Positions 1 through 64,000 of a DNA stretch of 64,000 bases are shown one piece after another. Below the pieces are notes generated by a model. The model was given only the letters and a program-made list of their open reading frames with translations. It had not been told where the DNA came from and did no database searches. Source of the DNA: an uncultured Spirochaetaceae bacterium. GTDB lineage: Bacteria > Spirochaetota > Spirochaetia > Sphaerochaetales > Sphaerochaetaceae. The DNA is taken from contig CALXKS010000054.1 of assembly GCA_944389015.1 (NCBI GenBank), forward strand, positions 1 through 64,000, given 5' to 3'. Each line of letters opens with the position of its first letter. Positions within the stretch are counted from its first letter, which is position 1. A program made the position numbers and the translations under genes.

Positions 1-77
1 GAGCATCTTGTCTGACTGTCTTTTCCTGCCAGTGCAATCTCAAGTTCTTTCCTAAGGTCTTCTTCCCTTACCTTCAT
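1..77 (-). CDS. N-terminal fragment of an unknown protein, cut by the window edge
   Basis: An ATG at position 77 on the minus strand follows a good ribosome binding site (GGAGGG, about 7 nt upstream) and opens a frame that runs without a stop to the window edge. The 25 visible residues begin MKVREEDLRKELEIALAG and are charged and helical-looking. I do not recognise the family. The bases just upstream (about 85-120) contain an imperfect inverted repeat around a CCAACTTG/CAAATTGG motif, which could be the end of an insertion sequence, but this is weak. Confidence 0.45.
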   Translation of the reverse strand, partial: MKVREEDLRKELEIALAGKDSQTRC

Positions 78-162
78 AACTAAACCCTCCAAATTGGTTT
101 TTGGTCCAACTTGAAGGGTTCATTTCAATTCCCTGCCTGCTCATTGCTGAAAACAATCCCTT

Positions 163-1140
163 TCAATCGCCGGATTCCAGATCATGCTTCTCAGCAAGTA
201 TTCTAAGCCACTTCATATTATCATTCTTGAGTTCGGAACCCCATTGATTGATTTCTTTAATATCGACAGGTCCCCCTGCTTTATCACCTTCTCCATCAGT
301 ACCGCATACCTTATACTTTCCATCGCTGTAGTTTTTATAGATCAGCTGTACTACTTTTCCATCATTAGACATATCCTTAATTGCTTCATCAGCTTTTTCT
401 GTAAGCTCGTTTGCCTGTCCGAAATTGATCTGCGGATTCTTCACTCCTGCGATGATCCCTGTCCCTATTGTAATAGGGTCTATCACCAATACTCCTGCCG
501 TAATACCATCTGCGTAGTAATCACCGCTTGATACTGTCAATAGCCCATATCCTTGACCATCATTTCGATCCATCCACACATACGTACTAGTCGTTCCCTG
601 CCATGAAGACGAAGCCTCATCATAGATTATCGGGCCATCGCTCTTTGAGACAACATAATAATCCTGGGCGGTAATGTTAGGATCTATATCAACGCCATCC
701 ATTTTGACAATCTGGAGGAAGGAATACGATCTGAGATCATCATCGTAATCAACATCAAAATATACTTTTTCGCCCCTGCCTGTGAAACTGTACTTCTTTT
801 CATTCCACTTCGTTCTGGTGAATGAAATGCCGAAATCATACAGTTCATCTTCATATTCCTCTTCCTCATAGACCTCAGAAGAGAAACCGGCAATTGCAGG
901 ACAGAAGAACAGATACATCTTCGATGTGTGGCCCTCCACATCATATGCTCCTCTGGATTCGATCATCCTTGACAAGGACTCATCCCTGGAAATCATGACA
1001 GGACGTGGCGCTGCATCTGCAAGGCCAGGGTCTTCATCATCGACTTCAGGAAGCATATCCATGATATAGACATTCCTGCACGATACGGACAATAGGCACA
1101 TAAGGAATGCCACAAGCATTATTGACATGATCTTTTTCAT
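163..1140 (-). CDS. Unknown lipoprotein, 325 aa
   Basis: I do not recognise this protein. The chosen ATG at 1140 gives an N-terminus starting MKKIMSIMLVAF, followed by a hydrophobic stretch and LLSVSC, a relaxed spirochaete-type lipobox with the lipidated Cys near residue 21. A GGAG ribosome binding site lies about 8 nt upstream; the frame extends 15 codons further but without a good site. The mature part is rich in Asp, Glu and Tyr (an EEEEYEDELYD run near residue 95) and has a Gly/Ile-rich, possibly membrane-associated patch (GVLVIDPITIGTGIIAGV) near residue 230. It is probably a surface or periplasmic lipoprotein. It is transcribed alone and separated from the liv operon by a terminator-like hairpin. 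Confidence 0.7.
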   Translation of the reverse strand: MKKIMSIMLVAFLMCLLSVSCRNVYIMDMLPEVDDEDPGLADAAPRPVMISRDESLSRMIESRGAYDVEGHTSKMYLFFCPAIAGFSSEVYEEEEYEDELYDFGISFTRTKWNEKKYSFTGRGEKVYFDVDYDDDLRSYSFLQIVKMDGVDIDPNITAQDYYVVSKSDGPIIYDEASSSWQGTTSTYVWMDRNDGQGYGLLTVSSGDYYADGITAGVLVIDPITIGTGIIAGVKNPQINFGQANELTEKADEAIKDMSNDGKVVQLIYKNYSDGKYKVCGTDGEGDKAGGPVDIKEINQWGSELKNDNMKWLRILAEKHDLESGD

Positions 1141-1230
1141 TTCAGGACTCCAGATCATGATTATACGCACAGGGGGGATGGTCAATATTCAGAGTATCTC
1201 TTCCATCAATTGATAGCAATCAGCATCTTA

Positions 1231-1266
1231 TTCAGAAAAGCAGGGAAAATTCCCTGCAAGTCTGAA
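1231..1266 (-). terminator. Hairpin terminator after the liv operon
   Basis: Inner stem GCAGGGA/TCCCTGC (1240-1257) with outer arms TTCAGA/TCTGAA (1231-1266). On the minus strand the inner stem is followed by TTTTCTG, as expected for an intrinsic terminator just after livF. Confidence 0.75.
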
Positions 1267-1283
1267 ATGGATTGATTTATCTT

Positions 1284-2012
1284 TCATGCTCCGAGATAGG
1301 CTCTCTGAACCATCTCATTATTCAGAAGATTCTCACCTTTATCCTGAAGCACTATGCGCCCATTCTCAAGCACATATCCATAGTCGGAGGTCCTGAGGGC
1401 GAGTCGTGCATTCTGCTCAACAAGGAAGACAGTGACCTTATTCTCCTCATTGATGATCTTTATCTTATTGAAGATATCCTGGACGATAAGAGGGGCAAGG
1501 CCCAATCCGGGCTCATCCAGCAGAAGAAGCTTCGGTGATGACATAAGAGCCCTCGCAATAGCCATCATCTGCTGCTCTCCTCCGGAAAGTGATCTTGTCT
1601 TCTGCTTCTTCCTGGCACCAAGAATCGGGAAGAAATCATACATCTCCTCCTTCTTCCTGTCGATCAGGCTCTGATCGCGTATCATGAAAGCCCCCATATC
1701 GAGGTTCTCCTCAACAGTCATATCAGCAAAAACATGACGCCCCTCTGGAACAAGAGCGATACCCTTGCGGACAATAAGATCAGTAGTAAGCTTCTGATGC
1801 TTTGACAGGCATATCGGCTCACCTTCGAAGTCAATCTCGCCGCTCACAAGAGGAACAAGACCGACAATAGCATTGAGAAGGGTGGATTTACCTGCACCGT
1901 TCGCCCCTATCAGAGCTACGATATCGCCCTCGGAGACAGACATGGAAACGCCGGAAAGCGCTCTGATGTTACCATAGCTTACAGAGATATCCTTTATGTT
2001 GAGCTTCTCCAT
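1284..2012 (-). CDS. livF: Branched-chain amino acid ABC transporter, ATP-binding protein LivF
   Basis: One of the two cytoplasmic ATPases that power the LivHM channel. The 242-residue protein has Walker A GANGAGKST near residue 36, the signature LSGGEQQMMAIARAL near 140 and Walker B LLLLDEPGLGLAP near 160, plus a switch His in VEQNAR. The start at 2012 (MEKLNIKDIS) lies one base after the livG stop; the frame continues 11 codons upstream inside livG, which is unlikely to be used. It is the last gene of the livK-H-M-G-F array. Transport of Leu/Ile/Val is the family default, but such systems also carry other amino acids, amides or small carboxylates, and the sequence does not settle which. Confidence 0.93.
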   Translation of the reverse strand: MEKLNIKDISVSYGNIRALSGVSMSVSEGDIVALIGANGAGKSTLLNAIVGLVPLVSGEIDFEGEPICLSKHQKLTTDLIVRKGIALVPEGRHVFADMTVEENLDMGAFMIRDQSLIDRKKEEMYDFFPILGARKKQKTRSLSGGEQQMMAIARALMSSPKLLLLDEPGLGLAPLIVQDIFNKIKIINEENKVTVFLVEQNARLALRTSDYGYVLENGRIVLQDKGENLLNNEMVQRAYLGA

Positions 2013-2013
2013 A

Positions 2014-2793
2014 TCACTCCTCCTCCCTTCCAAGATATGCCTCAATGACAGCCTTATCCTTCTTTATCTCGTTAGGAGTGCCATCCGCTATCTTCATTCC
2101 GAAATTGAGGACAGTTATCTGATCGCAGATATTCATTACAAGCTTCATGTCATGCTCAATGAGGACTACCGTCACCCCAAGGGACCGGATCTTGTCCACT
2201 ACATGCATCAGATGCTCTGTCTCTGAGGGATTCATTCCTGCAGCCGGCTCATCGAGGAACAGCAGCTTGGGCTCTGCTGCCAATGCCCTTGCGATCTCAA
2301 GCTCACGCTGCGTACCATAAGGCAGATTCCTGGCAAATTCCTGGGCGCTCTGATCTATATCGAAGAACCTGAGCCACTCCATAGCCTTTGAATAGACCTC
2401 CCTGTTCTCACGGGAAGCAAATACATAGCTCTTCAGGGCCTGGATGAACCTATGCTGGAATGGATCTTCCCCGACTTTGAAATGCAGCCCCATCATGACA
2501 TTCTCGACAGCTGTCAGTTCCTTATACAGGCGGATATTCTGGAAAGTCCTTGCAATTCCCAGCCTGCTTATCTTCCATGCGGGGAATCCTGTGATCTCGC
2601 TGCCAGCGAAGAAAATACTTCCTGAAGTAGGTTTGTCTACGCCTGTGATCTGATTGAACAGCGTTGTCTTTCCAGCGCCATTGGGCCCGATCAGACCTGT
2701 GACAAGCCCTTCCTTGACGATGAAATCAACATCATTGACAGCGATTACGCCTCCGAATTCCCTGGTAAGGTGCTTAGTCTCAAGAAGCGTCAT
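2014..2793 (-). CDS. livG: Branched-chain amino acid ABC transporter, ATP-binding protein LivG
   Basis: Partner ATPase of LivF, 259 residues, the normal LivG length. Walker A is GPNGAGKTT near residue 37. The signature region reads LPYGTQRELEIARAL, the LivG-type variant of LSGGQ. Walker B is KLLFLDEPAAGMNP, followed by the H-loop VLIEHDMKLV. The LivG-specific insertion between Walker A and the signature (about residues 95-150, containing FKVGEDPFQHRFIQ) is present. The start overlaps the end of livM by 4 nt, indicating translational coupling. Confidence 0.94.
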   Translation of the reverse strand: MTLLETKHLTREFGGVIAVNDVDFIVKEGLVTGLIGPNGAGKTTLFNQITGVDKPTSGSIFFAGSEITGFPAWKISRLGIARTFQNIRLYKELTAVENVMMGLHFKVGEDPFQHRFIQALKSYVFASRENREVYSKAMEWLRFFDIDQSAQEFARNLPYGTQRELEIARALAAEPKLLFLDEPAAGMNPSETEHLMHVVDKIRSLGVTVVLIEHDMKLVMNICDQITVLNFGMKIADGTPNEIKKDKAVIEAYLGREEE

Positions 2794-3725
2794 ACAGCAC
2801 CTCCTTTCCTCTTCCGTCTGAATGTGTCGGAAATCCGCTCAGAGAATGAACGGGGATCGCCATAGCGGAACTTATCCCTGCCAAGAAGCCCCTGAGGTCT
2901 CCATATCATCATGACAACGAGAATGAGACCGAAGATTATCTGCTTGGCCTGTGCCGGTATTACATTCGTGAGACCCGTGAGCTGCGGGAAGTATGAGATG
3001 AACTGAATGATGAAAGCGCCGAGGATGACGGCCTTTCCGTTTCCCATACCTCCAAGGACAACGGTGCAGAGAACCATGACTGAGACCATGAATGTATAGG
3101 AGGCTGGCTGGACTGTGAGAGTATAAGCTGTCTGGAAACATCCAGCTACACCACCGACAGCTGCACCAAGCACAAATGATATGATCTTGTATTTCGTAAC
3201 ATTTATTCCATTTGATGCGGCCGCAACCTCATCCTCGCGGATTGCAGTCATCGCACGCCCGATCCTGCTATGTGCCAGTCTCTGGAAAAGAAGATAGAAG
3301 ATAAGCACGAATACCCAGATAAGGATAATGAACGCAAGCTTGTTCCTTGATGCGAACTGATACCCGAAGAGCGTGACTCTCGGAATGCTGTTGTATCCTA
3401 CCGGGTTGATGTTCGTCGCAACATTCCTGATGATCTCACCGAGACCGAGGGTTGCAATGCAGAGGTAATCTCCCTTGAGCCTGAGCGTCGGGACTCCGAT
3501 AAGGAAACCGACAATCCCAGCAGCAACCGCTGCAACCGGGAGCGACAGCCAGAACGAAAGCCCCATGGTCTTGGAGATTATAGCAGTGGCATAGCTTCCG
3601 ATACAGAAGAAGCCCGCATGGCAGAGCGACAGCATTCCAGTGTATCCTGTGATGCAGTTCTGTCCGATAGCCATCATGGCATAGACACCTGAATATATAA
3701 GTATGAGCTGGAAGAAATTGAGCAT
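2790..3725 (-). CDS. livM: Branched-chain amino acid ABC transporter permease LivM
   Basis: Inner-membrane permease of 311 residues with about nine hydrophobic segments. The family-typical stretch GDYLCIATLGLGEIIRN lies near residue 85, and the EAA-like loop with SRIGRAMTAIREDEVAA near residue 155 contacts the ATPases. It heterodimerises with LivH. The gene starts one base after livH and its 3' end overlaps livG by 4 nt. The tail is short and basic, with no fused ATPase domain. Confidence 0.92.
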   Translation of the reverse strand: MLNFFQLILIYSGVYAMMAIGQNCITGYTGMLSLCHAGFFCIGSYATAIISKTMGLSFWLSLPVAAVAAGIVGFLIGVPTLRLKGDYLCIATLGLGEIIRNVATNINPVGYNSIPRVTLFGYQFASRNKLAFIILIWVFVLIFYLLFQRLAHSRIGRAMTAIREDEVAAASNGINVTKYKIISFVLGAAVGGVAGCFQTAYTLTVQPASYTFMVSVMVLCTVVLGGMGNGKAVILGAFIIQFISYFPQLTGLTNVIPAQAKQIIFGLILVVMMIWRPQGLLGRDKFRYGDPRSFSERISDTFRRKRKGGAV

Positions 3726-3726
3726 A

Positions 3727-4647
3727 TCAGACCTTCTCCCTCTCGTTCTTTCCGAGTATGCCTTCAGGCTTAACCAGAAGGATGATGATGAGAACAGCGA
3801 AGGCTACAGTATCCCTCATGCCGTTCGGAATATGCAGAAGCGGAGCTCCTACGGCTTCAAGTATTCCAAGAAGCACCCCTCCCATCATTGCGCCCTGGAT
3901 ATTGCCGATACCTCCGATGACAGCAGCAACGAATGCTTTCAGACCTGTCATCGTTCCCATTGATGGGTAGACACGGAAATCGAAAGACGCAAGCATGCCA
4001 CCGACTGCTGCAAGCGCAGATCCGATAGCGAATGTCAGCGATATGACGCGATTGACGTTTATGCCCATAAGAGCACTTGTATTCTGATCAAGCGATGTAG
4101 CTCTCATTGCCTTCCCCATTCTTGTCTTGTTAACGAAGAATGCAAGAAGAACCATCATGATGATCGAGACAATTATCACAAGAATCTGGTGGGGAGTAAT
4201 TGTCACGCCACCCATATGGATCGGTTCATTATCAAATGGATATGGGAAACGCCTGGAGGTTGTTCCGAAAATCCATGCTGCCCCATTGGAAAGTATGAAC
4301 GATACACCTATAGCGGAGAGTAGAGGTGCCAGTCTGTTGGCATTGCGGAGCGGTTTATACGCCACTCTCTCGATGAATACACCGAGTACTGCACAGAGCG
4401 CCATGCTTGCGATCATAGCAATGAAGAATGACATAAGCGTCCAGACGCCAGGCTCTGCCGCTCCAGCCAGCCCCTGATAAACAAGAAGACCGGTAAATGC
4501 TCCAACCATGAGAATATCCCCATGGGCGAAGTTTATGAACTTCAGGATGCCGTATACCATCGTATAGCCAAGCGCTATGAGGGAATAGATTGCCCCAAGC
4601 GTTATACCGTTCACGATGTATTGCATGTAAAGTGAAAGCGTATTCAA
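3727..4647 (-). CDS. livH: Branched-chain amino acid ABC transporter permease LivH (TTG start)
   Basis: Second membrane permease, 306 residues, with the LivH hallmark LIALGYTMVYGILKFINFAHGD near residue 22 and the coupling loop KTRMGKAMRATSLDQNTSALMGI near residue 175. The best start is a TTG at 4647 because GGAGG lies 5 nt before it (CCGGAGGCATTC-TTG); the next in-frame ATG is at codon 8 and has no ribosome binding site. A 296-nt gap with a terminator separates it from livK, so livH and the rest probably depend on readthrough or a separate promoter. Confidence 0.92.
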   Translation of the reverse strand: MNTLSLYMQYIVNGITLGAIYSLIALGYTMVYGILKFINFAHGDILMVGAFTGLLVYQGLAGAAEPGVWTLMSFFIAMIASMALCAVLGVFIERVAYKPLRNANRLAPLLSAIGVSFILSNGAAWIFGTTSRRFPYPFDNEPIHMGGVTITPHQILVIIVSIIMMVLLAFFVNKTRMGKAMRATSLDQNTSALMGINVNRVISLTFAIGSALAAVGGMLASFDFRVYPSMGTMTGLKAFVAAVIGGIGNIQGAMMGGVLLGILEAVGAPLLHIPNGMRDTVAFAVLIIILLVKPEGILGKNEREKV

Positions 4648-4889
4648 GAATGCCTCCGGAAACCCTTATCCAATTTGAACAGCTCCATGAACCGGAGCAT
4701 CCGGCACCAGACCGGAACGCATGTGTTCCTCATGCGGGCAGGAGCATACAAGCTGTCCTGCGAGCAGCTGCGCTTATGCGCTTTTCCGTCATGCCTATTC
4801 TGCCATTTCGATATGAATATGGGAAGAATAAACACACCCTGTTCAGCCAATTAATGATGGTGCACAGCACTTATCTGGATGGCTGAAAA
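4648..4889. other. Intergenic region between livK and livH, no gene seen
   Basis: About 240 bases with no convincing coding frame. A 68-codon open frame on the minus strand lacks a ribosome binding site and shows no recognisable protein. The stretch contains short self-complementary pieces (TGCGC-TTAT-GCGCT near 4770 and CCGGAGCATCCGG near 4695), so it may act as a leader or spacer that uncouples livK from the permease genes. No clear promoter was found. Confidence 0.5.
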
Positions 4890-4925
4890 TGCAAAACTGC
4901 CGGAAGTGCAATACTCCCGACAGTC
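4890..4925 (-). terminator. Terminator-like hairpin after livK
   Basis: On the minus strand ACTGTCGGGAG pairs with CTTCCGGCAGT (two G-U pairs, 11 bp) and is followed by TTTTGCATTTT. It lies 19 nt past the livK stop and would leave the binding protein more abundant than the permease. Confidence 0.7.
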
Positions 4926-4943
4926 TGTAAACAGAATGTATGA

Positions 4944-6128
4944 TCAGTCCACCTGCACAATCTGTCCATTCTGGACCTGGAAGGATCCAACATAGACAGG
5001 AGTTGTTCCCTCTACATGATAGACGCCCTGGCTAGCAACAAGATCACCATTCTCAGCGAAGTTCATCACGCCATTTGCGCCCTGGAAATCCTTTGTCGCA
5101 GCGACTTCGTCCCTTACGAGAGCGCGGTCTCCGCTTCCTGCACGCTCAATAGCGGCTGCAAGAATGTTGACTGCATCATAGGAGTTCGTTGCGAATGAGT
5201 CAGCCTCATCGCCATTATAGGCTTCTCTGTAGGCAGCCTGGAAATCAGTGAGGATCGTTGAAGCCTCGGCCTGTGCCGGTCCGATATAGACAACACCATC
5301 TGTGAAATCGCCGGCAAGCTGGTAAACCATCGGATCAGAGAATCCATCGCTGGAGAGGAAAGGACCGACACCAAGCTGGGCGCCCTGCTCAAGAATCTGA
5401 GCGATCTCGACTGTGTAGTCAGGGATGTAGACAGCCTCCGGACCCGCGCTCTTGATCTGGGAAAGCTGGGTTCTGAAGTCCTTGTCGCCTACCATGCATG
5501 TCTGGGAAGAGACAATCTCACCGCCGAGCGATGTGAATGTGCTCTCAAGACCTTCCGCAAGACCCTGGCTGTAATCGTTCATCGCATAGAGCGTAGCAAG
5601 CTTCCTGTATCCGAGGATCTGATAGAAATAGTAAGAAGCGACCTCTGCCTGAAGAGCATCGGAAGGAACAGTTCTGAAGACATAGTTCTTGCCATCAGCA
5701 TTGTTTCTTGCCTGAGCTGTCACATCCTTATGTGTTGCAGACGGGGAGATCATGACGATCTCATCTTCCATTGCACGCTGTGCGACAGCAAGTGCCGGTG
5801 ATGTGAAGACTGGACCGATGATAGCAACGACGTTATCGGAATACACGAGCTTCTCATAGCCTGCGATAGCCTTATCTACAGTACCTTCGCTATCCTCTGC
5901 GATGAGCTCAAGAGTCTTTCCGCCGATTCCGCCATCAGCATTGATCTTATCGATTGCAAGGCGAGCAGCATTGGAACATCTGATACCATAATTGGCGTTA
6001 TCGCCAGTGAGAGGTCCGATGAATCCGATCTTATAGACATCTGAATCAGCAGACTCTGAAGAGCCTCCTGCATACACTCCAACTATTGAAAGGAGCATTA
6101 CGAGCAGAATAACAACAGCTTTTCTCAT
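4944..6128 (-). CDS. livK: Branched-chain amino acid ABC transporter substrate-binding protein LivK
   Basis: Periplasmic type-I binding protein of 394 residues that captures the substrate for LivHMGF. The N-terminus (MRKAVVILLVMLLSIVGVYAGG) is a signal peptide; the mature protein starts near GGSSESADSDVYKIGFIGPLTGDNANYG, the Peripla_BP_6 opening. The ligand-hinge strand AIIGPVFTSPALAVAQ (near 98) and FATNSYDAVNILAAAI (near 320) are typical. ATG 6128 is chosen because GGAGG lies 5 nt upstream; a GTG two codons earlier sits inside the ribosome binding site. There is no Cys at the signal-peptide end, so it looks like a free periplasmic protein. It is first in the liv operon and has a strong promoter. 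Confidence 0.94.
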   Translation of the reverse strand: MRKAVVILLVMLLSIVGVYAGGSSESADSDVYKIGFIGPLTGDNANYGIRCSNAARLAIDKINADGGIGGKTLELIAEDSEGTVDKAIAGYEKLVYSDNVVAIIGPVFTSPALAVAQRAMEDEIVMISPSATHKDVTAQARNNADGKNYVFRTVPSDALQAEVASYYFYQILGYRKLATLYAMNDYSQGLAEGLESTFTSLGGEIVSSQTCMVGDKDFRTQLSQIKSAGPEAVYIPDYTVEIAQILEQGAQLGVGPFLSSDGFSDPMVYQLAGDFTDGVVYIGPAQAEASTILTDFQAAYREAYNGDEADSFATNSYDAVNILAAAIERAGSGDRALVRDEVAATKDFQGANGVMNFAENGDLVASQGVYHVEGTTPVYVGSFQVQNGQIVQVD

Positions 6129-6169
6129 AGCCACCTCCGAAAAAAGACAAGGAAAAGTTATTTTTTCAC

Positions 6170-6198
6170 TATATACAGAAAATTGTATTAATATGCAA
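6170..6198 (-). promoter_or_regulatory. Predicted sigma70 promoter of livK
   Basis: Minus-strand TTGCAT (6193-6198), 17-bp spacer, TATATA (6170-6175), with the livK start about 42 nt further on. The region is AT-rich and no competing gene overlaps it. Confidence 0.65.
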
Positions 6199-6253
6199 TA
6201 TCGGCATAAGCCTCCGAAAGAAGATTTCCATCACATGATGAGGATATCTGTAA

Positions 6254-6284
6254 GCATCATGGCCAGATAAGGCCAGAATGATGG
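6254..6284. repeat. Imperfect inverted repeat upstream of livK
   Basis: CATCATGGCC and GGCC(AGA)ATGATG form arms around AGATAA, about 60 bp upstream of the livK -35 box. Either an operator-like site or a weak hairpin. The rest of 6199-6370 shows no gene. Confidence 0.35.
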
Positions 6285-6370
6285 AGATTCCAACGCCATT
6301 ATCTGCAGCTTCCCTATATTCATCCTCTTATATCCAGGCCTTCAGTTCCTGCACATTGCTCCAAAGCATA

Positions 6371-6399
6371 TTGCCTAAGATTATGAAATACGGTAAATT
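6371..6399 (+). promoter_or_regulatory. Predicted promoter of tRNA-Arg(CCU)
   Basis: TTGCCT (6371-6376), 17-bp spacer, TAAATT (6394-6399), about 28 nt before the mature tRNA 5' end. Confidence 0.5.
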
Positions 6400-6426
6400 G
6401 TCATTCGCGGCATTCAATTGCCTGAT

Positions 6427-6500
6427 GATCCTGTAGCTCAGCTGGATAGAGCGTCCGCCTCCTAAGCGGAAGGTCAGCAGTTCGAATCTGCTCAGGATCA
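6427..6500 (+). tRNA. trnR: tRNA-Arg, anticodon CCU
   Basis: 74-nt cloverleaf: acceptor GATCCTG/CAGGATC, D-stem GCTC/GAGC, anticodon stem TCCGC/GCGGA with loop CTCCTAA (anticodon CCT, reads AGG), T-arm AGCAG-TTCGAAT-CTGCT, discriminator A. CCA is not encoded. Confidence 0.95.
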
Positions 6501-6502
6501 GC

Positions 6503-6528
6503 AACGCGGCTTCCATAGCCGCGTTTTT
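6503..6528 (+). terminator. Intrinsic terminator of tRNA-Arg(CCU)
   Basis: AACGCGGCT/AGCCGCGTT stem with a TCCAT-type loop, followed by TTTTT, three bases after the tRNA. It also abuts the 3' end of the convergent gene. Confidence 0.85.
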
Positions 6529-7256
6529 CATTTCTGTCCTGAATCGGACAATGCTTCGAACTCATCATCATTCCTGCAGGCAAAGACAATCTGGATAAAG
6601 TAATCAGGATCCTTATGCAGAAACGCGGAGACTGAGGACAGCGCTATATCGGAGAACAGAGCAGGATCATACCCGCTGAAGAAAGGAATCACAGCGCTGT
6701 GTATCCCATATCTCTTTATTGCTTCAAATAGGGCAAAGAACGATGATGCAAGCTGCTTTCTATCCTCCTCTCCGCCAGTTGCTGGTGAAACAGGGAGTTC
6801 TATTATCATATTCTGCGGCGTATCCGCGGGAATGGAGGCCCTGATCTGATCACCATTGTATGGAAGCACTGCAGCCTCCGCTTCTTCCGCAAGCACATCA
6901 CCGATGACGGCGCTCACTCCGCTCTCGTCGAGACCAGAGATGATCTCCTCAATGAAATCCTTCTCGATTATCACTCCATCCATCGCAAACCCATCGTATT
7001 CGACATATTCCGATGAGAAGCTGAACAGGAATGTCCTGAGTGAAAGCCAAGCCCCGCCCGATGTTTCCGCAAGGGAGATCACGACATAGCGTTTGCCATT
7101 ATCCTCAATATAGTGATGGTGGTTGTATATCTCCTTGCCAAGTCCTGCGGATGTAAGGAATGAATGGAAAAGAGCATCATCATAATCCCCAGAGGGATCC
7201 TTCAGTATCCTTTTCCTGACCGATTCAAGCAGATGATTGTCATGTGGATCAAGCAT
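6528..7256 (-). CDS. Divergent macro-domain-like protein, 242 aa
   Basis: Cytoplasmic protein without signal peptide or membrane segments. The C-terminal half has the order of the second half of a macro (ADP-ribose-binding) domain: a helix with QLASSFFALFEAIKRYGIHS, a strand and loop AVIPFFSGYDPALFSDIALSS, a helix VSAFLHKDPD and the final strand FIQIVFACRNDDEFEAL. In known macro domains the corresponding loop is FPAISTGIYG(F/Y)P; here PFFSGYDP keeps only part of it. The first half, about 130 residues, is not recognised. The ribosome binding site is weak (AGGGAT before ATG 7256). Neighbours give no clear link. The family assignment is an inference from motif order and could be wrong. Confidence 0.55.
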   Translation of the reverse strand: MLDPHDNHLLESVRKRILKDPSGDYDDALFHSFLTSAGLGKEIYNHHHYIEDNGKRYVVISLAETSGGAWLSLRTFLFSFSSEYVEYDGFAMDGVIIEKDFIEEIISGLDESGVSAVIGDVLAEEAEAAVLPYNGDQIRASIPADTPQNMIIELPVSPATGGEEDRKQLASSFFALFEAIKRYGIHSAVIPFFSGYDPALFSDIALSSVSAFLHKDPDYFIQIVFACRNDDEFEALSDSGQK

Positions 7257-7318
7257 ATCCCTGATAATAGCAGATTAACAGAATGAAATATATCAGCCAT
7301 GCATGGTAAACTTGTCCC

Positions 7319-7897
7319 ATGACGATAATAGTTCTTGCAGCGGGGCTGTCCTCCAGAATGGGAGCCGGAGAGAACAAGCTCCTGCTGCCCTACTGCGGCA
7401 AGCCGATAATCCAGAGCGTACTGGAAACCGCACTGTCTTTCTCTGACAGGGTGATAGCAGTCACAGGCCATGAAAGGGAAAGAATGGAGGATGCGATATC
7501 AGTCCTTGATGTGGAAACAGTCTATTGCCCGGATTATATGGAAGGACAGAGAAGAAGCACGCTCTGCGGAATAAGCGCAACAGACGATGATGATTTCGCG
7601 ATAGTCCCAGGAGACCTGCCGCTGCTTTCATACTCAGACTATGAGGGGGCAGCAGCCCTCCTTTCATCCCATTCGATATCACGTGCGGTATTCTCCGGCA
7701 TCCCTGGTCATCCGGTGATGTTCAGAGAAGAGCACAAGAAGAGGATACTTGAATTCGATGGGAGTCTAAAGGAATATCTATCGATGCATGATGTAGGGAA
7801 ATACAACGGAAGCATCGGCACCGTACTCGATGCCGATACTCCATCACGCTACAGGGCAATAGTCTCAGGAGACAGAGATCTTTCCATTCTCCATTGA
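7319..7897 (+). CDS. MobA/MocA-like nucleotidyltransferase
   Basis: A 192-residue NTP-transferase of the molybdenum-cofactor cytidylyl/guanylyltransferase fold. The N-terminal signature [25 protein letters not shown] (residues 5-29) is the nucleotide-binding loop; the metal-binding acidic pair falls in IVPGDLPLL (near 96) and the GHPVMF loop (near 130) is typical of MocA. It would attach CMP or GMP to a phosphorylated substrate such as molybdopterin. No molybdenum-cofactor or molybdoenzyme genes lie nearby, so the substrate is open. Its last 33 bp overlap the 3' end of clpB on the other strand. Confidence 0.8.
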
Positions 7898-10429
7898 GAT
7901 ATGTATCGTACTGCCTTCGCTGAGTCTCCCCGAAAGGAGAAGCGTTGAAAGCTCATTCTCCACGCTATCCTGTATGAACCTTCTGATCGGGCGCGCGCCA
8001 TACACTGGATCGAAACCGGCCTTGGCGATATAATCCTCGGCTTCATCGCTCCATTCCATCCTGTATCCACGCTTCTCGACACGTTTTGCAAGAATACCAA
8101 GCTGTATATGCACGATCTTCTTGATCTCGCTCTCTCCCAGAGGATTGAAGACAACGATCTCATCGATTCTGTTGATGAATTCCGGCCTGAATGTATGCCT
8201 TATGACATCCATGACCTTATCCTCGGCATGCGATGGATCGGAAAGTATCTCCGCAGATCCCAGGTTCGATGTCATGATTATTATCGTGTTGGTGAAATCA
8301 ACAACACGGCCCTGTCCGTCTGTAAGCCTTCCATCATCAAGCACCTGCAATAGGATATTGAACACATCAGGATGGGCCTTCTCTATCTCATCGAAGAGAA
8401 TAACCGAATACGGCCTGCGCCTTACAACCTCAGTAAGCTGTCCGCCCTGATCGTATCCGACATACCCAGGAGGAGCTCCGATAAGCCTGGAAACCGAGTA
8501 TTTTTCCATATACTCCGACATATCAATACGGGTAAGCGCCTTCTCATCATCGAAGAGGAAGGAAGCCAGTTCCTTTGCCAGAAGGGTCTTTCCGACACCG
8601 GTAGGACCTGCAAAGAGGAAAGAGCCAAGCGGCCTATGCTCATCACCGATCCCCGCCTTGTTCCTCCTGATTGCATTGGCAACTGCGCTTATGGCCTTAT
8701 CCTGTCCGACGACCTTCTCAGAGAGGATCTTCTCAAGATTGATGTACTTCTCGGTCTCCGAGCTCATCATCTTCGCGACAGGAACTCCCGTCCAGGCAGA
8801 GACGACCTTCGCAATATCATCCTCGGAAACTTCCTCACGGAGCAGTCTTCTGCCATCATGCTGGAAGGAATTGACCTTATCCTCGGCCTCCTTTATCGCA
8901 GCTCTGACAGCTGGGATCTGTCCATGCTTTATCATGGCTGCAGTATTGAGATCTCCCTGACGCTCGGCATTCTGCTCCTGTGTATTGAGCTTCTCAAGCT
9001 CCGCTTTCTTCTCACGAAGATTCACGATCGCAGTTCTTTCATTCTGCCATTCAAGATTGAGCGCATCATACTTTGACTGCATATCCGACAGTTCTTTGCC
9101 GATCTTCTCAAGCCTCTCCTTTGAAGCTGTGTCATCCTCACGGGTGAGAGCCTGCTTCTCAATCGAGAGCTGGAGCATCTTCCTGTGGAGATTATCCAGT
9201 TCAGCAGGCTGGCTCTCGATCTCCATCTTGATCTGGGAGGCTGCCTCATCAACGAGGTCTATTGCCTTATCAGGAAGGAATCTGTTGGTCAGATACCTGT
9301 CTGAAAGAACAGCTGCTGCGACAAGGGCTTCGTCCTTGATCCTTACACCATGATGGAGCTCATACTTCGGCTGAAGCCCACGGAGGATCGAGATCGTATC
9401 CTCGACAGAAGGTTCCTTCGTATAGACAGGCTGGAACCTTCTTTCAAGGGCTTTATCCGTCTCTATATACTTCCTGTATTCATCAAGCGTAGTCGCACCG
9501 ATGGCATGTAGCTCTCCTCTTGCTAGAGCGGGCTTGATAAGATTCGAAGCATCCGTAGAACCCTCAGCAGCTCCTGCACCGACTATCGTATGGAGCTCAT
9601 CGATAAAGAGGATGATATTCCCCTCGCTCTTGGTCACTTCATTTATTACGCCCTTCAGTCTTTCCTCGAACTCTCCGCGGAATTTCGCACCTGCGATAAG
9701 AGAACCGAGATCAAGGGACAGAAGCCTCTTATCGGCAAGAGACTCCGGGACATCGCCCTTGGCGATACGCTCAGCAAGCCCTTCGACAATTGCCGTCTTG
9801 CCTACACCTGGTTCTCCGATAAGGACAGGATTGTTCTTTGTTCTCCTGCACAGAACCTGCATCACACGGCGTATCTCCTCATCCCTTCCGATGACAGGAT
9901 CAAGCTTGTCCTCGGATGCGAGGCGTGTCAGATCCTTGCAGTACTTATCCAGTGCCTGATACCCGGACTCGGGATCCTGGCTTGTTATCCTCTGATTGCC
10001 CCTGATTGCCTGAAGTGCCTTCATAACATCGTTTTTGGTTACTCCAAGCGCTATGAGAGCATCTTTCTCCGGACATTCATCACCAAGAAGCGATAACAGG
10101 AAATGCTCTGCCGAAATATATTCATCCTTGAATTCCGCCGCGATTCTATCACATGCGCCCAGTATCCTGGCTGCAGAACGCGAGAATGTCTGCTGCCCGG
10201 CACCATAGGTGCGCGGAAGCTTGTCGAGTATCTCCTGCATCGATGATACGACACGATCGGGAGATACACCCAGCTTCTCGAAAAGGGGCATGAGAACCCC
10301 ATCCTTCTGCTTTGTCAGCGCAATGATGATATCTGCAGGGGTAACCTCTGGATGCTGTGCCGATGAGGCACTCTGAGCTGCTTCCTCGATGGCATTCTGC
10401 AGCTTCAGCGTAAACTTATTGTAATCCAT
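7865..10429 (-). CDS. clpB: ATP-dependent chaperone ClpB
   Basis: Cytoplasmic AAA+ disaggregase that threads aggregated proteins through a hexamer together with DnaK. It has 854 residues, close to the usual 857. Order: N-domain (1-145), first AAA module with Walker [14 protein letters not shown] near 205 and Walker [13 protein letters not shown], the coiled-coil middle domain (about 400-520) that separates ClpB from ClpA/ClpC, and a second AAA module with [14 protein letters not shown] near 605. The start at 10429 ([10 protein letters not shown]) has GGAGG 7 nt upstream. No CIRCE-type heat-shock operator is visible in the 71-nt upstream gap. Confidence 0.97.
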
Positions 10430-10500
10430 ATATACCTCCATTCTGCAATCATCCGACTGCACAATGGAAATATAATAATCAGATTTGAAATCGTTAAGGG

Positions 10501-11097
10501 CTAGGCTCTGAGCCCCTCAATGTAAGAGGATGCGAAGGAATATGCCTCTTCTCTGCTGAATGACCGGAAGAACGCTACCTGGAAGCAGATTGTCTCAGCT
10601 ATAGCGAATATCTCAGAAGCTGACAGTGCGATATCGACAGGCTTTATCGTCCCATTCGTTATTCCCTGCCTGATCAGTCTCTTGAAGAGTATCGATAGCT
10701 TTGCGGTCCTATGCTGGATGACATCGGCGAAATCAACACCTTCCTTCTTCGCACTGAGCATTACAGCCATCAGATTCATCAGCGCATCCTCATTGGAGAT
10801 TGCTTCATCGATGATATCCCTGAGAATGTCCTTCATCCGCACTATCTCATCATCATCGCCCTTTCCCCAGGCAATTTCAGAGTACTTCGTGAACAGCCTG
10901 CCTGTGACAAGCTTGACCGCATAGTAATAGATCTCTTCCTTGTCATGGAAATACTGATATATTGTCGGACGGGAAAGCCCAGCCCTCTCTGCAATCAGAG
11001 AGAGATTGGAATCACGATAGCCCTCCCGTGCGAAAACATCGAGAGCTGTCTTCAATATATGCTCTTTTCTTTCTTCATGATCTATCTTCTTAGGCAT
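10501..11097 (-). CDS. TetR/AcrR family transcriptional regulator
   Basis: 198-residue repressor. Residues 10-55 form the TetR helix-turn-helix ([43 protein letters not shown]), followed by an all-helical ligand-binding dimer domain. The ligand is unknown. It is divergent from the LysE-type exporter with 75 nt between the starts, the usual arrangement for a regulator controlling an exporter gene and itself. A palindrome ATTCT-GAAA-AGAAT lies immediately before its start. Confidence 0.9.
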
Positions 11098-11098
11098 A

Positions 11099-11112
11099 TT
11101 CTGAAAAGAATG
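11099..11112. promoter_or_regulatory. Candidate TetR operator in the divergent region
   Basis: ATTCT-GAAA-AGAAT, 5-bp perfect arms, 2 nt upstream of the TetR start codon and about 60 nt from the exporter start. It is short, so it could be chance. Confidence 0.35.
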
Positions 11113-11172
11113 ATAATATGATTCAGTGCGAATTGGAATGATTATTTTGCCATATAGCAGTATTCTGATGGC

Positions 11173-11739
11173 ATGGACACCCTGCTGATATACCTCTTCG
11201 CAATGACCATCACCCCAGGTCCGAATACGATACTATCAATGGCCAATGCCGCTGCAGTAGGACTGAGGAAAGGCATATGGCTGAATATCGGGATGCTTGT
11301 TGGTCTTACGGCAGTAACAGCCATTGCATATATTGCCTCCGCTTCCCTGTATGCGCTCATTCCCAGCATAGAACCCTGGCTGAAGGCAATCGGGGCGGCA
11401 TACCTTGTCTATCTTGCCTACAGAACATATAGAAAAGGCTCGATAGAGACAGAGGAGAAGAGCGCGGGCTTTGCAGAGGGTATGATTCTCCAGCTTATAA
11501 ACGTAAAGGTCCATATCCTTGCTCTTACAGCGATATCAACCATGATCATTCCCGCATACGAAGGAACAGCTATCCGGATTGCCATCTCCATGCTTATCCC
11601 CCTCGCCTGCTTTGCCGGAGGTCTTGTCTGGGCCGTCGGAGGATCACTGCTATCCGGCATATACCAAAAGCACGGAAAAGCTATTGGGATTATAATGGCC
11701 TTGCTTCTTATTTATACTGCAATCCGCTTTTTTGTCTGA
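11173..11739 (+). CDS. LysE/RhtB family amino-acid exporter
   Basis: Inner-membrane exporter of 188 residues with about six transmembrane segments. The N-terminal family signature TPGPNTILSMANAAAVGLRKG (residues 14-34) and the second half GMILQLINVKVHILALTAI match LysE/RhtB carriers, which export lysine, homoserine or threonine and related compounds by proton exchange. The substrate cannot be told from sequence. It faces the TetR gene, which probably controls it. Confidence 0.88.
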   Translation: MDTLLIYLFAMTITPGPNTILSMANAAAVGLRKGIWLNIGMLVGLTAVTAIAYIASASLYALIPSIEPWLKAIGAAYLVYLAYRTYRKGSIETEEKSAGFAEGMILQLINVKVHILALTAISTMIIPAYEGTAIRIAISMLIPLACFAGGLVWAVGGSLLSGIYQKHGKAIGIIMALLLIYTAIRFFV

Positions 11740-11810
11740 AAAATAATACAAGAATCACAAAATCAAAGAATTTGATACAAAAGAATCTTTCTCTGTGCGA
11801 TACTGCGTCC

Positions 11811-12152
11811 ATGAAAGCATCAGGGAAGAAATTCTGGGAGAATGTTGACACCTTCTGGCCTTTCAGCCTGAAGAAACTATGCGATACAACAGGCCTCAGC
11901 TATCAGAGGATGAGGGATCAGCGCTGCTCCGGCAGGCTTCCTGCGCTGGAGGATGCCTATACGATATCAACAGCAATCGGAGCCACAATCGAGAAGCTTC
12001 TGACGGGGGCAAATGCCTCTGATTACCCTGAAGGCGTGAATATAATTGCAGAGAAGGCCCTTTCCGCGACTGCCGATGATATACGGTTCATACACACTAT
12101 CCTTGGAATCGATGACAATATATACACTCTATATGGTGATTTTAAATTGTGA
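11811..12152 (+). CDS. Small XRE-like helix-turn-helix protein
   Basis: 113 residues from ATG 11811; a TTG 13 codons upstream is possible but neither has a clear ribosome binding site. Residues 8-70 read FWENVDTFWPFSLKKLCDTTGLSYQRMRDQRCSGRLPALEDAYTISTAIGATIEKLLTG, the layout of a lambda-repressor-type HTH (helices 2-3 around LCDTTGLSYQRMRDQR). The C-terminal 40 residues are helical and unassigned. Targets are unknown. It ends 22 nt before a tRNA-Arg gene. Confidence 0.7.
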   Translation: MKASGKKFWENVDTFWPFSLKKLCDTTGLSYQRMRDQRCSGRLPALEDAYTISTAIGATIEKLLTGANASDYPEGVNIIAEKALSATADDIRFIHTILGIDDNIYTLYGDFKL

Positions 12153-12174
12153 ACCTGCTAGAATCCTTAATAAC

Positions 12175-12246
12175 GCCTCCATAGCATAATGGATAGTGCA
12201 TTCCCCTCCGGAGGGAAGGATAGCGGTTCGATTCCGCTTGGAGGTG
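12175..12246 (+). tRNA. trnR: tRNA-Arg, anticodon CCG
   Basis: 72-nt cloverleaf: acceptor GCCTCCA/TGGAGGT (first pair G-U), D-stem GCAT/GTGC, anticodon stem TTCCC/GGGAA with loop CTCCGGA (anticodon CCG, reads CGG), T-arm AGCGG-TTCGATT-CCGCT. CCA is not encoded. A TAGAAT -10-like box lies at 12159-12164. Confidence 0.92.
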
Positions 12247-12378
12247 CATAGGAAACTGAAGGAAAATGCAGACTCCACCAAGGGTGCACTAATTTGACCT
12301 TTGAAAGAAGATTTCGCAGCCGCGATACCAGGACCAGATAGAAGAAAATACAGAAGAATAATATACTCCTCCATTGGT

Positions 12379-13749
12379 ATGGGAAGACGCTACGATCTAG
12401 GGAAAGACAGAATATGGCCTCTTGTGCTCTCTCTTGCACTGCCGACAGCGCTTGCGCAGGCTGTGAATGTTCTCTATGCGATTGTCGACAGAATGTATAT
12501 CGGGCATATAGCAGGCTATGGTGACATAGCACTTGCAGGAGTCGGTGTTGCAGCTCCTATCGCTGCATTCATATCCTCATTCGCATCCCTGATAGGGATG
12601 GGAGGTGCCCCGATAATGGCAATGAGGGAAGGACACGGCGACCATGAGGCGGCGGAGGGAATCGTAACTACAGGTTTCTATCTTCTTCTGCTCTCCTCTG
12701 CAATCCTCACTCCGGTATTCTTTCTGACAAGGAATCCTATCCTTCTGGCATTCGGCGCATCCACGGCAACCCTTCCATACGCTTCGGAATACCTTGGATG
12801 GTATCTGCTGGGAACTCCTTTCGCCCTGCTTGCCACAGGCCTGAACAGCTTTGTCATCAATCAGGGGCTCTCTGCAAAGGGAATGATATCAGTCCTGGCA
12901 GGAGCTGTGATGAATATCATACTCGATCCGGTATTCATCTTCCTCTTCGACATGGGAGTCAAAGGTGCCGCAATAGCAACGGTGATCTCGCAGATTGTAT
13001 CGATGCTCATCGCAATACAGGCCCTGCGCTCACATAATACTGCGATAAAACTCAGATTCCACGGCTTCCTGCCAGGGGAGATCGGGAGGATAATCAAGTT
13101 CGGCCTGTCCTCATTCATCATAATATCAACAGACAGCCTGCTGCTGATCGTCCTCAATGCGATGCTGCAGAAATACGGCGGGCCGGAGATGGGAGATATT
13201 CTCATAACATGCTCAACCATTGTCCAGAGCTACCATATCCTCGTCACCTACCCAATGGGAGGAATGACCGCAGGATGCCAGGGGCTTGTAAGCTATAATT
13301 ATGGGGCAGGAAACAGCGACAGAGTACGGCAGAGCATCAGGAATCTGCAGATCCTCATCACCTGCTACACAATCGTTATGTTCTTCTTCACCATATCCGG
13401 TGCCGGCATTTTCGCATCGCTCTTCTCCAATGATGAAGAGATCCTGAAGCTTTCAGCCCGCTATATGATGATCTTCGAATGCATGGTGATCCCATTGTCA
13501 TTCCAGTATGTCAATGTTGATATGATGACAGCTCTTGGACAGGTAAGGTTCTCGCTTCCTCTGTCATTGAACAGGAAGATCTCATTCATGATCGCGACTA
13601 TACTGCTGCCTGTATTCTTCGGAGCGGAATCAGCATTCTTCGCAGAAGGGATCTCTGATCTGCTCTCTGCTATCGTGGGAACGATTGTCATGGTGACACA
13701 GCTGCCGAAGATACTGAGAAAACGTGAGAACGCTGGCCTTACTATATAG
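12379..13749 (+). CDS. MATE family efflux transporter
   Basis: Inner-membrane cation/drug antiporter of 456 residues with about 12 transmembrane segments in two halves. The N-terminal YDLGKDRIWPLVLSLALPTALAQAVNVLYAIVDRMYIGHI is the standard MATE opening and fixes the start at ATG 12379; a TTG-initiated extension of 26 codons is probably not used. The loop VNVDMMTALGQVRFSLPLSLNRK near residue 375 mirrors the second-half pattern. It follows the tRNA-Arg gene by about 130 nt with no regulator beside it. A second, related MATE gene lies at 62478. Confidence 0.9.
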   Translation: MGRRYDLGKDRIWPLVLSLALPTALAQAVNVLYAIVDRMYIGHIAGYGDIALAGVGVAAPIAAFISSFASLIGMGGAPIMAMREGHGDHEAAEGIVTTGFYLLLLSSAILTPVFFLTRNPILLAFGASTATLPYASEYLGWYLLGTPFALLATGLNSFVINQGLSAKGMISVLAGAVMNIILDPVFIFLFDMGVKGAAIATVISQIVSMLIAIQALRSHNTAIKLRFHGFLPGEIGRIIKFGLSSFIIISTDSLLLIVLNAMLQKYGGPEMGDILITCSTIVQSYHILVTYPMGGMTAGCQGLVSYNYGAGNSDRVRQSIRNLQILITCYTIVMFFFTISGAGIFASLFSNDEEILKLSARYMMIFECMVIPLSFQYVNVDMMTALGQVRFSLPLSLNRKISFMIATILLPVFFGAESAFFAEGISDLLSAIVGTIVMVTQLPKILRKRENAGLTI

Positions 13750-13773
13750 AATAGCCGGGTCTCCCCGGCTATT
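13750..13773. terminator. Hairpin between convergent MATE and hydrogenase genes
   Basis: AATAGCCGGG/CCCGGCTATT, 10-bp perfect stem with TCTC loop, directly after the MATE stop and 20 nt before the hydrogenase stop. No T-run on either side, so it may stabilise both transcript ends rather than terminate by itself. Confidence 0.65.
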
Positions 13774-13792
13774 GCATCATCGCACATGGATG

Positions 13793-15244
13793 CTATTTTG
13801 ACTTCACTGGCGCCATCTTCTGGCTTCTCAGCTTGAGAGCAAGCGCAGGCTTTACAATCGTACCAGGACCGGCAATACAGCCACCCTCGCACGCCATGAC
13901 CTCAACAAGCTCTGCCTCAGGAGCCCTGCGTTCCCATGTCTTCATGAGACGGACAGTTTTCTTGTCCAGTCCATTGATCGGCAATGTACGAGCATTGACA
14001 CCTTCCGCCTGGAATCTTCTCATGACACATGCTGCAACACCTGAAGTGACTGCGAACTCGCGGCAATCCTCAAATGAAGCTGTATCACCAAGATCATCAG
14101 CCTCCATCTCCCTCACATCGATATCCTTGGCGATGAAAATCGAAGCAAGCTCTGCGAACGTCATGACACCATCGATCTTATCGCGGTATCTCTTCGCAGC
14201 TTCAACCTTCTTTGCAAGACATGGACCGATGAATACAGACTTTGCATCAGGGTACTTCTCCCTGACGATCTCTGCTGTATATCCCATCGGGGAGAGCGTT
14301 GAGGATCTCTTCTCCTTCAGATAAGGAATGTGGATATCGACAAGCTCCATATATGATGGACAGCATGAGGTAGTCATGAAGTTCGCCCCTTCGCTGATTC
14401 TCTCATGAAGTTCCTCTGCCTCTTTGACAGATGTGACCTCAGCGCCTTCGGCAACCTCTACGACATCATAGAATCCAGCCTTCTTTATAGCCGCTTTCAG
14501 CTGTCCGAGAGATCCTGGGAACTGCCCTTCGATTGCAGGAGCGATCATTGCAACGACCTTCTCTCCGCGCTTGAGCATCTTGGCTACCGGGAAAAGACCT
14601 GAGCGCTCCACTATGGCTCCGAAAGGACAGGATCTGACGCACTTTCCACAGCCTATGCACTTATCATGCTCGATCTCTACGAAGCCTTCCTCATTCTTCT
14701 TGACTGCATCGACAGGACATGCTTCCTCACAGGGAACAGGGATATGGACTACAGCATGGAACGGACATACTTCCATGCACTTTCCGCATCTGATGCACCT
14801 GTCTTCCTGAATATGGGCTTGACCGTTTATGAAAACGATTGCATCCTTCGGGCAGTTGGACATGCAGGGACGGGCAAAGCAGCCTCTGCATCCATCAGAG
14901 ATCCTGTACTGGGACTTCGGACATCCTGAACAGCCTGTGATGATTGTAGTAAGAAGCGGAAGAGGCGGCTTATCCTCGGAGAGGACCTCTTTCATATACT
15001 CTGCAAGCGGCTTCTCCTCGTCATCATCACGCTCGATATTAATACCAGCCAGAGCCATGATGCGATAGCGCACCATCGCTCTCTCTTTATAGATACAGCA
15101 TCTGAACGGAACTCTTGTCTTTGGGATTATCTCCAGAGGCAGTTTATCAGCCTGCTCAACGAGAGTACCATCGAAAAAGCACTTAAGGACTTCTGTATCG
15201 ATCTTCCTCTTCATGAGAGTGTACTGATTATTCAGTTCAAGCAT
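13793..15244 (-). CDS. [FeFe] hydrogenase, group-B-like, 483 aa
   Basis: Iron-only hydrogenase catalytic subunit. Order: an unassigned N-terminal 90 residues; a Cys-rich region (GCSGCPKSQYRISDGCRGCFARPC...NC, residues 104-131); 4Fe-4S motifs CIRCGKCMEVCP (150-161), CEEACP (172-177) and CIGCGKCVRSCP (196-207); then the H-cluster domain with TSCCP (292-296), GPC (Cys342) and MACEGGC (Cys452, Cys456). Cys294, the proton-transfer position, is kept, so catalysis is plausible. It matches the monomeric group B hydrogenases of anaerobes, probably ferredoxin-linked. GGAGG lies 10 nt upstream, and the start overlaps the preceding [2Fe-2S] gene by 8 nt. It is the last gene of the hydrogenase operon. Confidence 0.85.
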   Translation of the reverse strand: MLELNNQYTLMKRKIDTEVLKCFFDGTLVEQADKLPLEIIPKTRVPFRCCIYKERAMVRYRIMALAGINIERDDDEEKPLAEYMKEVLSEDKPPLPLLTTIITGCSGCPKSQYRISDGCRGCFARPCMSNCPKDAIVFINGQAHIQEDRCIRCGKCMEVCPFHAVVHIPVPCEEACPVDAVKKNEEGFVEIEHDKCIGCGKCVRSCPFGAIVERSGLFPVAKMLKRGEKVVAMIAPAIEGQFPGSLGQLKAAIKKAGFYDVVEVAEGAEVTSVKEAEELHERISEGANFMTTSCCPSYMELVDIHIPYLKEKRSSTLSPMGYTAEIVREKYPDAKSVFIGPCLAKKVEAAKRYRDKIDGVMTFAELASIFIAKDIDVREMEADDLGDTASFEDCREFAVTSGVAACVMRRFQAEGVNARTLPINGLDKKTVRLMKTWERRAPEAELVEVMACEGGCIAGPGTIVKPALALKLRSQKMAPVKSK

Positions 15245-15497
15245 TCTTCACAGCCTCCGCAAGGAGCTTGCAGAACATATCCTGATTCACTCCGCTATAG
15301 ATTTTGTCATTGATTGACACATATGGAGCGCTTCCATTGCCGACCTTGCACTCGTCGAGGCATGAGCAGCCTTCAATCTCACACTCTGCGAGCACTGCCG
15401 GATCGACAAAGTCATTGAACAGAAGGAGATCAGCTCCTCCCTGCACAAAGCAGGCTGTGCCTAAACAGATTCTTACCTTTACCTTGGACTTCTTCAT
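15237..15497 (-). CDS. Thioredoxin-like [2Fe-2S] ferredoxin, 86 aa
   Basis: Small electron carrier of the NuoE/HydC C-terminal type. Four cysteines, Cys11 and Cys16 (CLGTAC) and Cys44 and Cys50 (in CSCLDEC, which also has Cys46), fit the thioredoxin-fold [2Fe-2S] pattern. Family members pass electrons to hydrogenases or NADH-linked flavoproteins. A strong ribosome binding site (AGGAGG) precedes ATG 15497, which lies 9 nt after the phosphatase gene; the 3' end overlaps the hydrogenase gene. No flavoprotein partner is encoded nearby. Confidence 0.82.
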   Translation of the reverse strand: MKKSKVKVRICLGTACFVQGGADLLLFNDFVDPAVLAECEIEGCSCLDECKVGNGSAPYVSINDKIYSGVNQDMFCKLLAEAVKNA

Positions 15498-15506
15498 TGA
15501 ATCCTC

Positions 15507-16703
15507 CTATAAATACTCCTGGGATGTTTCCTTAAGATATATTTCCTCAAGCGCCTTTCTCAGACGCCCGATTATCGTTCTTCTGATTCCGATCTCGACA
15601 GGGATGTTCGGATCCTGATGGGCTTCATTGATCTTCGTACCTACGATGAAATGGACCTGATCGCTATCGAGAAGCATTTCAACGAACTTCTTTGCCGGAT
15701 CATTGGGAAGATCGGCAGGATTCGTCTTCTTCTCAAGTATCGTGGCAACCTTGGACAGTGTGAGCATTCCCTCTGTCACAAGATCAATACCCTCCATCTT
15801 CGATGCTGGCGGCACATCCTTTGACCACGAAGAAAGATCGAGCGAGAGCTTCTTGCCAAGGAGCCTTGAGACTATCTGGGCGGTAGTTCCTCCGCTGACG
15901 ATCTTCTTCCCCTTGAATGCCCTGATCTTCTCTCCTAGAACCTCATCCGCTTCCTTTGTGAACGGAGGCCCGGTGACAATCAGCAGGCGCCTCGGTCGCC
16001 TGACATAGACTACTACGCATGTGATATCATCCTTGGAGGCAAGACCATCCAGAGAGTATGCCTTCTGGACAATCGCCCTGGACAGCTCGCGCGCGGAGAT
16101 ATCAGGATCCTTCCTTATCTCTTCACTGACGAAAGCCTTCACGCCCTCAAGCCTCCAGCCAAGAGGAAGACTCTTGCCAAGACCTGACTGTGTGACTCCA
16201 TCTGAGAACATCACAAGCCTGTCGCCTATCTCAAGATTGAAAGCCGACTGTGCGATTATCTCTTTCTTGAATGCCCCTTCTCGCTGCAGCTCTGTTTTAT
16301 CGCGCTTCCAGGTTATCGGCTCCGGGCCTGAGAACCTGAGAGATGGGGGATTGTCATATTCAACAAGATTGACAGCTATATGCTCCATATCCTCGCCATA
16401 GCGGATATCAGCAATAGTGAATGTCGAATAGCTTATCTTCCTCTCCTTGCAGACAGGAAGAGTATCCATGATTATCTTCGCAGAGTGGCTTAGGTCAATC
16501 GGGGAGAAGGAGAGACGATGAGCCATATGCGCTGTAAGAGATGCAAGCACATTGGCTTTTACCCCGCTTCCAAGACCATCGGAAAGCGTGGATACAATCT
16601 GATTGTTATCCGGATTCCTTGAAAGAAGGAATACATCTCCGCCTATCTTCTGCCCATGTTTGAAAACCTGAGCATAATCCACATCTATGAAGATATTGTT
16701 CAT
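15507..16703 (-). CDS. SpoIIE-type PP2C protein phosphatase, 398 aa
   Basis: Serine/threonine phosphatase of the SpoIIE/RsbU class. The metal-binding loops are STLSDGLGSGVKAN (near residue 40) and GDRLVMFSDGVTQSGLG (near 160), and the domain ends with SKDDITCVVVYV near 230. Residues 240-398 form an extra region (RRLLIVTGPPFTKEADEV..., KIVSGGTTAQIVSRLLGK) that I cannot assign. It overlaps the HydS gene by 4 nt (ATGA) and sits between two hydrogenase genes, so it probably carries the signal from the sensory hydrogenase. No partner kinase or anti-sigma factor gene is visible in the window. Confidence 0.85.
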   Translation of the reverse strand: MNNIFIDVDYAQVFKHGQKIGGDVFLLSRNPDNNQIVSTLSDGLGSGVKANVLASLTAHMAHRLSFSPIDLSHSAKIIMDTLPVCKERKISYSTFTIADIRYGEDMEHIAVNLVEYDNPPSLRFSGPEPITWKRDKTELQREGAFKKEIIAQSAFNLEIGDRLVMFSDGVTQSGLGKSLPLGWRLEGVKAFVSEEIRKDPDISARELSRAIVQKAYSLDGLASKDDITCVVVYVRRPRRLLIVTGPPFTKEADEVLGEKIRAFKGKKIVSGGTTAQIVSRLLGKKLSLDLSSWSKDVPPASKMEGIDLVTEGMLTLSKVATILEKKTNPADLPNDPAKKFVEMLLDSDQVHFIVGTKINEAHQDPNIPVEIGIRRTIIGRLRKALEEIYLKETSQEYL

Positions 16704-18487
16704 GTCAGATCCCCGCCTTCGTCCTCTGTGAACGATGAATCGGACTCATTTGCCGAATGCACGCTGAAAGCATCGATCAGCGAGTTGAGCATGATCTCCG
16801 TCTCTGCAGCGTTCTCTCCGAGAAGCGATGCTATCTGCTGGACAGTCTCAAGCGACTTCTGGATAACATCCTCCGCCTTCTTCACAACTGTCTCACGCCT
16901 GATTGTCGGATTCGTGATATCCTCGAACATCGCACCGAGAAGCCTCTTCTCCTCAACGAGGAAGAATGTGACACGGAGATACTTATCCTTGAAATGGAGT
17001 CTGTACTGTCCCGGATGCGAAAGATAGAACTGATCACGGAACTTATCGGAGAATGATATGAAGCGCTCAAGCGGCAGTCCTTTCACCATGGAAAGAACGC
17101 TCTGATCCACGAACCCCTCTTCCATATCACCGAAGAGATCAAGGAATCTGGTATTGCAGTCCGCTATCTGGAGATCCGAATCAACGATCACAACACCCAT
17201 CGGGATCGTACGGAGAAGCACATCGACCTTGCTTTCAGCTTCCTTGCGCATCTTCGTCACGCACATCTCAATCTCTGCCATGCCGTCAAGATATGCTATA
17301 GCCATGTCACGGCAGGTATTATAGCCACAGCCTCCGCAGTTCAGCTCATCGGCCTTCGTAAGCTTTCCAAGCTCGACAAGAGCCCGCTTTATCTCGCTCT
17401 CGGTATGCTCTTCCCTGAAACCGCTCTCGCATGCCGGCTTCTGTGAATCAAGAAGCGAATAGCCCTTCTCAAGAAGCGTCCTTGCGAACTCCTCATCTCC
17501 GGTGAAGAGCTCTGGCTCATCGAGCCTCCTCTCTGTCCACTCCGCAGCCTTTCTCTTCTTCTGGGCTATCGATCCTTTGACGCTCGTACCAGGGCCATTG
17601 ACACACCCGCCATCACAGGAAAGAAGCTCCAGGAACGGGAATGGATCATCCTCGACAGACAGCGCGGACAGGACTTCCTCCATTCCGGACATCGAGATGG
17701 CTTTTGTATCGATTCTGTTCTTTCCCCAGATGGAAGAGCTCATTATCTGACCACCCTCGATGGGATACAAGGTACTCAGACCGGCTTTCATAGGGACAAA
17801 ATCGACAGGCTCGGCCTTTATCGTCTCCAGGGAAATGCCCTCGCTCTCCATCCAGGCTCTGAGCTCATCGAAGGATATGGCGAGATCAGGATAACCAGAA
17901 GTAGTATCAGCCTCCACCTTCTTGGCGATGCATGGACCTACGAACACGATGATCAGGTCCTCGTTGTACAGATGCCTGAGGTAAGCGCTGTGCGACTGAA
18001 GCGGAGAAGGAACGGGAGCAAGCCTGTCCACATACTGCGGATGATACTTCTTCACAAGCTCCACAACCGCAGGGCATGCTGTGCCGATAAACGGAGCATT
18101 GCCATCATGCTCTGATGCATAGATATCAAGCGCCTGTGTAACAAGAGCCGCACCTATTGCTGTTTCAGATATAGCTGTGAAGCCGAGCTTCTTCAGCGCT
18201 GTCAGGAGCTCTTCCTCATAGCCGGAGAACTCCGCCGCATATGATGGAGCAAGGGAGCAGAACACCGGGCGCCCTGATCTGATCGCCAGCTTCACGCGCT
18301 CCGTATCATCCCTGACCTTCTTCGCATTATTCGGACAGACATGGACGCACTTGCCGCAGTAGACACATCTGTCCTTCATGATCATGGCATTGCCGTCTTT
18401 GATCTGGATAGCTTTGACAGGACATGAGCGCACGCACTTATAGCAGTCGCGGCAGCTTGTCACCTCAGTGAAGATCGGATTCTGCAT
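16700..18487 (-). CDS. hydS: HydS-type sensory [FeFe] hydrogenase with PAS domain, 595 aa
   Basis: Order: two 4Fe-4S motifs (CRDCYKCVRSCP and CVYCGKCVHVCP, residues 12-52), the H-cluster domain with TACP (136-139), GPC (Cys186) and SCDGGC (Cys291, Cys295), a further Fe-S motif NCGGCGYNTC (about 383-392) and a PAS domain (about 421-526). This is the layout of group C hydrogenases proposed to sense H2. The proton-transfer Cys is Ala137, as reported for HydS, so fast turnover is not expected. ATG 18487 has GGAGG 6 nt upstream; an ATG nine codons earlier has none. It overlaps the upstream [2Fe-2S] gene by 23 nt and the phosphatase gene by 4 nt. Confidence 0.88.
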   Translation of the reverse strand: MQNPIFTEVTSCRDCYKCVRSCPVKAIQIKDGNAMIMKDRCVYCGKCVHVCPNNAKKVRDDTERVKLAIRSGRPVFCSLAPSYAAEFSGYEEELLTALKKLGFTAISETAIGAALVTQALDIYASEHDGNAPFIGTACPAVVELVKKYHPQYVDRLAPVPSPLQSHSAYLRHLYNEDLIIVFVGPCIAKKVEADTTSGYPDLAISFDELRAWMESEGISLETIKAEPVDFVPMKAGLSTLYPIEGGQIMSSSIWGKNRIDTKAISMSGMEEVLSALSVEDDPFPFLELLSCDGGCVNGPGTSVKGSIAQKKRKAAEWTERRLDEPELFTGDEEFARTLLEKGYSLLDSQKPACESGFREEHTESEIKRALVELGKLTKADELNCGGCGYNTCRDMAIAYLDGMAEIEMCVTKMRKEAESKVDVLLRTIPMGVVIVDSDLQIADCNTRFLDLFGDMEEGFVDQSVLSMVKGLPLERFISFSDKFRDQFYLSHPGQYRLHFKDKYLRVTFFLVEEKRLLGAMFEDITNPTIRRETVVKKAEDVIQKSLETVQQIASLLGENAAETEIMLNSLIDAFSVHSANESDSSFTEDEGGDLT

Positions 18488-18746
18488 CAGTTCCCTCCAG
18501 TGCCTTTCTGACAAGGTCTATTACGCAGCTGGAATCAGAGATACCTGAGAACTCCTTATCGCCAATCATGATATGCGGGCCTGAATTGCATTTGCCGAGA
18601 CAGAGATGTCCTTCAAGCTCAACCCTATCCTCAAGTCCGTTCTCGTTTATATATCCTTCCAGATCGGAAAGGATGCCGCTGTTGCCTCTTGCAAAGCAGC
18701 TGGAACCCATGCAGAGTTCCACTCTCAGCTTATTATTCTCAGCCAT
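18465..18746 (-). CDS. Thioredoxin-like [2Fe-2S] ferredoxin, 93 aa
   Basis: Second small NuoE-like electron carrier and first gene of the hydrogenase operon. Its four cysteines (CMGSSC at 12-17; CLGKC at 48-52) fit the [2Fe-2S] thioredoxin fold. Low similarity to the 86-residue protein at 15237 suggests each serves a different hydrogenase. A promoter lies about 25 nt upstream. Confidence 0.82.
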   Translation of the reverse strand: MAENNKLRVELCMGSSCFARGNSGILSDLEGYINENGLEDRVELEGHLCLGKCNSGPHIMIGDKEFSGISDSSCVIDLVRKALEGTDAESDLH

Positions 18747-18768
18747 TTTAGCTCCTAGTCATTAAAAG

Positions 18769-18795
18769 ACTATACCATGTCGAACAGTAAGTCAA
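18769..18795 (-). promoter_or_regulatory. Predicted promoter of the hydrogenase operon
   Basis: On the minus strand TTGACT (18790-18795) lies 15 bp from TATAGT (18769-18774), slightly short; TATTGA two bases upstream gives 17 bp. The gene start follows by 22 nt. The AT-rich gap 18796-18907 has no clear Rex-type inverted repeat by eye. Confidence 0.5.
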
Positions 18796-18907
18796 TAAAA
18801 TGATTCAGTGCTAGAAAATAGCTATGAAAAATCTGAAAATTACACTTATATTGGATTGAAATTGCAGATAAAATTACCAGCTTCACATTAATTGCATTTT
18901 TTATGCA

Positions 18908-19588
18908 TTATATGTCGCATTCGCAATATTCATCCCCCATTTCTTCTGCAAGTTTTTTCCTAAGCTTTATCGAAAGAACTGCGAAAGATGTTGCCAGATC
19001 GGTCCTCTGAAGGACAACATCTGCAGGGATTTTCAGATCCTTCGGAGCAAAATTCCATATTCCCCTTATCCCGCATCCCACAAGAAGATCTGCTGTGGCC
19101 TGGGCCTGGGAAGCAGGAACCGCGATTACCCCGATTGTCACGCGATGTGTCTTCACATACTGGTTGATCGTATCTATAGGGAGGACAGTCATATCGCCGA
19201 TCCGAGATCCTATGCGCTTCGGATCCTTGTCGAAAGCCGCTACGATCTTCAGGCCATATGCCTCGAATCCACCATATGCGGCGATGGCAGAGCCGAGATT
19301 GCCACAGCCTACAATCAGGGCCTCTGTGGGATTATCCCACCCAAGAACATGATTTATCGCAGCGATAAGCTCATCAACGACAAAGCCGATGCGGGGCTTC
19401 CCTTCTATTCCCGTGCTTGAGATATCCTTCCTCACCTGTATCGGCTTCAGCGAAAGCTCATCAGCAAGCTCGGTTGCGCTTATATATCTCTTTCCCCCTT
19501 CCCTGGCCTGCCGGAGAAGCCTGAGATAGGAAGGGAATCTTTTTACCGCTGGTATTGGAATCAGCTCTCTTGAAATATCATCTGCCAT
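18908..19588 (-). CDS. rex: Redox-sensing transcriptional repressor Rex
   Basis: 226-residue NADH/NAD+-responsive repressor that turns on fermentation and hydrogen genes when NADH is high. The N-terminal winged helix contains ISATELADELSLKPIQVRKDIS; the Rossmann domain begins ALIVGCGNLGSAIAAYGGF near residue 88, followed by the family-typical FDKDPKRIG. The C-terminal swap helix is present, and the tail CECDI is unusual. The start overlaps the 3' end of ispH by 11 nt. It closes the yajC-secDF-ispH-rex run, and the hydrogenase operon begins 160 nt downstream on the same strand. Confidence 0.95.
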   Translation of the reverse strand: MADDISRELIPIPAVKRFPSYLRLLRQAREGGKRYISATELADELSLKPIQVRKDISSTGIEGKPRIGFVVDELIAAINHVLGWDNPTEALIVGCGNLGSAIAAYGGFEAYGLKIVAAFDKDPKRIGSRIGDMTVLPIDTINQYVKTHRVTIGVIAVPASQAQATADLLVGCGIRGIWNFAPKDLKIPADVVLQRTDLATSFAVLSIKLRKKLAEEMGDEYCECDI

Positions 19589-20408
19589 AGTATTCTCCGA
19601 TTCTTCCTTTCACAGCCTCGATAAGCTGATCTGGGGCCGAGGCGCCTGCCGTCAGACCTATCGTATTATAATGGAAAACCGCATCCGGAATCATGTCAGG
19701 ATCGGAAACAAGATAAGATGGAAGCCCCTTTCTCCTGGCCAGAGCCGCGAGCTCTGCCGAATTGGCGCTCTCCTCGTCGCCGACGACAACAACGGCATCA
19801 ACGGAAAGCACAAGCTCTTCAAGCGCCCTTCTCCTTTCAGCTGAGGCACCGCATATTGAATTCAGACATCTGATATATATCCCCTTGACATCAGCCTGAT
19901 GAAGTATTTCATCAAGAAGAGCAGATGAAAGGGTTGTCTGTATTACTGCTTCATAACTTGTACCAGAAGTCAGAGCATCAAGATCATCCGGACCCTCGAT
20001 CACTGGCACTTGCCTGCATCCGAGAAGGCCCATGATCTCGCTATGCTTCCCATTGCCGATGAGGACAGGGTTTCCTGCATGCCTCAAGAGCTCTGCATTC
20101 CTGAGAAGGACGGGACAGGTAGCATCCTCGATGATGAACCCGGTCTCCTCGAATGAGTGCCTGAGCCCATCGCCGATGCCGTGCGTGCGGATTATGACCA
20201 CACCCTTCTCATGGCCATCGGGCGAATCTATCTCCATGATGCCTGCAGAAGAAAGCATATCAGCAACGGCCCTGCTGTGGACAAGGGAGCCGCATACATA
20301 GCATGGGAGCCCAAGACTCCGGGCTCTCTCTGCTGCCTTCAGCGCTTTATCCACTGCAGATCTTACACCGCTGCAGAAACCGTATGATGCTGCTTCGATA
20401 ATCTTCAT
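19578..20408 (-). CDS. ispH: 4-hydroxy-3-methylbut-2-enyl diphosphate reductase IspH
   Basis: Last enzyme of the methylerythritol phosphate isoprenoid pathway; it reduces HMBPP to IPP and DMAPP with a 4Fe-4S cluster. The three cluster cysteines are in YGFCSGV (Cys12), DATCPVL (near 98) and SICGASAERR (near 190). Substrate-binding histidines fall in GSLVHSR and GNGKHSE. 276 residues is near the usual 280-310. The start shares bases with the secF stop. Confidence 0.94.
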   Translation of the reverse strand: MKIIEAASYGFCSGVRSAVDKALKAAERARSLGLPCYVCGSLVHSRAVADMLSSAGIMEIDSPDGHEKGVVIIRTHGIGDGLRHSFEETGFIIEDATCPVLLRNAELLRHAGNPVLIGNGKHSEIMGLLGCRQVPVIEGPDDLDALTSGTSYEAVIQTTLSSALLDEILHQADVKGIYIRCLNSICGASAERRRALEELVLSVDAVVVVGDEESANSAELAALARRKGLPSYLVSDPDMIPDAVFHYNTIGLTAGASAPDQLIEAVKGRIGEYYGR

Positions 20409-21616
20409 CAGACCAGTGAGTACTCCTCTTCCTTCTTCTCTTTCTCTACGTTTATCGGCATAAGACGGTGGAAGAATGACAGGAAGGCTGGCGCTAGGAA
20501 GACAGAAGAGTATGCCCCTGCGATCAGCCCCCAGGTCAGGTTGATTGCAAACAGCTGGATATCCCCAGAGCCGAGGAATGCAAGCGGAACAATAGCGAAA
20601 AGCGTTGTAAGGCTTGTGATCACAGTCCTCGTCATCGACTGGCGTACGGACATCGAGATGATATCCTCAACACTGAGAGTCTTCTCCGTCCTTATATTCT
20701 CCCTCACACGGTCGAATATGACGATGGTATTGTTGAGAGAGTATCCTATTATGGTCAGCACGGCCGCAATCGTCGTAGAAGAGACCTCAAGCCTGAATAT
20801 AAGAATGAAGGAAAGCATTGCAAGCACATCATGGACAAGAGCCAGGATGGAGGAAACCGCATAAGCGAATCGGAATCTGAATGCAACATAGATAAGTATC
20901 AGGGCAAGGGCAAGAAGAACGCCGATGACAGAACTCCGGAAAAGGGAGGCAGAGAACTTCGGCCCGACAAAATCAGAACGCATCACAACGATATTCTCAG
21001 CTCCGAAAGCATCTCCCAGAGCACCATTCACCCGCGCTTCGACATCGGCCTGCGTCTCTCCATCTTCAGCATTCACACGTATCTGGAAGCCTGCATCGCT
21101 GGACTTTCCCACCGTCTGCACACTGGCCCCGCCGATAGAAAGAAGGGCGTTTCTCACATCCTCTATGGTGATATCAACAGTATCGGTTGCGAAGTTGATC
21201 CTCAGCGGCGAGGATGAAAGCCTGCCAGGAAGCCCGAATCCCGCTATGAGATTGGCAGAAGGAAGAAGAGGATCCTTCACAGACACATTGACCCCATACA
21301 TCCCAATCGCTTCAGCAACATCCCCTGAAAGAGGATAATCCGCAGGGTTGAACATCACTTCCTCTACTCCGGTCTCATCGCGCATTGTCAGCGTAAGCGC
21401 CCCATCCTCCACGGAGAGCGTCATAGTCTTATCACCCGCATAGGTGCAGGAGAATCCAAGTGGTGCTATCCTCACTTCCTCCGAATAGCCAGAGCCGAAA
21501 TCAATACCCGTTGCGAAACCTTTTGCAAAGAACATCACAGCACCGGCTGCAATGAATACCGATGATGCGATGATTGCTATATATCTGTATCTGAGCGAAT
21601 CAAATGGCTTCTTCAT
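20408..21616 (-). CDS. secF: Protein translocase subunit SecF
   Basis: Membrane protein of the SecDF complex, which uses the proton or sodium gradient to pull secreted proteins through SecYEG. 402 residues with six transmembrane segments: one N-terminal, a periplasmic domain starting FATGIDFGSGYSEEV, then five C-terminal segments including VLTIIGYSLNNTIVIFDRVREN, the SecF hallmark. The periplasmic domain (about residues 35-225) is larger than in short SecF proteins. ATG 21616 overlaps the secD stop as ATGA and has GGAG upstream. Confidence 0.94.
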   Translation of the reverse strand: MKKPFDSLRYRYIAIIASSVFIAAGAVMFFAKGFATGIDFGSGYSEEVRIAPLGFSCTYAGDKTMTLSVEDGALTLTMRDETGVEEVMFNPADYPLSGDVAEAIGMYGVNVSVKDPLLPSANLIAGFGLPGRLSSSPLRINFATDTVDITIEDVRNALLSIGGASVQTVGKSSDAGFQIRVNAEDGETQADVEARVNGALGDAFGAENIVVMRSDFVGPKFSASLFRSSVIGVLLALALILIYVAFRFRFAYAVSSILALVHDVLAMLSFILIFRLEVSSTTIAAVLTIIGYSLNNTIVIFDRVRENIRTEKTLSVEDIISMSVRQSMTRTVITSLTTLFAIVPLAFLGSGDIQLFAINLTWGLIAGAYSSVFLAPAFLSFFHRLMPINVEKEKKEEEYSLV

Positions 21617-23349
21617 ACTCCACTCCTTCTCCATGAAAGGGAAACACCCTTGAAGCTCTCCTCCTTCACGAAGAAATCAAAAAGAAGGTGCGAGACAAAA
21701 AGCGATGTGAAGAGAGAGCAGACAATCCCGACAGCCAGTGTATTGGCAAAGCCTTTCACAGTACTGGATCCAAGGACTGAAAGGACAACAGCCGCTATTA
21801 TGGTTGTCACATTGGAATCCATGATAGTCCAGAATGCCCTGCCGAAACCAAGTCTGACTGTATCATATGGGCTCTTGCCCGCCCTTAGCTCCTCCTTCAT
21901 CCTCTCATATATGATCACATTGGCATCGATTGCCATGCCAAGGGTCAGGACAAGACCCGCGACAGAGGAAAGAGTCAGAGTGAAGTGCAGAGCGGAAAGC
22001 ACTGCTATCATCATGTAGAAATTCATGAGAAGCGCGAAATCAGCAATGAATCCAGCAGGCCCGTAATAGATGATCATGAAGCATACGATAAGCAGAAGAC
22101 CGAACAGTATTGCCTTCAAAGCTATTGATACAGCATCTGTGCCGAGCGAAGCTCCCACCCCCTGCTGTGATACCACAGACAGATCGATAGGAAGAGAGGA
22201 TGTACGCAGGGCAACAGCCAGCGATCTCGCTTCCTCCTCCGTAAATGACCCTGTAAGCTGCACATCCTGGCTTATGGCGCTGTTGATCACGGCAACGCTC
22301 TTCACCTTCCCGTCCATTACAACGGAAAGCTGCTCTCCGACATGCCTTGATGTCAATGCATGGAAGAGCTCTCCGCCTTCGCTGTCAAGACGGAAATTCA
22401 CGACAGGCTGGTTGTTCTGCGGATTGCGTTCCATCCTGACAGACTCAAGGTGGGTCCCATCAAGAGCAACCTCAGAATCTATGACGACGAATTCCCTCAG
22501 CACATCGATACCGTATTCGTCCTCTGTATAGTAGCCAAGCAGCTCTCTATCCGCGGGGATGTAGTCAGGAACTATGATGGAGCCATCTGGACGGAATGCT
22601 GCAGCCCGGTTACCCATATAATCCCTGTTGACTCTGGCTGTAAGTTCTGAATCAACAAGATGGAATGCAAGGGATCCTCTGGACATCAGGAAGGAATCGA
22701 CTCTCTCCGGATCGACCTCTCCCGGAACCTCGATCAGGATCTGATCTGCCCCCTGCTGCCTTATATCAGGCTCTGTGACACCGAACTGATCGATACGGGA
22801 TGTAAGAATCTCTATATCATCAGCGATAAGGGAGGAAAGCTCATCCCCGGAAGGCCTGTATCCATGCTGGGACTCGAAGCTGTCAAGATCTGCTTCAAGC
22901 ACCACGGACATGCCGCCTCTGAGATCAAGCCCGAGCTGGAGCACATTGCCTGACAGCCTCTTTGCATCCATTATCTCGTCACGGTAATAGCTCTCGATTG
23001 CCATGAAAAGCTCATCCTCGCTCGCAAAAGATGAAAGAAGAGAATAAACATCCCAGCTTTCGGGGCTATCCATTCCTTTATCCTTCCTTGCATCCTCTGC
23101 AAAGCCTGTCAGGTACCTCAGATCCTCTGGAACAGATTGATTTCGGTCCGTCTGGAGCATCTCCCGGAGAACCAGTGTCTCTCTTGAGGCCTGGCCCCTA
23201 GCCCAATCCCTTATATTCTCATTGCTTCCTGCGGCGAGATCCTTGATGCTCTGCGACACGAAACAATACCACCTTATTGTCGGATAAAGGAGCAACGCAC
23301 CTACAACTATAACAAGAACAACAAAAAGAGAACGTCCTACTTTGCTCAT
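21613..23349 (-). CDS. secD: Protein translocase subunit SecD
   Basis: Partner of SecF, 578 residues, six transmembrane segments with a large periplasmic region. LGLDLRGGMSVVLEAD near residue 137 and GLVLTLGMAIDANVIIYERMKEEL near 495 are SecD signatures. The start at 23349 (MSKVGRSLFVVLV) fits the usual short N-terminus. It has no ribosome binding site at normal distance: GGAGG lies about 32 nt upstream with a hairpin (23359-23377) in between. An ATG at 23388 would add 13 residues but overlaps that site. Confidence 0.93.
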   Translation of the reverse strand: MSKVGRSLFVVLVIVVGALLLYPTIRWYCFVSQSIKDLAAGSNENIRDWARGQASRETLVLREMLQTDRNQSVPEDLRYLTGFAEDARKDKGMDSPESWDVYSLLSSFASEDELFMAIESYYRDEIMDAKRLSGNVLQLGLDLRGGMSVVLEADLDSFESQHGYRPSGDELSSLIADDIEILTSRIDQFGVTEPDIRQQGADQILIEVPGEVDPERVDSFLMSRGSLAFHLVDSELTARVNRDYMGNRAAAFRPDGSIIVPDYIPADRELLGYYTEDEYGIDVLREFVVIDSEVALDGTHLESVRMERNPQNNQPVVNFRLDSEGGELFHALTSRHVGEQLSVVMDGKVKSVAVINSAISQDVQLTGSFTEEEARSLAVALRTSSLPIDLSVVSQQGVGASLGTDAVSIALKAILFGLLLIVCFMIIYYGPAGFIADFALLMNFYMMIAVLSALHFTLTLSSVAGLVLTLGMAIDANVIIYERMKEELRAGKSPYDTVRLGFGRAFWTIMDSNVTTIIAAVVLSVLGSSTVKGFANTLAVGIVCSLFTSLFVSHLLFDFFVKEESFKGVSLSWRRSGV

Positions 23350-23358
23350 ATAAAAACA

Positions 23359-23377
23359 GGGAATCAAGAAGATTCCC
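23359..23377 (-). promoter_or_regulatory. Hairpin between yajC and secD, just before the secD start
   Basis: On the minus strand GGGAATC-TTCTT-GATTCCC followed by TGTTTTTAT and the secD ATG. It resembles an intrinsic terminator, or a fold that brings the distant GGAGG (23382-23386) closer to the start codon. Confidence 0.6.
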
Positions 23378-23413
23378 CTTTCCTCCATAAATCAAAGAAA
23401 CTGCTTTAAGAGA

Positions 23414-23863
23414 CTACTTGTCCTCTTTCTCTTCGCTCTTATCAGCTGTATTCTCAGCTGCTGGCTCCTGTGCGCTGTCAGCTGCTGAAGCAGGAGTGAT
23501 CTCGCCTGCTGGCTTATTCTCAACAGCCTTATTCTCGGCGCTCTTGTCAGCCTCAGCCTTCTCCTTCTTCGGAGCAGGCTTCTCCGTGCCCTTTGGAGTG
23601 ACTGTGGAGATAGCATTCTTAGAGAACTCTATGCGTGCAGAATCATCGACCTTTATGATGACCGTATTGTCCTTTACCATGACAATCGTGCCATGGATGC
23701 CTCCGATTGTGACAACCTTGTCTCCTTTCTTCATCGCAGCAAGCATTGCCTTGGCTTCCTTATCCCTTTTCTTCTGCGGCCTGATCATCAGGAAGTAGAA
23801 AATAAGAATGATAAGTACGAAAGTAATCATTGTCGTCATCATTGATCCGCTGGTGCTATTCAT
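23414..23863 (-). CDS. yajC: Preprotein translocase accessory subunit YajC
   Basis: Small SecDF-associated membrane protein, 149 residues. One N-terminal transmembrane helix (MITFVLIILIFYFLMIRPQKKRDKEAK) and the YajC core KKGDKVVTIGGIHGTIVMVKDNTVIIKVD. The last 55 residues are a low-complexity Ala/Glu/Lys/Pro tail, longer than in E. coli YajC. AGAGGT precedes the start by 8 nt. First gene of yajC-secDF-ispH-rex. Confidence 0.93.
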   Translation of the reverse strand: MNSTSGSMMTTMITFVLIILIFYFLMIRPQKKRDKEAKAMLAAMKKGDKVVTIGGIHGTIVMVKDNTVIIKVDDSARIEFSKNAISTVTPKGTEKPAPKKEKAEADKSAENKAVENKPAGEITPASAADSAQEPAAENTADKSEEKEDK

Positions 23864-23872
23864 CTGAGCAAA

Positions 23873-23929
23873 ACCTCTGTCTTATTTTTATTTCGATATA
23901 CGAAAAGTAGCATTTAGGCAGACAGAGGT
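23873..23929. repeat. 9-bp inverted repeat flanking the yajC leader
   Basis: ACCTCTGTC (23873-23881) and GACAGAGGT (23921-23929) are perfect inverse copies. On the minus strand the downstream copy contains the yajC ribosome binding site and the upstream copy overlaps the predicted -35 box. Confidence 0.5.
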
Positions 23930-23932
23930 CAA
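23904..23932 (-). promoter_or_regulatory. Predicted promoter of yajC-secDF-ispH-rex
   Basis: Minus-strand TTGACC (23927-23932), 17-bp spacer, TACTTT (23904-23909), about 40 nt before yajC. Confidence 0.55.
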
Positions 23933-23955
23933 GGCAGTGAGTTGTTCTGGATGCA

Positions 23956-24666
23956 TCAGTAAGCATCAGGATCGAATCCGAGCGCCTCTCCTTTCCTCAG
24001 TTCATCCTCAAAACGCCTGCATGCGGAGGTTATCCCGTCCGGCTGCTTGAATACAGTATAGATACCAGTGACGAATACATTGGCACCATTATGGACGCAT
24101 GGGATTACATTCGGGTAATTTATCGCACCATCGACATTGATCAGGAAATCAAGGCCCTTCTGCTTTCTCATCCTTGCCACATCAAGGATGCGGGGAACAG
24201 TCCTTTCCATAAAGCGCTGGCCAGCGAAACCTGGCTCAACAGCCATCACTGTCACCATATCAACAAGATCGATGAAAGGAAGGAGTGAGTCGGTTCCCTG
24301 CGATGGATTTATGACAACCCCGCCCTTCATTCCGGCATTCTTTATCGCATTGAACGTTCTTATGGTGAATCTGGTGCTGTCGATATGGAAGCTCAGATAG
24401 TCCGCACCTGCATCAGCAAGGCGCTGAACATAGTCTTCCGGAGGAATAGCCATGAGATGGACATCAGTTATGATATCAGGATACTTCTCCTTGATATCGG
24501 AGAGTACACGGATCGGGAAGCACAGATTAGGGACATAGTGGCCATCCATCAGATCTATATGGAGAAATCTCACACCAGCCCTGACAAGCTCATCGACATT
24601 ATCTCCAAGCTCAAGAAGATTGCAGTTCGCCAGTGACGGCGAGTTGATAAGAACAGGTTCCATCAT
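23956..24666 (-). CDS. rpe: Ribulose-phosphate 3-epimerase family protein
   Basis: TIM-barrel epimerase of about 236 residues acting on ribulose 5-phosphate or a related ketose phosphate. Family motifs: LHIDLMDGHYVPNLCF, DVHLMAIPPEDYVQRL, VMAVEPGFAGQRFM and INVDGAINYPNV, giving the catalytic Asp and metal-binding His residues. GGAGG precedes ATG 24666, whose first bases overlap the iolB stop (ATGA); a second ATG follows directly. As part of a sugar-acid operon it may be a substrate-specific epimerase (for example the allulose-6-phosphate type) rather than the housekeeping enzyme. Confidence 0.85.
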   Translation of the reverse strand: MMEPVLINSPSLANCNLLELGDNVDELVRAGVRFLHIDLMDGHYVPNLCFPIRVLSDIKEKYPDIITDVHLMAIPPEDYVQRLADAGADYLSFHIDSTRFTIRTFNAIKNAGMKGGVVINPSQGTDSLLPFIDLVDMVTVMAVEPGFAGQRFMERTVPRILDVARMRKQKGLDFLINVDGAINYPNVIPCVHNGANVFVTGIYTVFKQPDGITSACRRFEDELRKGEALGFDPDAY

Positions 24667-25430
24667 GCCTCCTCCAGCCATTTATGGTCTTCAGCCAGCC
24701 TGTACTCTATAGGATGCCCATTCGTCTTCAAGCGCTGTGTCCACATTATGTATCCATAGTATCCCGGAGCTGTCACCTGGGCATGCTGCAGCCCGGAGTC
24801 TATGCACATCGTATCCCTGTTCGTTACCTTGCAAGCCTCCGTGCCGTACTCTGAGAAGCCATATCCCTGCTCTGGGCTGAATCTGTAATGATAGATCTCC
24901 GGCTCGTCATGGAGATGCGGAGGAAAGCATGCCCAGCTGCCGGGGAAGTTGACTATCTCACCGCAGAAAAGACAGCTGTCAGGATGGGAATCCCAATCGT
25001 AGAATGCCCTTTTGGCACGTTTTGTCTTTCCATCAAGCTTATCGGCATCGACGACTGCCGAGAAAAGCAGATTGCCTGGGGTAATCAGGCGAGGAGTGAA
25101 ATCACGATCATTGTCAGTGCATGCATAGTTGATCTCCGCCGCTCCTTCAGGGCAGAAAAGCTCAACGTCAGTATTTTCCGGAACACTGAGAACAGTAGGC
25201 TCCTCCTCTATCCAGCTTCTGCGCTGAGCACTGTGGCTGTTCCCGTTCCATGAGAAGTCCACAGAACCAGTGCACAGACAGAAGAGATACTCCATATCCG
25301 TCCTGATCCTGAATCTATCACCAGCTTCCAGATAGATGACGCCGAATTCACTTCCCTGGCTAGCTGGATCATCCTTTGTGATATATCGATTACGGCCTTT
25401 ATTGAGAAATCCTTTTGCCAGTCCACCCAT
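24663..25430 (-). CDS. iolB: 5-deoxy-glucuronate isomerase (IolB) family protein
   Basis: Two-domain cupin of the IolB/KduI type, 255 residues. The C-terminal metal site shows in PPHLHDEPEIYHYRFSPEQGYGF (near 168) and in GLQHAQVTAPGYYGYIMW (near 215). IolB converts 5-deoxy-glucuronate to 2-deoxy-5-keto-gluconate in myo-inositol breakdown; the other iol genes are absent here, so the substrate may be another uronate. The start overlaps the regulator gene by 32 nt and has GGAGA 8 nt upstream. Confidence 0.82.
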   Translation of the reverse strand: MGGLAKGFLNKGRNRYITKDDPASQGSEFGVIYLEAGDRFRIRTDMEYLFCLCTGSVDFSWNGNSHSAQRRSWIEEEPTVLSVPENTDVELFCPEGAAEINYACTDNDRDFTPRLITPGNLLFSAVVDADKLDGKTKRAKRAFYDWDSHPDSCLFCGEIVNFPGSWACFPPHLHDEPEIYHYRFSPEQGYGFSEYGTEACKVTNRDTMCIDSGLQHAQVTAPGYYGYIMWTQRLKTNGHPIEYRLAEDHKWLEEA

Positions 25431-26136
25431 TTCTGATATCTCCGAAGTATTCGGGATACTGTCTCTTTATGGACTGTTTATTCCTTTTGATCAGATCATC
25501 TGCAAGATGGCGCTCAAGGACATCACGCATCTGATCAAAATCCCCTTTCTCGTAGCTGTCAATGAGCTCATGATGCTCTCTGATAATCCTGTCCAGCTCA
25601 TTATCCTGATAAATAAGAACCCTGAGCCTGCTGAAGTTTATCAGCTGATCCTGGATTATCCTGTATGCAGGCATCATCCCCGTCGCGATGAAGAAAAGTT
25701 CATGAATCTCGTTGTCAGTCTCAAAAAGTGTCCAGTAATCCCTTTCTTTTGCGCTCTGCTCCTGCACTTCCAAGCATGCGCGCAGCCTGGAAAGCAGTCT
25801 TTCGTCTACACACTTATGCTGTGAGGCCAATGTCATGAGATTCTCAAGCTCCATTATACGCCTGAGGAAGCAGACAGAATCTATCAGCTCCTCATTAAGG
25901 CTCGTAACGATTGTACCGACCTGGGGGATGATCTCCAGGAGATTGAAGTACTGCAGCATAAGGAACGCATTATGGACGGGCGTCCTGCTGCATCCTATCT
26001 CCTTGCAGATCTCAACCTCGCTGATCTTATCCCCAGGCTTCAGGTTGAACATAACCAGATTGTACTCCAGAAGATTACCAATCTGGTTGTTCTCTCTTCT
26101 TGTATTTCTAAGATATGGAATCTCTTTCTCGAACAT
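25399..26136 (-). CDS. GntR family (FadR/FCD) transcriptional regulator
   Basis: 245 residues. The N-terminal winged helix (IGNLLEYNLVMFNLKPGDKISEVEICKEIGCSRTPVHNAFLMLQYFNLLEI) is followed by an FCD ligand-binding domain with metal-site residues in FETDNEIHELFFIATG and IREHHELID. FCD regulators bind sugar acids or carboxylates. It sits inside the TRAP-iolB-rpe operon and probably represses it; the 18-bp palindrome at 28994 is a candidate target. Confidence 0.88.
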   Translation of the reverse strand: MFEKEIPYLRNTRRENNQIGNLLEYNLVMFNLKPGDKISEVEICKEIGCSRTPVHNAFLMLQYFNLLEIIPQVGTIVTSLNEELIDSVCFLRRIMELENLMTLASQHKCVDERLLSRLRACLEVQEQSAKERDYWTLFETDNEIHELFFIATGMMPAYRIIQDQLINFSRLRVLIYQDNELDRIIREHHELIDSYEKGDFDQMRDVLERHLADDLIKRNKQSIKRQYPEYFGDIRNGWTGKRISQ

Positions 26137-26153
26137 TTGCCTCAGATTTTAGT

Positions 26154-27443
26154 CTATCCCAGCAACGACGGCAACCATGTACCGATTGGAGGGAATACGG
26201 AAAGAAGTATCAGCATTCCGAAAAGCGGTATATAGAATGGGCCCATCGCCTTCACTATCCTCTTGAAGCTTATTCCCGCTATATCCGCAGAAATGAAGAG
26301 CGTGATGCCGAATGGCGGAGTATTGAGGCCAAGCATGAGGTTGAGAACCATGACAAGTCCGAAGTACAGTGGATCGATTCCCATAGCATTGGAAGCCTGA
26401 AGAAGAACAGGGCCGAATACCATGATAGCCGCAATCGATTCCATGAAGCATCCTACGATGAGAAGGAAGATATTCACGACGAACATGAAGACTACAGGAT
26501 TCGATGTGAACGACACCATGAACTCAGCGATAGTATTGTTGAGACCGGAGCGTGCAAGAACCCATCCATAGAATGCAGCCGCAGCTGTAACAAAGCCGAT
26601 TGATGCTGTATCGCGGGCTGTCTCCTTGAGAATCTGCACAAAGAGCTTGAACGGCATCTCTCTGTAGACAAGCGTCGATATGATGAGCGCGTACACAGTT
26701 GCTACTACAGCAGCCTCTGTTGTCGTGAACCATCCGGACCAGATTCCAACAAGAAGAATCACAGGTGTAAGAAGAGGAATGAGAGCAAGCTTGAATGCAT
26801 CCCAGAACTCCTTAAAGGTCGGGAATGGCCTTCTCGGGTAGTTCTTCTTACGGGCATAGACGATGACCATAGCCATCATTGCAAGTGTCATGAGGATACC
26901 TGGAACAACACCACCCATGAAGAGAGAACCTACAGACACACCGCTTATCGTCGAGTACATGACCATAGGAACAGATGGCGGGAAAATAGGTCCGATTGTG
27001 GATGAAGCCGCAGTTGCAGCTGCCGAGAAATCGGGATCATAGCCTGCATCGATCATAGCCTTGATCTCAATCGCACCAAGACCTGCTGCATCGGATACAG
27101 CTGTTCCAGACATTCCTGCGAAAAGAAGCGATGCGAAGATATTGGTATGTCCAAGACCGCCAGGAAGCCAGCCTACAGTGACGTTAGCGAAATCGAAGAT
27201 CCTCTTTGTGATGCTAGATCCGTTCATCAGCTTCGCAGCAAGGATGAAGAGAGGGATTGAAAGCAGCAGGAAGTTCGTAAGGCTGCTGTTCATCTTAAGA
27301 GGCATAGAGAAGAGCATGAACCATGAGTTTATGCTTCCCATATTGACCATATAGCCAAGGCACCCGACTACGCAAAGCGAAATTCCGACAGGAAGACCGA
27401 GTGCAAGAAGTATGATAAGACCACCAGTAAGAATAAACGTCAT
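26154..27443 (-). CDS. dctM: TRAP transporter large permease DctM
   Basis: Membrane subunit with about 12 transmembrane segments, 429 residues, driving sodium-coupled uptake of the acid delivered by the DctP protein. Typical stretches include FDFANVTVGWLPGGLGHTNIFASLLFAGMSGTAVSDAAGLG (near residue 88) and PPSVPMVMYSTISGVSVG (near 152). The start overlaps the dctQ stop by one base (TAATG). Confidence 0.93.
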   Translation of the reverse strand: MTFILTGGLIILLALGLPVGISLCVVGCLGYMVNMGSINSWFMLFSMPLKMNSSLTNFLLLSIPLFILAAKLMNGSSITKRIFDFANVTVGWLPGGLGHTNIFASLLFAGMSGTAVSDAAGLGAIEIKAMIDAGYDPDFSAAATAASSTIGPIFPPSVPMVMYSTISGVSVGSLFMGGVVPGILMTLAMMAMVIVYARKKNYPRRPFPTFKEFWDAFKLALIPLLTPVILLVGIWSGWFTTTEAAVVATVYALIISTLVYREMPFKLFVQILKETARDTASIGFVTAAAAFYGWVLARSGLNNTIAEFMVSFTSNPVVFMFVVNIFLLIVGCFMESIAAIMVFGPVLLQASNAMGIDPLYFGLVMVLNLMLGLNTPPFGITLFISADIAGISFKRIVKAMGPFYIPLFGMLILLSVFPPIGTWLPSLLG

Positions 27444-27916
27444 TATTTCACCTCCCCATTATTTCTGAATCTTGTAACTGTTACTATGATGGAGGCAAGA
27501 AGCATCAGCACAGAACCGATAGACATTATCAGATAGACATATCCATATGTAAGGAACTCAACAGAAGGAATCGAGACTGACCATTCTGTCATTGTTCTGT
27601 TGATACATCCGTAAATAAGCGTGATTTCAAAGAAGAATGTAAGGATGTCGCAGATAGTATCCACGATCATTGCGACAGTGCGGTTCTTGATAGATTCCCT
27701 GATGAACTCGATGCGCATCAGAGTCCCGTCAAGAAGCAGAAGAGGAAGACCGATGAAGACAATTGCAGTGAATGCCGATCTGCCGACTTCTGTTGTCCAT
27801 GTTGCTGGAATATGGAAAAGCATACGTGCAGGAATCTGGAAAAGGACAGCGAATGCCAGAATGAACACCAGGACTGCAAGTATGTATTCAAGTATCGTTA
27901 TGACTTTCTTTATCAT
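27443..27916 (-). CDS. dctQ: TRAP transporter small permease DctQ
   Basis: Four-helix subunit of 157 residues that holds the DctM channel to the binding protein. The motif PATWTTEVGRSAFTAIVFIGLPLLLLDG near residue 38 is diagnostic of DctQ. ATG 27916 is chosen because GGAG lies 7 nt upstream; a longer frame runs 15 codons into the hairpin region. Confidence 0.88.
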   Translation of the reverse strand: MIKKVITILEYILAVLVFILAFAVLFQIPARMLFHIPATWTTEVGRSAFTAIVFIGLPLLLLDGTLMRIEFIRESIKNRTVAMIVDTICDILTFFFEITLIYGCINRTMTEWSVSIPSVEFLTYGYVYLIMSIGSVLMLLASIIVTVTRFRNNGEVK

Positions 27917-27932
27917 AGAAAACTCCAAATAA

Positions 27933-27960
27933 TGCCATCCGCCAGAGACTGGCGGTGGCA
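27933..27960 (-). terminator. Hairpin between dctP and dctQ
   Basis: TGCCA-C-CGCCAG/CTGGCG-G-ATGGCA arms with a TCT loop, followed on the minus strand by TTATTTGG. Probably a partial terminator or stability element favouring dctP expression. Confidence 0.65.
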
Positions 27961-27989
27961 ATTGTAGAAATAGATCAAGGGGCTTAATC

Positions 27990-28976
27990 TCAGAGGTCGA
28001 CGATTATCTCCATGAGACCTGGCTTCCAGTTCGCAGCTGCATACTCTGCTACTACAGGCTCTGCGATAGCAAGGAATTCAGCATTCTCTGGCTCGATGAC
28101 TTCCATACCATTCTCTGCAAGAAGCTCGATATATGTTGCATCCGGATCAGGATACTCAGCTGTTACCTCTGCTGCAGCCTCTTCCCATGCTGTTGCGATA
28201 AGCTGCTGGTCCTCTTCTGTAAGAGTGTTGAACCAGAGCTCAGATGTGATATATCTGGCTACAGTATGGATATGGTTGGAAAGAACGAGGTACTTCTGTG
28301 CTTCATAGTACTTGTAAGCATAGATTGTCTCTGGCGGGTTCTCCTCAGCATCGACAGTACCAGTCTTGAGAGCCATGTAGAGCTCTGAGAAGTCTACGAT
28401 TGTCGGGCTTGCGCCAAGGGCTTCGAATACAGCGATTCTCTCAGGCATCGAAGGAAGGCGGAACTTGAGTCCTGCAAGATCCTGCGGATGGATGATTGGG
28501 ATGTTTGCTGTGATCATTCTTGCACCGCGGTAGAACCAGCTATGTGTTATGATTCCTGTCTTCTCTCTTGTCTCCTCGAAAATCTGCGGGCCATACTCAG
28601 TCATGAACTTGATGAAGTGGTCCTTGTCCCTGAAAAGATACGGAGCCTCAACAATCGTGTATTCCGGAGCATAGTATGTCCAGTCCTCGAAAGCCATTGC
28701 ACCCATCTCGATCGTTCCAGCCTTGAGGCCTTCACAGATCTCCCTTACTGTGCCGAGAGCACCGCTTGGGTGGATAACAACCGTGATGCGTCCATCGGAA
28801 GCTGTCTCAACCTTATCCTTGAATTTCACCATTACTTCATGGACAGGTCCTTCCGGAGCAAATGTCGAAGCAACGTTTATGGTGTACTTCCTTCCACCTT
28901 CCGAGCTTCCTCCTGCAAATACGGAAGCAAGACAGATCATACTGACCAAAAGAATCAACAGAGCTCTTTTCTTCAT
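27990..28976 (-). CDS. dctP: TRAP transporter substrate-binding protein DctP
   Basis: Periplasmic binding protein, 328 residues. Signal peptide MKKRALLILLVSMICLASVFAGG; the mature part opens GRKYTINVASTFAPEGPVHEVM. Carboxylate-binding features include the Arg in LAGLKFRLPSMPERIAVFEALGASPTIVDFSELYMALKTGTVDAEENPPETIY. Family members bind C4-dicarboxylates, sugar acids or glucuronate; the iolB and rpe neighbours favour a sugar acid. The start at 28976 follows GGAGGAG; first gene of the operon. Confidence 0.93.
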   Translation of the reverse strand: MKKRALLILLVSMICLASVFAGGSSEGGRKYTINVASTFAPEGPVHEVMVKFKDKVETASDGRITVVIHPSGALGTVREICEGLKAGTIEMGAMAFEDWTYYAPEYTIVEAPYLFRDKDHFIKFMTEYGPQIFEETREKTGIITHSWFYRGARMITANIPIIHPQDLAGLKFRLPSMPERIAVFEALGASPTIVDFSELYMALKTGTVDAEENPPETIYAYKYYEAQKYLVLSNHIHTVARYITSELWFNTLTEEDQQLIATAWEEAAAEVTAEYPDPDATYIELLAENGMEVIEPENAEFLAIAEPVVAEYAAANWKPGLMEIIVDL

Positions 28977-28993
28977 TATTCTCCTCCACATGT

Positions 28994-29011
28994 ATTCTAG
29001 CATGCTAGAAT
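28994..29011. promoter_or_regulatory. 18-bp perfect palindrome, candidate operator of dctPQM-gntR-iolB-rpe
   Basis: ATTCTAGCATGCTAGAAT lies between the predicted dctP transcription start and its ribosome binding site, a position for a roadblock repressor. Confidence 0.6.
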
Positions 29012-29023
29012 GGTAATGCAAGA

Positions 29024-29029
29024 ATTATA
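29024..29029 (-). promoter_or_regulatory. -10 box of the dctP promoter
   Basis: TATAAT on the minus strand, about 48 nt before dctP. The best -35-like TTGACG lies 21 bp upstream, too far for a standard promoter, so an activator or another start is possible. Confidence 0.4.
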
Positions 29030-29116
29030 TTCACCTGTAAAACTATTATCCGTCAAGTTTTTTCTTTTCGGAAGAATAAAAAAAGAAAGTACAATATTTC
29101 TCAGGAGGATTACCGT

Positions 29117-29728
29117 ATGAAAATCACATGGATCGGGCACTCATGCTTCAGGATTGAGGAGGATGGATACTCGATCATCATAGACCCATATGAAGATGGA
29201 TCGGTACCAGGATTGGCAGAGGTCAGGGAGACAGCGGATGCTGTTATCTGCACACACGAGCATGGTGACCACAATTTCAGGGATGGAGTGAAGATAAAAG
29301 CATCAGGCAGGGCTCCCCTCTCCGTAGAGGCTATCGAGACATTCCATGATGATGCAGCGGGAACAAAGCGAGGAAAGAACAGAATCTATATAATAACCGG
29401 AAAGAATGCAAAGATTGCACATATGGGTGATCTCGGATGTCTTCCCCCGGAAAGCGGCAAACTGAAGGACCTTGATGCAATATTGATTCCTGTAGGCGGT
29501 TTCTACACAATAGATGGGAAAACAGCTGCATCAACCATCAAAGAGCTTCAGCCTCGTGTGGCAATACCGATGCACTTCAAAGGCGATTGCTTTGGATTCG
29601 ATGTCCTATCATCTGAGAAAGATTTCATATCATGCTTCAAAAATGCCATCCATCTTGATAGAAGCACTATTGATACAGATGAAAGCTTCGATTCCACAGC
29701 AGTTGTACTGAAACCAGCGAATGCATAA
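29117..29728 (+). CDS. Metallo-beta-lactamase-fold hydrolase (UPF0173-like)
   Basis: 203-residue metal-dependent hydrolase. MKITWIGHSCFRIEEDGYSIIIDPY is the opening of the UPF0173/UlaG-like group and THEHGDHN (residues 46-53) is the metal-binding motif; later ligands fall in AHMGDLG and AIPMHFKGD. AGGAGG precedes the ATG by 7 nt. It diverges from the TRAP operon, and its substrate is unknown. A TACAAT -10-like box lies about 25 nt upstream. Confidence 0.85.
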   Translation: MKITWIGHSCFRIEEDGYSIIIDPYEDGSVPGLAEVRETADAVICTHEHGDHNFRDGVKIKASGRAPLSVEAIETFHDDAAGTKRGKNRIYIITGKNAKIAHMGDLGCLPPESGKLKDLDAILIPVGGFYTIDGKTAASTIKELQPRVAIPMHFKGDCFGFDVLSSEKDFISCFKNAIHLDRSTIDTDESFDSTAVVLKPANA

Positions 29729-29738
29729 GAACAGATAA

Positions 29739-29762
29739 GGCAGCCGAATCAGATCAGCTGCC
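29739..29762. terminator. Hairpin between the convergent hydrolase and asd genes
   Basis: GGCAGC/GCTGCC arms around a 12-nt loop, 11 nt after the hydrolase stop and 21 nt before the asd stop. No long T-run; moderate support. Confidence 0.45.
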
Positions 29763-29782
29763 CTATTTCCGTACACTCTGGA

Positions 29783-30805
29783 TTATCTCAGACCGAACCG
29801 TGTGACAAACGCCTCTGCGTTCTGTATGGACCCGCCTGCGGCTCCTTTCACGATATTGTTGACGAGGAGCACAAAACCGATCTTCCCGTTCTTCTTCTTG
29901 AGCCTTCCGGTATATACAACCATTCCCTTCGGAGTTCCCCAGAAAGCATATTTAGGCTGAGGGAATGTAGGTTCAGATGAGTATACAACAGGCTGGGCTG
30001 GCGTTGAAGGAAGATCATTGGCTTCCTTGAAGTTCTCCCAGGCACTGATGACATCATCGATCTCCACATCCTTCTCGAAATCGAGCCATACGGTCTCAAG
30101 ATGACCAAACATGACAGGAACACGAACTGTATATGCATATACATCGGGATCGATTGAGAGGATCTTCTTTATCTCCTTCTCGATCTTCTCCTCCTCGCCT
30201 CCGATATACGGGATGCAGTTATCTGTGATATCAAAGGAGGAAAGACCCGGGTAGCCTGCTCCGGATACACTCTGATAGCTGTTGATCGTTATCGTCTTGA
30301 TACCGAACTTCCTCAGAGGAGCCAATGCCATAGCAAGGCCAGTAGTGACGCAGTTTGCATTCGTGACGCAGAAACCTGTCTGGGGATATCCCTGATTCCT
30401 TATAAGCTCCAGCTGCTCGGAATTCGTCTCAGGGATGAGGATCGGAACATCCTTGTCATAGCGCATTGCAGCTGCATTGGAGAACACATAGAAGCCATTT
30501 GCTCTCATCTGAGGCTCTGCCTCTCTAGCGACAGCGGCAGGAAGGGCTGAGAACACGATCTGCACTCCCTCCTTCTTCATAGCTTCGAAGTTGAACTCCC
30601 TGACTTCCATATCCCTTAGGACTTCAGGCATCTCAAAGGGCATTACCCAATGGACTGTGGCAGCATACTTCTGCCCCACCCTTGCAGCAGAGGCTGTGAC
30701 ATAGCTGAGCTCGAACCAGGGATGATCGGAGAGCATCCACATGAAAACCTGTCCAACCGCACCTGTAGCACCAATAACCGCAACCTTGAATTTTCTGTTC
30801 TCCAT
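29783..30805 (-). CDS. asd: Aspartate-semialdehyde dehydrogenase (archaeal/eukaryotic type)
   Basis: NADPH-dependent reduction of aspartyl phosphate to aspartate semialdehyde, the branch point to Met, Thr, Lys and cell-wall precursors. 340 residues. GATGAVGQVFMWML (12-25) is the NADP-binding loop, TNANCVTTG contains the catalytic Cys, SVSGAGYPG and MFGHLETVW complete the active site. The pattern is that of the archaeal/yeast branch. Single gene after ppk, separated by 64 nt containing an inverted repeat (30815-30839) that covers its ribosome binding site. Confidence 0.93.
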   Translation of the reverse strand: MENRKFKVAVIGATGAVGQVFMWMLSDHPWFELSYVTASAARVGQKYAATVHWVMPFEMPEVLRDMEVREFNFEAMKKEGVQIVFSALPAAVAREAEPQMRANGFYVFSNAAAMRYDKDVPILIPETNSEQLELIRNQGYPQTGFCVTNANCVTTGLAMALAPLRKFGIKTITINSYQSVSGAGYPGLSSFDITDNCIPYIGGEEEKIEKEIKKILSIDPDVYAYTVRVPVMFGHLETVWLDFEKDVEIDDVISAWENFKEANDLPSTPAQPVVYSSEPTFPQPKYAFWGTPKGMVVYTGRLKKKNGKIGFVLLVNNIVKGAAGGSIQNAEAFVTRFGLR

Positions 30806-30814
30806 ACTACGCGC

Positions 30815-30839
30815 TATCCTTATAATTTAGCGAAGGATA
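30815..30839. repeat. Inverted repeat in the asd leader
   Basis: TATCCTT and AAGGATA, 7-bp perfect arms 11 nt apart. The arm nearer the gene includes AAGGA, the likely ribosome binding site, so folding could mask it. Confidence 0.4.
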
Positions 30840-30869
30840 TCCCCTTTGGAATATCTTGTGCAATATTCT

Positions 30870-32921
30870 TCAGTTCCCTGAATGGAAATATCCCAGAAAA
30901 AGCTCCTGCGAGTTTATCGGTTCAGGGATTCTCGGCACAGCTGTATACTGCCCATTGTTTTCAAGAACCCTTCCTTTGACATTGTCATTCAGCATGTACT
31001 CAAGCATGCCGCGTATCGTCTTCTTTATCTCTGGATCGAGAACCGGAGTCGCTATCTCAACGCGCCTGTCCACATTCCTGGTCATAAGATCCGCAGAGGA
31101 GATGAACATATCACCAGAACCGAATGAGTATATCCTTGAGTGCTCGAGGAAACGGCCCACGATGCTCTTTACGGATATATTCTCGGTCAGTCCCGGAACA
31201 CCCGGCAGCAGGCAGCAGATTCCCCTGATGATAAGCCTGACACGCACGCCTTTGACAGATGCTTCAACAAGCTTATCTATCATCTCCTTATCAGAGAGGG
31301 AGTTCATCTTGCATGTAATCGATCCTTCGGAGCCTTTGCTTATCTCCTTATCGATTGCCTTGATGATTCCCTGCTTGAGCGTGAATGGAGCTACAAGCAG
31401 CCTTCTGTACTCTGAATCCACTGTCATGGTGGCAAGGTTTCTGAAGAAGGCTACACCATCCTGCCCGATATCCTTATCGGATGTTATGATGTTCAGATCG
31501 GTATACTGCTTTGCAGTGCTTTCATTGTAATTGCCCGTTCCAAGGTGGGTGATGTATCTTACCTTCCCTTTGTCGCGGAGGACTATCGAGATGATCTTCG
31601 AATGGACTTTGTAATTCTCCACTCCGTAGAAGACTGTGCATCCAGCCTCCTGGAGCTGCTTGGCGTACGAGAGGTTCGACTCCTCGTCAAAGCGGGCACA
31701 GAGCTCCATGACAACAGAGACATCCTTGCCGTTCTCGGCAGCACGGACGAGAGACTGGACTATCCTCGAATGGCTGGCAAGGCGGTATATCGTTATCTTG
31801 ATATTATTCACCCTTGGATCATCTGCGCACTCATCCAGGAGCCACAGAAGAGGATCCATCGACTGGAACGGGTATGAAAGGAAGATATCCCTGCGGAGAG
31901 CTGTATCGATCATTGTCCCCTTCTGAAGCGTTGAGGAGACCGATCCCTTGAAGGCCGGATACCTTAAGGATGGTCTTACAGCCGCAGGAAAATAATCATC
32001 AAGGGAGAACATGTACTTATAGGAGAAACAGCCCCCCACAATGAAGACCTGGTTCTTCTTTATGCCAAGATGCTTTATAAGGAAGGACTTCAGCTCCTCG
32101 GACTCGGTATTCATCTCAAGGCGAACTGCCGCAAGGCTTCCTCTGGACTCCACCTTGTTGCGGATGAGCTTGGAGAAGTCGAAATCATATTCGATATCAG
32201 CATCCTCGACAGTTGCCTCGAAATCCGCCTTGCGCGTAATCCTGACAAGGGCCTTCTCCTTGATATGGCATGAAGGGAAGAGGGAGTCTCCGAAAAGATA
32301 GAGAAGCTCCTCTGCGGGTATCAGCTTCACCTTCTTGCAGCCTGGAATCGGGATAAGGGGCTCTACGCGCATGCCCATCGAGACTACGCCGAACATATCG
32401 CGGCCATCACGCTCAAGCCGGAGGACCAGATACAGCCTCTGGTTCTCGAATCTGATCATCGGGTGCTTTGCATCGAGGATAAGAGGGGACAGGAACGGAA
32501 CGATGTTCTCCTGGAAATACGCGAATGACTTTGTCTTCTGCGTATCTGTCATGCTTCCATGGAGAATTATCTCAACACCGGCCTTCTTCAGCTCTTTCCT
32601 AAGCTTAGAGAAGGTCTCATCCGACTTCTTATAATATGCAGGCAGCATGCCGAGGATAGCATCTATCTGATCACGTGCAGACATACCCGTCTTATTGTCT
32701 ATATAGTCTGGACTGTGGAGTTCCAGATTCAGCAGAGAACCAAGGCGCACCCTGACGAACTCATCAAGATTCGAGATGAAGATCGAAAGGAAGCGGCAGC
32801 GCTCGAGAAGAGGATTCTCCTGATCCCTTGCCTGATCAAGAACCCTGTCATCGAACTGGAGCCATGAATATTCTCTGTTGATATATGGTGCACAGATGCA
32901 CCTGGATTTCTCCTTAGCCAT
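30870..32921 (-). CDS. ppk: Polyphosphate kinase
   Basis: Reversibly builds polyphosphate from the ATP gamma-phosphate. 683 residues, family length. The N-terminal domain opens YINREYSWLQFDDRVLDQA; the catalytic domain has the phosphorylated His in NYKVHSKIISI (near 433) and YITHLGTGNYNESTAKQYTDL, and the second conserved stretch VRLIIRGICCLLPGVPGLTENI. It overlaps the ppx gene by 8 nt, so the two are co-expressed. Confidence 0.95.
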   Translation of the reverse strand: MAKEKSRCICAPYINREYSWLQFDDRVLDQARDQENPLLERCRFLSIFISNLDEFVRVRLGSLLNLELHSPDYIDNKTGMSARDQIDAILGMLPAYYKKSDETFSKLRKELKKAGVEIILHGSMTDTQKTKSFAYFQENIVPFLSPLILDAKHPMIRFENQRLYLVLRLERDGRDMFGVVSMGMRVEPLIPIPGCKKVKLIPAEELLYLFGDSLFPSCHIKEKALVRITRKADFEATVEDADIEYDFDFSKLIRNKVESRGSLAAVRLEMNTESEELKSFLIKHLGIKKNQVFIVGGCFSYKYMFSLDDYFPAAVRPSLRYPAFKGSVSSTLQKGTMIDTALRRDIFLSYPFQSMDPLLWLLDECADDPRVNNIKITIYRLASHSRIVQSLVRAAENGKDVSVVMELCARFDEESNLSYAKQLQEAGCTVFYGVENYKVHSKIISIVLRDKGKVRYITHLGTGNYNESTAKQYTDLNIITSDKDIGQDGVAFFRNLATMTVDSEYRRLLVAPFTLKQGIIKAIDKEISKGSEGSITCKMNSLSDKEMIDKLVEASVKGVRVRLIIRGICCLLPGVPGLTENISVKSIVGRFLEHSRIYSFGSGDMFISSADLMTRNVDRRVEIATPVLDPEIKKTIRGMLEYMLNDNVKGRVLENNGQYTAVPRIPEPINSQELFLGYFHSGN

Positions 32922-33819
32922 TTATTTCCTCCATCAGAAGTCTCAGATAGCCCTCTTTGACTCCCTTGCCTGAGATTATCAATTCGTCTGCGCTGAAGTA
33001 TTTAGCAACTGTGCATGCAAGCACCGCAGAGGGAATAAGCAGATGGGCCTTCTCCGGTGCATTCTTTATCAGAAGGGATGAACCATCATCTGATGATGCA
33101 AGATATGAGATCAGCCTCTTCAGCTTCTTCCTCTTCATTACCCGCAGCGCGGAATCAGGTATCCCGTAGAAATCCGAATAGACGCTGTACAGCGCCTCGC
33201 AGTTGCTTCCTATCAGTACCAGATGCCCGAAGCCAGCACCCGGATATACAAGCTCCCGGGAAAGAACCTTCTTTATCTCTTTCCGCATTTCACGGATCTC
33301 ATCCTCATCCGGATACAGAGATGATGAGAATCTTCTCAGCGTCACAGGGCCGATCGGAAGGGAGAACATATTCTCCATATCCTCCTCTTCCAGATCCGCA
33401 AGCTCCGCAGTTGCCCCTCCTATATCCAGCAGGAGGGCATCCCCCAGAGATGCATATTCCCTATTCGCCTCTGCATCTGCGTAGGCCTCCTCCTTTCCGT
33501 TCAGGATATCGAAGGAGAGCCCTGTCGATTGATAGACAGCCTCCTGGATCTCCGCATAGTTCGAAACAAGCCTCATCGAAGCCGTAGCTATAAGAACAAT
33601 CCTGTCAGAGCCGACCTTCCTGGCGGCATCCTCCAGATACCTTACAGCCTCGATGACCTTCTCTATTCCTCTGCCGGAGAGCTTCCCTTTCTTTGACATG
33701 TAATCAACAAGTGAGACTGAGCGCCTGAGACCTATCATCGGCTCAATACGCTCACGGGAAACCTCTGCAACAAGAAGAGAGAGTGCTGTGCTTGAGAAAT
33801 CCATTATGGCTATCTTCAT
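32914..33819 (-). CDS. ppx: Ppx/GppA phosphatase family protein
   Basis: 301 residues of the exopolyphosphatase/pppGpp phosphatase superfamily (actin-like fold), which removes terminal phosphates from polyphosphate or pppGpp. The catalytic Glu region is ILNGKEEAYADAE near 110 and the second phosphate loop LLLDIGGATAELADL near 128. The usual first loop D(I/V)GSNS reads DFSSTALSLLV here, a divergence. Only the N-terminal catalytic half is present. It lies 3 nt after the phosphofructokinase gene. Confidence 0.85.
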   Translation of the reverse strand: MKIAIMDFSSTALSLLVAEVSRERIEPMIGLRRSVSLVDYMSKKGKLSGRGIEKVIEAVRYLEDAARKVGSDRIVLIATASMRLVSNYAEIQEAVYQSTGLSFDILNGKEEAYADAEANREYASLGDALLLDIGGATAELADLEEEDMENMFSLPIGPVTLRRFSSSLYPDEDEIREMRKEIKKVLSRELVYPGAGFGHLVLIGSNCEALYSVYSDFYGIPDSALRVMKRKKLKRLISYLASSDDGSSLLIKNAPEKAHLLIPSAVLACTVAKYFSADELIISGKGVKEGYLRLLMEEING

Positions 33820-33822
33820 GCT

Positions 33823-34893
33823 TTACCTTCCATCTCCGAATGAAATGCCAATGGATCTGGCCACACCGAGAAGCTGATGATCGGTAGGAACGAATTTCAT
33901 CTTTCCTGCGATATCGGCAAGGGCATTGTATGTGATCTCAGTACCGCGAAGAGCAACTGTAACGCCATGCTTCCCTTCCTTTGCAAGACGACCTGCATAG
34001 GATCCCATTTCCGTAGACAGGAGCCTGTCATATGGAGAAGGAGAGCCACCTCTCTGGAGATGTCCGGGAACGACGGTCCTTGTCTCTACTCCGGCTTTCT
34101 CCTCGATGTATTGAGCAAGCTTTTCCGTACCTGTTGCCCTTCCGCCCCTGTACTCAAGCCTCTCCTGTTTCTTCATCTTAGACTCTTCAATGCTCATCGC
34201 ACCTTCTGCTATGGCGATGATATTGAATGCCCTTCCATTCTCGATTCTTTTCTCAACGGTCTTCACGACAGCATCGGGATCATATGGGATTTCCGGCAGG
34301 AGGATGATATCAGCGCCACCCGCGATGCCTGCATAGAGCGTCAGCCAGCCTACTTTGTTTCCCATGATCTCGATAAGCATTGTACGTCCATGGCTTGCAG
34401 CCGTTGTATGGATTCTGTCGATGCATTCCGTTGCGATATCGACAGCGGTATGGAAGCCGAAAGTGACATCCGTGCCGTAGATATCATTATCGATAGTCTT
34501 CGGAATACCTATGACATTTAGTCCGACGCTTGAGAGAAGAGCTGCGGTCTTATGCGTTCCTGCACCTCCGAGCGTAACAAGGAGATCGAGGCCCAGAGCA
34601 TTGTAATTCTTCTTCATCATGTCGAGCTTGCTCTGACCATTCCGGTCCTCATCAGTCATGCTCTTGAATGGCTGCCTGGATGTGCCGAGGATGGTGCCGC
34701 CTACGTTGAGGATTCCAGAGAAATCCGATGGCTTCATCTTCTTAACATCCTTATTTATAAGCCCAAGATAGCCATCAGATATGCCAATGAGCTCTGCGTC
34801 CTTGATTTCATTGAAGACATATTTTGCGAAACCGCGGATAACAGCATTCAGGCCGGGACAGTCCCCGCCGCTTGTGAGAATTCCAATTTTCAT
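33823..34893 (-). CDS. pfkA: 6-phosphofructokinase, long-clade type
   Basis: Phosphorylates fructose 6-phosphate to the 1,6-bisphosphate. 356 residues from ATG 34893, which has GGAGGTGG 7 nt upstream. TSGGDCPGLNAVIRG (8-22) binds the phosphoryl donor; PKTIDNDIYGTD (131-142) is the catalytic loop; GHLQRGGSPSPYDR is the effector/substrate segment. The donor motif is GGAG (109-112), where most enzymes have GGDG or GGEG; Gly112 points to ATP, while Lys132 occurs in the PPi/ATP mixed clade. First gene of the pfkA-ppx-ppk run. Confidence 0.88.
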   Translation of the reverse strand: MKIGILTSGGDCPGLNAVIRGFAKYVFNEIKDAELIGISDGYLGLINKDVKKMKPSDFSGILNVGGTILGTSRQPFKSMTDEDRNGQSKLDMMKKNYNALGLDLLVTLGGAGTHKTAALLSSVGLNVIGIPKTIDNDIYGTDVTFGFHTAVDIATECIDRIHTTAASHGRTMLIEIMGNKVGWLTLYAGIAGGADIILLPEIPYDPDAVVKTVEKRIENGRAFNIIAIAEGAMSIEESKMKKQERLEYRGGRATGTEKLAQYIEEKAGVETRTVVPGHLQRGGSPSPYDRLLSTEMGSYAGRLAKEGKHGVTVALRGTEITYNALADIAGKMKFVPTDHQLLGVARSIGISFGDGR

Positions 34894-34990
34894 AAATTCC
34901 ACCTCCACTTGGGTCTAGTCTAACACAGCCTGAAACATGCCTCAAAAGAAATATGCCCAGCTATCATAGCAGGAAATGGGGAATGTGTTG

Positions 34991-35356
34991 TTAAGCTTCT
35001 GTTAATTCATGAGGAACAGGAACCTCCCCAAGATCGGGCAATGATCTGAGGACGGCTTTCACCTGCAGCTCTGCGAGAATATCATCTCCCCTTGCGGTAA
35101 TCTGGGAAATCACGCATCGCCGGTCATCAATCATGGAAACGGTGCTATGGACAGTCACCAGATCATCAAAGATCCCAGGGCGCTTATATTCAACACTGAT
35201 CTCCTCAGCATCAAGGACCATCCTCTCCATTCCAATATCACGGAGCATCTCCGCACGGGCTCTTTCAGCTATGGCAATATAGTTCGAATGATATACTATG
35301 CCACCTGCATCCGTATCGGAGAGAGGAATCCTGTATGAATAGATGAACTCTCTCAT
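34991..35356 (-). CDS. Acyl-CoA thioesterase, 4HBT hotdog family (121 aa)
   Basis: Hotdog-fold thioesterase of YbgC type. SDTDAGGIVYHSNYIAIAERARAEMLRDIG (13-42) has the catalytic Asp and the HxxYxxxxERAR pattern; KRPGIFDDLVTVHST follows. It probably hydrolyses a short or aromatic acyl-CoA. Its start overlaps the upstream paralogue by 4 nt. Confidence 0.87.
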   Translation of the reverse strand: MREFIYSYRIPLSDTDAGGIVYHSNYIAIAERARAEMLRDIGMERMVLDAEEISVEYKRPGIFDDLVTVHSTVSMIDDRRCVISQITARGDDILAELQVKAVLRSLPDLGEVPVPHELTEA

Positions 35357-35763
35357 ATATCACCTCCTAGGGCTTTCCTGAATGCTTCCGGAATGAGAAC
35401 CGGATGCTTTGAAACACGGTCTATGAAAGCCGCCTTGACGTCGAACTCGGCAATGACATTCCCATTGGAGGAAATGCGCTGTCCTATGATGCATGAAAAC
35501 CGCTGGATCTTCCCTACCCAGCTCTCGACAGCTATGCTGTCATCAAGATGCACATCTCCGAGCTTCCGGCAGTTTATCGATTTGATCACGGTAAGTATCC
35601 CATCGGCTGCAGCCAGCTCAGACTGCGGGATCTCAGGTAGTGCTTCCCTGAGCATCTCCGTTCTTCCGTGCTCAGCCCAGTCGAAAAGACTCTTCCAGGA
35701 AGCCCTTCCTGTGGCATCCGTATCCGAGAAATAGACTCTGGTCTCAATTCTGAACATACTCAT
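35353..35763 (-). CDS. Acyl-CoA thioesterase, 4HBT hotdog family (136 aa)
   Basis: Paralogue of the gene after it. SDTDATGRASWKSLFDWAEHGRTEMLREA keeps the catalytic Asp, but the usual VYHSNYI loop is changed to RASWKSL, so substrate choice probably differs. A start two codons later (35757) is equally possible, and neither has a strong ribosome binding site. The pair may act as a heteromer or on successive substrates; this is an inference. Confidence 0.82.
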   Translation of the reverse strand: MSMFRIETRVYFSDTDATGRASWKSLFDWAEHGRTEMLREALPEIPQSELAAADGILTVIKSINCRKLGDVHLDDSIAVESWVGKIQRFSCIIGQRISSNGNVIAEFDVKAAFIDRVSKHPVLIPEAFRKALGGDI

Positions 35764-35865
35764 ATCTATTTGCTTATCAGTTTTCAGGAAGCGTGTGAAT
35801 GATTTTATTTATGGAAATTCACTTCATAGGGCCCTGATTCTCTTTCCATGGTTCCGGAGAATATG

Positions 35866-35871
35866 TAAAAT
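35866..35871 (+). promoter_or_regulatory. -10 box upstream of gdhA
   Basis: TAAAAT, about 24 nt before the gdhA start, with only a poor -35 match (TTCCAT, 16-bp spacer) in the divergent gap. Confidence 0.35.
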
Positions 35872-35889
35872 CCCGATGCATAGGAGAAA

Positions 35890-37254
35890 ATGACTATGCA
35901 TGACGTTACAGAACGTGTTTATGAACATGTGCTGAAGACCGACCCTGACCAGAAGGAGTTCCAGCAGGCGGTCTACACATTCCTTCAGTCCATCGACAAA
36001 ATCATCGAGGAGCTTCCTGAAGTGACCTATCACAAGGTGCTCGAGAGAATGACAGAGCCTGAGCGCACTGTTATGTTCCGCGTGCCATGGATCGACGACG
36101 AAGGAAGACTTCAGATAAACAGAGGCTACAGAGTCGAGATGTCATCAGCTATCGGCCCATATAAAGGCGGACTCAGGTTCCATCCATCGGTCAATCTCTC
36201 CATTATGAAATTCCTTGCATTCGAGCAGGTATTCAAGAACAGCCTTACCGGACTCCCGATGGGTGGCGGAAAGGGAGGTTCTGATTTCAACCCGAAAGGC
36301 AAATCCGATGCAGAGGTCATGCGTTTCTGCCAGTCGTTCATGACAGAGCTCTACAGGCATATCGGAGCAGATACAGATGTTCCTGCCGGCGATATCGGCG
36401 TAGGCGGAAGGGAGATCGGATATCTTTTCGGCCAGTACAAGAGAATCACGAATCAGTTCACCGGTATCCTCACAGGAAAGGGCATGGACTTCGGCGGATC
36501 GAACATAAGGCCAGAGGCAACTGGCTATGGCCTTGTATATCTTTCAGAGGCAATACTCCGCGGGGAGAAGATGGATCTTGAGGGAAAGACATGTCTTGTC
36601 TCTGGTTCCGGAAATGTAGCCCAGTACACAGTTGAGAAGCTCAATGAGCTCGGCGCGAAGGTCGTGACTCTCTCTGATTCCTCCGGAATGATCTATGATG
36701 AGAGCGGCATCACTCCTGAGAAGCTCCGCTATGTCATGAACCTGAAGAACGTGAAGCGCGGCAGGATCAAGGAGTACGCAGAGAATTACAGCGGTGTCGA
36801 ATATATTGCCCGCAATCCTGAGGATCCGAATCCTGTATGGAATATCAAGGCTGATTACGCATTCCCATGCGCAACCCAGAATGAGATCCTCAAGGCCGAT
36901 GCGGAGAATCTTGTGAAGAACGGTATCAAGCTTGTCGGAGAAGGTGCTAACATGCCTTGCTCAGTAGAAGCTGAGAAGATCCTCATGGGTAACGGAGTGC
37001 TTCTTGCACCTGCGAAAGCTGCGAATGCCGGCGGTGTTGCGGTATCAGGTCTTGAGATGGCACAGAACTCTGCAAGAATGACCTGGTCACGTGAAAAGGT
37101 CGATCAGGAATTGAGAAACATCATGAACAGCATCTACAGGAATATCTCGGAAGCTGCAGAGAAGTACTCGGAGAAGAACAACTTCGTCGATGGTGCGAAT
37201 ATTGCAGGCTTCATGAAAGTATCCCGCGCGATGCTGGCAGAAGGCTACGTATAA
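35890..37254 (+). CDS. gdhA: NADP-specific glutamate dehydrogenase
   Basis: Interconverts 2-oxoglutarate plus ammonia and glutamate. 454 residues, the hexameric type. GYRVEMSSAIGPYKGGLRFHPSVN (near 80) and LPMGGGKGGSDFNPKG (near 122) give the substrate lysines; GSGNVAQYTVEKL (near 235) is the dinucleotide fold. AGGAG is 3 nt from the first ATG and 9 nt from an in-frame ATG two codons later, so the second may be the true start. It shares one base with the following gene (TAATG). Confidence 0.95.
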   Translation: MTMHDVTERVYEHVLKTDPDQKEFQQAVYTFLQSIDKIIEELPEVTYHKVLERMTEPERTVMFRVPWIDDEGRLQINRGYRVEMSSAIGPYKGGLRFHPSVNLSIMKFLAFEQVFKNSLTGLPMGGGKGGSDFNPKGKSDAEVMRFCQSFMTELYRHIGADTDVPAGDIGVGGREIGYLFGQYKRITNQFTGILTGKGMDFGGSNIRPEATGYGLVYLSEAILRGEKMDLEGKTCLVSGSGNVAQYTVEKLNELGAKVVTLSDSSGMIYDESGITPEKLRYVMNLKNVKRGRIKEYAENYSGVEYIARNPEDPNPVWNIKADYAFPCATQNEILKADAENLVKNGIKLVGEGANMPCSVEAEKILMGNGVLLAPAKAANAGGVAVSGLEMAQNSARMTWSREKVDQELRNIMNSIYRNISEAAEKYSEKNNFVDGANIAGFMKVSRAMLAEGYV

Positions 37255-38759
37255 TGCAGAAAACAGGCTTCGACAGCAGAAAATACGTAGAGGAGCAGTC
37301 CCGATACATACTTGAGAGGGTCCGGAATTCTTCCGGACGCCTCTATATAGAGTGCGGAGGCAAGCTTCTTCACGACAAGCATGCATCGAGAGTCCTTCCA
37401 GGCTTCGATGAAAGTAACAAGCTGAAGGTCTTCCAGTCCCTGCAAGACAAGCTGGATGTAATAATCTGCATCTATGCAGGGGACATAGAGAAGAGAAAGA
37501 TACGCTCGGACTTCGGAATCAGCTATGACGCCGATGTCCTCAAGATGATCGATGATTTCGCCTCATATGGTCTGATCTGCAACAAAGTCGTGATCACAAG
37601 ATATGAGGATCAGGTTGGAGCTACAGTTTTCAAGGAGAAGCTTGAGCGCCGCGGAATCAATGTCTATACGCATCCGAAGACGCCTGGATACCCTGCGAAT
37701 ATTGATGTGGTCGTCTCAGAGAATGGATATGGCAAGAATGAATATATTCCTGTGGACGCCCCTGTAGTGATCGTAACAGCTCCGGGACCGGGATCAGGGA
37801 AACTCGCAACATGCCTTTCACAGATGTACCATGAAGCGAAGATGGGCCAGAAGCCAAGCTACTCGAAGCTTGAGACCTTCCCTATCTGGAATCTGCCGCT
37901 GGATCATCCTGTGAATATCGCATACGAGGCAGCAACCGCGGATATCGGAGATGTGAACCTCATCGATCATTTCCATCTCAATGCATATGGAAAGATCGCA
38001 GTCAACTATTCCCGTGACCTTGAGGCTTTTCCCATTCTTGCAAGAATCCTTGAGAAGATCACAGGAGAGAGCTGCATATACAAATCCCCTACCGATATGG
38101 GCGTCAACAGATGCGGCTTCGGCATAACGGATGATGAAGTCTGCAGGGAAGCAGGACGTCAGGAGATAATCCGCAGAAGCTTCCAGATCAGATCGGATTA
38201 CATATCAGGGCTTGCTGATGAGAACACAGTCAACAGGATCAGCGCAATCATGGATAAATGCTCTCTGACCGAGGAGGACAGAGCCGTTGTCGCTCCTGCA
38301 AGGGAAGCTCTGGAGAAGGCAATCAAGGAAGGCAAAGGCAAGAACGGAACTGTCTGCGCTGCTGCCATCGAACTTCCCGATGGTACGATTGTCACGGCCC
38401 ACAACTCAGAAATGCTCCATGCCTGCTCCGCCCTTCTGCTGAATGCATTGAAGGTAATGACGGGAATTCCGAAAGAAAGGGATCTGATCGCGGCGGACGT
38501 CATAAAGAGCATAACCGCCATGAAGAGGGATATCCTTTCCGGAAAAGGTGTCAGCATGAATCTCGATGAGATCCTGATCGCACTTGCGATGAGCGCATCT
38601 GTCAGCGAAGATGCAGCAAAAGCCATGAAAGCACTGCCGCTGCTGAAAAATGCGGAAGTGCACTTGACCCATATACCATCTCCGGGAGATAGTTCTGGAA
38701 TCAGGAAGCTTGGCATACTCGCGACAAGCGATCCAAGGTATCCAGTAAGGAACATCTGA
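37254..38759 (+). CDS. DUF1846 family protein, 501 aa
   Basis: Conserved protein of the DUF1846/UPF0371 family, whose function is not established. It starts GFDSRKYVEEQSRYILERV and has an ATP-grasp-unlike GPGSGK loop (VTAPGPGSGKLATCLSQ near 177), possibly a phosphate-binding loop, and the conserved block HFHLNAYGKIAVNYSRDLEAFP (near 240). Cytoplasmic, no membrane segments. Coupled to gdhA by the shared base and followed 15 nt later by an NSS symporter, which suggests a role in amino-acid or ammonia metabolism. Confidence 0.88.
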   Translation: MQKTGFDSRKYVEEQSRYILERVRNSSGRLYIECGGKLLHDKHASRVLPGFDESNKLKVFQSLQDKLDVIICIYAGDIEKRKIRSDFGISYDADVLKMIDDFASYGLICNKVVITRYEDQVGATVFKEKLERRGINVYTHPKTPGYPANIDVVVSENGYGKNEYIPVDAPVVIVTAPGPGSGKLATCLSQMYHEAKMGQKPSYSKLETFPIWNLPLDHPVNIAYEAATADIGDVNLIDHFHLNAYGKIAVNYSRDLEAFPILARILEKITGESCIYKSPTDMGVNRCGFGITDDEVCREAGRQEIIRRSFQIRSDYISGLADENTVNRISAIMDKCSLTEEDRAVVAPAREALEKAIKEGKGKNGTVCAAAIELPDGTIVTAHNSEMLHACSALLLNALKVMTGIPKERDLIAADVIKSITAMKRDILSGKGVSMNLDEILIALAMSASVSEDAAKAMKALPLLKNAEVHLTHIPSPGDSSGIRKLGILATSDPRYPVRNI

Positions 38760-38774
38760 TAAAACGAGGTTTAC

Positions 38775-40148
38775 ATGGAACGTGAAAGACTATCATCCAG
38801 GCTGGGCTTCATTCTGCTTTCAGCTGGATGCGCAATCGGACTGGGAAACGTATGGCGCTTCCCATACATCACAGGAAGGTATGGCGGAGCGGCATTCGTT
38901 CTCATATATCTTATTTTCCTTCTGCTTATCGGACTTCCGGTAATGACAATGGAGTTCGCAATCGGAAGAGCAGGAAGGAAGAATATCGCAGGAGCTTTAA
39001 AGACTCTGGAACCCAGGGGGACGAAATGGCACCTCATCGGACCAGCAGCAGTAGCGGGGAACTACATCCTGCTGATGTTCTATTCTGTGCTTACAGGCTG
39101 GCTGATCTACTACTTCGTATCATTCCTGACAGGAGGGATATCAAGTTCATTCACAACAGCTGATGTCTCTACCTTCTTCGGTGCATTGACCGCAGATCCA
39201 CTGCTTCAGATTGTCTATATGGCCATAGCCCTGCTGCTGACAGCTGGAATTGTCATCATCGGACTTAAGAACGGCGTCGAGAAGATAACAAAGGTCATGA
39301 TGATGATTCTTTTTGTGCTCATGTTCATTCTTGCAATCCATTCCTGTCTCCTTCCGGACAGCCGTGAAGGACTTCTGTTCTATATCCGTCCTGATTTCGG
39401 GAATCTTGTACATGAGTATGGCCTTTCCGAATCCATATTCGCAGCAATGGGACAGGCATTCTTCACCCTCTCCCTCGGAATCGGGGCAATGGCGATCTTC
39501 GGATCCTATTTCAGCAATGAGCATACACTCGGCGGAGAGACTATAAAGATCATCTGCCTTGATACTACGGTTGCACTTCTATCTGGCTTCATAATCTTCC
39601 CGGCATGTTCGGCTTTCGGCGTAGAAGCCGGTACAGGCCCTGCCCTTCTGTTTGTATCACTGCCTAACGTGTTCACGAGGATGCCGGCAGGCAATATCTG
39701 GGGAGCGTTCTTCTTCCTTGCCATGATATTCGCTGCGCTTTCAACGCTTATAGCTGTCTTTGAGAACATTGTCTCATACTGGATGGATAACAGAGGCTGG
39801 ACAAGGAAGAATGCTGTAATATTGAATTTCATACTGCTTTTCTTCCTTTCAATCCCCTGCGTCCTCGGTTTCAATGTACTCTCAGGATTCCAGCCTTTCG
39901 GCGAAGGAACCGGTGTTCTTGATCTTGAGGACTTCCTTGTCTCCAACCTGATTCTCCCGCTTGGAAGCATGGCCTTCGTATTCTTCTGCACAATGAAGAA
40001 GGGCTGGGGATGGAAGAACTTCATCGATGAAGCTGATATAGGAAATGGATTCAAGTTCCCAGCATGGCTGAGAGTCTATTGCTCTTATATCCTTCCCGTA
40101 ATCATCCTGATAGTGACTATAAACGGAATCTACGGAGTGCTTTCCTGA
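38775..40148 (+). CDS. Sodium-dependent neurotransmitter symporter (NSS/SNF) family transporter
   Basis: Inner-membrane Na+-coupled amino-acid transporter, 457 residues, about 11 segments. GNVWRFPYITGRYGGAAFVLIYLIF (near 25) is the NSS signature in helix 1. Bacterial members take up Leu, Trp, Tyr or other amino acids. GAGG lies 5 nt before the ATG. It closes the gdhA-DUF1846-NSS unit, so an amino acid feeding or draining the glutamate pool is a plausible substrate. Confidence 0.92.
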   Translation: MERERLSSRLGFILLSAGCAIGLGNVWRFPYITGRYGGAAFVLIYLIFLLLIGLPVMTMEFAIGRAGRKNIAGALKTLEPRGTKWHLIGPAAVAGNYILLMFYSVLTGWLIYYFVSFLTGGISSSFTTADVSTFFGALTADPLLQIVYMAIALLLTAGIVIIGLKNGVEKITKVMMMILFVLMFILAIHSCLLPDSREGLLFYIRPDFGNLVHEYGLSESIFAAMGQAFFTLSLGIGAMAIFGSYFSNEHTLGGETIKIICLDTTVALLSGFIIFPACSAFGVEAGTGPALLFVSLPNVFTRMPAGNIWGAFFFLAMIFAALSTLIAVFENIVSYWMDNRGWTRKNAVILNFILLFFLSIPCVLGFNVLSGFQPFGEGTGVLDLEDFLVSNLILPLGSMAFVFFCTMKKGWGWKNFIDEADIGNGFKFPAWLRVYCSYILPVIILIVTINGIYGVLS

Positions 40149-40166
40149 AAACACAGGGAAATTACA

Positions 40167-40194
40167 TGAATCCTCCCATTGACGGGAGGATTCA
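40167..40194 (+). terminator. Strong hairpin after the NSS symporter gene
   Basis: TGAATCCTCCC/GGGAGGATTCA, 11-bp perfect stem with a 6-nt loop, followed by GTTCAATCATATTT. Likely terminator for gdhA-DUF1846-NSS. Confidence 0.75.
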
Positions 40195-40213
40195 GTTCAA
40201 TCATATTTAAATT

Positions 40214-40555
40214 ATGAACATCAGAGCAATTGCAGACAGAATAGGAATGGATTATGAAGGCGTGATGGAGGATTTCTGCGGAGATGTGAGCATAGTCCGC
40301 GAGAAGCTCCTTTCCTTCGCCGGATCAGATGTATCATCATCAATCGACACATGCATCGCAGACAATGACTATGCAGGTGCAAGGAAGCTTGCCCATACGC
40401 TTCGAAAGAATGCAGAGAAGCTTGGCATAAAGGCATTGGCAGAGCGTGCTGGCCGCATAGAGGAAGTCAGCGAAGAGAAGATAGCTGGGGACTGGCAGGA
40501 AACGAAGGAACTCTATCTATCCATCATAAATGCAATCAAGGGTGCTTCTGAATGA
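40214..40555 (+). CDS. Stand-alone histidine phosphotransfer (Hpt) domain protein
   Basis: 113-residue four-helix protein. LAHTLRKNAEKLGIKALAERAGRIEE (59-84) is the Hpt motif, with His61 the phosphoacceptor; the usual KG after the His helix is changed to KN. It would relay phosphate between a receiver and a second receiver in a phosphorelay. No histidine kinase or receiver lies nearby, so partners are elsewhere. The start has almost no ribosome binding site, and the end overlaps the next gene by 4 nt. Confidence 0.78.
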   Translation: MNIRAIADRIGMDYEGVMEDFCGDVSIVREKLLSFAGSDVSSSIDTCIADNDYAGARKLAHTLRKNAEKLGIKALAERAGRIEEVSEEKIAGDWQETKELYLSIINAIKGASE

Positions 40556-40893
40556 AGAGAATCATATCAGCTATCGCAATTGTTCTTCTTGTTCTTACCG
40601 GCTGTGCATCAACAAGCGATGCTGATAGAGACCGTACTGAGATAACCATAATGCTCCCGGAGAATCCGGGAAGCGGTTTCCAATGGGTGTGGGGACAGAT
40701 GGGATCGGGCCACATTGAGCTGACAGCATCCGCTCTGAACAACAGTGGAGAACATGCCTTCACATTCATCGGCACAGCTCCGGGGCATGTAACACTCACT
40801 TTCTCATCAAGGAATATGGAGACAGGCACAAATACAGCGCAGGAAGTCTATTCAGTGACTGTCTATGATGATCTTACGCTGAGCTACCTGTAA
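40552..40893 (+). CDS. Lipoprotein with a chagasin-like (inhibitor I42) domain
   Basis: 113 residues. MKRIISAIAIVLLVLTGCASTSD is a lipoprotein signal with lipobox LTGC (Cys18). The mature domain has the three I42 loops in order: NPGSGFQWVW for the NPTTGY loop, a Gly-rich turn GQMGSG and TFSSRNME in the place of the RPW loop. Chagasin proteins inhibit papain-type cysteine peptidases. The distance from the consensus is large, so inhibition is an inference. ATGA overlap with the Hpt gene. Confidence 0.75.
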   Translation: MKRIISAIAIVLLVLTGCASTSDADRDRTEITIMLPENPGSGFQWVWGQMGSGHIELTASALNNSGEHAFTFIGTAPGHVTLTFSSRNMETGTNTAQEVYSVTVYDDLTLSYL

Positions 40894-40901
40894 ATCAAGA
40901 A

Positions 40902-40939
40902 CAGTGAGCAGGATAATGATGAATATGACCTGCTCACTG
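40902..40939. terminator. Bidirectional hairpin between convergent genes
   Basis: CAGTGAGCAGG/CCTGCTCACTG, 11-bp perfect arms around a 16-nt loop, 8 nt after the lipoprotein stop and 18 nt before the amidohydrolase stop. Confidence 0.65.
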
Positions 40940-40957
40940 AAGGAAGAGAAAATCGGA

Positions 40958-41944
40958 TTATCTCTCTGCTGCTGAAAGCAGAATCCTCTCGGAATTCCTA
41001 TATGAAATCATTTCGATTGCATCGTCATTGCCGAGGGTAAGAAACGAGTCCGTATCAGCCATATCATATGGATAATCAGTTCCGAACATGACCCGCGATG
41101 GATCAGCAATAGCAAGAAGCATCTCTATCATTGTCCTATCAAACAGAAGACTGTCGAACAGCAGATTCCTGTTCACATACCATGATGGTTCATGCATGCA
41201 CAGAAACTCTGCCCGAGGCCTCACTTCATAGGCATGGTCCAGCCTGCCAAGCTGGTATGGGATGAATCCTCCCCCATGAACCAGAAGGACCTGAAGTCCG
41301 GGCACTTTGTCGAATATGCCTCCTGCAATCAGATTATATGCAGCAGCTGTTGTCTGGAATGGATTCCCGACAACATTCCCAAGATGATGCCGCTTTGTCC
41401 TGATATTTGAATTCTCTATCAGAGGATGAATAAGGAGAATGACCCCTGCATCCGACACAGCCTTATAAAAAGGAATGAAAGACTCATCATCAAGATTCAG
41501 ATCATTCACAGTTGCCCCTATCTGGACAACGGATACCCCCTGATCCTTCAGATAGCGGATTTCCTCTATAGCTGTGGATACATCCTGCATGGGAACTCCC
41601 CCGACAGGATGAATACGTCCATTGCTCTTTCTGCTGCGATCCAGGATCTCATCGTTGCACATTCTGCAGAATGGCGCGGCGAACTCCAGAGGACGGTCAT
41701 AGAAGAACAGTCTTGGACCGATGGAAATAAACTGATCTGTGATACCATTCCTATCCATCCACCCAATCTGTGCATTCTGATCATGGAAAAGACCATTGAA
41801 AGGATGTGGAGAAGTCCCGAAGATCAGGACTTCCTTCCCGCTTTCCCTATTCTCGAATCTGACATCTTCGATATTCCCGCTCCTGACTGCTTCGATAAAA
41901 CAGTCAGGGAGAATATGAGCGTGAACATCAATGCATCTCTTCAT
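40958..41944 (-). CDS. Amidohydrolase-family protein (ACMSD-like decarboxylase branch)
   Basis: TIM-barrel metal-dependent enzyme, 328 residues. CIDVHAHILP (HxH metal pair), LLIHPL (near 170), VHGGGFIPYQLGRLDHAYE and MFGTDYPYD (catalytic Asp) match the aminocarboxymuconate-semialdehyde/gamma-resorcylate decarboxylase group. It would hydrolyse or decarboxylate a ring-derived acid. Last gene of the catabolic operon that starts with the aldehyde dehydrogenase. The true substrate is unknown. Confidence 0.8.
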   Translation of the reverse strand: MKRCIDVHAHILPDCFIEAVRSGNIEDVRFENRESGKEVLIFGTSPHPFNGLFHDQNAQIGWMDRNGITDQFISIGPRLFFYDRPLEFAAPFCRMCNDEILDRSRKSNGRIHPVGGVPMQDVSTAIEEIRYLKDQGVSVVQIGATVNDLNLDDESFIPFYKAVSDAGVILLIHPLIENSNIRTKRHHLGNVVGNPFQTTAAAYNLIAGGIFDKVPGLQVLLVHGGGFIPYQLGRLDHAYEVRPRAEFLCMHEPSWYVNRNLLFDSLLFDRTMIEMLLAIADPSRVMFGTDYPYDMADTDSFLTLGNDDAIEMISYRNSERILLSAAER

Positions 41945-41962
41945 AGTCTCCCCCTGACAGAA

Positions 41963-43054
41963 TCAGACGAGTTTCTCCACAAGCCAATCAGCGATCACTG
42001 GTCTGTATTTATATACATAATTGTTGCAGACATGGTTTCCGCCCTTGATGACAATAAGATGCGGCTCAACAGAGCTGCTGCCATCAACGATCTCCTTTGA
42101 CATATTGTAATCACAGATCCTGTCCTGATCGCCATGGATTATCATAAGCGGGCATACGAGATCTTTGATTACATCCTTGAGAGAGCACTCATCCTTGACG
42201 ATCTCGACAAGATCCTCCAGATACTCAACGCCCATGACATGTCCGAAATCACCAATGAAGAGATTGTCCATCTTTGTCGTAAGATCACGCATGTCGAACG
42301 GTCCGCCAACTCCGAATGCAGCCTTGAAACTATGGTTTATCGCAGCAGCTCTTGGACAGAAATGACCGCCCATGCTGATACCTCCGACAGCAAGCTTGTC
42401 ATATCCGAGACTCTTCATGTAATCGACAGTCGTATCCACGAAACGCTTATGAGTTGATCTTCTATATGGAGCAGTATAGGCGGCCTCCCCCTGCCCTGGA
42501 CCATCCATGATCAATACAGATAAGCCTCTATCAAGGAAAACATCTGCAAAGCTGAGCATCTCTTCCTTGTTCGCATCAGCCCCGCCTGTCAGAAGGACCA
42601 TACGGCCATTAGCATTCTCTACCTCGAATACAAAGCAGGGAATCTTCCACTGATCGCAATCAAGATATACTCTCTTACCCGGATGCCTCTGATAAGGAAG
42701 ACCTTTATCAATGACTGCCATGCTCATTTTCATAAGCTCATACTTAAGCTCCGGTCTGTCAAAAAGCATGAAGTGACCATAGTGGTATGCGAGATTCGAC
42801 ATCCTGTATTCGCTTCCTGCTGTCTCATAATGGCCTTTTGCCAGGGCTTCATCGCCAAGAGCCTGATGAGTATCTCCAAGCTCCTTCCAAAGATATGGCC
42901 ATTCTTCCCATGTAGGATTCTTTCCGCGGATTCTCAGGACATCGCACATATCAACACCGGCGACGACCATTCTGGGCATCCAGTGTCCAAAGACTGTATC
43001 GCCCATATTCTTCACATCTCTATTGAACGCCTCGATAATACTTGTTTTTGCCAT
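41963..43054 (-). CDS. Alpha/beta hydrolase of the C-C bond hydrolase/FrsA-like type
   Basis: 363 residues with a helical N-terminal cap (1-130) followed by an alpha/beta hydrolase core. Active-site set: Ser227 in GGISMGGHF, an Asp in HGDQDRI (309 or 311) and His341 in KGGNHVC. A cap plus core of this kind is seen in 2,6-dihydroxypseudooxynicotine hydrolase and FrsA-type proteins. AAGGAA precedes ATG 43054. The preferred start removes 16 residues read into the neighbouring gene. Substrate unknown. Confidence 0.78.
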   Translation of the reverse strand: MAKTSIIEAFNRDVKNMGDTVFGHWMPRMVVAGVDMCDVLRIRGKNPTWEEWPYLWKELGDTHQALGDEALAKGHYETAGSEYRMSNLAYHYGHFMLFDRPELKYELMKMSMAVIDKGLPYQRHPGKRVYLDCDQWKIPCFVFEVENANGRMVLLTGGADANKEEMLSFADVFLDRGLSVLIMDGPGQGEAAYTAPYRRSTHKRFVDTTVDYMKSLGYDKLAVGGISMGGHFCPRAAAINHSFKAAFGVGGPFDMRDLTTKMDNLFIGDFGHVMGVEYLEDLVEIVKDECSLKDVIKDLVCPLMIIHGDQDRICDYNMSKEIVDGSSSVEPHLIVIKGGNHVCNNYVYKYRPVIADWLVEKLV

Positions 43055-43070
43055 ATTATTTCCTTCTTCT

Positions 43071-43748
43071 TCAGAGGCCGAGCTTCTGCTTTCTGGCCTC
43101 AAGCATCTTCAGCACGGTTTCCGTATCACAGACCCTTCCGTAACTGAACTCAACATTCTCCAGGCTGGCTTCATGTCTTTTCTGGCTCCAGCTCGCGACT
43201 CCATCAGAGACCTCTATGACATCGAAATCACGGATGAAAGCCTCCCGTATTGTGCTTTCAACGCATACCTCGGTAATAAGCCCGCAGACAATCAACGTCT
43301 TGATCCCGCTGCATCTGAGCATCATCTCAAGCTCCGTTTGATAGAACGCATTGAACCGCTGTTTATGGACAACATAATCCTCTGGATCCGGAGCAAGCTC
43401 TGGCACGATCTCTGCACCCCAGGTGTCCTTGATTGCAGCCGCATCGGCCGTTCTGGGACTGCCATCGGAATCCAGGAAGATCAACGGAAGAATACTGTGA
43501 TTATTCACATATGCGTCACTGCCATCTTTCGCATATCCAGTGGCGGTATACATAACCTTGCACCCTGCAGCCTTTGCCGCAGCCTTAAGCTTCACACAGT
43601 TCTCCAGCTGCGGTTTCATTGCATCGACTGGCCAGTTCTTCTCTACTGCAAAGTATCCATCCTTGCTCAGAAACTCATTCTGCATGTCGATCAGCAGCAG
43701 GCAGACATTATTCCTGGAGAGATCAAATTCCACGTTTCTCGTTTTCAT
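43071..43748 (-). CDS. Isochorismatase-family cysteine hydrolase
   Basis: 225 residues. Catalytic triad Asp21 (LLLIDMQNEF), Lys129 (VHKQRFNAF) and Cys162 (GLITEVCVESTIREA). The family cleaves amides or enol ethers (nicotinamidase, N-carbamoylsarcosine amidase, maleamate amidase, biuret hydrolase). In this operon it probably removes ammonia from an amide intermediate; inference. It overlaps the transporter gene by 4 nt. Confidence 0.85.
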   Translation of the reverse strand: MKTRNVEFDLSRNNVCLLLIDMQNEFLSKDGYFAVEKNWPVDAMKPQLENCVKLKAAAKAAGCKVMYTATGYAKDGSDAYVNNHSILPLIFLDSDGSPRTADAAAIKDTWGAEIVPELAPDPEDYVVHKQRFNAFYQTELEMMLRCSGIKTLIVCGLITEVCVESTIREAFIRDFDVIEVSDGVASWSQKRHEASLENVEFSYGRVCDTETVLKMLEARKQKLGL

Positions 43749-45652
43749 GCAATGGCCCTCGGCTGATCCGGTCCTTTCTTGATGAGGAAACGATAAACAG
43801 CAGTCACTGCGATACAGGCTACTCCAATAAGATCAGTCGCAATACCTGGGTCTATCAGGAGACATCCACCTAAGATCATGAGGATCCTGAAGAAGATGTT
43901 GTCCATCCTTCCGAAGAAATATCCGCTTATACCGCATACAAAGGCGAATGTGCCAATGATGGTCGTCGGCAGAAGTGCGATAGAGGCAAGGGCGCCGCTC
44001 TGTCCGATGAGAGCAGGAGAATATACAAAGAAGTATGGACAGATAAATGCTACCAGAGCCAGTCTGAAAGCCTTCCATCCTGTTGTCATAGGATTGGTTC
44101 CGGCGAGTCCTGCCGCTGCATAGCTTGCAAGCGCTACAGGAGGAGTGACAGACGAGAAGCATGAGAAGTAGAAAATGAACATGTGGACTGCCATGGAGTC
44201 AAAGCCCATATTGATCAATGTTGTCGCAGCAATCGTTGCTGTAATCATATATGAAGCAACAGCTGGCATGCCCATTCCCATGACGATACATACAAGCATC
44301 GTTATGATCAGTGCCATTATAGGTATATTCTCAAAGAGTCCGAGAAGCTGGGCGAAGGAGAAACCAAAACCGGTGAGGGATATCACTCCGACAATGATTC
44401 CTGCACATGCGCATGCTGCTCCAAGGCTGATTGTATCCTTCATTCCTCCGACAATGCCATCGAGGATCTGCTTGAAGCTCATTCTTGTCTCTTTGCGGAT
44501 TGCCGCAACAAATGGAGTAAGAACGATACAGATGATAGCACTCCTGAAAACTGAATATCCCATGACTACACTGACAATAAAGAGACAGAGTGGGATGATC
44601 GTATGGATGTAGGTCCTGATCCTCTTCTTTACATCTGCGACATCAACGTGCTCGACCTTGCCGATATTATTCTTGGCAGCATAGAAGTCAATCGCCACAT
44701 AGATTGAGAAATAGTAGAGGATAGCAGGAATGATCGCTGCGACCATTATACTGTCATAGCCAACACCGAGCAGCTCCGCCATGACGAATGCACCTGCTCC
44801 CATCATCGGCGGCATGATAAGACCTCCGGTAGATGCAGTTGCTTCAACAGCTCCTGCAAAGCTGTCCTCAAATCCGCTCTTCTTCATCATCGGAATCGTG
44901 AACGCTCCGGTGACCATTACATTCGCAATCGGTGTTCCAGAGATTGTTCCGAAAAGAGCACTGGCGACAACAGAAGACTTCGCAGCACCACCACGGACCT
45001 TGCTTGAAACCAGATCAGCCAAAGCCATGAAAAGCTTGCTTGTACCGCTGAGCTCAATGAACTGACCCATGATCATGAACAGAACAAGGTACCTGGCTGA
45101 AGTATCGATTGCTGTTCCGAATATTCCATTTCCATTTACATACAGGAAGTATGCGATTCTGTTGTACGAGAACCTGCTATGCCCGAGAATACCTGGAATC
45201 AGATGCCCGAAAAGAGCATAGATCAGGAATATGAATGAAATGACGGGGAGAGCAAGTCCTACTTTGCGTTCTGTGAAATACAGGATCGAGATGATCAGCA
45301 AAGTACTGCAGATAACAATTGATGGTGTTATCTTTCCAGCAGTTCTGGCAATCTCATCATAGTTGAAAAGAAGCTCTTTCACTCCATAGAGAACACAGAA
45401 CAGCATGAACAGGTTCAATATGACCAAAAGCACCTTGACAGCAGAAGATGACTTCTTTGATTTTATAAGCTTCTCAAGATCAACGAGAACCGCAAGCGCA
45501 CCAATGATAGCAAGATGAAGCGGTCTCATCTGGAAGGCGGAGATTGTTCCGACTGCACTGTTCCACATATGGATCAAACCACCGACAAGAGCCAATATGT
45601 AAATCGTCCAGGTGAGGAACTTCTCTGGGCTTGTTTTGTTTTCTGATAACAT
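43745..45652 (-). CDS. TRAP transporter fused permease (4TM/12TM, TAXI type)
   Basis: DctQ-DctM fusion of 635 residues with about 16-17 hydrophobic segments. The N-terminal 150 residues form the DctQ-like part; the DctM part has SSKVRGGAAKSSVVASALFGTISGTPIANVMVTGAFTIPMMKKSGF and VMGMGMPAVASYMITATIAA. It pairs with the TAXI binding protein upstream, and these systems import organic acids or amino acids with sodium. Confidence 0.92.
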   Translation of the reverse strand: MLSENKTSPEKFLTWTIYILALVGGLIHMWNSAVGTISAFQMRPLHLAIIGALAVLVDLEKLIKSKKSSSAVKVLLVILNLFMLFCVLYGVKELLFNYDEIARTAGKITPSIVICSTLLIISILYFTERKVGLALPVISFIFLIYALFGHLIPGILGHSRFSYNRIAYFLYVNGNGIFGTAIDTSARYLVLFMIMGQFIELSGTSKLFMALADLVSSKVRGGAAKSSVVASALFGTISGTPIANVMVTGAFTIPMMKKSGFEDSFAGAVEATASTGGLIMPPMMGAGAFVMAELLGVGYDSIMVAAIIPAILYYFSIYVAIDFYAAKNNIGKVEHVDVADVKKRIRTYIHTIIPLCLFIVSVVMGYSVFRSAIICIVLTPFVAAIRKETRMSFKQILDGIVGGMKDTISLGAACACAGIIVGVISLTGFGFSFAQLLGLFENIPIMALIITMLVCIVMGMGMPAVASYMITATIAATTLINMGFDSMAVHMFIFYFSCFSSVTPPVALASYAAAGLAGTNPMTTGWKAFRLALVAFICPYFFVYSPALIGQSGALASIALLPTTIIGTFAFVCGISGYFFGRMDNIFFRILMILGGCLLIDPGIATDLIGVACIAVTAVYRFLIKKGPDQPRAIA

Positions 45653-45678
45653 AATAACCTCTTTTTAAGGGAAGGGAT

Positions 45679-45703
45679 CCGGAGCAGGTATCACCTGCCC
45701 CGG
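45679..45703 (-). terminator. Hairpin between the TAXI protein and its permease
   Basis: CCGG-A-GCAGGT/ACCTGC-C-CCGG arms, loop ATC, 19 nt after the TAXI stop. Weak T-run, so probably attenuation or RNA stabilisation. Confidence 0.6.
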
Positions 45704-45721
45704 AGAACTAGTGCCGGACTC

Positions 45722-46699
45722 CTACTCAGTCACAAGACCGGCTTCCTTGAAATATCTCATTGCACCTTCAGAAGCTGGCGCTCCTACGATATTTGCACCT
45801 GCCTCTCTTGTGATGCTCGTTGCAGATGCATGATATGTATAAAGAACATCAAGATTCTCATACAAAGCTTTTGTGATCTTATAGCAGAGATCCTCATCAA
45901 GATCACCTCTTGCTGCAAGCTGGATACGGGCTACAGCTGTTGTTGCCGGAACATCCATACCTGCATATGTACCTGCAGGGAATTCCTCGAAGACATTGAG
46001 GAACGGATCGACATTTGCAACCCAGAGTTCCTGTGTCTCCGGTGGTACATTGACCATCCTCACAGCTCTTCTTGAGGCAAGGTTCGTGACTGCAGATGCA
46101 GGGACACCTGAGTAAACACAGCCTGCATCAATAAGTCCATCACCAAGCTGATCCATTGCCTGATCATATGGCAGATAGACCATTGTTACATCATCTTCTG
46201 TCCATCCAAGAACACCCATCAGCTCGCGGAACAGCTGTTCTGCACCGCCGCCTGCTTCGCCGATAGCCACCTTCTTTCCCTTGAGATCCTCGAAATCATA
46301 GATATCTGAGTCAGCAAGAACGATTATCTGCATAACAGAGGCATGCAGGGCTCCGAGTACCTTTATATCGAGATTCTCACCGGCGAACATTCCGGAATTG
46401 GTTGCAGCATCATAGCTCTGCTGTCCTGCGGAGAGCCCGATATCAAGCTCTCCCTGTCCAAGAAGACGTGTATTCTCAACACCGCCAGCTGTGACCTGTA
46501 CAGTAGCTGAAACCCCATCAACATAATCATTGATGATAGCTGCAATACCTCCTGCTATTGGGTAGAAAGCACCGCCGATAGGTCCAGAACCGACAACCAG
46601 CCTGACTTCTCCTCCCTGAGAGCCTTCTGAATTCCCGCCTGCGAAAACGAATGCACATGCCATGATAGCAACAAGTGCAATAGCGACGATTCTCTTCAT
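45722..46699 (-). CDS. TAXI family TRAP transporter substrate-binding protein
   Basis: Periplasmic binding protein, 325 residues. Signal peptide MKRIVAIALVAIMACAFVFAGG; the mature part begins VRLVVGSGPIGGAFYPIAGGIAAIIN, the TAXI opening, and LKGKKVAIGEAGGGAEQLFRELMGVLGW is typical. Substrate unknown; TAXI proteins commonly bind glutamate or other acids. Between the aldehyde dehydrogenase and the fused permease genes. Confidence 0.92.
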   Translation of the reverse strand: MKRIVAIALVAIMACAFVFAGGNSEGSQGGEVRLVVGSGPIGGAFYPIAGGIAAIINDYVDGVSATVQVTAGGVENTRLLGQGELDIGLSAGQQSYDAATNSGMFAGENLDIKVLGALHASVMQIIVLADSDIYDFEDLKGKKVAIGEAGGGAEQLFRELMGVLGWTEDDVTMVYLPYDQAMDQLGDGLIDAGCVYSGVPASAVTNLASRRAVRMVNVPPETQELWVANVDPFLNVFEEFPAGTYAGMDVPATTAVARIQLAARGDLDEDLCYKITKALYENLDVLYTYHASATSITREAGANIVGAPASEGAMRYFKEAGLVTE

Positions 46700-46730
46700 C
46701 TTCTCCTCCTTTTATTTTGTTTCCTTTTTT

Positions 46731-48212
46731 TCAGTTCTCTTTCTTCATGCAATGGCGCCATGCCGGGATATCACCAAGTCCTGATGGAATCCTGACAGTC
46801 TTGGACCTTGTGAATTCCAGAAGCGTATCAGCGCATCTCTCCCTGCCGAATCCGCTTGCTTTATTACCTCCGAACGGAACACACTGCGCACCCAGACGAT
46901 AGAAATTATTGATATAAACGCAACCGCAGTCCAAAGCCCTCGTGACTCTCATTGCCCGGGGATGGCTTTCTGTGAATATCACAGATATCAGACCGAAATC
47001 CGTATCGTTCACGATATCAATCGCTTCCTCCTCTCCGTCGAATGGCATAATCGCTGTAACCGGTCCGAATATCTCCTTCTGGGCAATTGTCATCTTTGTA
47101 TAGACATCGGTAAAAAGAGTCGGCGGAACGAAATACCCATTCTTCATTCTTCCCTCTGAGGGAACAGGAACCTGCTTTGCAAGCGTTGCCCCTTCCTTCA
47201 CACCAATATCGATGAATGCCATGATCTTATCCATATGGGCTTTAGTAACCACCGGGCCCACAGATGTCTTCGGATCAAGTCCGTCTCCGACTACAAGATT
47301 ATCCATCATCGCAATGAATTTATCTGTGAATTCCTGCAGTATCTTCCTGTCGACAAGAATTCTGGATGTGGCTGTACAGGCCTCTCCATTGTTGTAGAAG
47401 GCCCCCTCAAAAGCAGTGGCGACAGCCCTGTCTATATCGCAGTCATCAAATGCGACAAATGCATTCTTACCGCCCAGTTCCATCACGCATGGAGTAAGAT
47501 TGTCTGCGCTCTGCTTAATGATCGCTCTCCCTCCATTGTCTGAACCGGTGAATGAGATCTTCTTAACAAGAGGATCCGTGGTCAGGACCTGTCCGGCCTT
47601 TATCCCAGGACCAGCTACAAGCTCAACAACATTTTCCGGGAAAACAGTCTGAACAACTTCGACGATCTTCATGACGGATAATGGAGCCTGATCGCCTGGT
47701 TTGAGTATTATAGTGTTTCCTGCCGCAACTGCTGGGGCAATCTTCGCTCCAGTATGGAGAGGAGGCCAGTTGAAAGGAATTATCCCAGCAACTACGCCGA
47801 AAGGCTCCTGATAGATCTCTGCATTAAGGACGCCAAGCTCATATAGATCACTGGGTATGTTACCGACCAGGCCGCCGAAGAAATCAAAAGCCTCGATGCA
47901 TCTTCTGACATCCGCACGGGAAACATCTATAGGCTTCCCGACCTCTTCTGTCTCTATTCTGGCGATCTCCTCTGCATAGTCCTTCAAGGCAATTGCAGCC
48001 TGCTTGCAGTACTTTCCGCGCTCATGCGGTGACAGTTTCTTCCACTTTCTGAATGCTTTATCAGAAGCTTTGACACATGCTTTGACACCATCTGAATCAG
48101 AGCCCATGACTTTCGCATAAGGAGTTCCATCGACAGGATTATATACTATAAAGCTATCCTCTTCCTTACCAGAAGACCATTCTGTTTTCCATACAGGAAT
48201 CTGATCCGCCAT
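46731..48212 (-). CDS. NAD(P)-dependent aldehyde dehydrogenase
   Basis: Oxidises an aldehyde to the acid, 493 residues. Active site: PFNWPPLHTGAKIAPAVAAGNTIILKP, the general base Glu in MELGGKNAFVAFDD and the nucleophile Cys in NNGEACTATSRILVDR; EIFGPVTAIMPFD is the C-terminal cofactor loop. AAGGAGG precedes ATG 48212 by 6 nt; an upstream ATG (48260) lacks a site. First gene of the catabolic operon. Its best comparison is the betaine/gamma-aminobutyraldehyde type, but the substrate is not resolved. Confidence 0.9.
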   Translation of the reverse strand: MADQIPVWKTEWSSGKEEDSFIVYNPVDGTPYAKVMGSDSDGVKACVKASDKAFRKWKKLSPHERGKYCKQAAIALKDYAEEIARIETEEVGKPIDVSRADVRRCIEAFDFFGGLVGNIPSDLYELGVLNAEIYQEPFGVVAGIIPFNWPPLHTGAKIAPAVAAGNTIILKPGDQAPLSVMKIVEVVQTVFPENVVELVAGPGIKAGQVLTTDPLVKKISFTGSDNGGRAIIKQSADNLTPCVMELGGKNAFVAFDDCDIDRAVATAFEGAFYNNGEACTATSRILVDRKILQEFTDKFIAMMDNLVVGDGLDPKTSVGPVVTKAHMDKIMAFIDIGVKEGATLAKQVPVPSEGRMKNGYFVPPTLFTDVYTKMTIAQKEIFGPVTAIMPFDGEEEAIDIVNDTDFGLISVIFTESHPRAMRVTRALDCGCVYINNFYRLGAQCVPFGGNKASGFGRERCADTLLEFTRSKTVRIPSGLGDIPAWRHCMKKEN

Positions 48213-48244
48213 CAAATCCTCCTTGGGAATGAAAACATGATTCA

Positions 48245-48263
48245 CAATTGACATAATCAATTG
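48245..48263. promoter_or_regulatory. Inverted repeat in the aldehyde dehydrogenase leader
   Basis: CAATTGA-CATAA-TCAATTG, 7-bp perfect arms. It lies between the predicted promoter and the ribosome binding site, a possible regulator site. Confidence 0.45.
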
Positions 48264-48291
48264 AGCCTCTTTTTCTCCTGTTGTTATAAAT

Positions 48292-48320
48292 ATTAGATAT
48301 CTGTTTCTCTGTGTTGTGAA
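48292..48320 (-). promoter_or_regulatory. Predicted promoter of the catabolic operon
   Basis: Minus-strand TTCACA (48315-48320), 17-bp spacer, TCTAAT (48292-48297); each box matches consensus at five of six. Confidence 0.65.
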
Positions 48321-48329
48321 ATTGATTTA

Positions 48330-48359
48330 TTGCATATTGTTATGCACGAAAGTTATAAT
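48330..48359 (+). promoter_or_regulatory. LysR-gene promoter with an overlapping palindrome
   Basis: TTGCAT (48330-48335) and TATAAT (48354-48359), 18-bp spacer. TGCATA-TTGT-TATGCA (48331-48346) overlaps the -35 box, the position of a LysR autoregulatory site that could also activate the divergent operon. Confidence 0.6.
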
Positions 48360-48404
48360 AAAATTAATTAACAAAATCTTAGTTTTTCCAAGGAGATAAG
48401 ACAT

Positions 48405-49325
48405 ATGGATTTCTCACAGCTTGCCTGTTTTGATGCTGTAGCCGAACATCTGAATTTCTCTATCGCATCAGATTACGTGCATATCAGCCAGCCTGCTCTG
48501 AGCAGAAGGATACAATCACTGGAGAATGAACTTGGAATAAGATTATTCGAAAGGAATCAGCACACTGTCAAGCTGACATCCCAGGGAAAGGAAATCCTGC
48601 CTCTTGCAAAGAAAATACTCAATGACTGCAACGCAATGCAATTGCATGCGGAAAGAATGAAAGCCGGCAAAGTCGGCAAACTCGATATAGGATACATCAG
48701 CAATCTGAGGTCCTGGGTCCATCCGATAATAGAACCATTCAGGAAAAAGTATCCGGACATCCATATCACCCTGACGAAGATGGGTTATAGCAGTATTCTG
48801 GCGGGTCTGGATGAAGGAACAATAGATATGGCGATATGCTTCACAAGGATTCTGGAGAATGATGTCAAGAGAACCAATCCTACCATTATGGAGAGGGTGA
48901 TCGGACTTACGAAGCATGAACTCGTTGCCCCCTCATCAATGGAATTCCAGACAGATGCGGAAGGCAGGATCCCATTCGAGGCGATAAAAGGAATACCTCT
49001 TGTAATACTGAATCATCTCTCTGCCCCGCTGGTACAGCAAAGACTGATCTCACTCTCTGAAAAACACGGCTTCATTCCCAATATAATAATGGAGGTAGAC
49101 AGCCCTGATGATGTCTATGCCCTTGTTGAATCGGGATTCGGGGCAACGCTTGCAAATGCGAACAGCAATGTAATCGGAAGCCCGAAGATGAAGCAATACT
49201 CATTTTCCGATGAGAACCCCAGTCTGCCAGTCTTATCTATGTGGTCAAAATACTCCGATAATTCATCCCTTAAGCTTCTTCTGAGTTTTATGGATGAAAA
49301 TGAAGCAAAAGCTGGAAAGGAATAA
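48405..49325 (+). CDS. LysR family transcriptional regulator
   Basis: 306 residues. FDAVAEHLNFSIASDYVHISQPALSRRIQSLENELGIRLFERN (9-51) is the LysR winged helix; residues 90-300 are the inducer-binding domain. It is divergent from the aldehyde dehydrogenase operon and probably activates it in response to the substrate or an intermediate. AAGGAG precedes the start by about 9 nt. Confidence 0.92.
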   Translation: MDFSQLACFDAVAEHLNFSIASDYVHISQPALSRRIQSLENELGIRLFERNQHTVKLTSQGKEILPLAKKILNDCNAMQLHAERMKAGKVGKLDIGYISNLRSWVHPIIEPFRKKYPDIHITLTKMGYSSILAGLDEGTIDMAICFTRILENDVKRTNPTIMERVIGLTKHELVAPSSMEFQTDAEGRIPFEAIKGIPLVILNHLSAPLVQQRLISLSEKHGFIPNIIMEVDSPDDVYALVESGFGATLANANSNVIGSPKMKQYSFSDENPSLPVLSMWSKYSDNSSLKLLLSFMDENEAKAGKE

Positions 49326-49331
49326 AACGAA

Positions 49332-49357
49332 GCTTCCAGCCAATGAAGGCCGGAAGC
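49332..49357. terminator. Hairpin between the convergent LysR and cyclase genes
   Basis: GCTTCC-A-GCC/GGC-C-GGAAGC with AATGAA loop, just after the LysR stop. Confidence 0.6.
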
Positions 49358-49382
49358 ATGCCGTGAGATACCGATGAAGAAT

Positions 49383-50150
49383 TCATTCCTCTATGATTGC
49401 GACTGCACGTGTCCACCCTGCTGTCGCTCCCTTGAATTTACAGGGGAATGCCGAGACTGTGAAACCAAATGGCTTGGGAATATCCTCAAGATGGCAGAGC
49501 TTCTCAATCTGAAGGTACTCCCTTTCCCTTCCGTGGAGATGAGTTGCCCATAGAACGTTCTTATCCTTGGTCTTCCTGTACTCTTCTGCCATAGCTCCAA
49601 CAGGCCTATCAAGTGTCCAGGCATCGATTCCTATGCATTTTATACCTTGGTCCAGAAGCCAATCCAGGCCAGCAATGCCAAGACCTGACTGCATTTTCAG
49701 ATATGTAGGAGTATCCGTACCCCAGTATTTATCACAGCCGGTATGAAGCAGTACGATATCAAGGGGCTTCAGCGTATATCCGATCTTATTCAGGGCTGCT
49801 TTCAGATCATCAACTGTGATCTCATCCCCAGGATTCTTATATCTCATATCCAGAACAACGCCATCGCCATAGCACCACTCAAGAGGAACTTCATCCACAC
49901 TTCTGGACTTCCTGCCTTCACAGATAGGACTATAATGCCATGGAGCATCGATATGCGTTCCTGAATGGCTGCTTCCGGAGATCTTATCTGTCGCCAGAGC
50001 CATGCCGGAAGGGAAATCGGTAGGTTCCACCCCTGCAAGTTTTGCCAGCCTTGCAGCGCCTGCCTTATGGTCGGAGAATTCAATCGTTGGCGGATAAGGT
50101 TCTGTACCACCGTTTTCATGAGGAAGACTGATGTCAATAAACTTTCTCAT
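49383..50150 (-). CDS. Cyclase-family (kynurenine formamidase-like) metal hydrolase
   Basis: 255 residues. SHSGTHIDAPWHY (near 62) is the HxGTHxDxPxH metal motif and ATHLHGRE a further His site. The family opens amide, lactone or cyclic-ketone bonds. ATG 50150 is preferred because GGGAG lies 9 nt before it; the ATG two codons earlier is only 3 nt away. Last gene after the DRE-TIM enzyme and the carboxyltransferase. Substrate unknown. Confidence 0.85.
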   Translation of the reverse strand: MRKFIDISLPHENGGTEPYPPTIEFSDHKAGAARLAKLAGVEPTDFPSGMALATDKISGSSHSGTHIDAPWHYSPICEGRKSRSVDEVPLEWCYGDGVVLDMRYKNPGDEITVDDLKAALNKIGYTLKPLDIVLLHTGCDKYWGTDTPTYLKMQSGLGIAGLDWLLDQGIKCIGIDAWTLDRPVGAMAEEYRKTKDKNVLWATHLHGREREYLQIEKLCHLEDIPKPFGFTVSAFPCKFKGATAGWTRAVAIIEE

Positions 50151-50183
50151 TATCATTCACTCCCTATTTCAATAGATTAACCG

Positions 50184-51716
50184 TTAAAGCGGAATATTGC
50201 CGTGCTTCTTCTCAGGACTGTGCTTTTCCTTGCCATCCAAGGCTGCAAATGCATACAGGACCTTGCGCTTTGTCTCCTCAGGCAGGATTACGTCATCTAC
50301 ATAGCCATTTTTCGCTGCCTGATATGGATTGGAGAATTTCTCCTCATATTCCTCCATCTTCGCTGCTCTGAATGACACAGGATCCGGGGCTGATTTTATC
50401 TCCTTTCTGTATAAGATATTCACAGCACCTTCGCTCCCCATTACAGCTATCTCCGCATCTGGCCATGCAAAGACCATATCAGCGCCTAGCTCCTTGGAAG
50501 CCATGCTGATATAAGCGCCTCCATATGCTTTGCGCAGAATCACAGTCACAAGAGGGACGGTGCATTCACTGTATGCATATATCATCTTGGCCCCATGCCT
50601 GATGATTCCCCCCTTCTCCTGAGCAATCCCAGGCAGGAATCCCGTTACATCCTCCAGCGTAAGAATCGGAATATTGAATGAATCGCAGAATCTGATAAAC
50701 CGGGCAGCCTTATCAGAGGCATTTATATCTATGCACCCAGCCATGCAGTTAGGCTGACTGGCAACGATTCCTATACTCATCCCCCCGATATGGGCAAAAG
50801 CCGTGATGATATTCCTGGCATAATGCTCAGAGACCTCCATCCAGTCATCAGCTATGAGAGAAATCACATTCTTCATATCATATGATTTCTTCGCTGACGT
50901 CGGAACAACTGCTGAGAATCCCGGGTCAAGGGGAATATCGCCAAAGACAGGAGCCCTATGCTTCTCATAGCAGTTCTGCGGGAGATATGCCAGCAGTCTC
51001 TTTATTCCATCCAATGTGGAACTGTCGTCAGGGAACGCGAACTGGCATACACCGCTGATACCAGAATGAGTCATAGAGCCCCCGAGGCTCTGTGCATCGA
51101 TCTCCTCCCCTGTCACAGCCTTTATGACCTGCGGACCTGTGATAAACATCTGGCTGGTCCGGTCAACCATGAAGATGAAATCGGTCAAGGCAGGGCTATA
51201 GACAGCACCTCCAGCACAGGGTCCCATGATTGCGGTTATCTGCGGAATAATACCTGATGCTCTGGAATTCCGATAGAAAATCTCACCATAACCGCTGAGA
51301 CTATCCACGCCCTCCTGGATCCTCGCTCCACCTGAATCATTAAGTCCGATCACAGGAACCTTCAATGTCAGAGCCACATCCAGCAACCGGGCAATCTTCC
51401 TGCCATGCATCTTGCCAAGAGATCCTCCCATGACAGTGAAGTCCTGTGCATATACACAGACTTTCCTCCCCTCTATGGTTCCGATGCCGGTCACTGCACC
51501 ATCGCCCTCAAAGCATTCATCAGCCATTGAGAAGTCCTGGCAGTTATGCCTGACAAATGTACCGATCTCCATGAATGACGATGGATCGCAGAGATAGGCG
51601 ATCCTCTCTCTGGCAGTCATTTTCCCCATTGCCCTCTGCTTGGCAGCCTTTTCCTGCCCCCCGCCAAGCAGCGCATTCATTCTTTTGGATTTCAGCAGAT
51701 CGTTCTTATCGTTCAT
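50184..51716 (-). CDS. Carboxyltransferase, methylmalonyl-CoA decarboxylase alpha/propionyl-CoA carboxylase beta type
   Basis: Biotin-dependent carboxyltransferase of 510 residues, the MmdA/PccB length. GKMTARERIAYLCDPSSFMEIG is the family opening, and the CoA-binding Gly motifs appear in GGARIQEGVDSLSGYGEIFYRNS and GPCAGGAVYSPALTDFIFMVD. It moves a carboxyl group between an acyl-CoA and biotin. No biotin carrier, membrane decarboxylase or biotin carboxylase gene is in the window, so those parts must be elsewhere. GAGG precedes ATG 51716 by 6 nt; a TTG one codon upstream is in frame. Confidence 0.88.
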   Translation of the reverse strand: MNDKNDLLKSKRMNALLGGGQEKAAKQRAMGKMTARERIAYLCDPSSFMEIGTFVRHNCQDFSMADECFEGDGAVTGIGTIEGRKVCVYAQDFTVMGGSLGKMHGRKIARLLDVALTLKVPVIGLNDSGGARIQEGVDSLSGYGEIFYRNSRASGIIPQITAIMGPCAGGAVYSPALTDFIFMVDRTSQMFITGPQVIKAVTGEEIDAQSLGGSMTHSGISGVCQFAFPDDSSTLDGIKRLLAYLPQNCYEKHRAPVFGDIPLDPGFSAVVPTSAKKSYDMKNVISLIADDWMEVSEHYARNIITAFAHIGGMSIGIVASQPNCMAGCIDINASDKAARFIRFCDSFNIPILTLEDVTGFLPGIAQEKGGIIRHGAKMIYAYSECTVPLVTVILRKAYGGAYISMASKELGADMVFAWPDAEIAVMGSEGAVNILYRKEIKSAPDPVSFRAAKMEEYEEKFSNPYQAAKNGYVDDVILPEETKRKVLYAFAALDGKEKHSPEKKHGNIPL

Positions 51717-51723
51717 CAAAGCC

Positions 51724-52929
51724 TCAGATCACTTCTTTCACAAGCTCTTCGAACTCAGATATGGTAAGGAGACGCTTCTCCTTGATTCCTTTATCCTTGA
51801 CCAATGCCAGGATCTGAGCAACCTGATCAGCATCGGCCTTTATGCCCATCTTCTCAAGGTAATACTCAACAGAAAGCTTGCCGCTCTTCTTTCCGAGCGC
51901 GACCTCTGCGGTCTTTCCGAAATAGGAAGGAGAAGTAGCGAACATGGCTAATGGCTTTTTCATGACAAGATCAACACCTATTCCGGATTCTCTGGTGTAA
52001 TTCCTGGGACCGCAGAATGGTTTATTTGGAGCAAATGGAATTCCAGAGAGAGAAGAAACAAGATCGCACAGAGGCTGAAGCTTCTTCAGATCATACTTAT
52101 CTTCATATCCATAGAGCATCTGAAGATTCAGGACTAGCTCCTCTGTCGCTGCATTCCCGGTTCTCTCACCCATGCCATTGACGCAGGAATGAAGGACATC
52201 CGCACCTGCCATGAGACCTGCAAGCTCATTGGCCACAGCTGTACCGAAATCATTATGCGTATGGACCTCTACCTGGATTCCATTCATCATAGTCTTGAAT
52301 TTCTTTACCAGATACTGTATTGCGGAGGCTGTAGCACAGCCCATTGTATCGACAACGCCGATTGAATCAGGCACGGCATTTTCCATAAGCCCCTTGATGA
52401 GATTATCCAGATCATCCTCATCCGCCCTTGTTGTATCATACGGGAAATAAACAGCTTTTAGCCCCTGGGACTTAGCATAATTGATGCATCCGATGCTCTT
52501 CTCAAGCACCTTCTCCCATGTCCAGTTGAACTGGTACTTGAGTTTTGGCTCGCCAATTGGTATTTCGATGACAACCCCGGTTGCTCCTGCATCACGGGCC
52601 ATATCAATATCCTGATTCATAGCGCGGGCAAAAGCATAGACTTTGGCTTCAGGGAATCTCCTGGAGATCTCGGCAACAGCCTCATAATCCATATTTGAGA
52701 CTGCGGGCATTCCTGCTTCTATTCTTGTGACACCAGCCTCAATGAGTTTCTCCGCGATTGCGACCTTATCATCCTTTGAGAAAACCACACCAGGAGTCTG
52801 CTCCCCATCTCTCAGCGTAGCATCATGGATTTCAACAGCTCTGCCCTTGAGCTGGTCAGCTTCGCTTCCTTCCTTGAAATTGAATGGACTTACCCAATAC
52901 TCATCTTCTTTGTAATACCTTGTGCTCAT
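51724..52929 (-). CDS. DRE-TIM metallolyase (homocitrate/isopropylmalate synthase-like)
   Basis: 401-residue TIM-barrel enzyme that joins or cleaves an acyl-CoA/keto-acid pair. HDATLRDGEQTPGVVF (near 35) and VHTHNDFGTAVANELAG (near 222) hold the metal ligands; the tail GKKSGKLSVEYYLEKMGI resembles homocitrate and isopropylmalate synthases. As no biosynthetic neighbours are present and it is co-transcribed with the carboxyltransferase and cyclase genes, it probably acts in a catabolic route. It starts the operon; AGGA lies about 4 nt before the ATG. Confidence 0.85.
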   Translation of the reverse strand: MSTRYYKEDEYWVSPFNFKEGSEADQLKGRAVEIHDATLRDGEQTPGVVFSKDDKVAIAEKLIEAGVTRIEAGMPAVSNMDYEAVAEISRRFPEAKVYAFARAMNQDIDMARDAGATGVVIEIPIGEPKLKYQFNWTWEKVLEKSIGCINYAKSQGLKAVYFPYDTTRADEDDLDNLIKGLMENAVPDSIGVVDTMGCATASAIQYLVKKFKTMMNGIQVEVHTHNDFGTAVANELAGLMAGADVLHSCVNGMGERTGNAATEELVLNLQMLYGYEDKYDLKKLQPLCDLVSSLSGIPFAPNKPFCGPRNYTRESGIGVDLVMKKPLAMFATSPSYFGKTAEVALGKKSGKLSVEYYLEKMGIKADADQVAQILALVKDKGIKEKRLLTISEFEELVKEVI

Positions 52930-52967
52930 TTTCCTATGCCAACCTCGATGAATAGAATCTAGAATTG

Positions 52968-52995
52968 ATTATAAATCATATATTATATGAGTCAA
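52968..52995 (-). promoter_or_regulatory. Strong promoter of the DRE-TIM operon with internal palindrome
   Basis: Minus-strand TTGACT (52990-52995), 16-bp spacer, TATAAT (52968-52973). The spacer contains CATATA-T-TATATG (52977-52989), a likely operator for the divergent GntR protein. Confidence 0.7.
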
Positions 52996-53133
52996 TAAAT
53001 ATATTATTTCGCTTTTTCCACAGGCCTCGAACCTGAAAGAACTTGTCTAAATGCGGTTAAAATTGATTAGATGAATGGACGGAATCGCTTATCCTAACTA
53101 AAGGAAGCCGGCAGACCTATAAAGGAGTTCAGA

Positions 53134-53799
53134 ATGGATAAAACGCCCAAGAAATCTAAACGGGAAATAGTATATGAATATATTCTCAGGCAATTCATGG
53201 CAAAGGAATACAAATCCGGTGATCATCTCAATATTTCCCAGCTTGCATCTGAATGCCATGTAAGCGAAATCCCTGTAAGGGAAGCACTGAGACAGCTTGA
53301 GGGCGATGGATACGTGGTCTTCTCTTCGAATCAGGGAGCATTTGCCGCAGGGATCAACCACATGGATGTATTCCAGCTGATACAGGTCAAAGCTGTATTG
53401 GAAGGATTTGCATCAAGGCTGGCTCTCAGCTATCTCAAGAAAAATGATATCAATGAGCTCAAACGGCTGAATGCAGAGATGAAGGATGCTTTGAACAGGA
53501 ATGCAACAGAAGAGTATTCCAAGCTGAATATACAATTCCATGAGCTCATCTGTCTAAACTGCGGCAATGCGACACTGATCAAGCTTCTGGAAAATCTATG
53601 GAGACGAAGCGAGATAACAAAACAGGTATTCTTTGGCAGTCCGGTACGCATGAAAGAATCCAATGCAGAGCATGAACAGATTATCAGGCTGATTGAGGAC
53701 CGGGATTACAATGGTCTGGAGAACTACATCAGGATGCACAAAATGCAGACAGCATCCTACTGGCTCATCGGAAACGTGAACGTACCAGAAGAGTCCTGA
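53134..53799 (+). CDS. GntR family (FadR/FCD) transcriptional regulator
   Basis: 221 residues: winged helix KREIVYEYILRQFMAKEYKSGDHLNISQLASECHVSEIPVREALRQLEGDGYVVF and an FCD domain with metal residues in NIQFHELICLNCG and EHEQIIRL. Divergent from the DRE-TIM operon, whose promoter holds a palindrome, so it is the probable repressor. AGGAG precedes the start by about 7 nt. Confidence 0.9.
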   Translation: MDKTPKKSKREIVYEYILRQFMAKEYKSGDHLNISQLASECHVSEIPVREALRQLEGDGYVVFSSNQGAFAAGINHMDVFQLIQVKAVLEGFASRLALSYLKKNDINELKRLNAEMKDALNRNATEEYSKLNIQFHELICLNCGNATLIKLLENLWRRSEITKQVFFGSPVRMKESNAEHEQIIRLIEDRDYNGLENYIRMHKMQTASYWLIGNVNVPEES

Positions 53800-53829
53800 A
53801 TCATATCAGCTTTACCATTCCCTGCCGGA

Positions 53830-54639
53830 TCATTTTCCTTCCAGCCAGAGCAGACGCTTTTCCATCATCTGTCTGGCAAATGGTGTCCGCCAGAGAAAGT
53901 CATAGCCATGGACTGTGCCCTTGGTTTCAGAAAGCTCTACAGAAGCACCAGCCAAGGAAAGCTCTGAGGCTATCATCATACCCTCATCATGCAGAGGATC
54001 ATATTCAGCTGTCTCGACAAATACCCTGCCGATTCCTGACAGATCATATGCAGGCACGGTCTGACCTTCAAGATAATGCCTGGCCATCCACCGGTTATTC
54101 ATGCTGTTCCACATTGGAGCCGAGACATATCTTCTCATGGACTCAGTCTCTTCCGAAGGCATTACAACCGGATATATCAGCATCAGATCCGGTTTATTCT
54201 TCATTGCCGATGCAGTATGAATGGCAAGAAATCCTCCTGCACTATCTCCTTCGATTACAGAGAGATCCGGAATGCTACTGGCAAGCACTATGAGCTTATC
54301 AAGAGCCTCGGGGTGGTGATGGAACGGCAGAAGAGGATAATCCGGCATGATTACACAGTACCCCGCTTTCGCATATTGGGAAGCATTCTTCTTATGGTAC
54401 GGCGCTGCCGGACTGGAAAAAGCTCCTCCATGGATTTTCAGCAGCGTTCCCCTATCCTGACAATCCGAAATGAAGATACTGCACTTCATACCGCATATAC
54501 TCCGTATTTCCTCTTTCACTCCTGATACAGGCTGGATGAATGGAAGAATATAACGGAGAACATGGGAAAACAGGGCAAATGCGGAGTTCATGCGGTAGTG
54601 CATGAATCTGAGTATCCTTATATCCCTCTGAAGCTCCAT
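53830..54639 (-). CDS. Alpha/beta hydrolase, hormone-sensitive-lipase type
   Basis: 269 residues from ATG 54639. The oxyanion motif HGGAF, the nucleophile in EGDSAGGFLAIH, the Asp in ETAEYDPLHDEG and the His in GTVHGYDFLW are all present, so it should be an active esterase for small acyl esters. An upstream ATG (54669) lies inside the arg terminator and is less likely. Downstream of argD, convergent with the GntR gene. Confidence 0.83.
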   Translation of the reverse strand: MELQRDIRILRFMHYRMNSAFALFSHVLRYILPFIQPVSGVKEEIRSICGMKCSIFISDCQDRGTLLKIHGGAFSSPAAPYHKKNASQYAKAGYCVIMPDYPLLPFHHHPEALDKLIVLASSIPDLSVIEGDSAGGFLAIHTASAMKNKPDLMLIYPVVMPSEETESMRRYVSAPMWNSMNNRWMARHYLEGQTVPAYDLSGIGRVFVETAEYDPLHDEGMMIASELSLAGASVELSETKGTVHGYDFLWRTPFARQMMEKRLLWLEGK

Positions 54640-54655
54640 AGATCCCTTCCGATAT

Positions 54656-54680
54656 GGAAAAATCCCCATCAGGGATTCTT
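54656..54680 (-). terminator. Intrinsic terminator of the arg operon
   Basis: On the minus strand AATCCC-TGAT-GGGGATT followed by TTTT, 10 nt after the argD stop. Confidence 0.75.
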
Positions 54681-54687
54681 CCGTTCT

Positions 54688-55869
54688 CTATAGTTCAGAT
54701 AATGCCTCATCGACTATCGCAGCCGCTTTGTCTATATCAGCTATGGTTGCGATAAGAGGAGGAACGAAGCGAAGGACCGTGTATCCGGCAGAGCATACCA
54801 GAAGACCTTTATCCATGCACTTCGAAATCACATCGCGCGGAGACACAGAGAGATCCAGTCCCTGCATGAAGCCCATGCCGCGTACGCCTGTGACTTTATC
54901 AGGATGCACTGCAGCGATCTCCTCAAGCTTCTTCGTCAGATACTCTCCATTGGCCTTGACTGCCTCGGAAAGGGATGGAAGCTTTGAAAGCAGAACCTCG
55001 GCAAGGGCAGCAGCAGCCACATTGCCTCCGAATGTAGCAGCATGATCACCAGGCTGGAATACATCGGCAGCTTTCCCGAAAGCAAGGCACGCACCCATCG
55101 GAAGACCGCCACCAAGCGCCTTGGCAGATGTCAGGAGATCAGGGGTTACGCCATAGTTCTGGAAGCAGAACGGCTTGCCGGTCCTTCCAAGACCGCACTG
55201 GACCTCATCGAAGATAAGAAGCATATCATTCTCATCACAGAGCTTCCGAAGCCCTTCGAGGAATGCCTTATCGCCTGGGATTATCCCCCCTTCCCCCTGA
55301 AGCGGTTCAGCAATGATAGCGGCTGTATCACCATCAATCAGTGCTTTGACCGAATCGAGGTCATTGTACCTGGCATAAACAACCCCAGGGAGCATCGGGG
55401 CAAAGCCCTTATGGTACTTCTCCTGGCCTGTTACAGTTATCGCGCCATAAGTCCTTCCATGGAATGAATGCTCAAATGAGATTATCGTGCTGCGGCCTTT
55501 TGCTGAGCCGTATTTCCTTGCGATCTTCAGAGCAGCCTCATTGGCCTCCGCTCCGCTATTGCAGAAGAACACCCTGTCCGACCCTGCAAGCTCATTAAGC
55601 ATCGCTGCAGCATGGACAGCATGGCTGTTGTAGTAAAGATTGGATGTATGATAGACACCGGCCTCCATGACGCTCTGAAGGGCTTTCTTCTCATCCTCAT
55701 CACCGTAGCCGAGGGCATTGACTGCGATTCCTGCTACGAAATCCAGATACTCCCTGCCATCCTCATCTTTCACATACATGCCCTTTCCTGACTTTATCGC
55801 TATCGGGAACTGTGCATAGTTGTGCATGTAATTGCAGCCTGCAAGCTCTATGATTTCCTTATTTGACAT
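54688..55869 (-). CDS. argD: Acetylornithine aminotransferase
   Basis: PLP enzyme, 393 residues, forming N-acetylornithine from the semialdehyde. FCNSGAEANEAALKIAR (near 102), SFHGRTYGA, FDEVQCGLGRTG and TSAKALGGGLPMG (PLP Lys) fit ArgD. GGAGG precedes the start, which overlaps argB by 11 nt. Confidence 0.93.
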   Translation of the reverse strand: MSNKEIIELAGCNYMHNYAQFPIAIKSGKGMYVKDEDGREYLDFVAGIAVNALGYGDEDEKKALQSVMEAGVYHTSNLYYNSHAVHAAAMLNELAGSDRVFFCNSGAEANEAALKIARKYGSAKGRSTIISFEHSFHGRTYGAITVTGQEKYHKGFAPMLPGVVYARYNDLDSVKALIDGDTAAIIAEPLQGEGGIIPGDKAFLEGLRKLCDENDMLLIFDEVQCGLGRTGKPFCFQNYGVTPDLLTSAKALGGGLPMGACLAFGKAADVFQPGDHAATFGGNVAAAALAEVLLSKLPSLSEAVKANGEYLTKKLEEIAAVHPDKVTGVRGMGFMQGLDLSVSPRDVISKCMDKGLLVCSAGYTVLRFVPPLIATIADIDKAAAIVDEALSEL

Positions 55870-56743
55870 TCTTCACCTCCGGTGTGACCATCGTTCCGAT
55901 TCCATCTGCTGTGAATATCTCGAGAAGCATTGAATGAGGAAGCCTGCCATCAAGCACATGGACCGTATTGACGCCCTTTGAGAGCGCATCAAGGCAGCAT
56001 TCCACCTTAGGTATCATACCTCCATTGATTGTACCATCGGCAATCATATCGATAGCTTCCTTGGCATTCATGCGCCTTATGATCGTCGATGGATCATCCT
56101 TATCGCGGAGGATGCCTTCAACATCGGTAAGGAATACAAGCTTCTGTGCATTGAGAGCTCCTGCGATAGCGGAAGCAGCATAGTCTGCATTGATATTATA
56201 TGTCTGGGAATATGCATCGACACCCACAGGGGATATGACAGGAACATATCCCGCATCAAGAAGCGTCTCGATGAGATGGATATCAACCTTCGATATCTCC
56301 CCGACGAATCCAAGATCACGGCCTTTGTCGTCGATCTTCTTCTTTGCCTGAAGAGTATGGCCATCCTTTCCATTGATGCTGCAGGCCTCGACTCCTACCG
56401 ACTCAAGGTTCTCCACAAGGCTCTTGCCGATCGATCCTGAGAGGACCATCTCCGCAACCCCTGCAGTCTCAGCATCGGTAACCCGCAGACCATCAACGAA
56501 CTTCGTCTCCTTGCCAAGCCTGTCAAGAAGAGCGGTTATCTCCTTGCCACCGCCATGGACGATCACAGGTTTCAATCCGATATACTTGAGAAGCGCGATA
56601 TCCTTTATGACTGATTTCTTCAGCTTCTCATCAACCATAGCAGAGCCACCGTATTTCACGACAACAGTCGTACCTGCGAACTTTCTTATGTATGGGATAG
56701 CCTCAATGAGCACATCCGCTTTAGCTCTTTCCTTCTCGTACAT
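55859..56743 (-). CDS. argB: Acetylglutamate kinase
   Basis: Phosphorylates N-acetylglutamate, 294 residues. VVVKYGGSAM is the phosphate lysine loop and VIVHGGGKEITALLDRLGKETKFVDGLRVTD the substrate region. AGGAG lies 6 nt before ATG 56743, just past the argJ stop; a longer frame starts in argJ. Confidence 0.94.
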   Translation of the reverse strand: MYEKERAKADVLIEAIPYIRKFAGTTVVVKYGGSAMVDEKLKKSVIKDIALLKYIGLKPVIVHGGGKEITALLDRLGKETKFVDGLRVTDAETAGVAEMVLSGSIGKSLVENLESVGVEACSINGKDGHTLQAKKKIDDKGRDLGFVGEISKVDIHLIETLLDAGYVPVISPVGVDAYSQTYNINADYAASAIAGALNAQKLVFLTDVEGILRDKDDPSTIIRRMNAKEAIDMIADGTINGGMIPKVECCLDALSKGVNTVHVLDGRLPHSMLLEIFTADGIGTMVTPEVKNVK

Positions 56744-56744
56744 T

Positions 56745-57956
56745 TCAGCTCCTGTAATCTCCATTGATCTTCACATAGTCATATGTAAGATCACAGCCCC
56801 ATGCCTGAGCAGAGGCATCCCCCTGATGGCAATCCGCCACTGCTGTGATTTCCTTTTCAGAAAGGATCTTCTTTGCTTCTGCCTCATCAAAGTGGACAGG
56901 CTCTCCACCCTTCACAACCTGTATTGTCCCAGCAGGAGAGGTGAAAGACAGATCGACAAGAGAGGGGTCGAATTCAGCACCGGAATACCCCATGGCGCAG
57001 AGAATACGTCCCCAGTTCGCATCAGCTCCGAAGAATGCTGCCTTGACAAGAGAGGAAGATACCACTGATCTTGCCAGGATCTTCGCATCCTTCTTCGTCA
57101 GCGCATTCTCCACATCCATCTCAATGAATCTCGTAGCACCCTCTCCATCACGGGCAAGATAGCGGGCGAGTGTTCCGAGCACATATCTGAAAGTCTCTTC
57201 GAACAGTGCCCACTCCTCTGTTCCCGGCTTTATCGGATCATTCCCTGCAAGCCCATTGGCAAGCACCAGAACCGTATCATTGGTAGAGGTATCGCCATCT
57301 ACTGATATCATGTTGTAGGTATCATCAACAGTCTCCCCGAGAAGAGACTGAAGATCCTCCTTGGCAATTGCTGCATCGGTTGTTATGAATGAAAGCGTCG
57401 TCGCCATGTTCGGATGTATCATGCCGGATCCCTTCGACATTCCGCCTATCGTCACAGTCTTCCCATTGATGGATACGGATGCTGCTGCCTCTTTCGGAAA
57501 AGTATCTGTCGTGATAATCGCTTCAGCCGCACTGTGCCCATCGGAAGATAGAGATGGGACAAGCATTGAGATCCCTTTCCTTATCTTATCCATATCGAGC
57601 GGAACACCGATTACTCCCGTCGATGCGACAAAGACCTCATCCTGCTTTATTCCCAGCAGTTCTGCAGCATATGCTGCACTATCCCCTGCATCCTTCAATC
57701 CTCTTTCAGCAGTACATGCATTGGCACTACCGCTGTTGACGACAACTGCTCTATGCCTGGGCTCCTTCAGTATCTTCATATCCCAGAGAACAGGAGCCGC
57801 CTTGACCTTGTTCGTAGTGAAAGCACCGGCTGCGGCAGCATCTGCGACCGATACGATCATAGCCATATCCTTCTTCTGCTTCTTCAGCCCTGCATGAATA
57901 CCTGCTGCAAGAAAACCTTTCGGGGAAGTCACCCCTCCATTATCTATAACTTCCAT
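56745..57956 (-). CDS. argJ: Glutamate N-acetyltransferase ArgJ
   Basis: Transfers acetyl from N-acetylornithine to glutamate, recycling the acetyl group; bifunctional versions also use acetyl-CoA. 403 residues, cleaved by the protein itself at the Thr in MIHPNMATTLSFITTDA. MEVIDNGGVTSPKGFLAAGIHAG opens it at ATG 57956, with AAAGGAA upstream. No argA in the window, so this route supplies acetylglutamate. Confidence 0.94.
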   Translation of the reverse strand: MEVIDNGGVTSPKGFLAAGIHAGLKKQKKDMAMIVSVADAAAAGAFTTNKVKAAPVLWDMKILKEPRHRAVVVNSGSANACTAERGLKDAGDSAAYAAELLGIKQDEVFVASTGVIGVPLDMDKIRKGISMLVPSLSSDGHSAAEAIITTDTFPKEAAASVSINGKTVTIGGMSKGSGMIHPNMATTLSFITTDAAIAKEDLQSLLGETVDDTYNMISVDGDTSTNDTVLVLANGLAGNDPIKPGTEEWALFEETFRYVLGTLARYLARDGEGATRFIEMDVENALTKKDAKILARSVVSSSLVKAAFFGADANWGRILCAMGYSGAEFDPSLVDLSFTSPAGTIQVVKGGEPVHFDEAEAKKILSEKEITAVADCHQGDASAQAWGCDLTYDYVKINGDYRS

Positions 57957-57969
57957 AACACTATTCCTT

Positions 57970-59004
57970 TCAGAAAGCAGCACCTGCTGCCCTCTCAAGT
58001 CCTTCGGTCTCTTTCCGGCCGAAAACTATATTCATATTCTGCACTGCCTGACCGGCAGCTCCTTTGACAAGATTATCGATAGCTCCAATAGCGATTATGT
58101 TCCCGGTACGCTTATCAAGCCTGAAGCTGATATCCACCATATTCGTGCCTTTGACATACTTTGTCTCAGGAAGATCATCTGAAACCCTTATGAATGGTTC
58201 TCCCTGATACATTCCATATGCCTTTCTTATATCCTCTTCTGCAACACCAGCCTTAAGACGCGCATAGCAGCAGGAAAGAATACCGCGATTCATCGGAACA
58301 AGATGCGGAGTGAACTGAAGGAGTATATTATGTCCTGCTGCAAGAGAGAGCTCCTGCTCGATCTCAGGTGTATGCCGGTGGGAAGCGACGCCATAGGCCT
58401 TGATGCTCTCATTAACCTCGCAGAACATCGAGCCAAGCTTCTCTCCCCTGCCTGCTCCCGATGTGCCGCTCTTCGCATCAACCACTATCGTGGAGGTATC
58501 TATGAGATCATTCCTCACCAGCGGATAGAGAGTGAGGATCGTGCATGTTGTATAGCAGCCGGGATTGGCGATGAGCCTCTTTCCCTTTATATCCTCTCTA
58601 TGGATCTCGGGAAGCCCATATACCGCTTCATCCAGAAGCTCCGGGTGCTTATGCTCCTTTCTGTACCATGCTTCATAGACAGCAGCATCGTGAAGGCGGA
58701 AGTCAGCACCCAGGTCGATCACAACGCATTTTTCCAGAAGCTCCGGTGTTACGGCCTCGCTTGCTATCCCCGCTGGAAGTGCCATGAAAAGCACATCGGC
58801 ATTCTCAGCGGCCTTTGATACATCATCCTCTGAAAGAGTCATATCGCAGACAGTGCGCATTCCTGGATAGATATCAGAGAACTTCTTACCCGCATACGAG
58901 TGCGATGCAAGATAGACAATCTCCACGTCAGGATGACCTGAGAGAATCCTTACAAGCTCAGCTCCTGCATAACCAGTTGCACCTAAAACCGCCGCTTTGA
59001 TCAT
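57970..59004 (-). CDS. argC: N-acetyl-gamma-glutamyl-phosphate reductase
   Basis: NADPH-dependent reduction step, 344 residues. VLGATGYAGAELVRIL binds the cofactor and NPGCYTTC holds the catalytic Cys; HRHTPEIEQEL is the later active-site segment. ATG 59004 has GGAGGT 4 nt upstream. The frame is open 36 codons further, but only into AT-rich leader. First of argCJBD. Confidence 0.94.
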   Translation of the reverse strand: MIKAAVLGATGYAGAELVRILSGHPDVEIVYLASHSYAGKKFSDIYPGMRTVCDMTLSEDDVSKAAENADVLFMALPAGIASEAVTPELLEKCVVIDLGADFRLHDAAVYEAWYRKEHKHPELLDEAVYGLPEIHREDIKGKRLIANPGCYTTCTILTLYPLVRNDLIDTSTIVVDAKSGTSGAGRGEKLGSMFCEVNESIKAYGVASHRHTPEIEQELSLAAGHNILLQFTPHLVPMNRGILSCCYARLKAGVAEEDIRKAYGMYQGEPFIRVSDDLPETKYVKGTNMVDISFRLDKRTGNIIAIGAIDNLVKGAAGQAVQNMNIVFGRKETEGLERAAGAAF

Positions 59005-59026
59005 ACAACCTCCGTGATACAGCATA

Positions 59027-59032
59027 ATTATA
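59027..59032 (-). promoter_or_regulatory. -10 box of the argC operon
   Basis: TATAAT on the minus strand, 22 nt before argC. The AT-rich block 59015-59110 holds TGTATAATTATGC, which resembles an ArgR half-site pair; tentative. Confidence 0.4.
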
Positions 59033-59139
59033 CATAAAAATCCGATTATTGCTACTATCTCTGCATAAATATTTAATAATATCGTATAAAACGCAAGCAA
59101 ATATACACTCAATATTCAAAACAGGAGGGAACTATACCA

Positions 59140-59196
59140 ATGCTTTTCCCTCTCCATGTTTCTCTGCAGCTCCTTTCTCAATCAAATTGGAAATAG
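59140..59196 (+). CDS. Possible 18-aa small ORF
   Basis: ATG with a strong ribosome binding site (AGGAGGGA, 9 nt upstream) opens a short frame (MLFPLHVSLQLLSQSNWK). No neighbour on this strand. It may be a real leader peptide, a gene remnant or chance. Confidence 0.3.
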   Translation: MLFPLHVSLQLLSQSNWK

Positions 59197-59231
59197 TGCT
59201 TCCCTGAAAAGAGATGGACAATAGCCATCAG

Positions 59232-60161
59232 CTACTGCTCATCCCCTTTCAGCTCTGCAAGATCGTATGGTGTCGTCTGATAGACAAAGTAGTTCAGCCA
59301 GTTGGAATACAGGAGATTCGCATGGCTTCTCCATCTCACAATAGGCGGGTTCTCCGGATCATCCATAGGAAAGTAGTTCTCCGGGACCGGGGTATCCAGT
59401 CCAGCGTTCCTATCTCTGAGGTATTCGTTCTTCAGAGTATCGGCATCGTATTCAGAGTGCCCTGAGATGAATATCTGACGGCCATTGGCGGTCATGGCCG
59501 CATATATTCCTGCCTCGGGAGAAGAAGCAAGGATCTTCAGCTTCGGCTCACGGAACATGGCCTCCGTATCGCTTGCCGTGTAGCGGGAGTGAGGAACGAA
59601 GAACACATCATCGAAACCTCTGAGAAGCACGGGATTCCTGTATATGACCTTATGCGGATATACTCCGAAGAGCTTCTTCCCAAGCTCATGCTTGCCTATT
59701 CCGAAATGGTAATATAGACCGGCCTGCGCTCCCCAGCAGATATGGAATGTCGAATGGACATGGCTCTTGGACCATTCCATGATCTTGCAGAGCTCTTCCC
59801 AGTATGAGACCTTCTCAAAAGGAAGATTCTCAACAGGTGCTCCTGTTATGACCATCCCATCGAAGTTCTCCTCAGCGACATCCCTGAAGACTTTGTAGAA
59901 TGAAAGCATATGCTCCGCCGGCGTATGCTTCGGCACATGGCTCTCAACCTGCAGAAGCGTCAGCTCAACCTGAAGCGGAGTATTACCGAGAAGCCGTGAG
60001 AGCTGGGTCTCCGTCGTTATCTTCGTAGGCATCAGATTCAGAAGGAGAATCCGGAGAGGACGCATATCCTGTGTACGCGCCCTTTTCTCGGTCATTACGA
60101 AAATGTTCTCATTCTCAAGGACTTCCCTTGCAGGAAGCCTGTCGGGAATCTTTATAGGCAT
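59232..60161 (-). CDS. metAA: Homoserine O-acetyltransferase (MetA family)
   Basis: Activates homoserine for methionine synthesis. 309 residues. Cys142 in [16 protein letters not shown] is the nucleophile, with His in SGHSEYD. Position 111 is Glu (GAPVENLPF), the residue linked to acetyl-CoA rather than succinyl-CoA use, which agrees with the MetY gene it overlaps by 10 nt. Confidence 0.92.
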
Positions 60162-61429
60162 GCCTTGAATGCCTCTTCGATATCACTGATGATATCCTTC
60201 TTATCCTCGATGCCGACGGAGAATCTGACGAATCCGGGCTCAATGCCGGCTTTCCTCAGCATATCATCCGAAAGCTGCCTGTGCGTTGTCGATGCAGGAT
60301 TGAGCACACATGTGCGTACATCGGCGACATGGACTACGATAGCAGCGAGCTTCAATGCATTCATGAATGCCATGGCCTTCTCCCTGCCGCCTTTCACGCA
60401 GAATGAGACGACGCCTGATGAAAGGCCATCCTTAAGATAACGTACTGCTCTTGAATGCTCTTTATCATCTGCCAGTCCTGGATAGCTGACACTCTCGACA
60501 ATATCGGTCCTTGACTTAAGATACTCCGCTACCGCAAGAGCATTCTCAGAGTGCCTTCTGATACGCAGGCTCAGTGTCTCAAGGCCATTGTTGATAAGGA
60601 AAGCGGCAATAGGCTGCACTGTCGTACCGAGATCCCGCATAAGCTGGGTCCTTGCCTTTGTGATATAAGCAGCCCGGCCGAACTGCTTTGCATATACAAC
60701 TCCATGATAGGACTCATCAGGTTCTGTAAGCTCCGGATACTTCCCATCCTTTGTCCAGTCAAAAGCACCGCCATCGACAATGACACCTCCGACGACCTCC
60801 GCATGTCCATCCATATATTTGGTAGTTGAATGGACAACTATATCCGCACCAAAGGCAATAGGATTGCAGAGAACCGGGGTCGCGAATGTATTATCGATGA
60901 TCACGGGAACACCCTTGCTGTGGACAAGAGGAACATACCTATCAAAGTCGAAGACCTCAAGGGAAGGATTCGCTATGGTCTCCCCGAAGAAGCAGCGGGT
61001 CCTATCATCGAAAAGAGACAGAAACTCCTCATCGGACATATCCGATGTGGCAACACGGGCCTCGATTCCCATGCGCTTCATCGTCACAAGGAACAGATTC
61101 GTAGTCCCTCCGTAGAGATTCGACATCATAACGAAGTTATCACCGGATGATGCTATATTGAAAACAGATATGAAAGATGCAGCCTGGCCCGATGATGTCA
61201 TCATCGCACCGACTCCCCCCTCAAGTTCCGCGATCTTGCTCTCTACATACTCAACTGTCGGATTGGATATCCTGGTATACATATGGCCTGGCGACTCAAG
61301 ATCGAAAAGCTTCGCCAGTTCCTCAGCTGAATCATATTTATACGTCGTACTCTGATAGATAGGAAGGACCCTGGGCTCGCTGTTTCCCGGCTTATACCCT
61401 CCCTGAATGCATATTGTGTCTTTTTCCAT
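60152..61429 (-). CDS. metY: O-acetylhomoserine sulfhydrylase
   Basis: PLP enzyme, 425 residues, making homocysteine from O-acetylhomoserine and sulfide. [13 protein letters not shown] and [16 protein letters not shown] (PLP Lys) and [10 protein letters not shown] are diagnostic of MetY. No clear ribosome binding site before 61429; it may rely on coupling with the gene 16 nt upstream. Confidence 0.93.
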
Positions 61430-61445
61430 AGAAGGATATTAGCAC

Positions 61446-62303
61446 TCAGGGAATATCCTCAACAACAGTCTCAGGGGCCTTCAGGAGCTCTTCCGGGTTC
61501 TGGAAATACTTTTTCAGCAGCTTCATTGCGGAAGCATAGTAGAATCCATCGCATATGCGCTCGTCGAGATTCGCTATGATATCTATCACTCTGTGCTTGG
61601 TAACCGTGCCATCGTCATTGGCTACTATCTGATAGCGCTTGGCTCCGAATGCGATGAACACAGGAACATTGCCGAAGTTATACAGATGATGGACTATCGG
61701 AGGAATATTCAGCGATGCCATATTTGTTATGAACATAGATCCATGGAACGGAGAGACATCCACTATCGCACGCGGAAGAAGACCGAAATAGTCAAGGAAC
61801 TTGAGGAAGGCAATGGTGAATTTCTTTATCAGGCCGGGGATATAGCAGATGATACGTGCGGTCTTATCCATGCCATTCTCATCCTCTTCCATGACCTTCG
61901 TATAGAGCTCTGTCCATTTATTGTAGACATCAATAAGGGTATCCGTAGGTTCCAGCCTCAGCTTTACCGAGGTATCAGCAGCATCGATGCTCATCTTACG
62001 CTTGACGATTATGTTTATGACAATCCCGTTTCTGGCATAGATCTTCTGCCCTCTTATGAATCTGTTCACACCAGGTCGCTGGCTCAGTGCCCTGATATAG
62101 GCTGCAAGAAGAACATGGAGGATCCCTATCGATACATACCCTTCAGAACGGAGCTTTCTTATAAGGTTCTCCGCCCCGCTGACATCAACATATGTTGCTA
62201 TGCTGTTCTGGCTATCATTACGCTCCACCATTATATAGGGAATAATCATGTTGTACGGAGAGAGCGTTCTGATCCGTCTTCCTTCCTTTTCTCTCTTTCC
62301 CAT
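61446..62303 (-). CDS. E2-like (CAT-fold) acyltransferase domain protein with altered active site
   Basis: 285-residue stand-alone catalytic-domain homologue of 2-oxoacid dehydrogenase E2/chloramphenicol acetyltransferases; no lipoyl domain or peripheral-subunit-binding domain. The C-terminal motif reads NLDERICDGFYYASA (246-260), with Glu248 where E2 enzymes have the catalytic His (DHRxxDG). Residues 160-200 contain the FG-rich core and SPFHGSMFITNMASL, as in the family. It comes first in the metY-metA transcription unit, so a link to homoserine acylation is possible but unproven. Confidence 0.72.
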   Translation of the reverse strand: MGKREKEGRRIRTLSPYNMIIPYIMVERNDSQNSIATYVDVSGAENLIRKLRSEGYVSIGILHVLLAAYIRALSQRPGVNRFIRGQKIYARNGIVINIIVKRKMSIDAADTSVKLRLEPTDTLIDVYNKWTELYTKVMEEDENGMDKTARIICYIPGLIKKFTIAFLKFLDYFGLLPRAIVDVSPFHGSMFITNMASLNIPPIVHHLYNFGNVPVFIAFGAKRYQIVANDDGTVTKHRVIDIIANLDERICDGFYYASAMKLLKKYFQNPEELLKAPETVVEDIP

Positions 62304-62477
62304 CTTCTACGATGATACCCCTGATTCCCGATATTATCCAGCAATACCGTTTCCCTGTGATGAATATTCTGGTCCCAGGTCCTTATTTCCGGAGCACAGG
62401 GCCTATTACTATGTTGAACTGATGAAGATCAGCTGCGGATACTTTGCTTATTGCCATTATTGCGCTAAAAAGAAGAT
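62304..62477. other. Divergent gap before the MATE gene
   Basis: No gene supported. A TTGAAC-like -35 near 62413 with a weak GATACT -10 could serve the MATE gene. Confidence 0.3.
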
Positions 62478-63839
62478 ATGGATCAGAAGGAATTGGGGAT
62501 AAGGAAGATATCAAGGCTTGTCCCGGAAATGGCGTTTCCGCTTATAGTAGCCCAGCTTGTAAACGGATTATACAATCTTGTGGATAGAATATATCTGGGA
62601 CATATCGAGGGATCGGGAGCTGTAATCCTCACCGGGGTCGGGATCACATACCCGATCATTCTTCTGATCACGGCATTCTCATACCTTATCGGCAATGGTG
62701 GTGGTCCTCTGTCCGCGATCAGAATGGGACAGGGCCGGAAGGATAAGGCGGAGGAGATACTTTCAGTCTCTGTGGCAGCTCTTCTCCTCCTTTCATTGAT
62801 CCTGATGGCTTTCTTCTATCTCTTCATGACCCCGCTGCTTTATCTCTTCGGCGCATCTGATGAGACATTCAGGTATGGGAAAGAGTACATGGATATCTAT
62901 CTCATCGGAACACCTTTCGTCCTTCTCACACTGGGGCTGAATCCATTCATATCCGCAGAAGGAAAGACTGTGAAGAGCATGATGACCGTGATAATCGGTG
63001 CAGTGATGAACATCATTCTCGATCCGATATTTATATTCGCATTCGGCCTAGGCGCACGCGGAGCGGCTATTGCAACCGTAATAAGCCAGATGGCATCTGC
63101 TCTCTATGTGCTGCTGTTCCTGAGAAGCAGCAGAAGCGAGCTCCGGATCCGTCTCAAGGATATGAGGATAAAATGGAATGTCCTGCTTCCTGTCATATCG
63201 CTCGGGGTCTCTCCATTCATCATGAGCGCAACGGAAGCCGCGATAACATTCACCTTCACATCGAGACTGCAGATGATCTCCGGCGATATGGCGGTCGGAG
63301 CAATGACGATAATGTCATCGGTACTCAATTTCTGCATGATGCCTATAAACGGGATGAATCAGGCTGTGACACCTATAGTCAGCTACAACTTCGGGGCCGG
63401 ACTCTCTGACCGCGTTGTCTCAATCTTCCGCTTTGCAGCGATAACAGAGGTATCATACACAGCAATCATATCCCTTATCTGCAACCTGATGCCTGCCGCG
63501 GTAGTAGGGCTTTTTACATCATCAGAGGATCTCATCTCATTCGCCGCACCATATATGAAGTTCTACATTACGGGAATCTCGGTATTCGGTCTCCAGTGCG
63601 CTGCCCAGAATACATTCGTAGGACTCGGTCAGGCAAGGATATCACTGTTCTTTGCCGTATTCAGGAAGATCATACTTCTGATACCTCTTGTATTCATACT
63701 TTCATCGACTGCCCTCGGCACAACAGGAGTCTTCCTCGCAGAATCGATAGCGGACTCCGTATCCGCGATAACAACGTTCACGACGTTCCTGCTTATCCAC
63801 AAGAAGATACTGGCGAAAGGCCCCTCCAGACCGGAATAA
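62478..63839 (+). CDS. MATE family efflux transporter
   Basis: 453-residue 12-segment antiporter. ISRLVPEMAFPLIVAQLVNGLYNLVDRIYLGHIEGSGA is the N-terminal signature; PINGMNQAVTPIVSYNFGAG and the second-half AAQNTFVGLGQARISLFFAVFRK fit the family. It differs clearly from the MATE protein at 12379, so the two are old paralogues. Weak ribosome binding site (AAGAAGAT). Substrate unknown. Confidence 0.9.
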   Translation: MDQKELGIRKISRLVPEMAFPLIVAQLVNGLYNLVDRIYLGHIEGSGAVILTGVGITYPIILLITAFSYLIGNGGGPLSAIRMGQGRKDKAEEILSVSVAALLLLSLILMAFFYLFMTPLLYLFGASDETFRYGKEYMDIYLIGTPFVLLTLGLNPFISAEGKTVKSMMTVIIGAVMNIILDPIFIFAFGLGARGAAIATVISQMASALYVLLFLRSSRSELRIRLKDMRIKWNVLLPVISLGVSPFIMSATEAAITFTFTSRLQMISGDMAVGAMTIMSSVLNFCMMPINGMNQAVTPIVSYNFGAGLSDRVVSIFRFAAITEVSYTAIISLICNLMPAAVVGLFTSSEDLISFAAPYMKFYITGISVFGLQCAAQNTFVGLGQARISLFFAVFRKIILLIPLVFILSSTALGTTGVFLAESIADSVSAITTFTTFLLIHKKILAKGPSRPE

Positions 63840-63894
63840 TATAATTTCGATACAAAGACTTGATGCACTGGGGCTTTGCCTATACGATATTCTT

Positions 63895-64000
63895 ATGTCC
63901 GAGTACAAACTGACAGGACGGGCGAAAAGGATGATCAGGCTTTCCAGCAAGTTCCAGGCTAGGAATCCTGAGACCCTTTCTGACGACCTGATAAACAATA
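63895..64000 (+). CDS. N-terminal fragment of an unknown protein, cut by the window edge
   Basis: ATG 63895 opens a frame (MSEYKLTGRAKRMIRL...) that runs to the window end. TTGATG and TACGAT boxes, 17 bp apart, lie just upstream. I do not recognise the family. Confidence 0.45.
   Translation, partial: MSEYKLTGRAKRMIRLSSKFQARNPETLSDDLINN

Follow-up and report, generated by a model that had tools for sequence, protein, structure and literature searches.

Gene content of the locus

The window, which is the whole stretch of 64,000 nucleotides analyzed here (contig CALXKS010000054.1 of an uncultured Spirochaetaceae bacterium), contains on its minus strand, between positions 13793 and 18746, five genes in the order TrxL-A, HydS, SpoIIE/PPM phosphatase (HfsC), TrxL-B and group B [FeFe] hydrogenase (Table 1). 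All five genes of the original prediction could thus be located, with their domains being matched by Pfam/NCBIfam-type profiles. Its description of the junctions as overlaps of 4-23 nt or a 9-nt gap was also correct. TrxL-A and HydS overlap by 23 nt if the ATG at 18487 is taken as the start of HydS, and by 50 nt with the TTG start at 18514. An overlap of 4 nt connects HydS and the phosphatase, a 9-nt gap separates the phosphatase from TrxL-B, and TrxL-B overlaps with the hydrogenase gene by 8 nt.

Table 1. Positions of the operon genes, of selected domains and of upstream features in the window.
Feature	Position	Strand	Details
Group B monomeric [FeFe] hydrogenase (HfsD position)	13793..15244	-	483 aa; TIGR04105 FeFe_hydrog_B1 516 bits (cut-off 450)
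TrxL-B	15237..15497	-	86 aa; PF01257 24.8 bits, exactly at the cut-off of 24.8
HfsC-type SpoIIE/PPM serine phosphatase	15507..16703	-	398 aa; PF07228 47 bits at residues 35-234
HfsC C-terminal domain, no Pfam name	15510..16010	-	Residues 232-398, about 165 residues, conserved
HydS (HfsB-type)	16700..18514	-	604 aa; Fe_hyd_lg_C 140 bits, 2x Fer4, FeS PF04060, PAS_8
HydS FeS domain (residues 391-419) and PAS region (433-534)	16913..17344	-	PF04060 35.8 bits, PAS_8 22.4 bits
HydS H-cluster domain	17591..18268	-	PF02906 141 bits in genome search
TrxL-A	18465..18746	-	93 aa, first gene; PF01257 33.8 bits (cut-off 24.8)
Candidate promoter 5′ of TrxL-A	18773..18795	-	-35 TTGACT at 18795-18790; 17-nt spacer; -10-like TAGTCT just downstream
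Half-site TGTGAA	18872..18887	-	Position of the Rex-type operator in relatives
Rex redox-sensing repressor	18908..19588	-	NF003994 253 bits (cut-off 130)

Both TrxL proteins belong to the thioredoxin-like [2Fe-2S] ferredoxins, as they match PF01257 at or above its cut-off and contain the C-x4-C ... C-x3-C pattern. TrxL-A is a thioredoxin-like [2Fe-2S] protein of the C-terminal-half type with the ligands C12, C17, C49 and C53, and both of its motifs are retained in an alignment with NuoE-type HydC. For TrxL-B, which falls into a different orthologue group, all four cysteine ligands could be aligned as well.

HydS had been predicted to be a sensory hydrogenase, and this assignment is supported, as it combines a complete set of H-cluster cysteines with a PAS domain and a replaced proton-transfer cysteine, the features of group C sensory [FeFe] hydrogenases. 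The H-cluster ligands C147, C195, C300 and C304 are present in all of its homologues (106/106). Residue 146 is an alanine in place of the proton-transfer cysteine, and among the 106 homologues this position is occupied by alanine in 97 cases and by cysteine in six. In group C enzymes this cysteine is commonly replaced, with 17% containing cysteine and about 43% alanine (PMC10055695). The eight ferredoxin-type cysteines and the four cysteines of the FeS domain are almost fully conserved. The PAS_8 match exceeds its cut-off of 21.8 bits, and a match to PAS_9 (19.6 bits) stays below the respective cut-off. HydS from Thermotoga maritima is likewise a sensory [FeFe] hydrogenase with a PAS domain and an alanine for the proton-transfer cysteine; its Ser267, which was compared with a methionine of prototypical enzymes (PMC10055695), appears by motif matching to correspond to Leu298 of the spirochaete HydS.

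The hydrogenase encoded by the last gene is assigned to the group B monomeric enzymes by a TIGR04105 score above the cut-off and by a complete set of H-cluster residues. C294, C295, C342, M450, C452 and C456 were found in 75 of 75 homologues. As all H-cluster cysteines and the proton-transfer cysteine are intact, the enzyme is, judged by its residues, probably catalytically competent, just as had been proposed. The maturases HydG and HydF are encoded in the genome. The label HydB, which had been used for this gene, usually denotes the NuoF-like subunit of HydABC.

A gene for Rex is located 161 nt upstream of TrxL-A on the same strand, and Rex is a direct neighbor of the operon at 15 of the 38 spirochaete and 17 of the 80 named loci. 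The candidate promoter 5′ of TrxL-A was spotted by eye and has an equivalent place in most loci of the same genus; its -10 element is weak, it was not reported by a consensus scan, and a scan for promoters plus terminators did not exceed shuffled sequences. In three relatives (L075, L076 and L082) a TGTGA-N6-TCACA site is found upstream at a distance of about 142-144 nt (P 0 to 0.01 against shuffled sequences). A full Rex operator was rejected for the window, which contains only one half-site (P 0.74 in the full-site shuffle test). A genome-wide search for Rex sites with three mismatches returned 139 places compared to 34 for the reversed pattern, which are too many to be of use.

The phosphatase HfsC and its C-terminal domain

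The identification of the third gene product as a SpoIIE-type PPM phosphatase is confirmed by a PF07228 match above the cut-off, by the PPM fold and by the retained metal-binding residues D23, D42, D168, D225 and D226. The pairs G22-D23, D42-G43, D168-G169 and D225-D226 are invariant among 47 homologues. The predicted fold matches the SpoIIE structures 5ucg (Z 23.9) and 3pu9 (Z 25.5), and comparison of the catalytic domain with SpoIIE/RsbU-type PPM structures yielded Z-scores of about 21-25 at 14-22% identity. Unlike SpoIIE/RsbU-type phosphatases, with which it shares this catalytic domain, the HfsC chain contains no response-regulator, PAS or membrane part, but an unnamed C-terminal alpha/beta domain.

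For this C-terminal domain no confident match was found in Pfam, NCBIfam or PDB sequences, which makes it the one feature of the operon without a name in the libraries searched. DUF2299 and FIST were discarded as names, as their Pfam scores were at chance level. As a fold search with full-length HfsC was swamped by the phosphatase domain, the C-terminal domain was modelled separately. The resulting AlphaFold2 model (mean pLDDT 91.1) resembles an alpha/beta domain of NuoG, formate dehydrogenase and FmdB, with Z-scores of 7.2-10.3 compared to about 6-7 for the next unrelated structures, an rmsd of 2.9-4.0 over 109-126 residues and 8-20% identity; in Foldseek, E-values were no better than 0.006.

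Conservation and relation to known systems

The exact five-gene order was encountered in 27 of the 38 spirochaete loci and in 38 of the 80 named loci, the latter belonging to at least five phyla (65/118 together). HydS lies immediately 5′ of HfsC in 34 of the spirochaete and 78 of the named loci. All these counts are biased, as the HfsC query used to collect the loci was itself derived from this operon. As the identical order is retained across phyla, the arrangement is far beyond chance, and the view of the five genes as one linked unit is supported. The same comparison of gene order, which had been suggested as a check for novelty, shows the set to be common among spirochaetes and widespread beyond them, and its supposed novelty can therefore not be upheld. 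In other phyla, TrxL-HydS-HfsC adjoins Rex-HydC-HydB-HydA, which suggests that the three-gene sensor is the constant unit and that its hydrogenase partner varies. This wide and strict conservation points to TrxL-HydS-HfsC as a general sensor module, coupled to either a group B hydrogenase or HydABC.

The strict order and tight coupling of the genes could also be taken to mean that all five proteins assemble into a single enzyme complex, with HydS and the TrxL proteins serving the group B hydrogenase as electron-transfer subunits and signaling being secondary. The resemblance of TrxL and HydS to NuoE/NuoG parts and the NuoG-like predicted fold of the HfsC C-terminal domain would fit with such a complex. 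Yet, it is very unlikely, as TrxL-HydS-HfsC exists without a group B hydrogenase, either beside HydABC or alone, as PAS and phosphatase domains are signaling parts, and as hfsD alone restores flux in Thermoanaerobacterium thermosaccharolyticum (PMC11837493).

Instead, the locus is probably a hydrogenase signaling operon of the hfs/HydS type. A PAS-bearing [FeFe] hydrogenase gene lies immediately 5′ of the SpoIIE/PPM phosphatase gene, overlapping it by 4 nt, and the last gene encodes a ferredoxin-type [FeFe] hydrogenase. The combination of HydS, PAS domain, Ser/Thr phosphatase and effector hydrogenase is an already published arrangement and not new, with parallels in hfsABCD of Thermoanaerobacterium and in hydS of Ruminococcus albus (PMC5707799, PMC11837493, PMC6776011). 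A literature search directed at HfsC found nothing on SpoIIE together with HydS.

Compared by gene content and order, hfsABCD of T. saccharolyticum and T. thermosaccharolyticum (PMC5707799, PMC11837493) shares a small first gene (HfsA), a PAS-bearing [FeFe] hydrogenase (HfsB), a serine phosphatase (HfsC) and a ferredoxin-linked [FeFe] hydrogenase (HfsD). The records of HfsA-D of T. saccharolyticum are ACU11594-ACU11597. The spirochaete operon differs by its five genes, with an extra [2Fe-2S] protein between phosphatase and hydrogenase, and by the adjacent Rex, which in the hfs system is another redox regulator acting on the same fluxes. As HfsA was described as aligning poorly to known proteins, it can be regarded only as a possible counterpart of TrxL-A. 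Deletion of hfsA or hfsB in T. saccharolyticum shifts metabolism to ethanol and raises the adhE transcript; deletion of hfsB also raises hydrogenase activity, and hfsC and hfsD are required for the deletion effects (PMC5707799, PMC11837493). The cluster from R. albus (PMC6776011) also combines a PAS-containing sensory hydrogenase of group C, a putative Ser/Thr phosphatase and an adjoining ferredoxin-only hydrogenase; it comprises, however, eight genes, one of them adhE, and the ferredoxin-only enzyme is assigned there to group A1, whereas the spirochaete operon contains a group B enzyme and no adhE.

Possible signal route and counterpart of the phosphatase

By analogy with these published relatives, we infer that the operon senses H2 and controls the H2/ethanol flux. 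HydS would bind H2, or read the redox state of ferredoxin, at a slow sensory-type H-cluster, and TrxL-A, being encoded just before it, would most likely carry electrons to or from HydS. From HydS, via its FeS and PAS domains, the signal may pass to HfsC, probably by direct contact and probably involving the C-terminal domain of the phosphatase. HfsC would then dephosphorylate a protein that governs the disposal of fermentation electrons. TrxL-B and the group B hydrogenase may represent the output enzyme, which would form H2 from reduced ferredoxin, and the upstream Rex could add NADH/NAD control to the transcript.

A primary input other than H2 seems rather unlikely, even if HydS might act as a ferredoxin-coupled sensor with incidental H-cluster chemistry, the input being redox (ferredoxin or thiol state) and HfsC reporting electron load. 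This would be consistent with the conserved ferredoxin-type and FeS-domain cysteines of HydS, with the two [2Fe-2S] proteins flanking it, with the adjoining NADH/NAD sensor Rex and with Ala146, which weakens the usual proton path. However, the four H-cluster cysteines are kept in every HydS homologue, HydS from Thermotoga, despite its low activity and shifted redox potential, still turns over H2 (PMC10055695), and regulation in R. albus tracks the H2 level, with the hydS cluster dropping 111-fold at low H2 (PMC6776011).

An STAS/anti-sigma protein had been proposed as target of the phosphatase, but this proposal is not supported. The genome, which is 83% complete, contains a single SpoIIE phosphatase, and unlike for SpoIIE/RsbU types no STAS substrate for HfsC was found therein; STAS proteins occur in only three of 48 genomes of the genus and are absent from 45. 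As an anti-sigma kinase with HATPase_c_2 above the cut-off is also missing from this 83%-complete genome, no RsbU/SpoIIE-STAS-anti-sigma partner-switching circuit could be recognized. A Hanks-type kinase was rejected as antagonist of HfsC, as it had no match in the same 83%-complete genome. The missing STAS and anti-sigma matches and the single SpoIIE phosphatase, together with AdhE activities in T. saccharolyticum changing more than the transcript level accounts for (PMC5707799), make it possible, if only tentatively, that the target of HfsC is a metabolic enzyme or one of the hydrogenases, modified post-translationally, and not a regulator of transcription. On the other hand, the adhE transcript (PMC5707799) and the whole R. 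albus cluster (PMC6776011) do change. The target of HfsC matters for engineered ethanol producers and gut fermenters alike, and fewer possible partners are left in a genome that is small and has a single SpoIIE phosphatase but no STAS or Hanks-kinase match, which makes the question easier to test.

The same genome has a HydABC operon with a small GHKL ATPase and a second Rex. This ATPase may be regarded as the best candidate for an opposing kinase, better than STAS/anti-sigma proteins. It scores below the Pfam cut-offs, and neither phmmer nor a motif search found it beside HfsC in other loci. We give little credence to a more far-reaching model, in which HfsC would be a new kind of hydrogenase-dedicated phosphatase whose NuoG-like C-terminal module, serving docking or ligand binding, links HydS with the PPM domain, and which opposes the GHKL ATPase. 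In that case, both operons together would constitute a phosphorylation switch that involves neither STAS nor Hanks kinase and balances an electron-bifurcating against a ferredoxin-only hydrogenase. In a single-sequence search the GHKL ATPase was found in 44 of 48 genomes of the same genus and hardly outside of it, probably because of fast evolution. Clustering of neighboring genes returned mainly frame-shadow ORFs, along with HydG and regulators.

Operon layout and upstream region

All five genes named in the original prediction were confirmed on the minus strand at 13793-18746, with Pfam and NCBIfam backing the assignments. HfsC is our own label for the SpoIIE/PPM phosphatase of this operon. 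The tight coupling that had been claimed (4-23 nt overlaps or a 9-nt gap) was also borne out, with an overlap of 23 or 50 nt between TrxL-A and HydS, set by the choice of the HydS start codon, a 4 nt overlap between HydS and HfsC, a 9-nt gap between HfsC and TrxL-B and an 8 nt overlap between TrxL-B and the hydrogenase gene.

Genes of the operon and its borders in the window
Gene	Position	Strand	Place	Basis
TrxL-A	18465-18746	minus	first in transcription order	Pfam/NCBIfam
HydS	16700-18514	minus	second	Pfam/NCBIfam
HfsC, SpoIIE/PPM phosphatase	15507-16703	minus	third	Pfam/NCBIfam
TrxL-B	15237-15497	minus	fourth	Pfam/NCBIfam
[FeFe] hydrogenase	13793-15244	minus	fifth	Pfam/NCBIfam
MATE-type gene	12301-13749	convergent	downstream border	family name read from sequence
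Rex gene		minus (as operon)	upstream border, beyond 161-nt gap

SecF and IspH genes (window 19578-21634) lie upstream of Rex, and their order beside the hfs operon is kept in many Sphaerochaeta-type genomes. In the genus, TrxL-A is preceded at a fixed place by a TTGAC box with a weak -10 element. In several relatives TGTGA-N6-TCACA, which is close to the known Rex operator of Streptomyces, occurs ~142-149 nt upstream of TrxL-A, and in L075, L076, L077, L082, L072 and L085 it was equalled in few or none of 200 shuffles. The window retains only a degraded half-site, TGTGAA, at this position, and its own Rex-type site was not significant in the shuffle test. Such palindromes were seen upstream of TrxL-A in L042, L075, L076, L082, L085, L090, L093 and L110.

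Distribution and described counterparts

HfsC was scorable in 38 spirochaete loci; 34 of these had HydS before it, and 27 had the full five-gene order. Of the best 80 loci, out of at least 582, in named genomes, 78 had HydS before HfsC, 64 contained TrxL-HydS-HfsC and 38 showed the five-gene order. Although these counts are biased upward, HfsC being the search query, the five-gene set is not unusual, and the novelty to be checked for it does not hold. Its carriers include Spirochaetota, Bacteroidota (e.g., Carboxylicivirga sp. A043 and Butyricimonas sp. Marseille-P3923), Planctomycetota, Riflebacteria, Pontiellaceae and MAGs labelled Alphaproteobacteria. In loci without the group B hydrogenase, TrxL-HydS-HfsC can adjoin a bifurcating set, e.g., Rex-HydC-HydB-HydA. 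One locus titled Candidatus Riflebacteria (L106:2512-15810) contains Rex, HydC, HydB, HydA, TrxL, HydS, HfsC, TrxL and the group B hydrogenase, plus another HydS-HfsC pair; two such pairs are also present in L129 and L136 (Marinifilum).

The functional idea of the original prediction, sensing that acts on hydrogen metabolism through dephosphorylation, has already been published, as two described clusters show. In Thermoanaerobacterium hfsABCD, a small first gene is followed by genes for a hydrogenase with a PAS domain, a homologue of serine phosphatases and a hydrogenase linked to ferredoxin; deletion of hfsA or hfsB raises ethanol and adhE expression, hydrogenase activity goes up when hfsB is deleted, and the effect requires hfsC and hfsD (PMC5707799, PMC11837493). 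In R. albus, a cluster in which adhE and a ferredoxin-only hydrogenase stand beside a group C hydrogenase and a putative Ser/Thr phosphatase changes 111-fold with H2 conditions (PMC6776011). Unlike these, the operon in the window has a second [2Fe-2S] protein, a group B output enzyme and Rex as a neighbor, yet all three features recur in other genomes. The operon is real, tightly built and conserved, and its original reading was correct, but it exemplifies a system that has been described before. What the unnamed C-terminal domain of HfsC does, and which protein is phosphorylated, are testable questions.

Two different hydrogenases

HydS keeps the H-cluster cysteines C147, C195, C300 and C304, as do 106 of 106 homologues. 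It also retains eight cysteines of ferredoxin type and an FeS domain with four cysteines. At residue 146, where catalytic enzymes carry the proton-transfer Cys, HydS of the window has Ala, as do 97 of the 106 homologues. Ala is the commonest residue at this position in sensory hydrogenases, and measurements on that of Thermotoga showed its activity to be low and its redox potential shifted (PMC10055695). In the last-gene hydrogenase, by contrast, C294, C295, C342, M450, C452 and C456 are invariant (75/75 homologues), and TIGR04105 (group B, monomeric; NCBIfam) scores 516 bits against a cut-off of 450. Judged by these residues, HydS appears built as a sensor and the last-gene hydrogenase as an enzyme, in line with its predicted competence. 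The genome also contains HydG and HydF for H-cluster maturation.

HfsC and its possible partner

The metal-binding Asp residues of the HfsC PPM domain are invariant among 47 relatives, and a confident AlphaFold2 model (pLDDT 89.8) gives it a SpoIIE-like fold (5ucg, Z 23.9, 2.9 A over 216 residues). HfsC is the one SpoIIE phosphatase in the genome of this bacterium (2.03 Mb, 83% complete), in which no STAS match, no HATPase_c_2 over the cut-off and no Hanks-type kinase was found. As, in addition, STAS matches occur in only 3 of 48 genus genomes versus ~43 of 48 for HfsC, a classical partner switch is unlikely in this genus, and the expected STAS/anti-sigma partner is not supported. A reasonable candidate for the kinase opposed by HfsC is the second gene product of the HydABC operon, a 157-residue GHKL-type ATPase with recognizable N, D and glycine boxes that scores below Pfam cut-offs and has homologues in most genus genomes. 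This operon (HydC-GHKL ATPase-TrxL-like-HydB-HydA; L161:8112-13794, G000:C5, in the same genome) is accompanied by a second, divergently transcribed Rex-family gene.

Residues 232-398 of HfsC (window 15510-16010) form a second, conserved domain with no match in Pfam or among PDB sequences. The domain is almost invariably joined to the phosphatase and occurs once per genome. Modeled alone (pLDDT 91.1), it has its top structural matches almost entirely within a single superfamily, that of NuoG, formylmethanofuran dehydrogenase and formate dehydrogenases (Z 10.3 down to 7.2), followed by unrelated proteins. Since the Foldseek E-values are weak (best 0.006), this possible kinship with the NuoG/formate dehydrogenase alpha/beta domain is a lead and no classification. 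Stand-alone copies of the domain were found at L065:7841-8410, adjoining TrxL-B and the group B hydrogenase, at L066:4912-5427, adjoining a TrxL, and at G131:C33:339666-340013.
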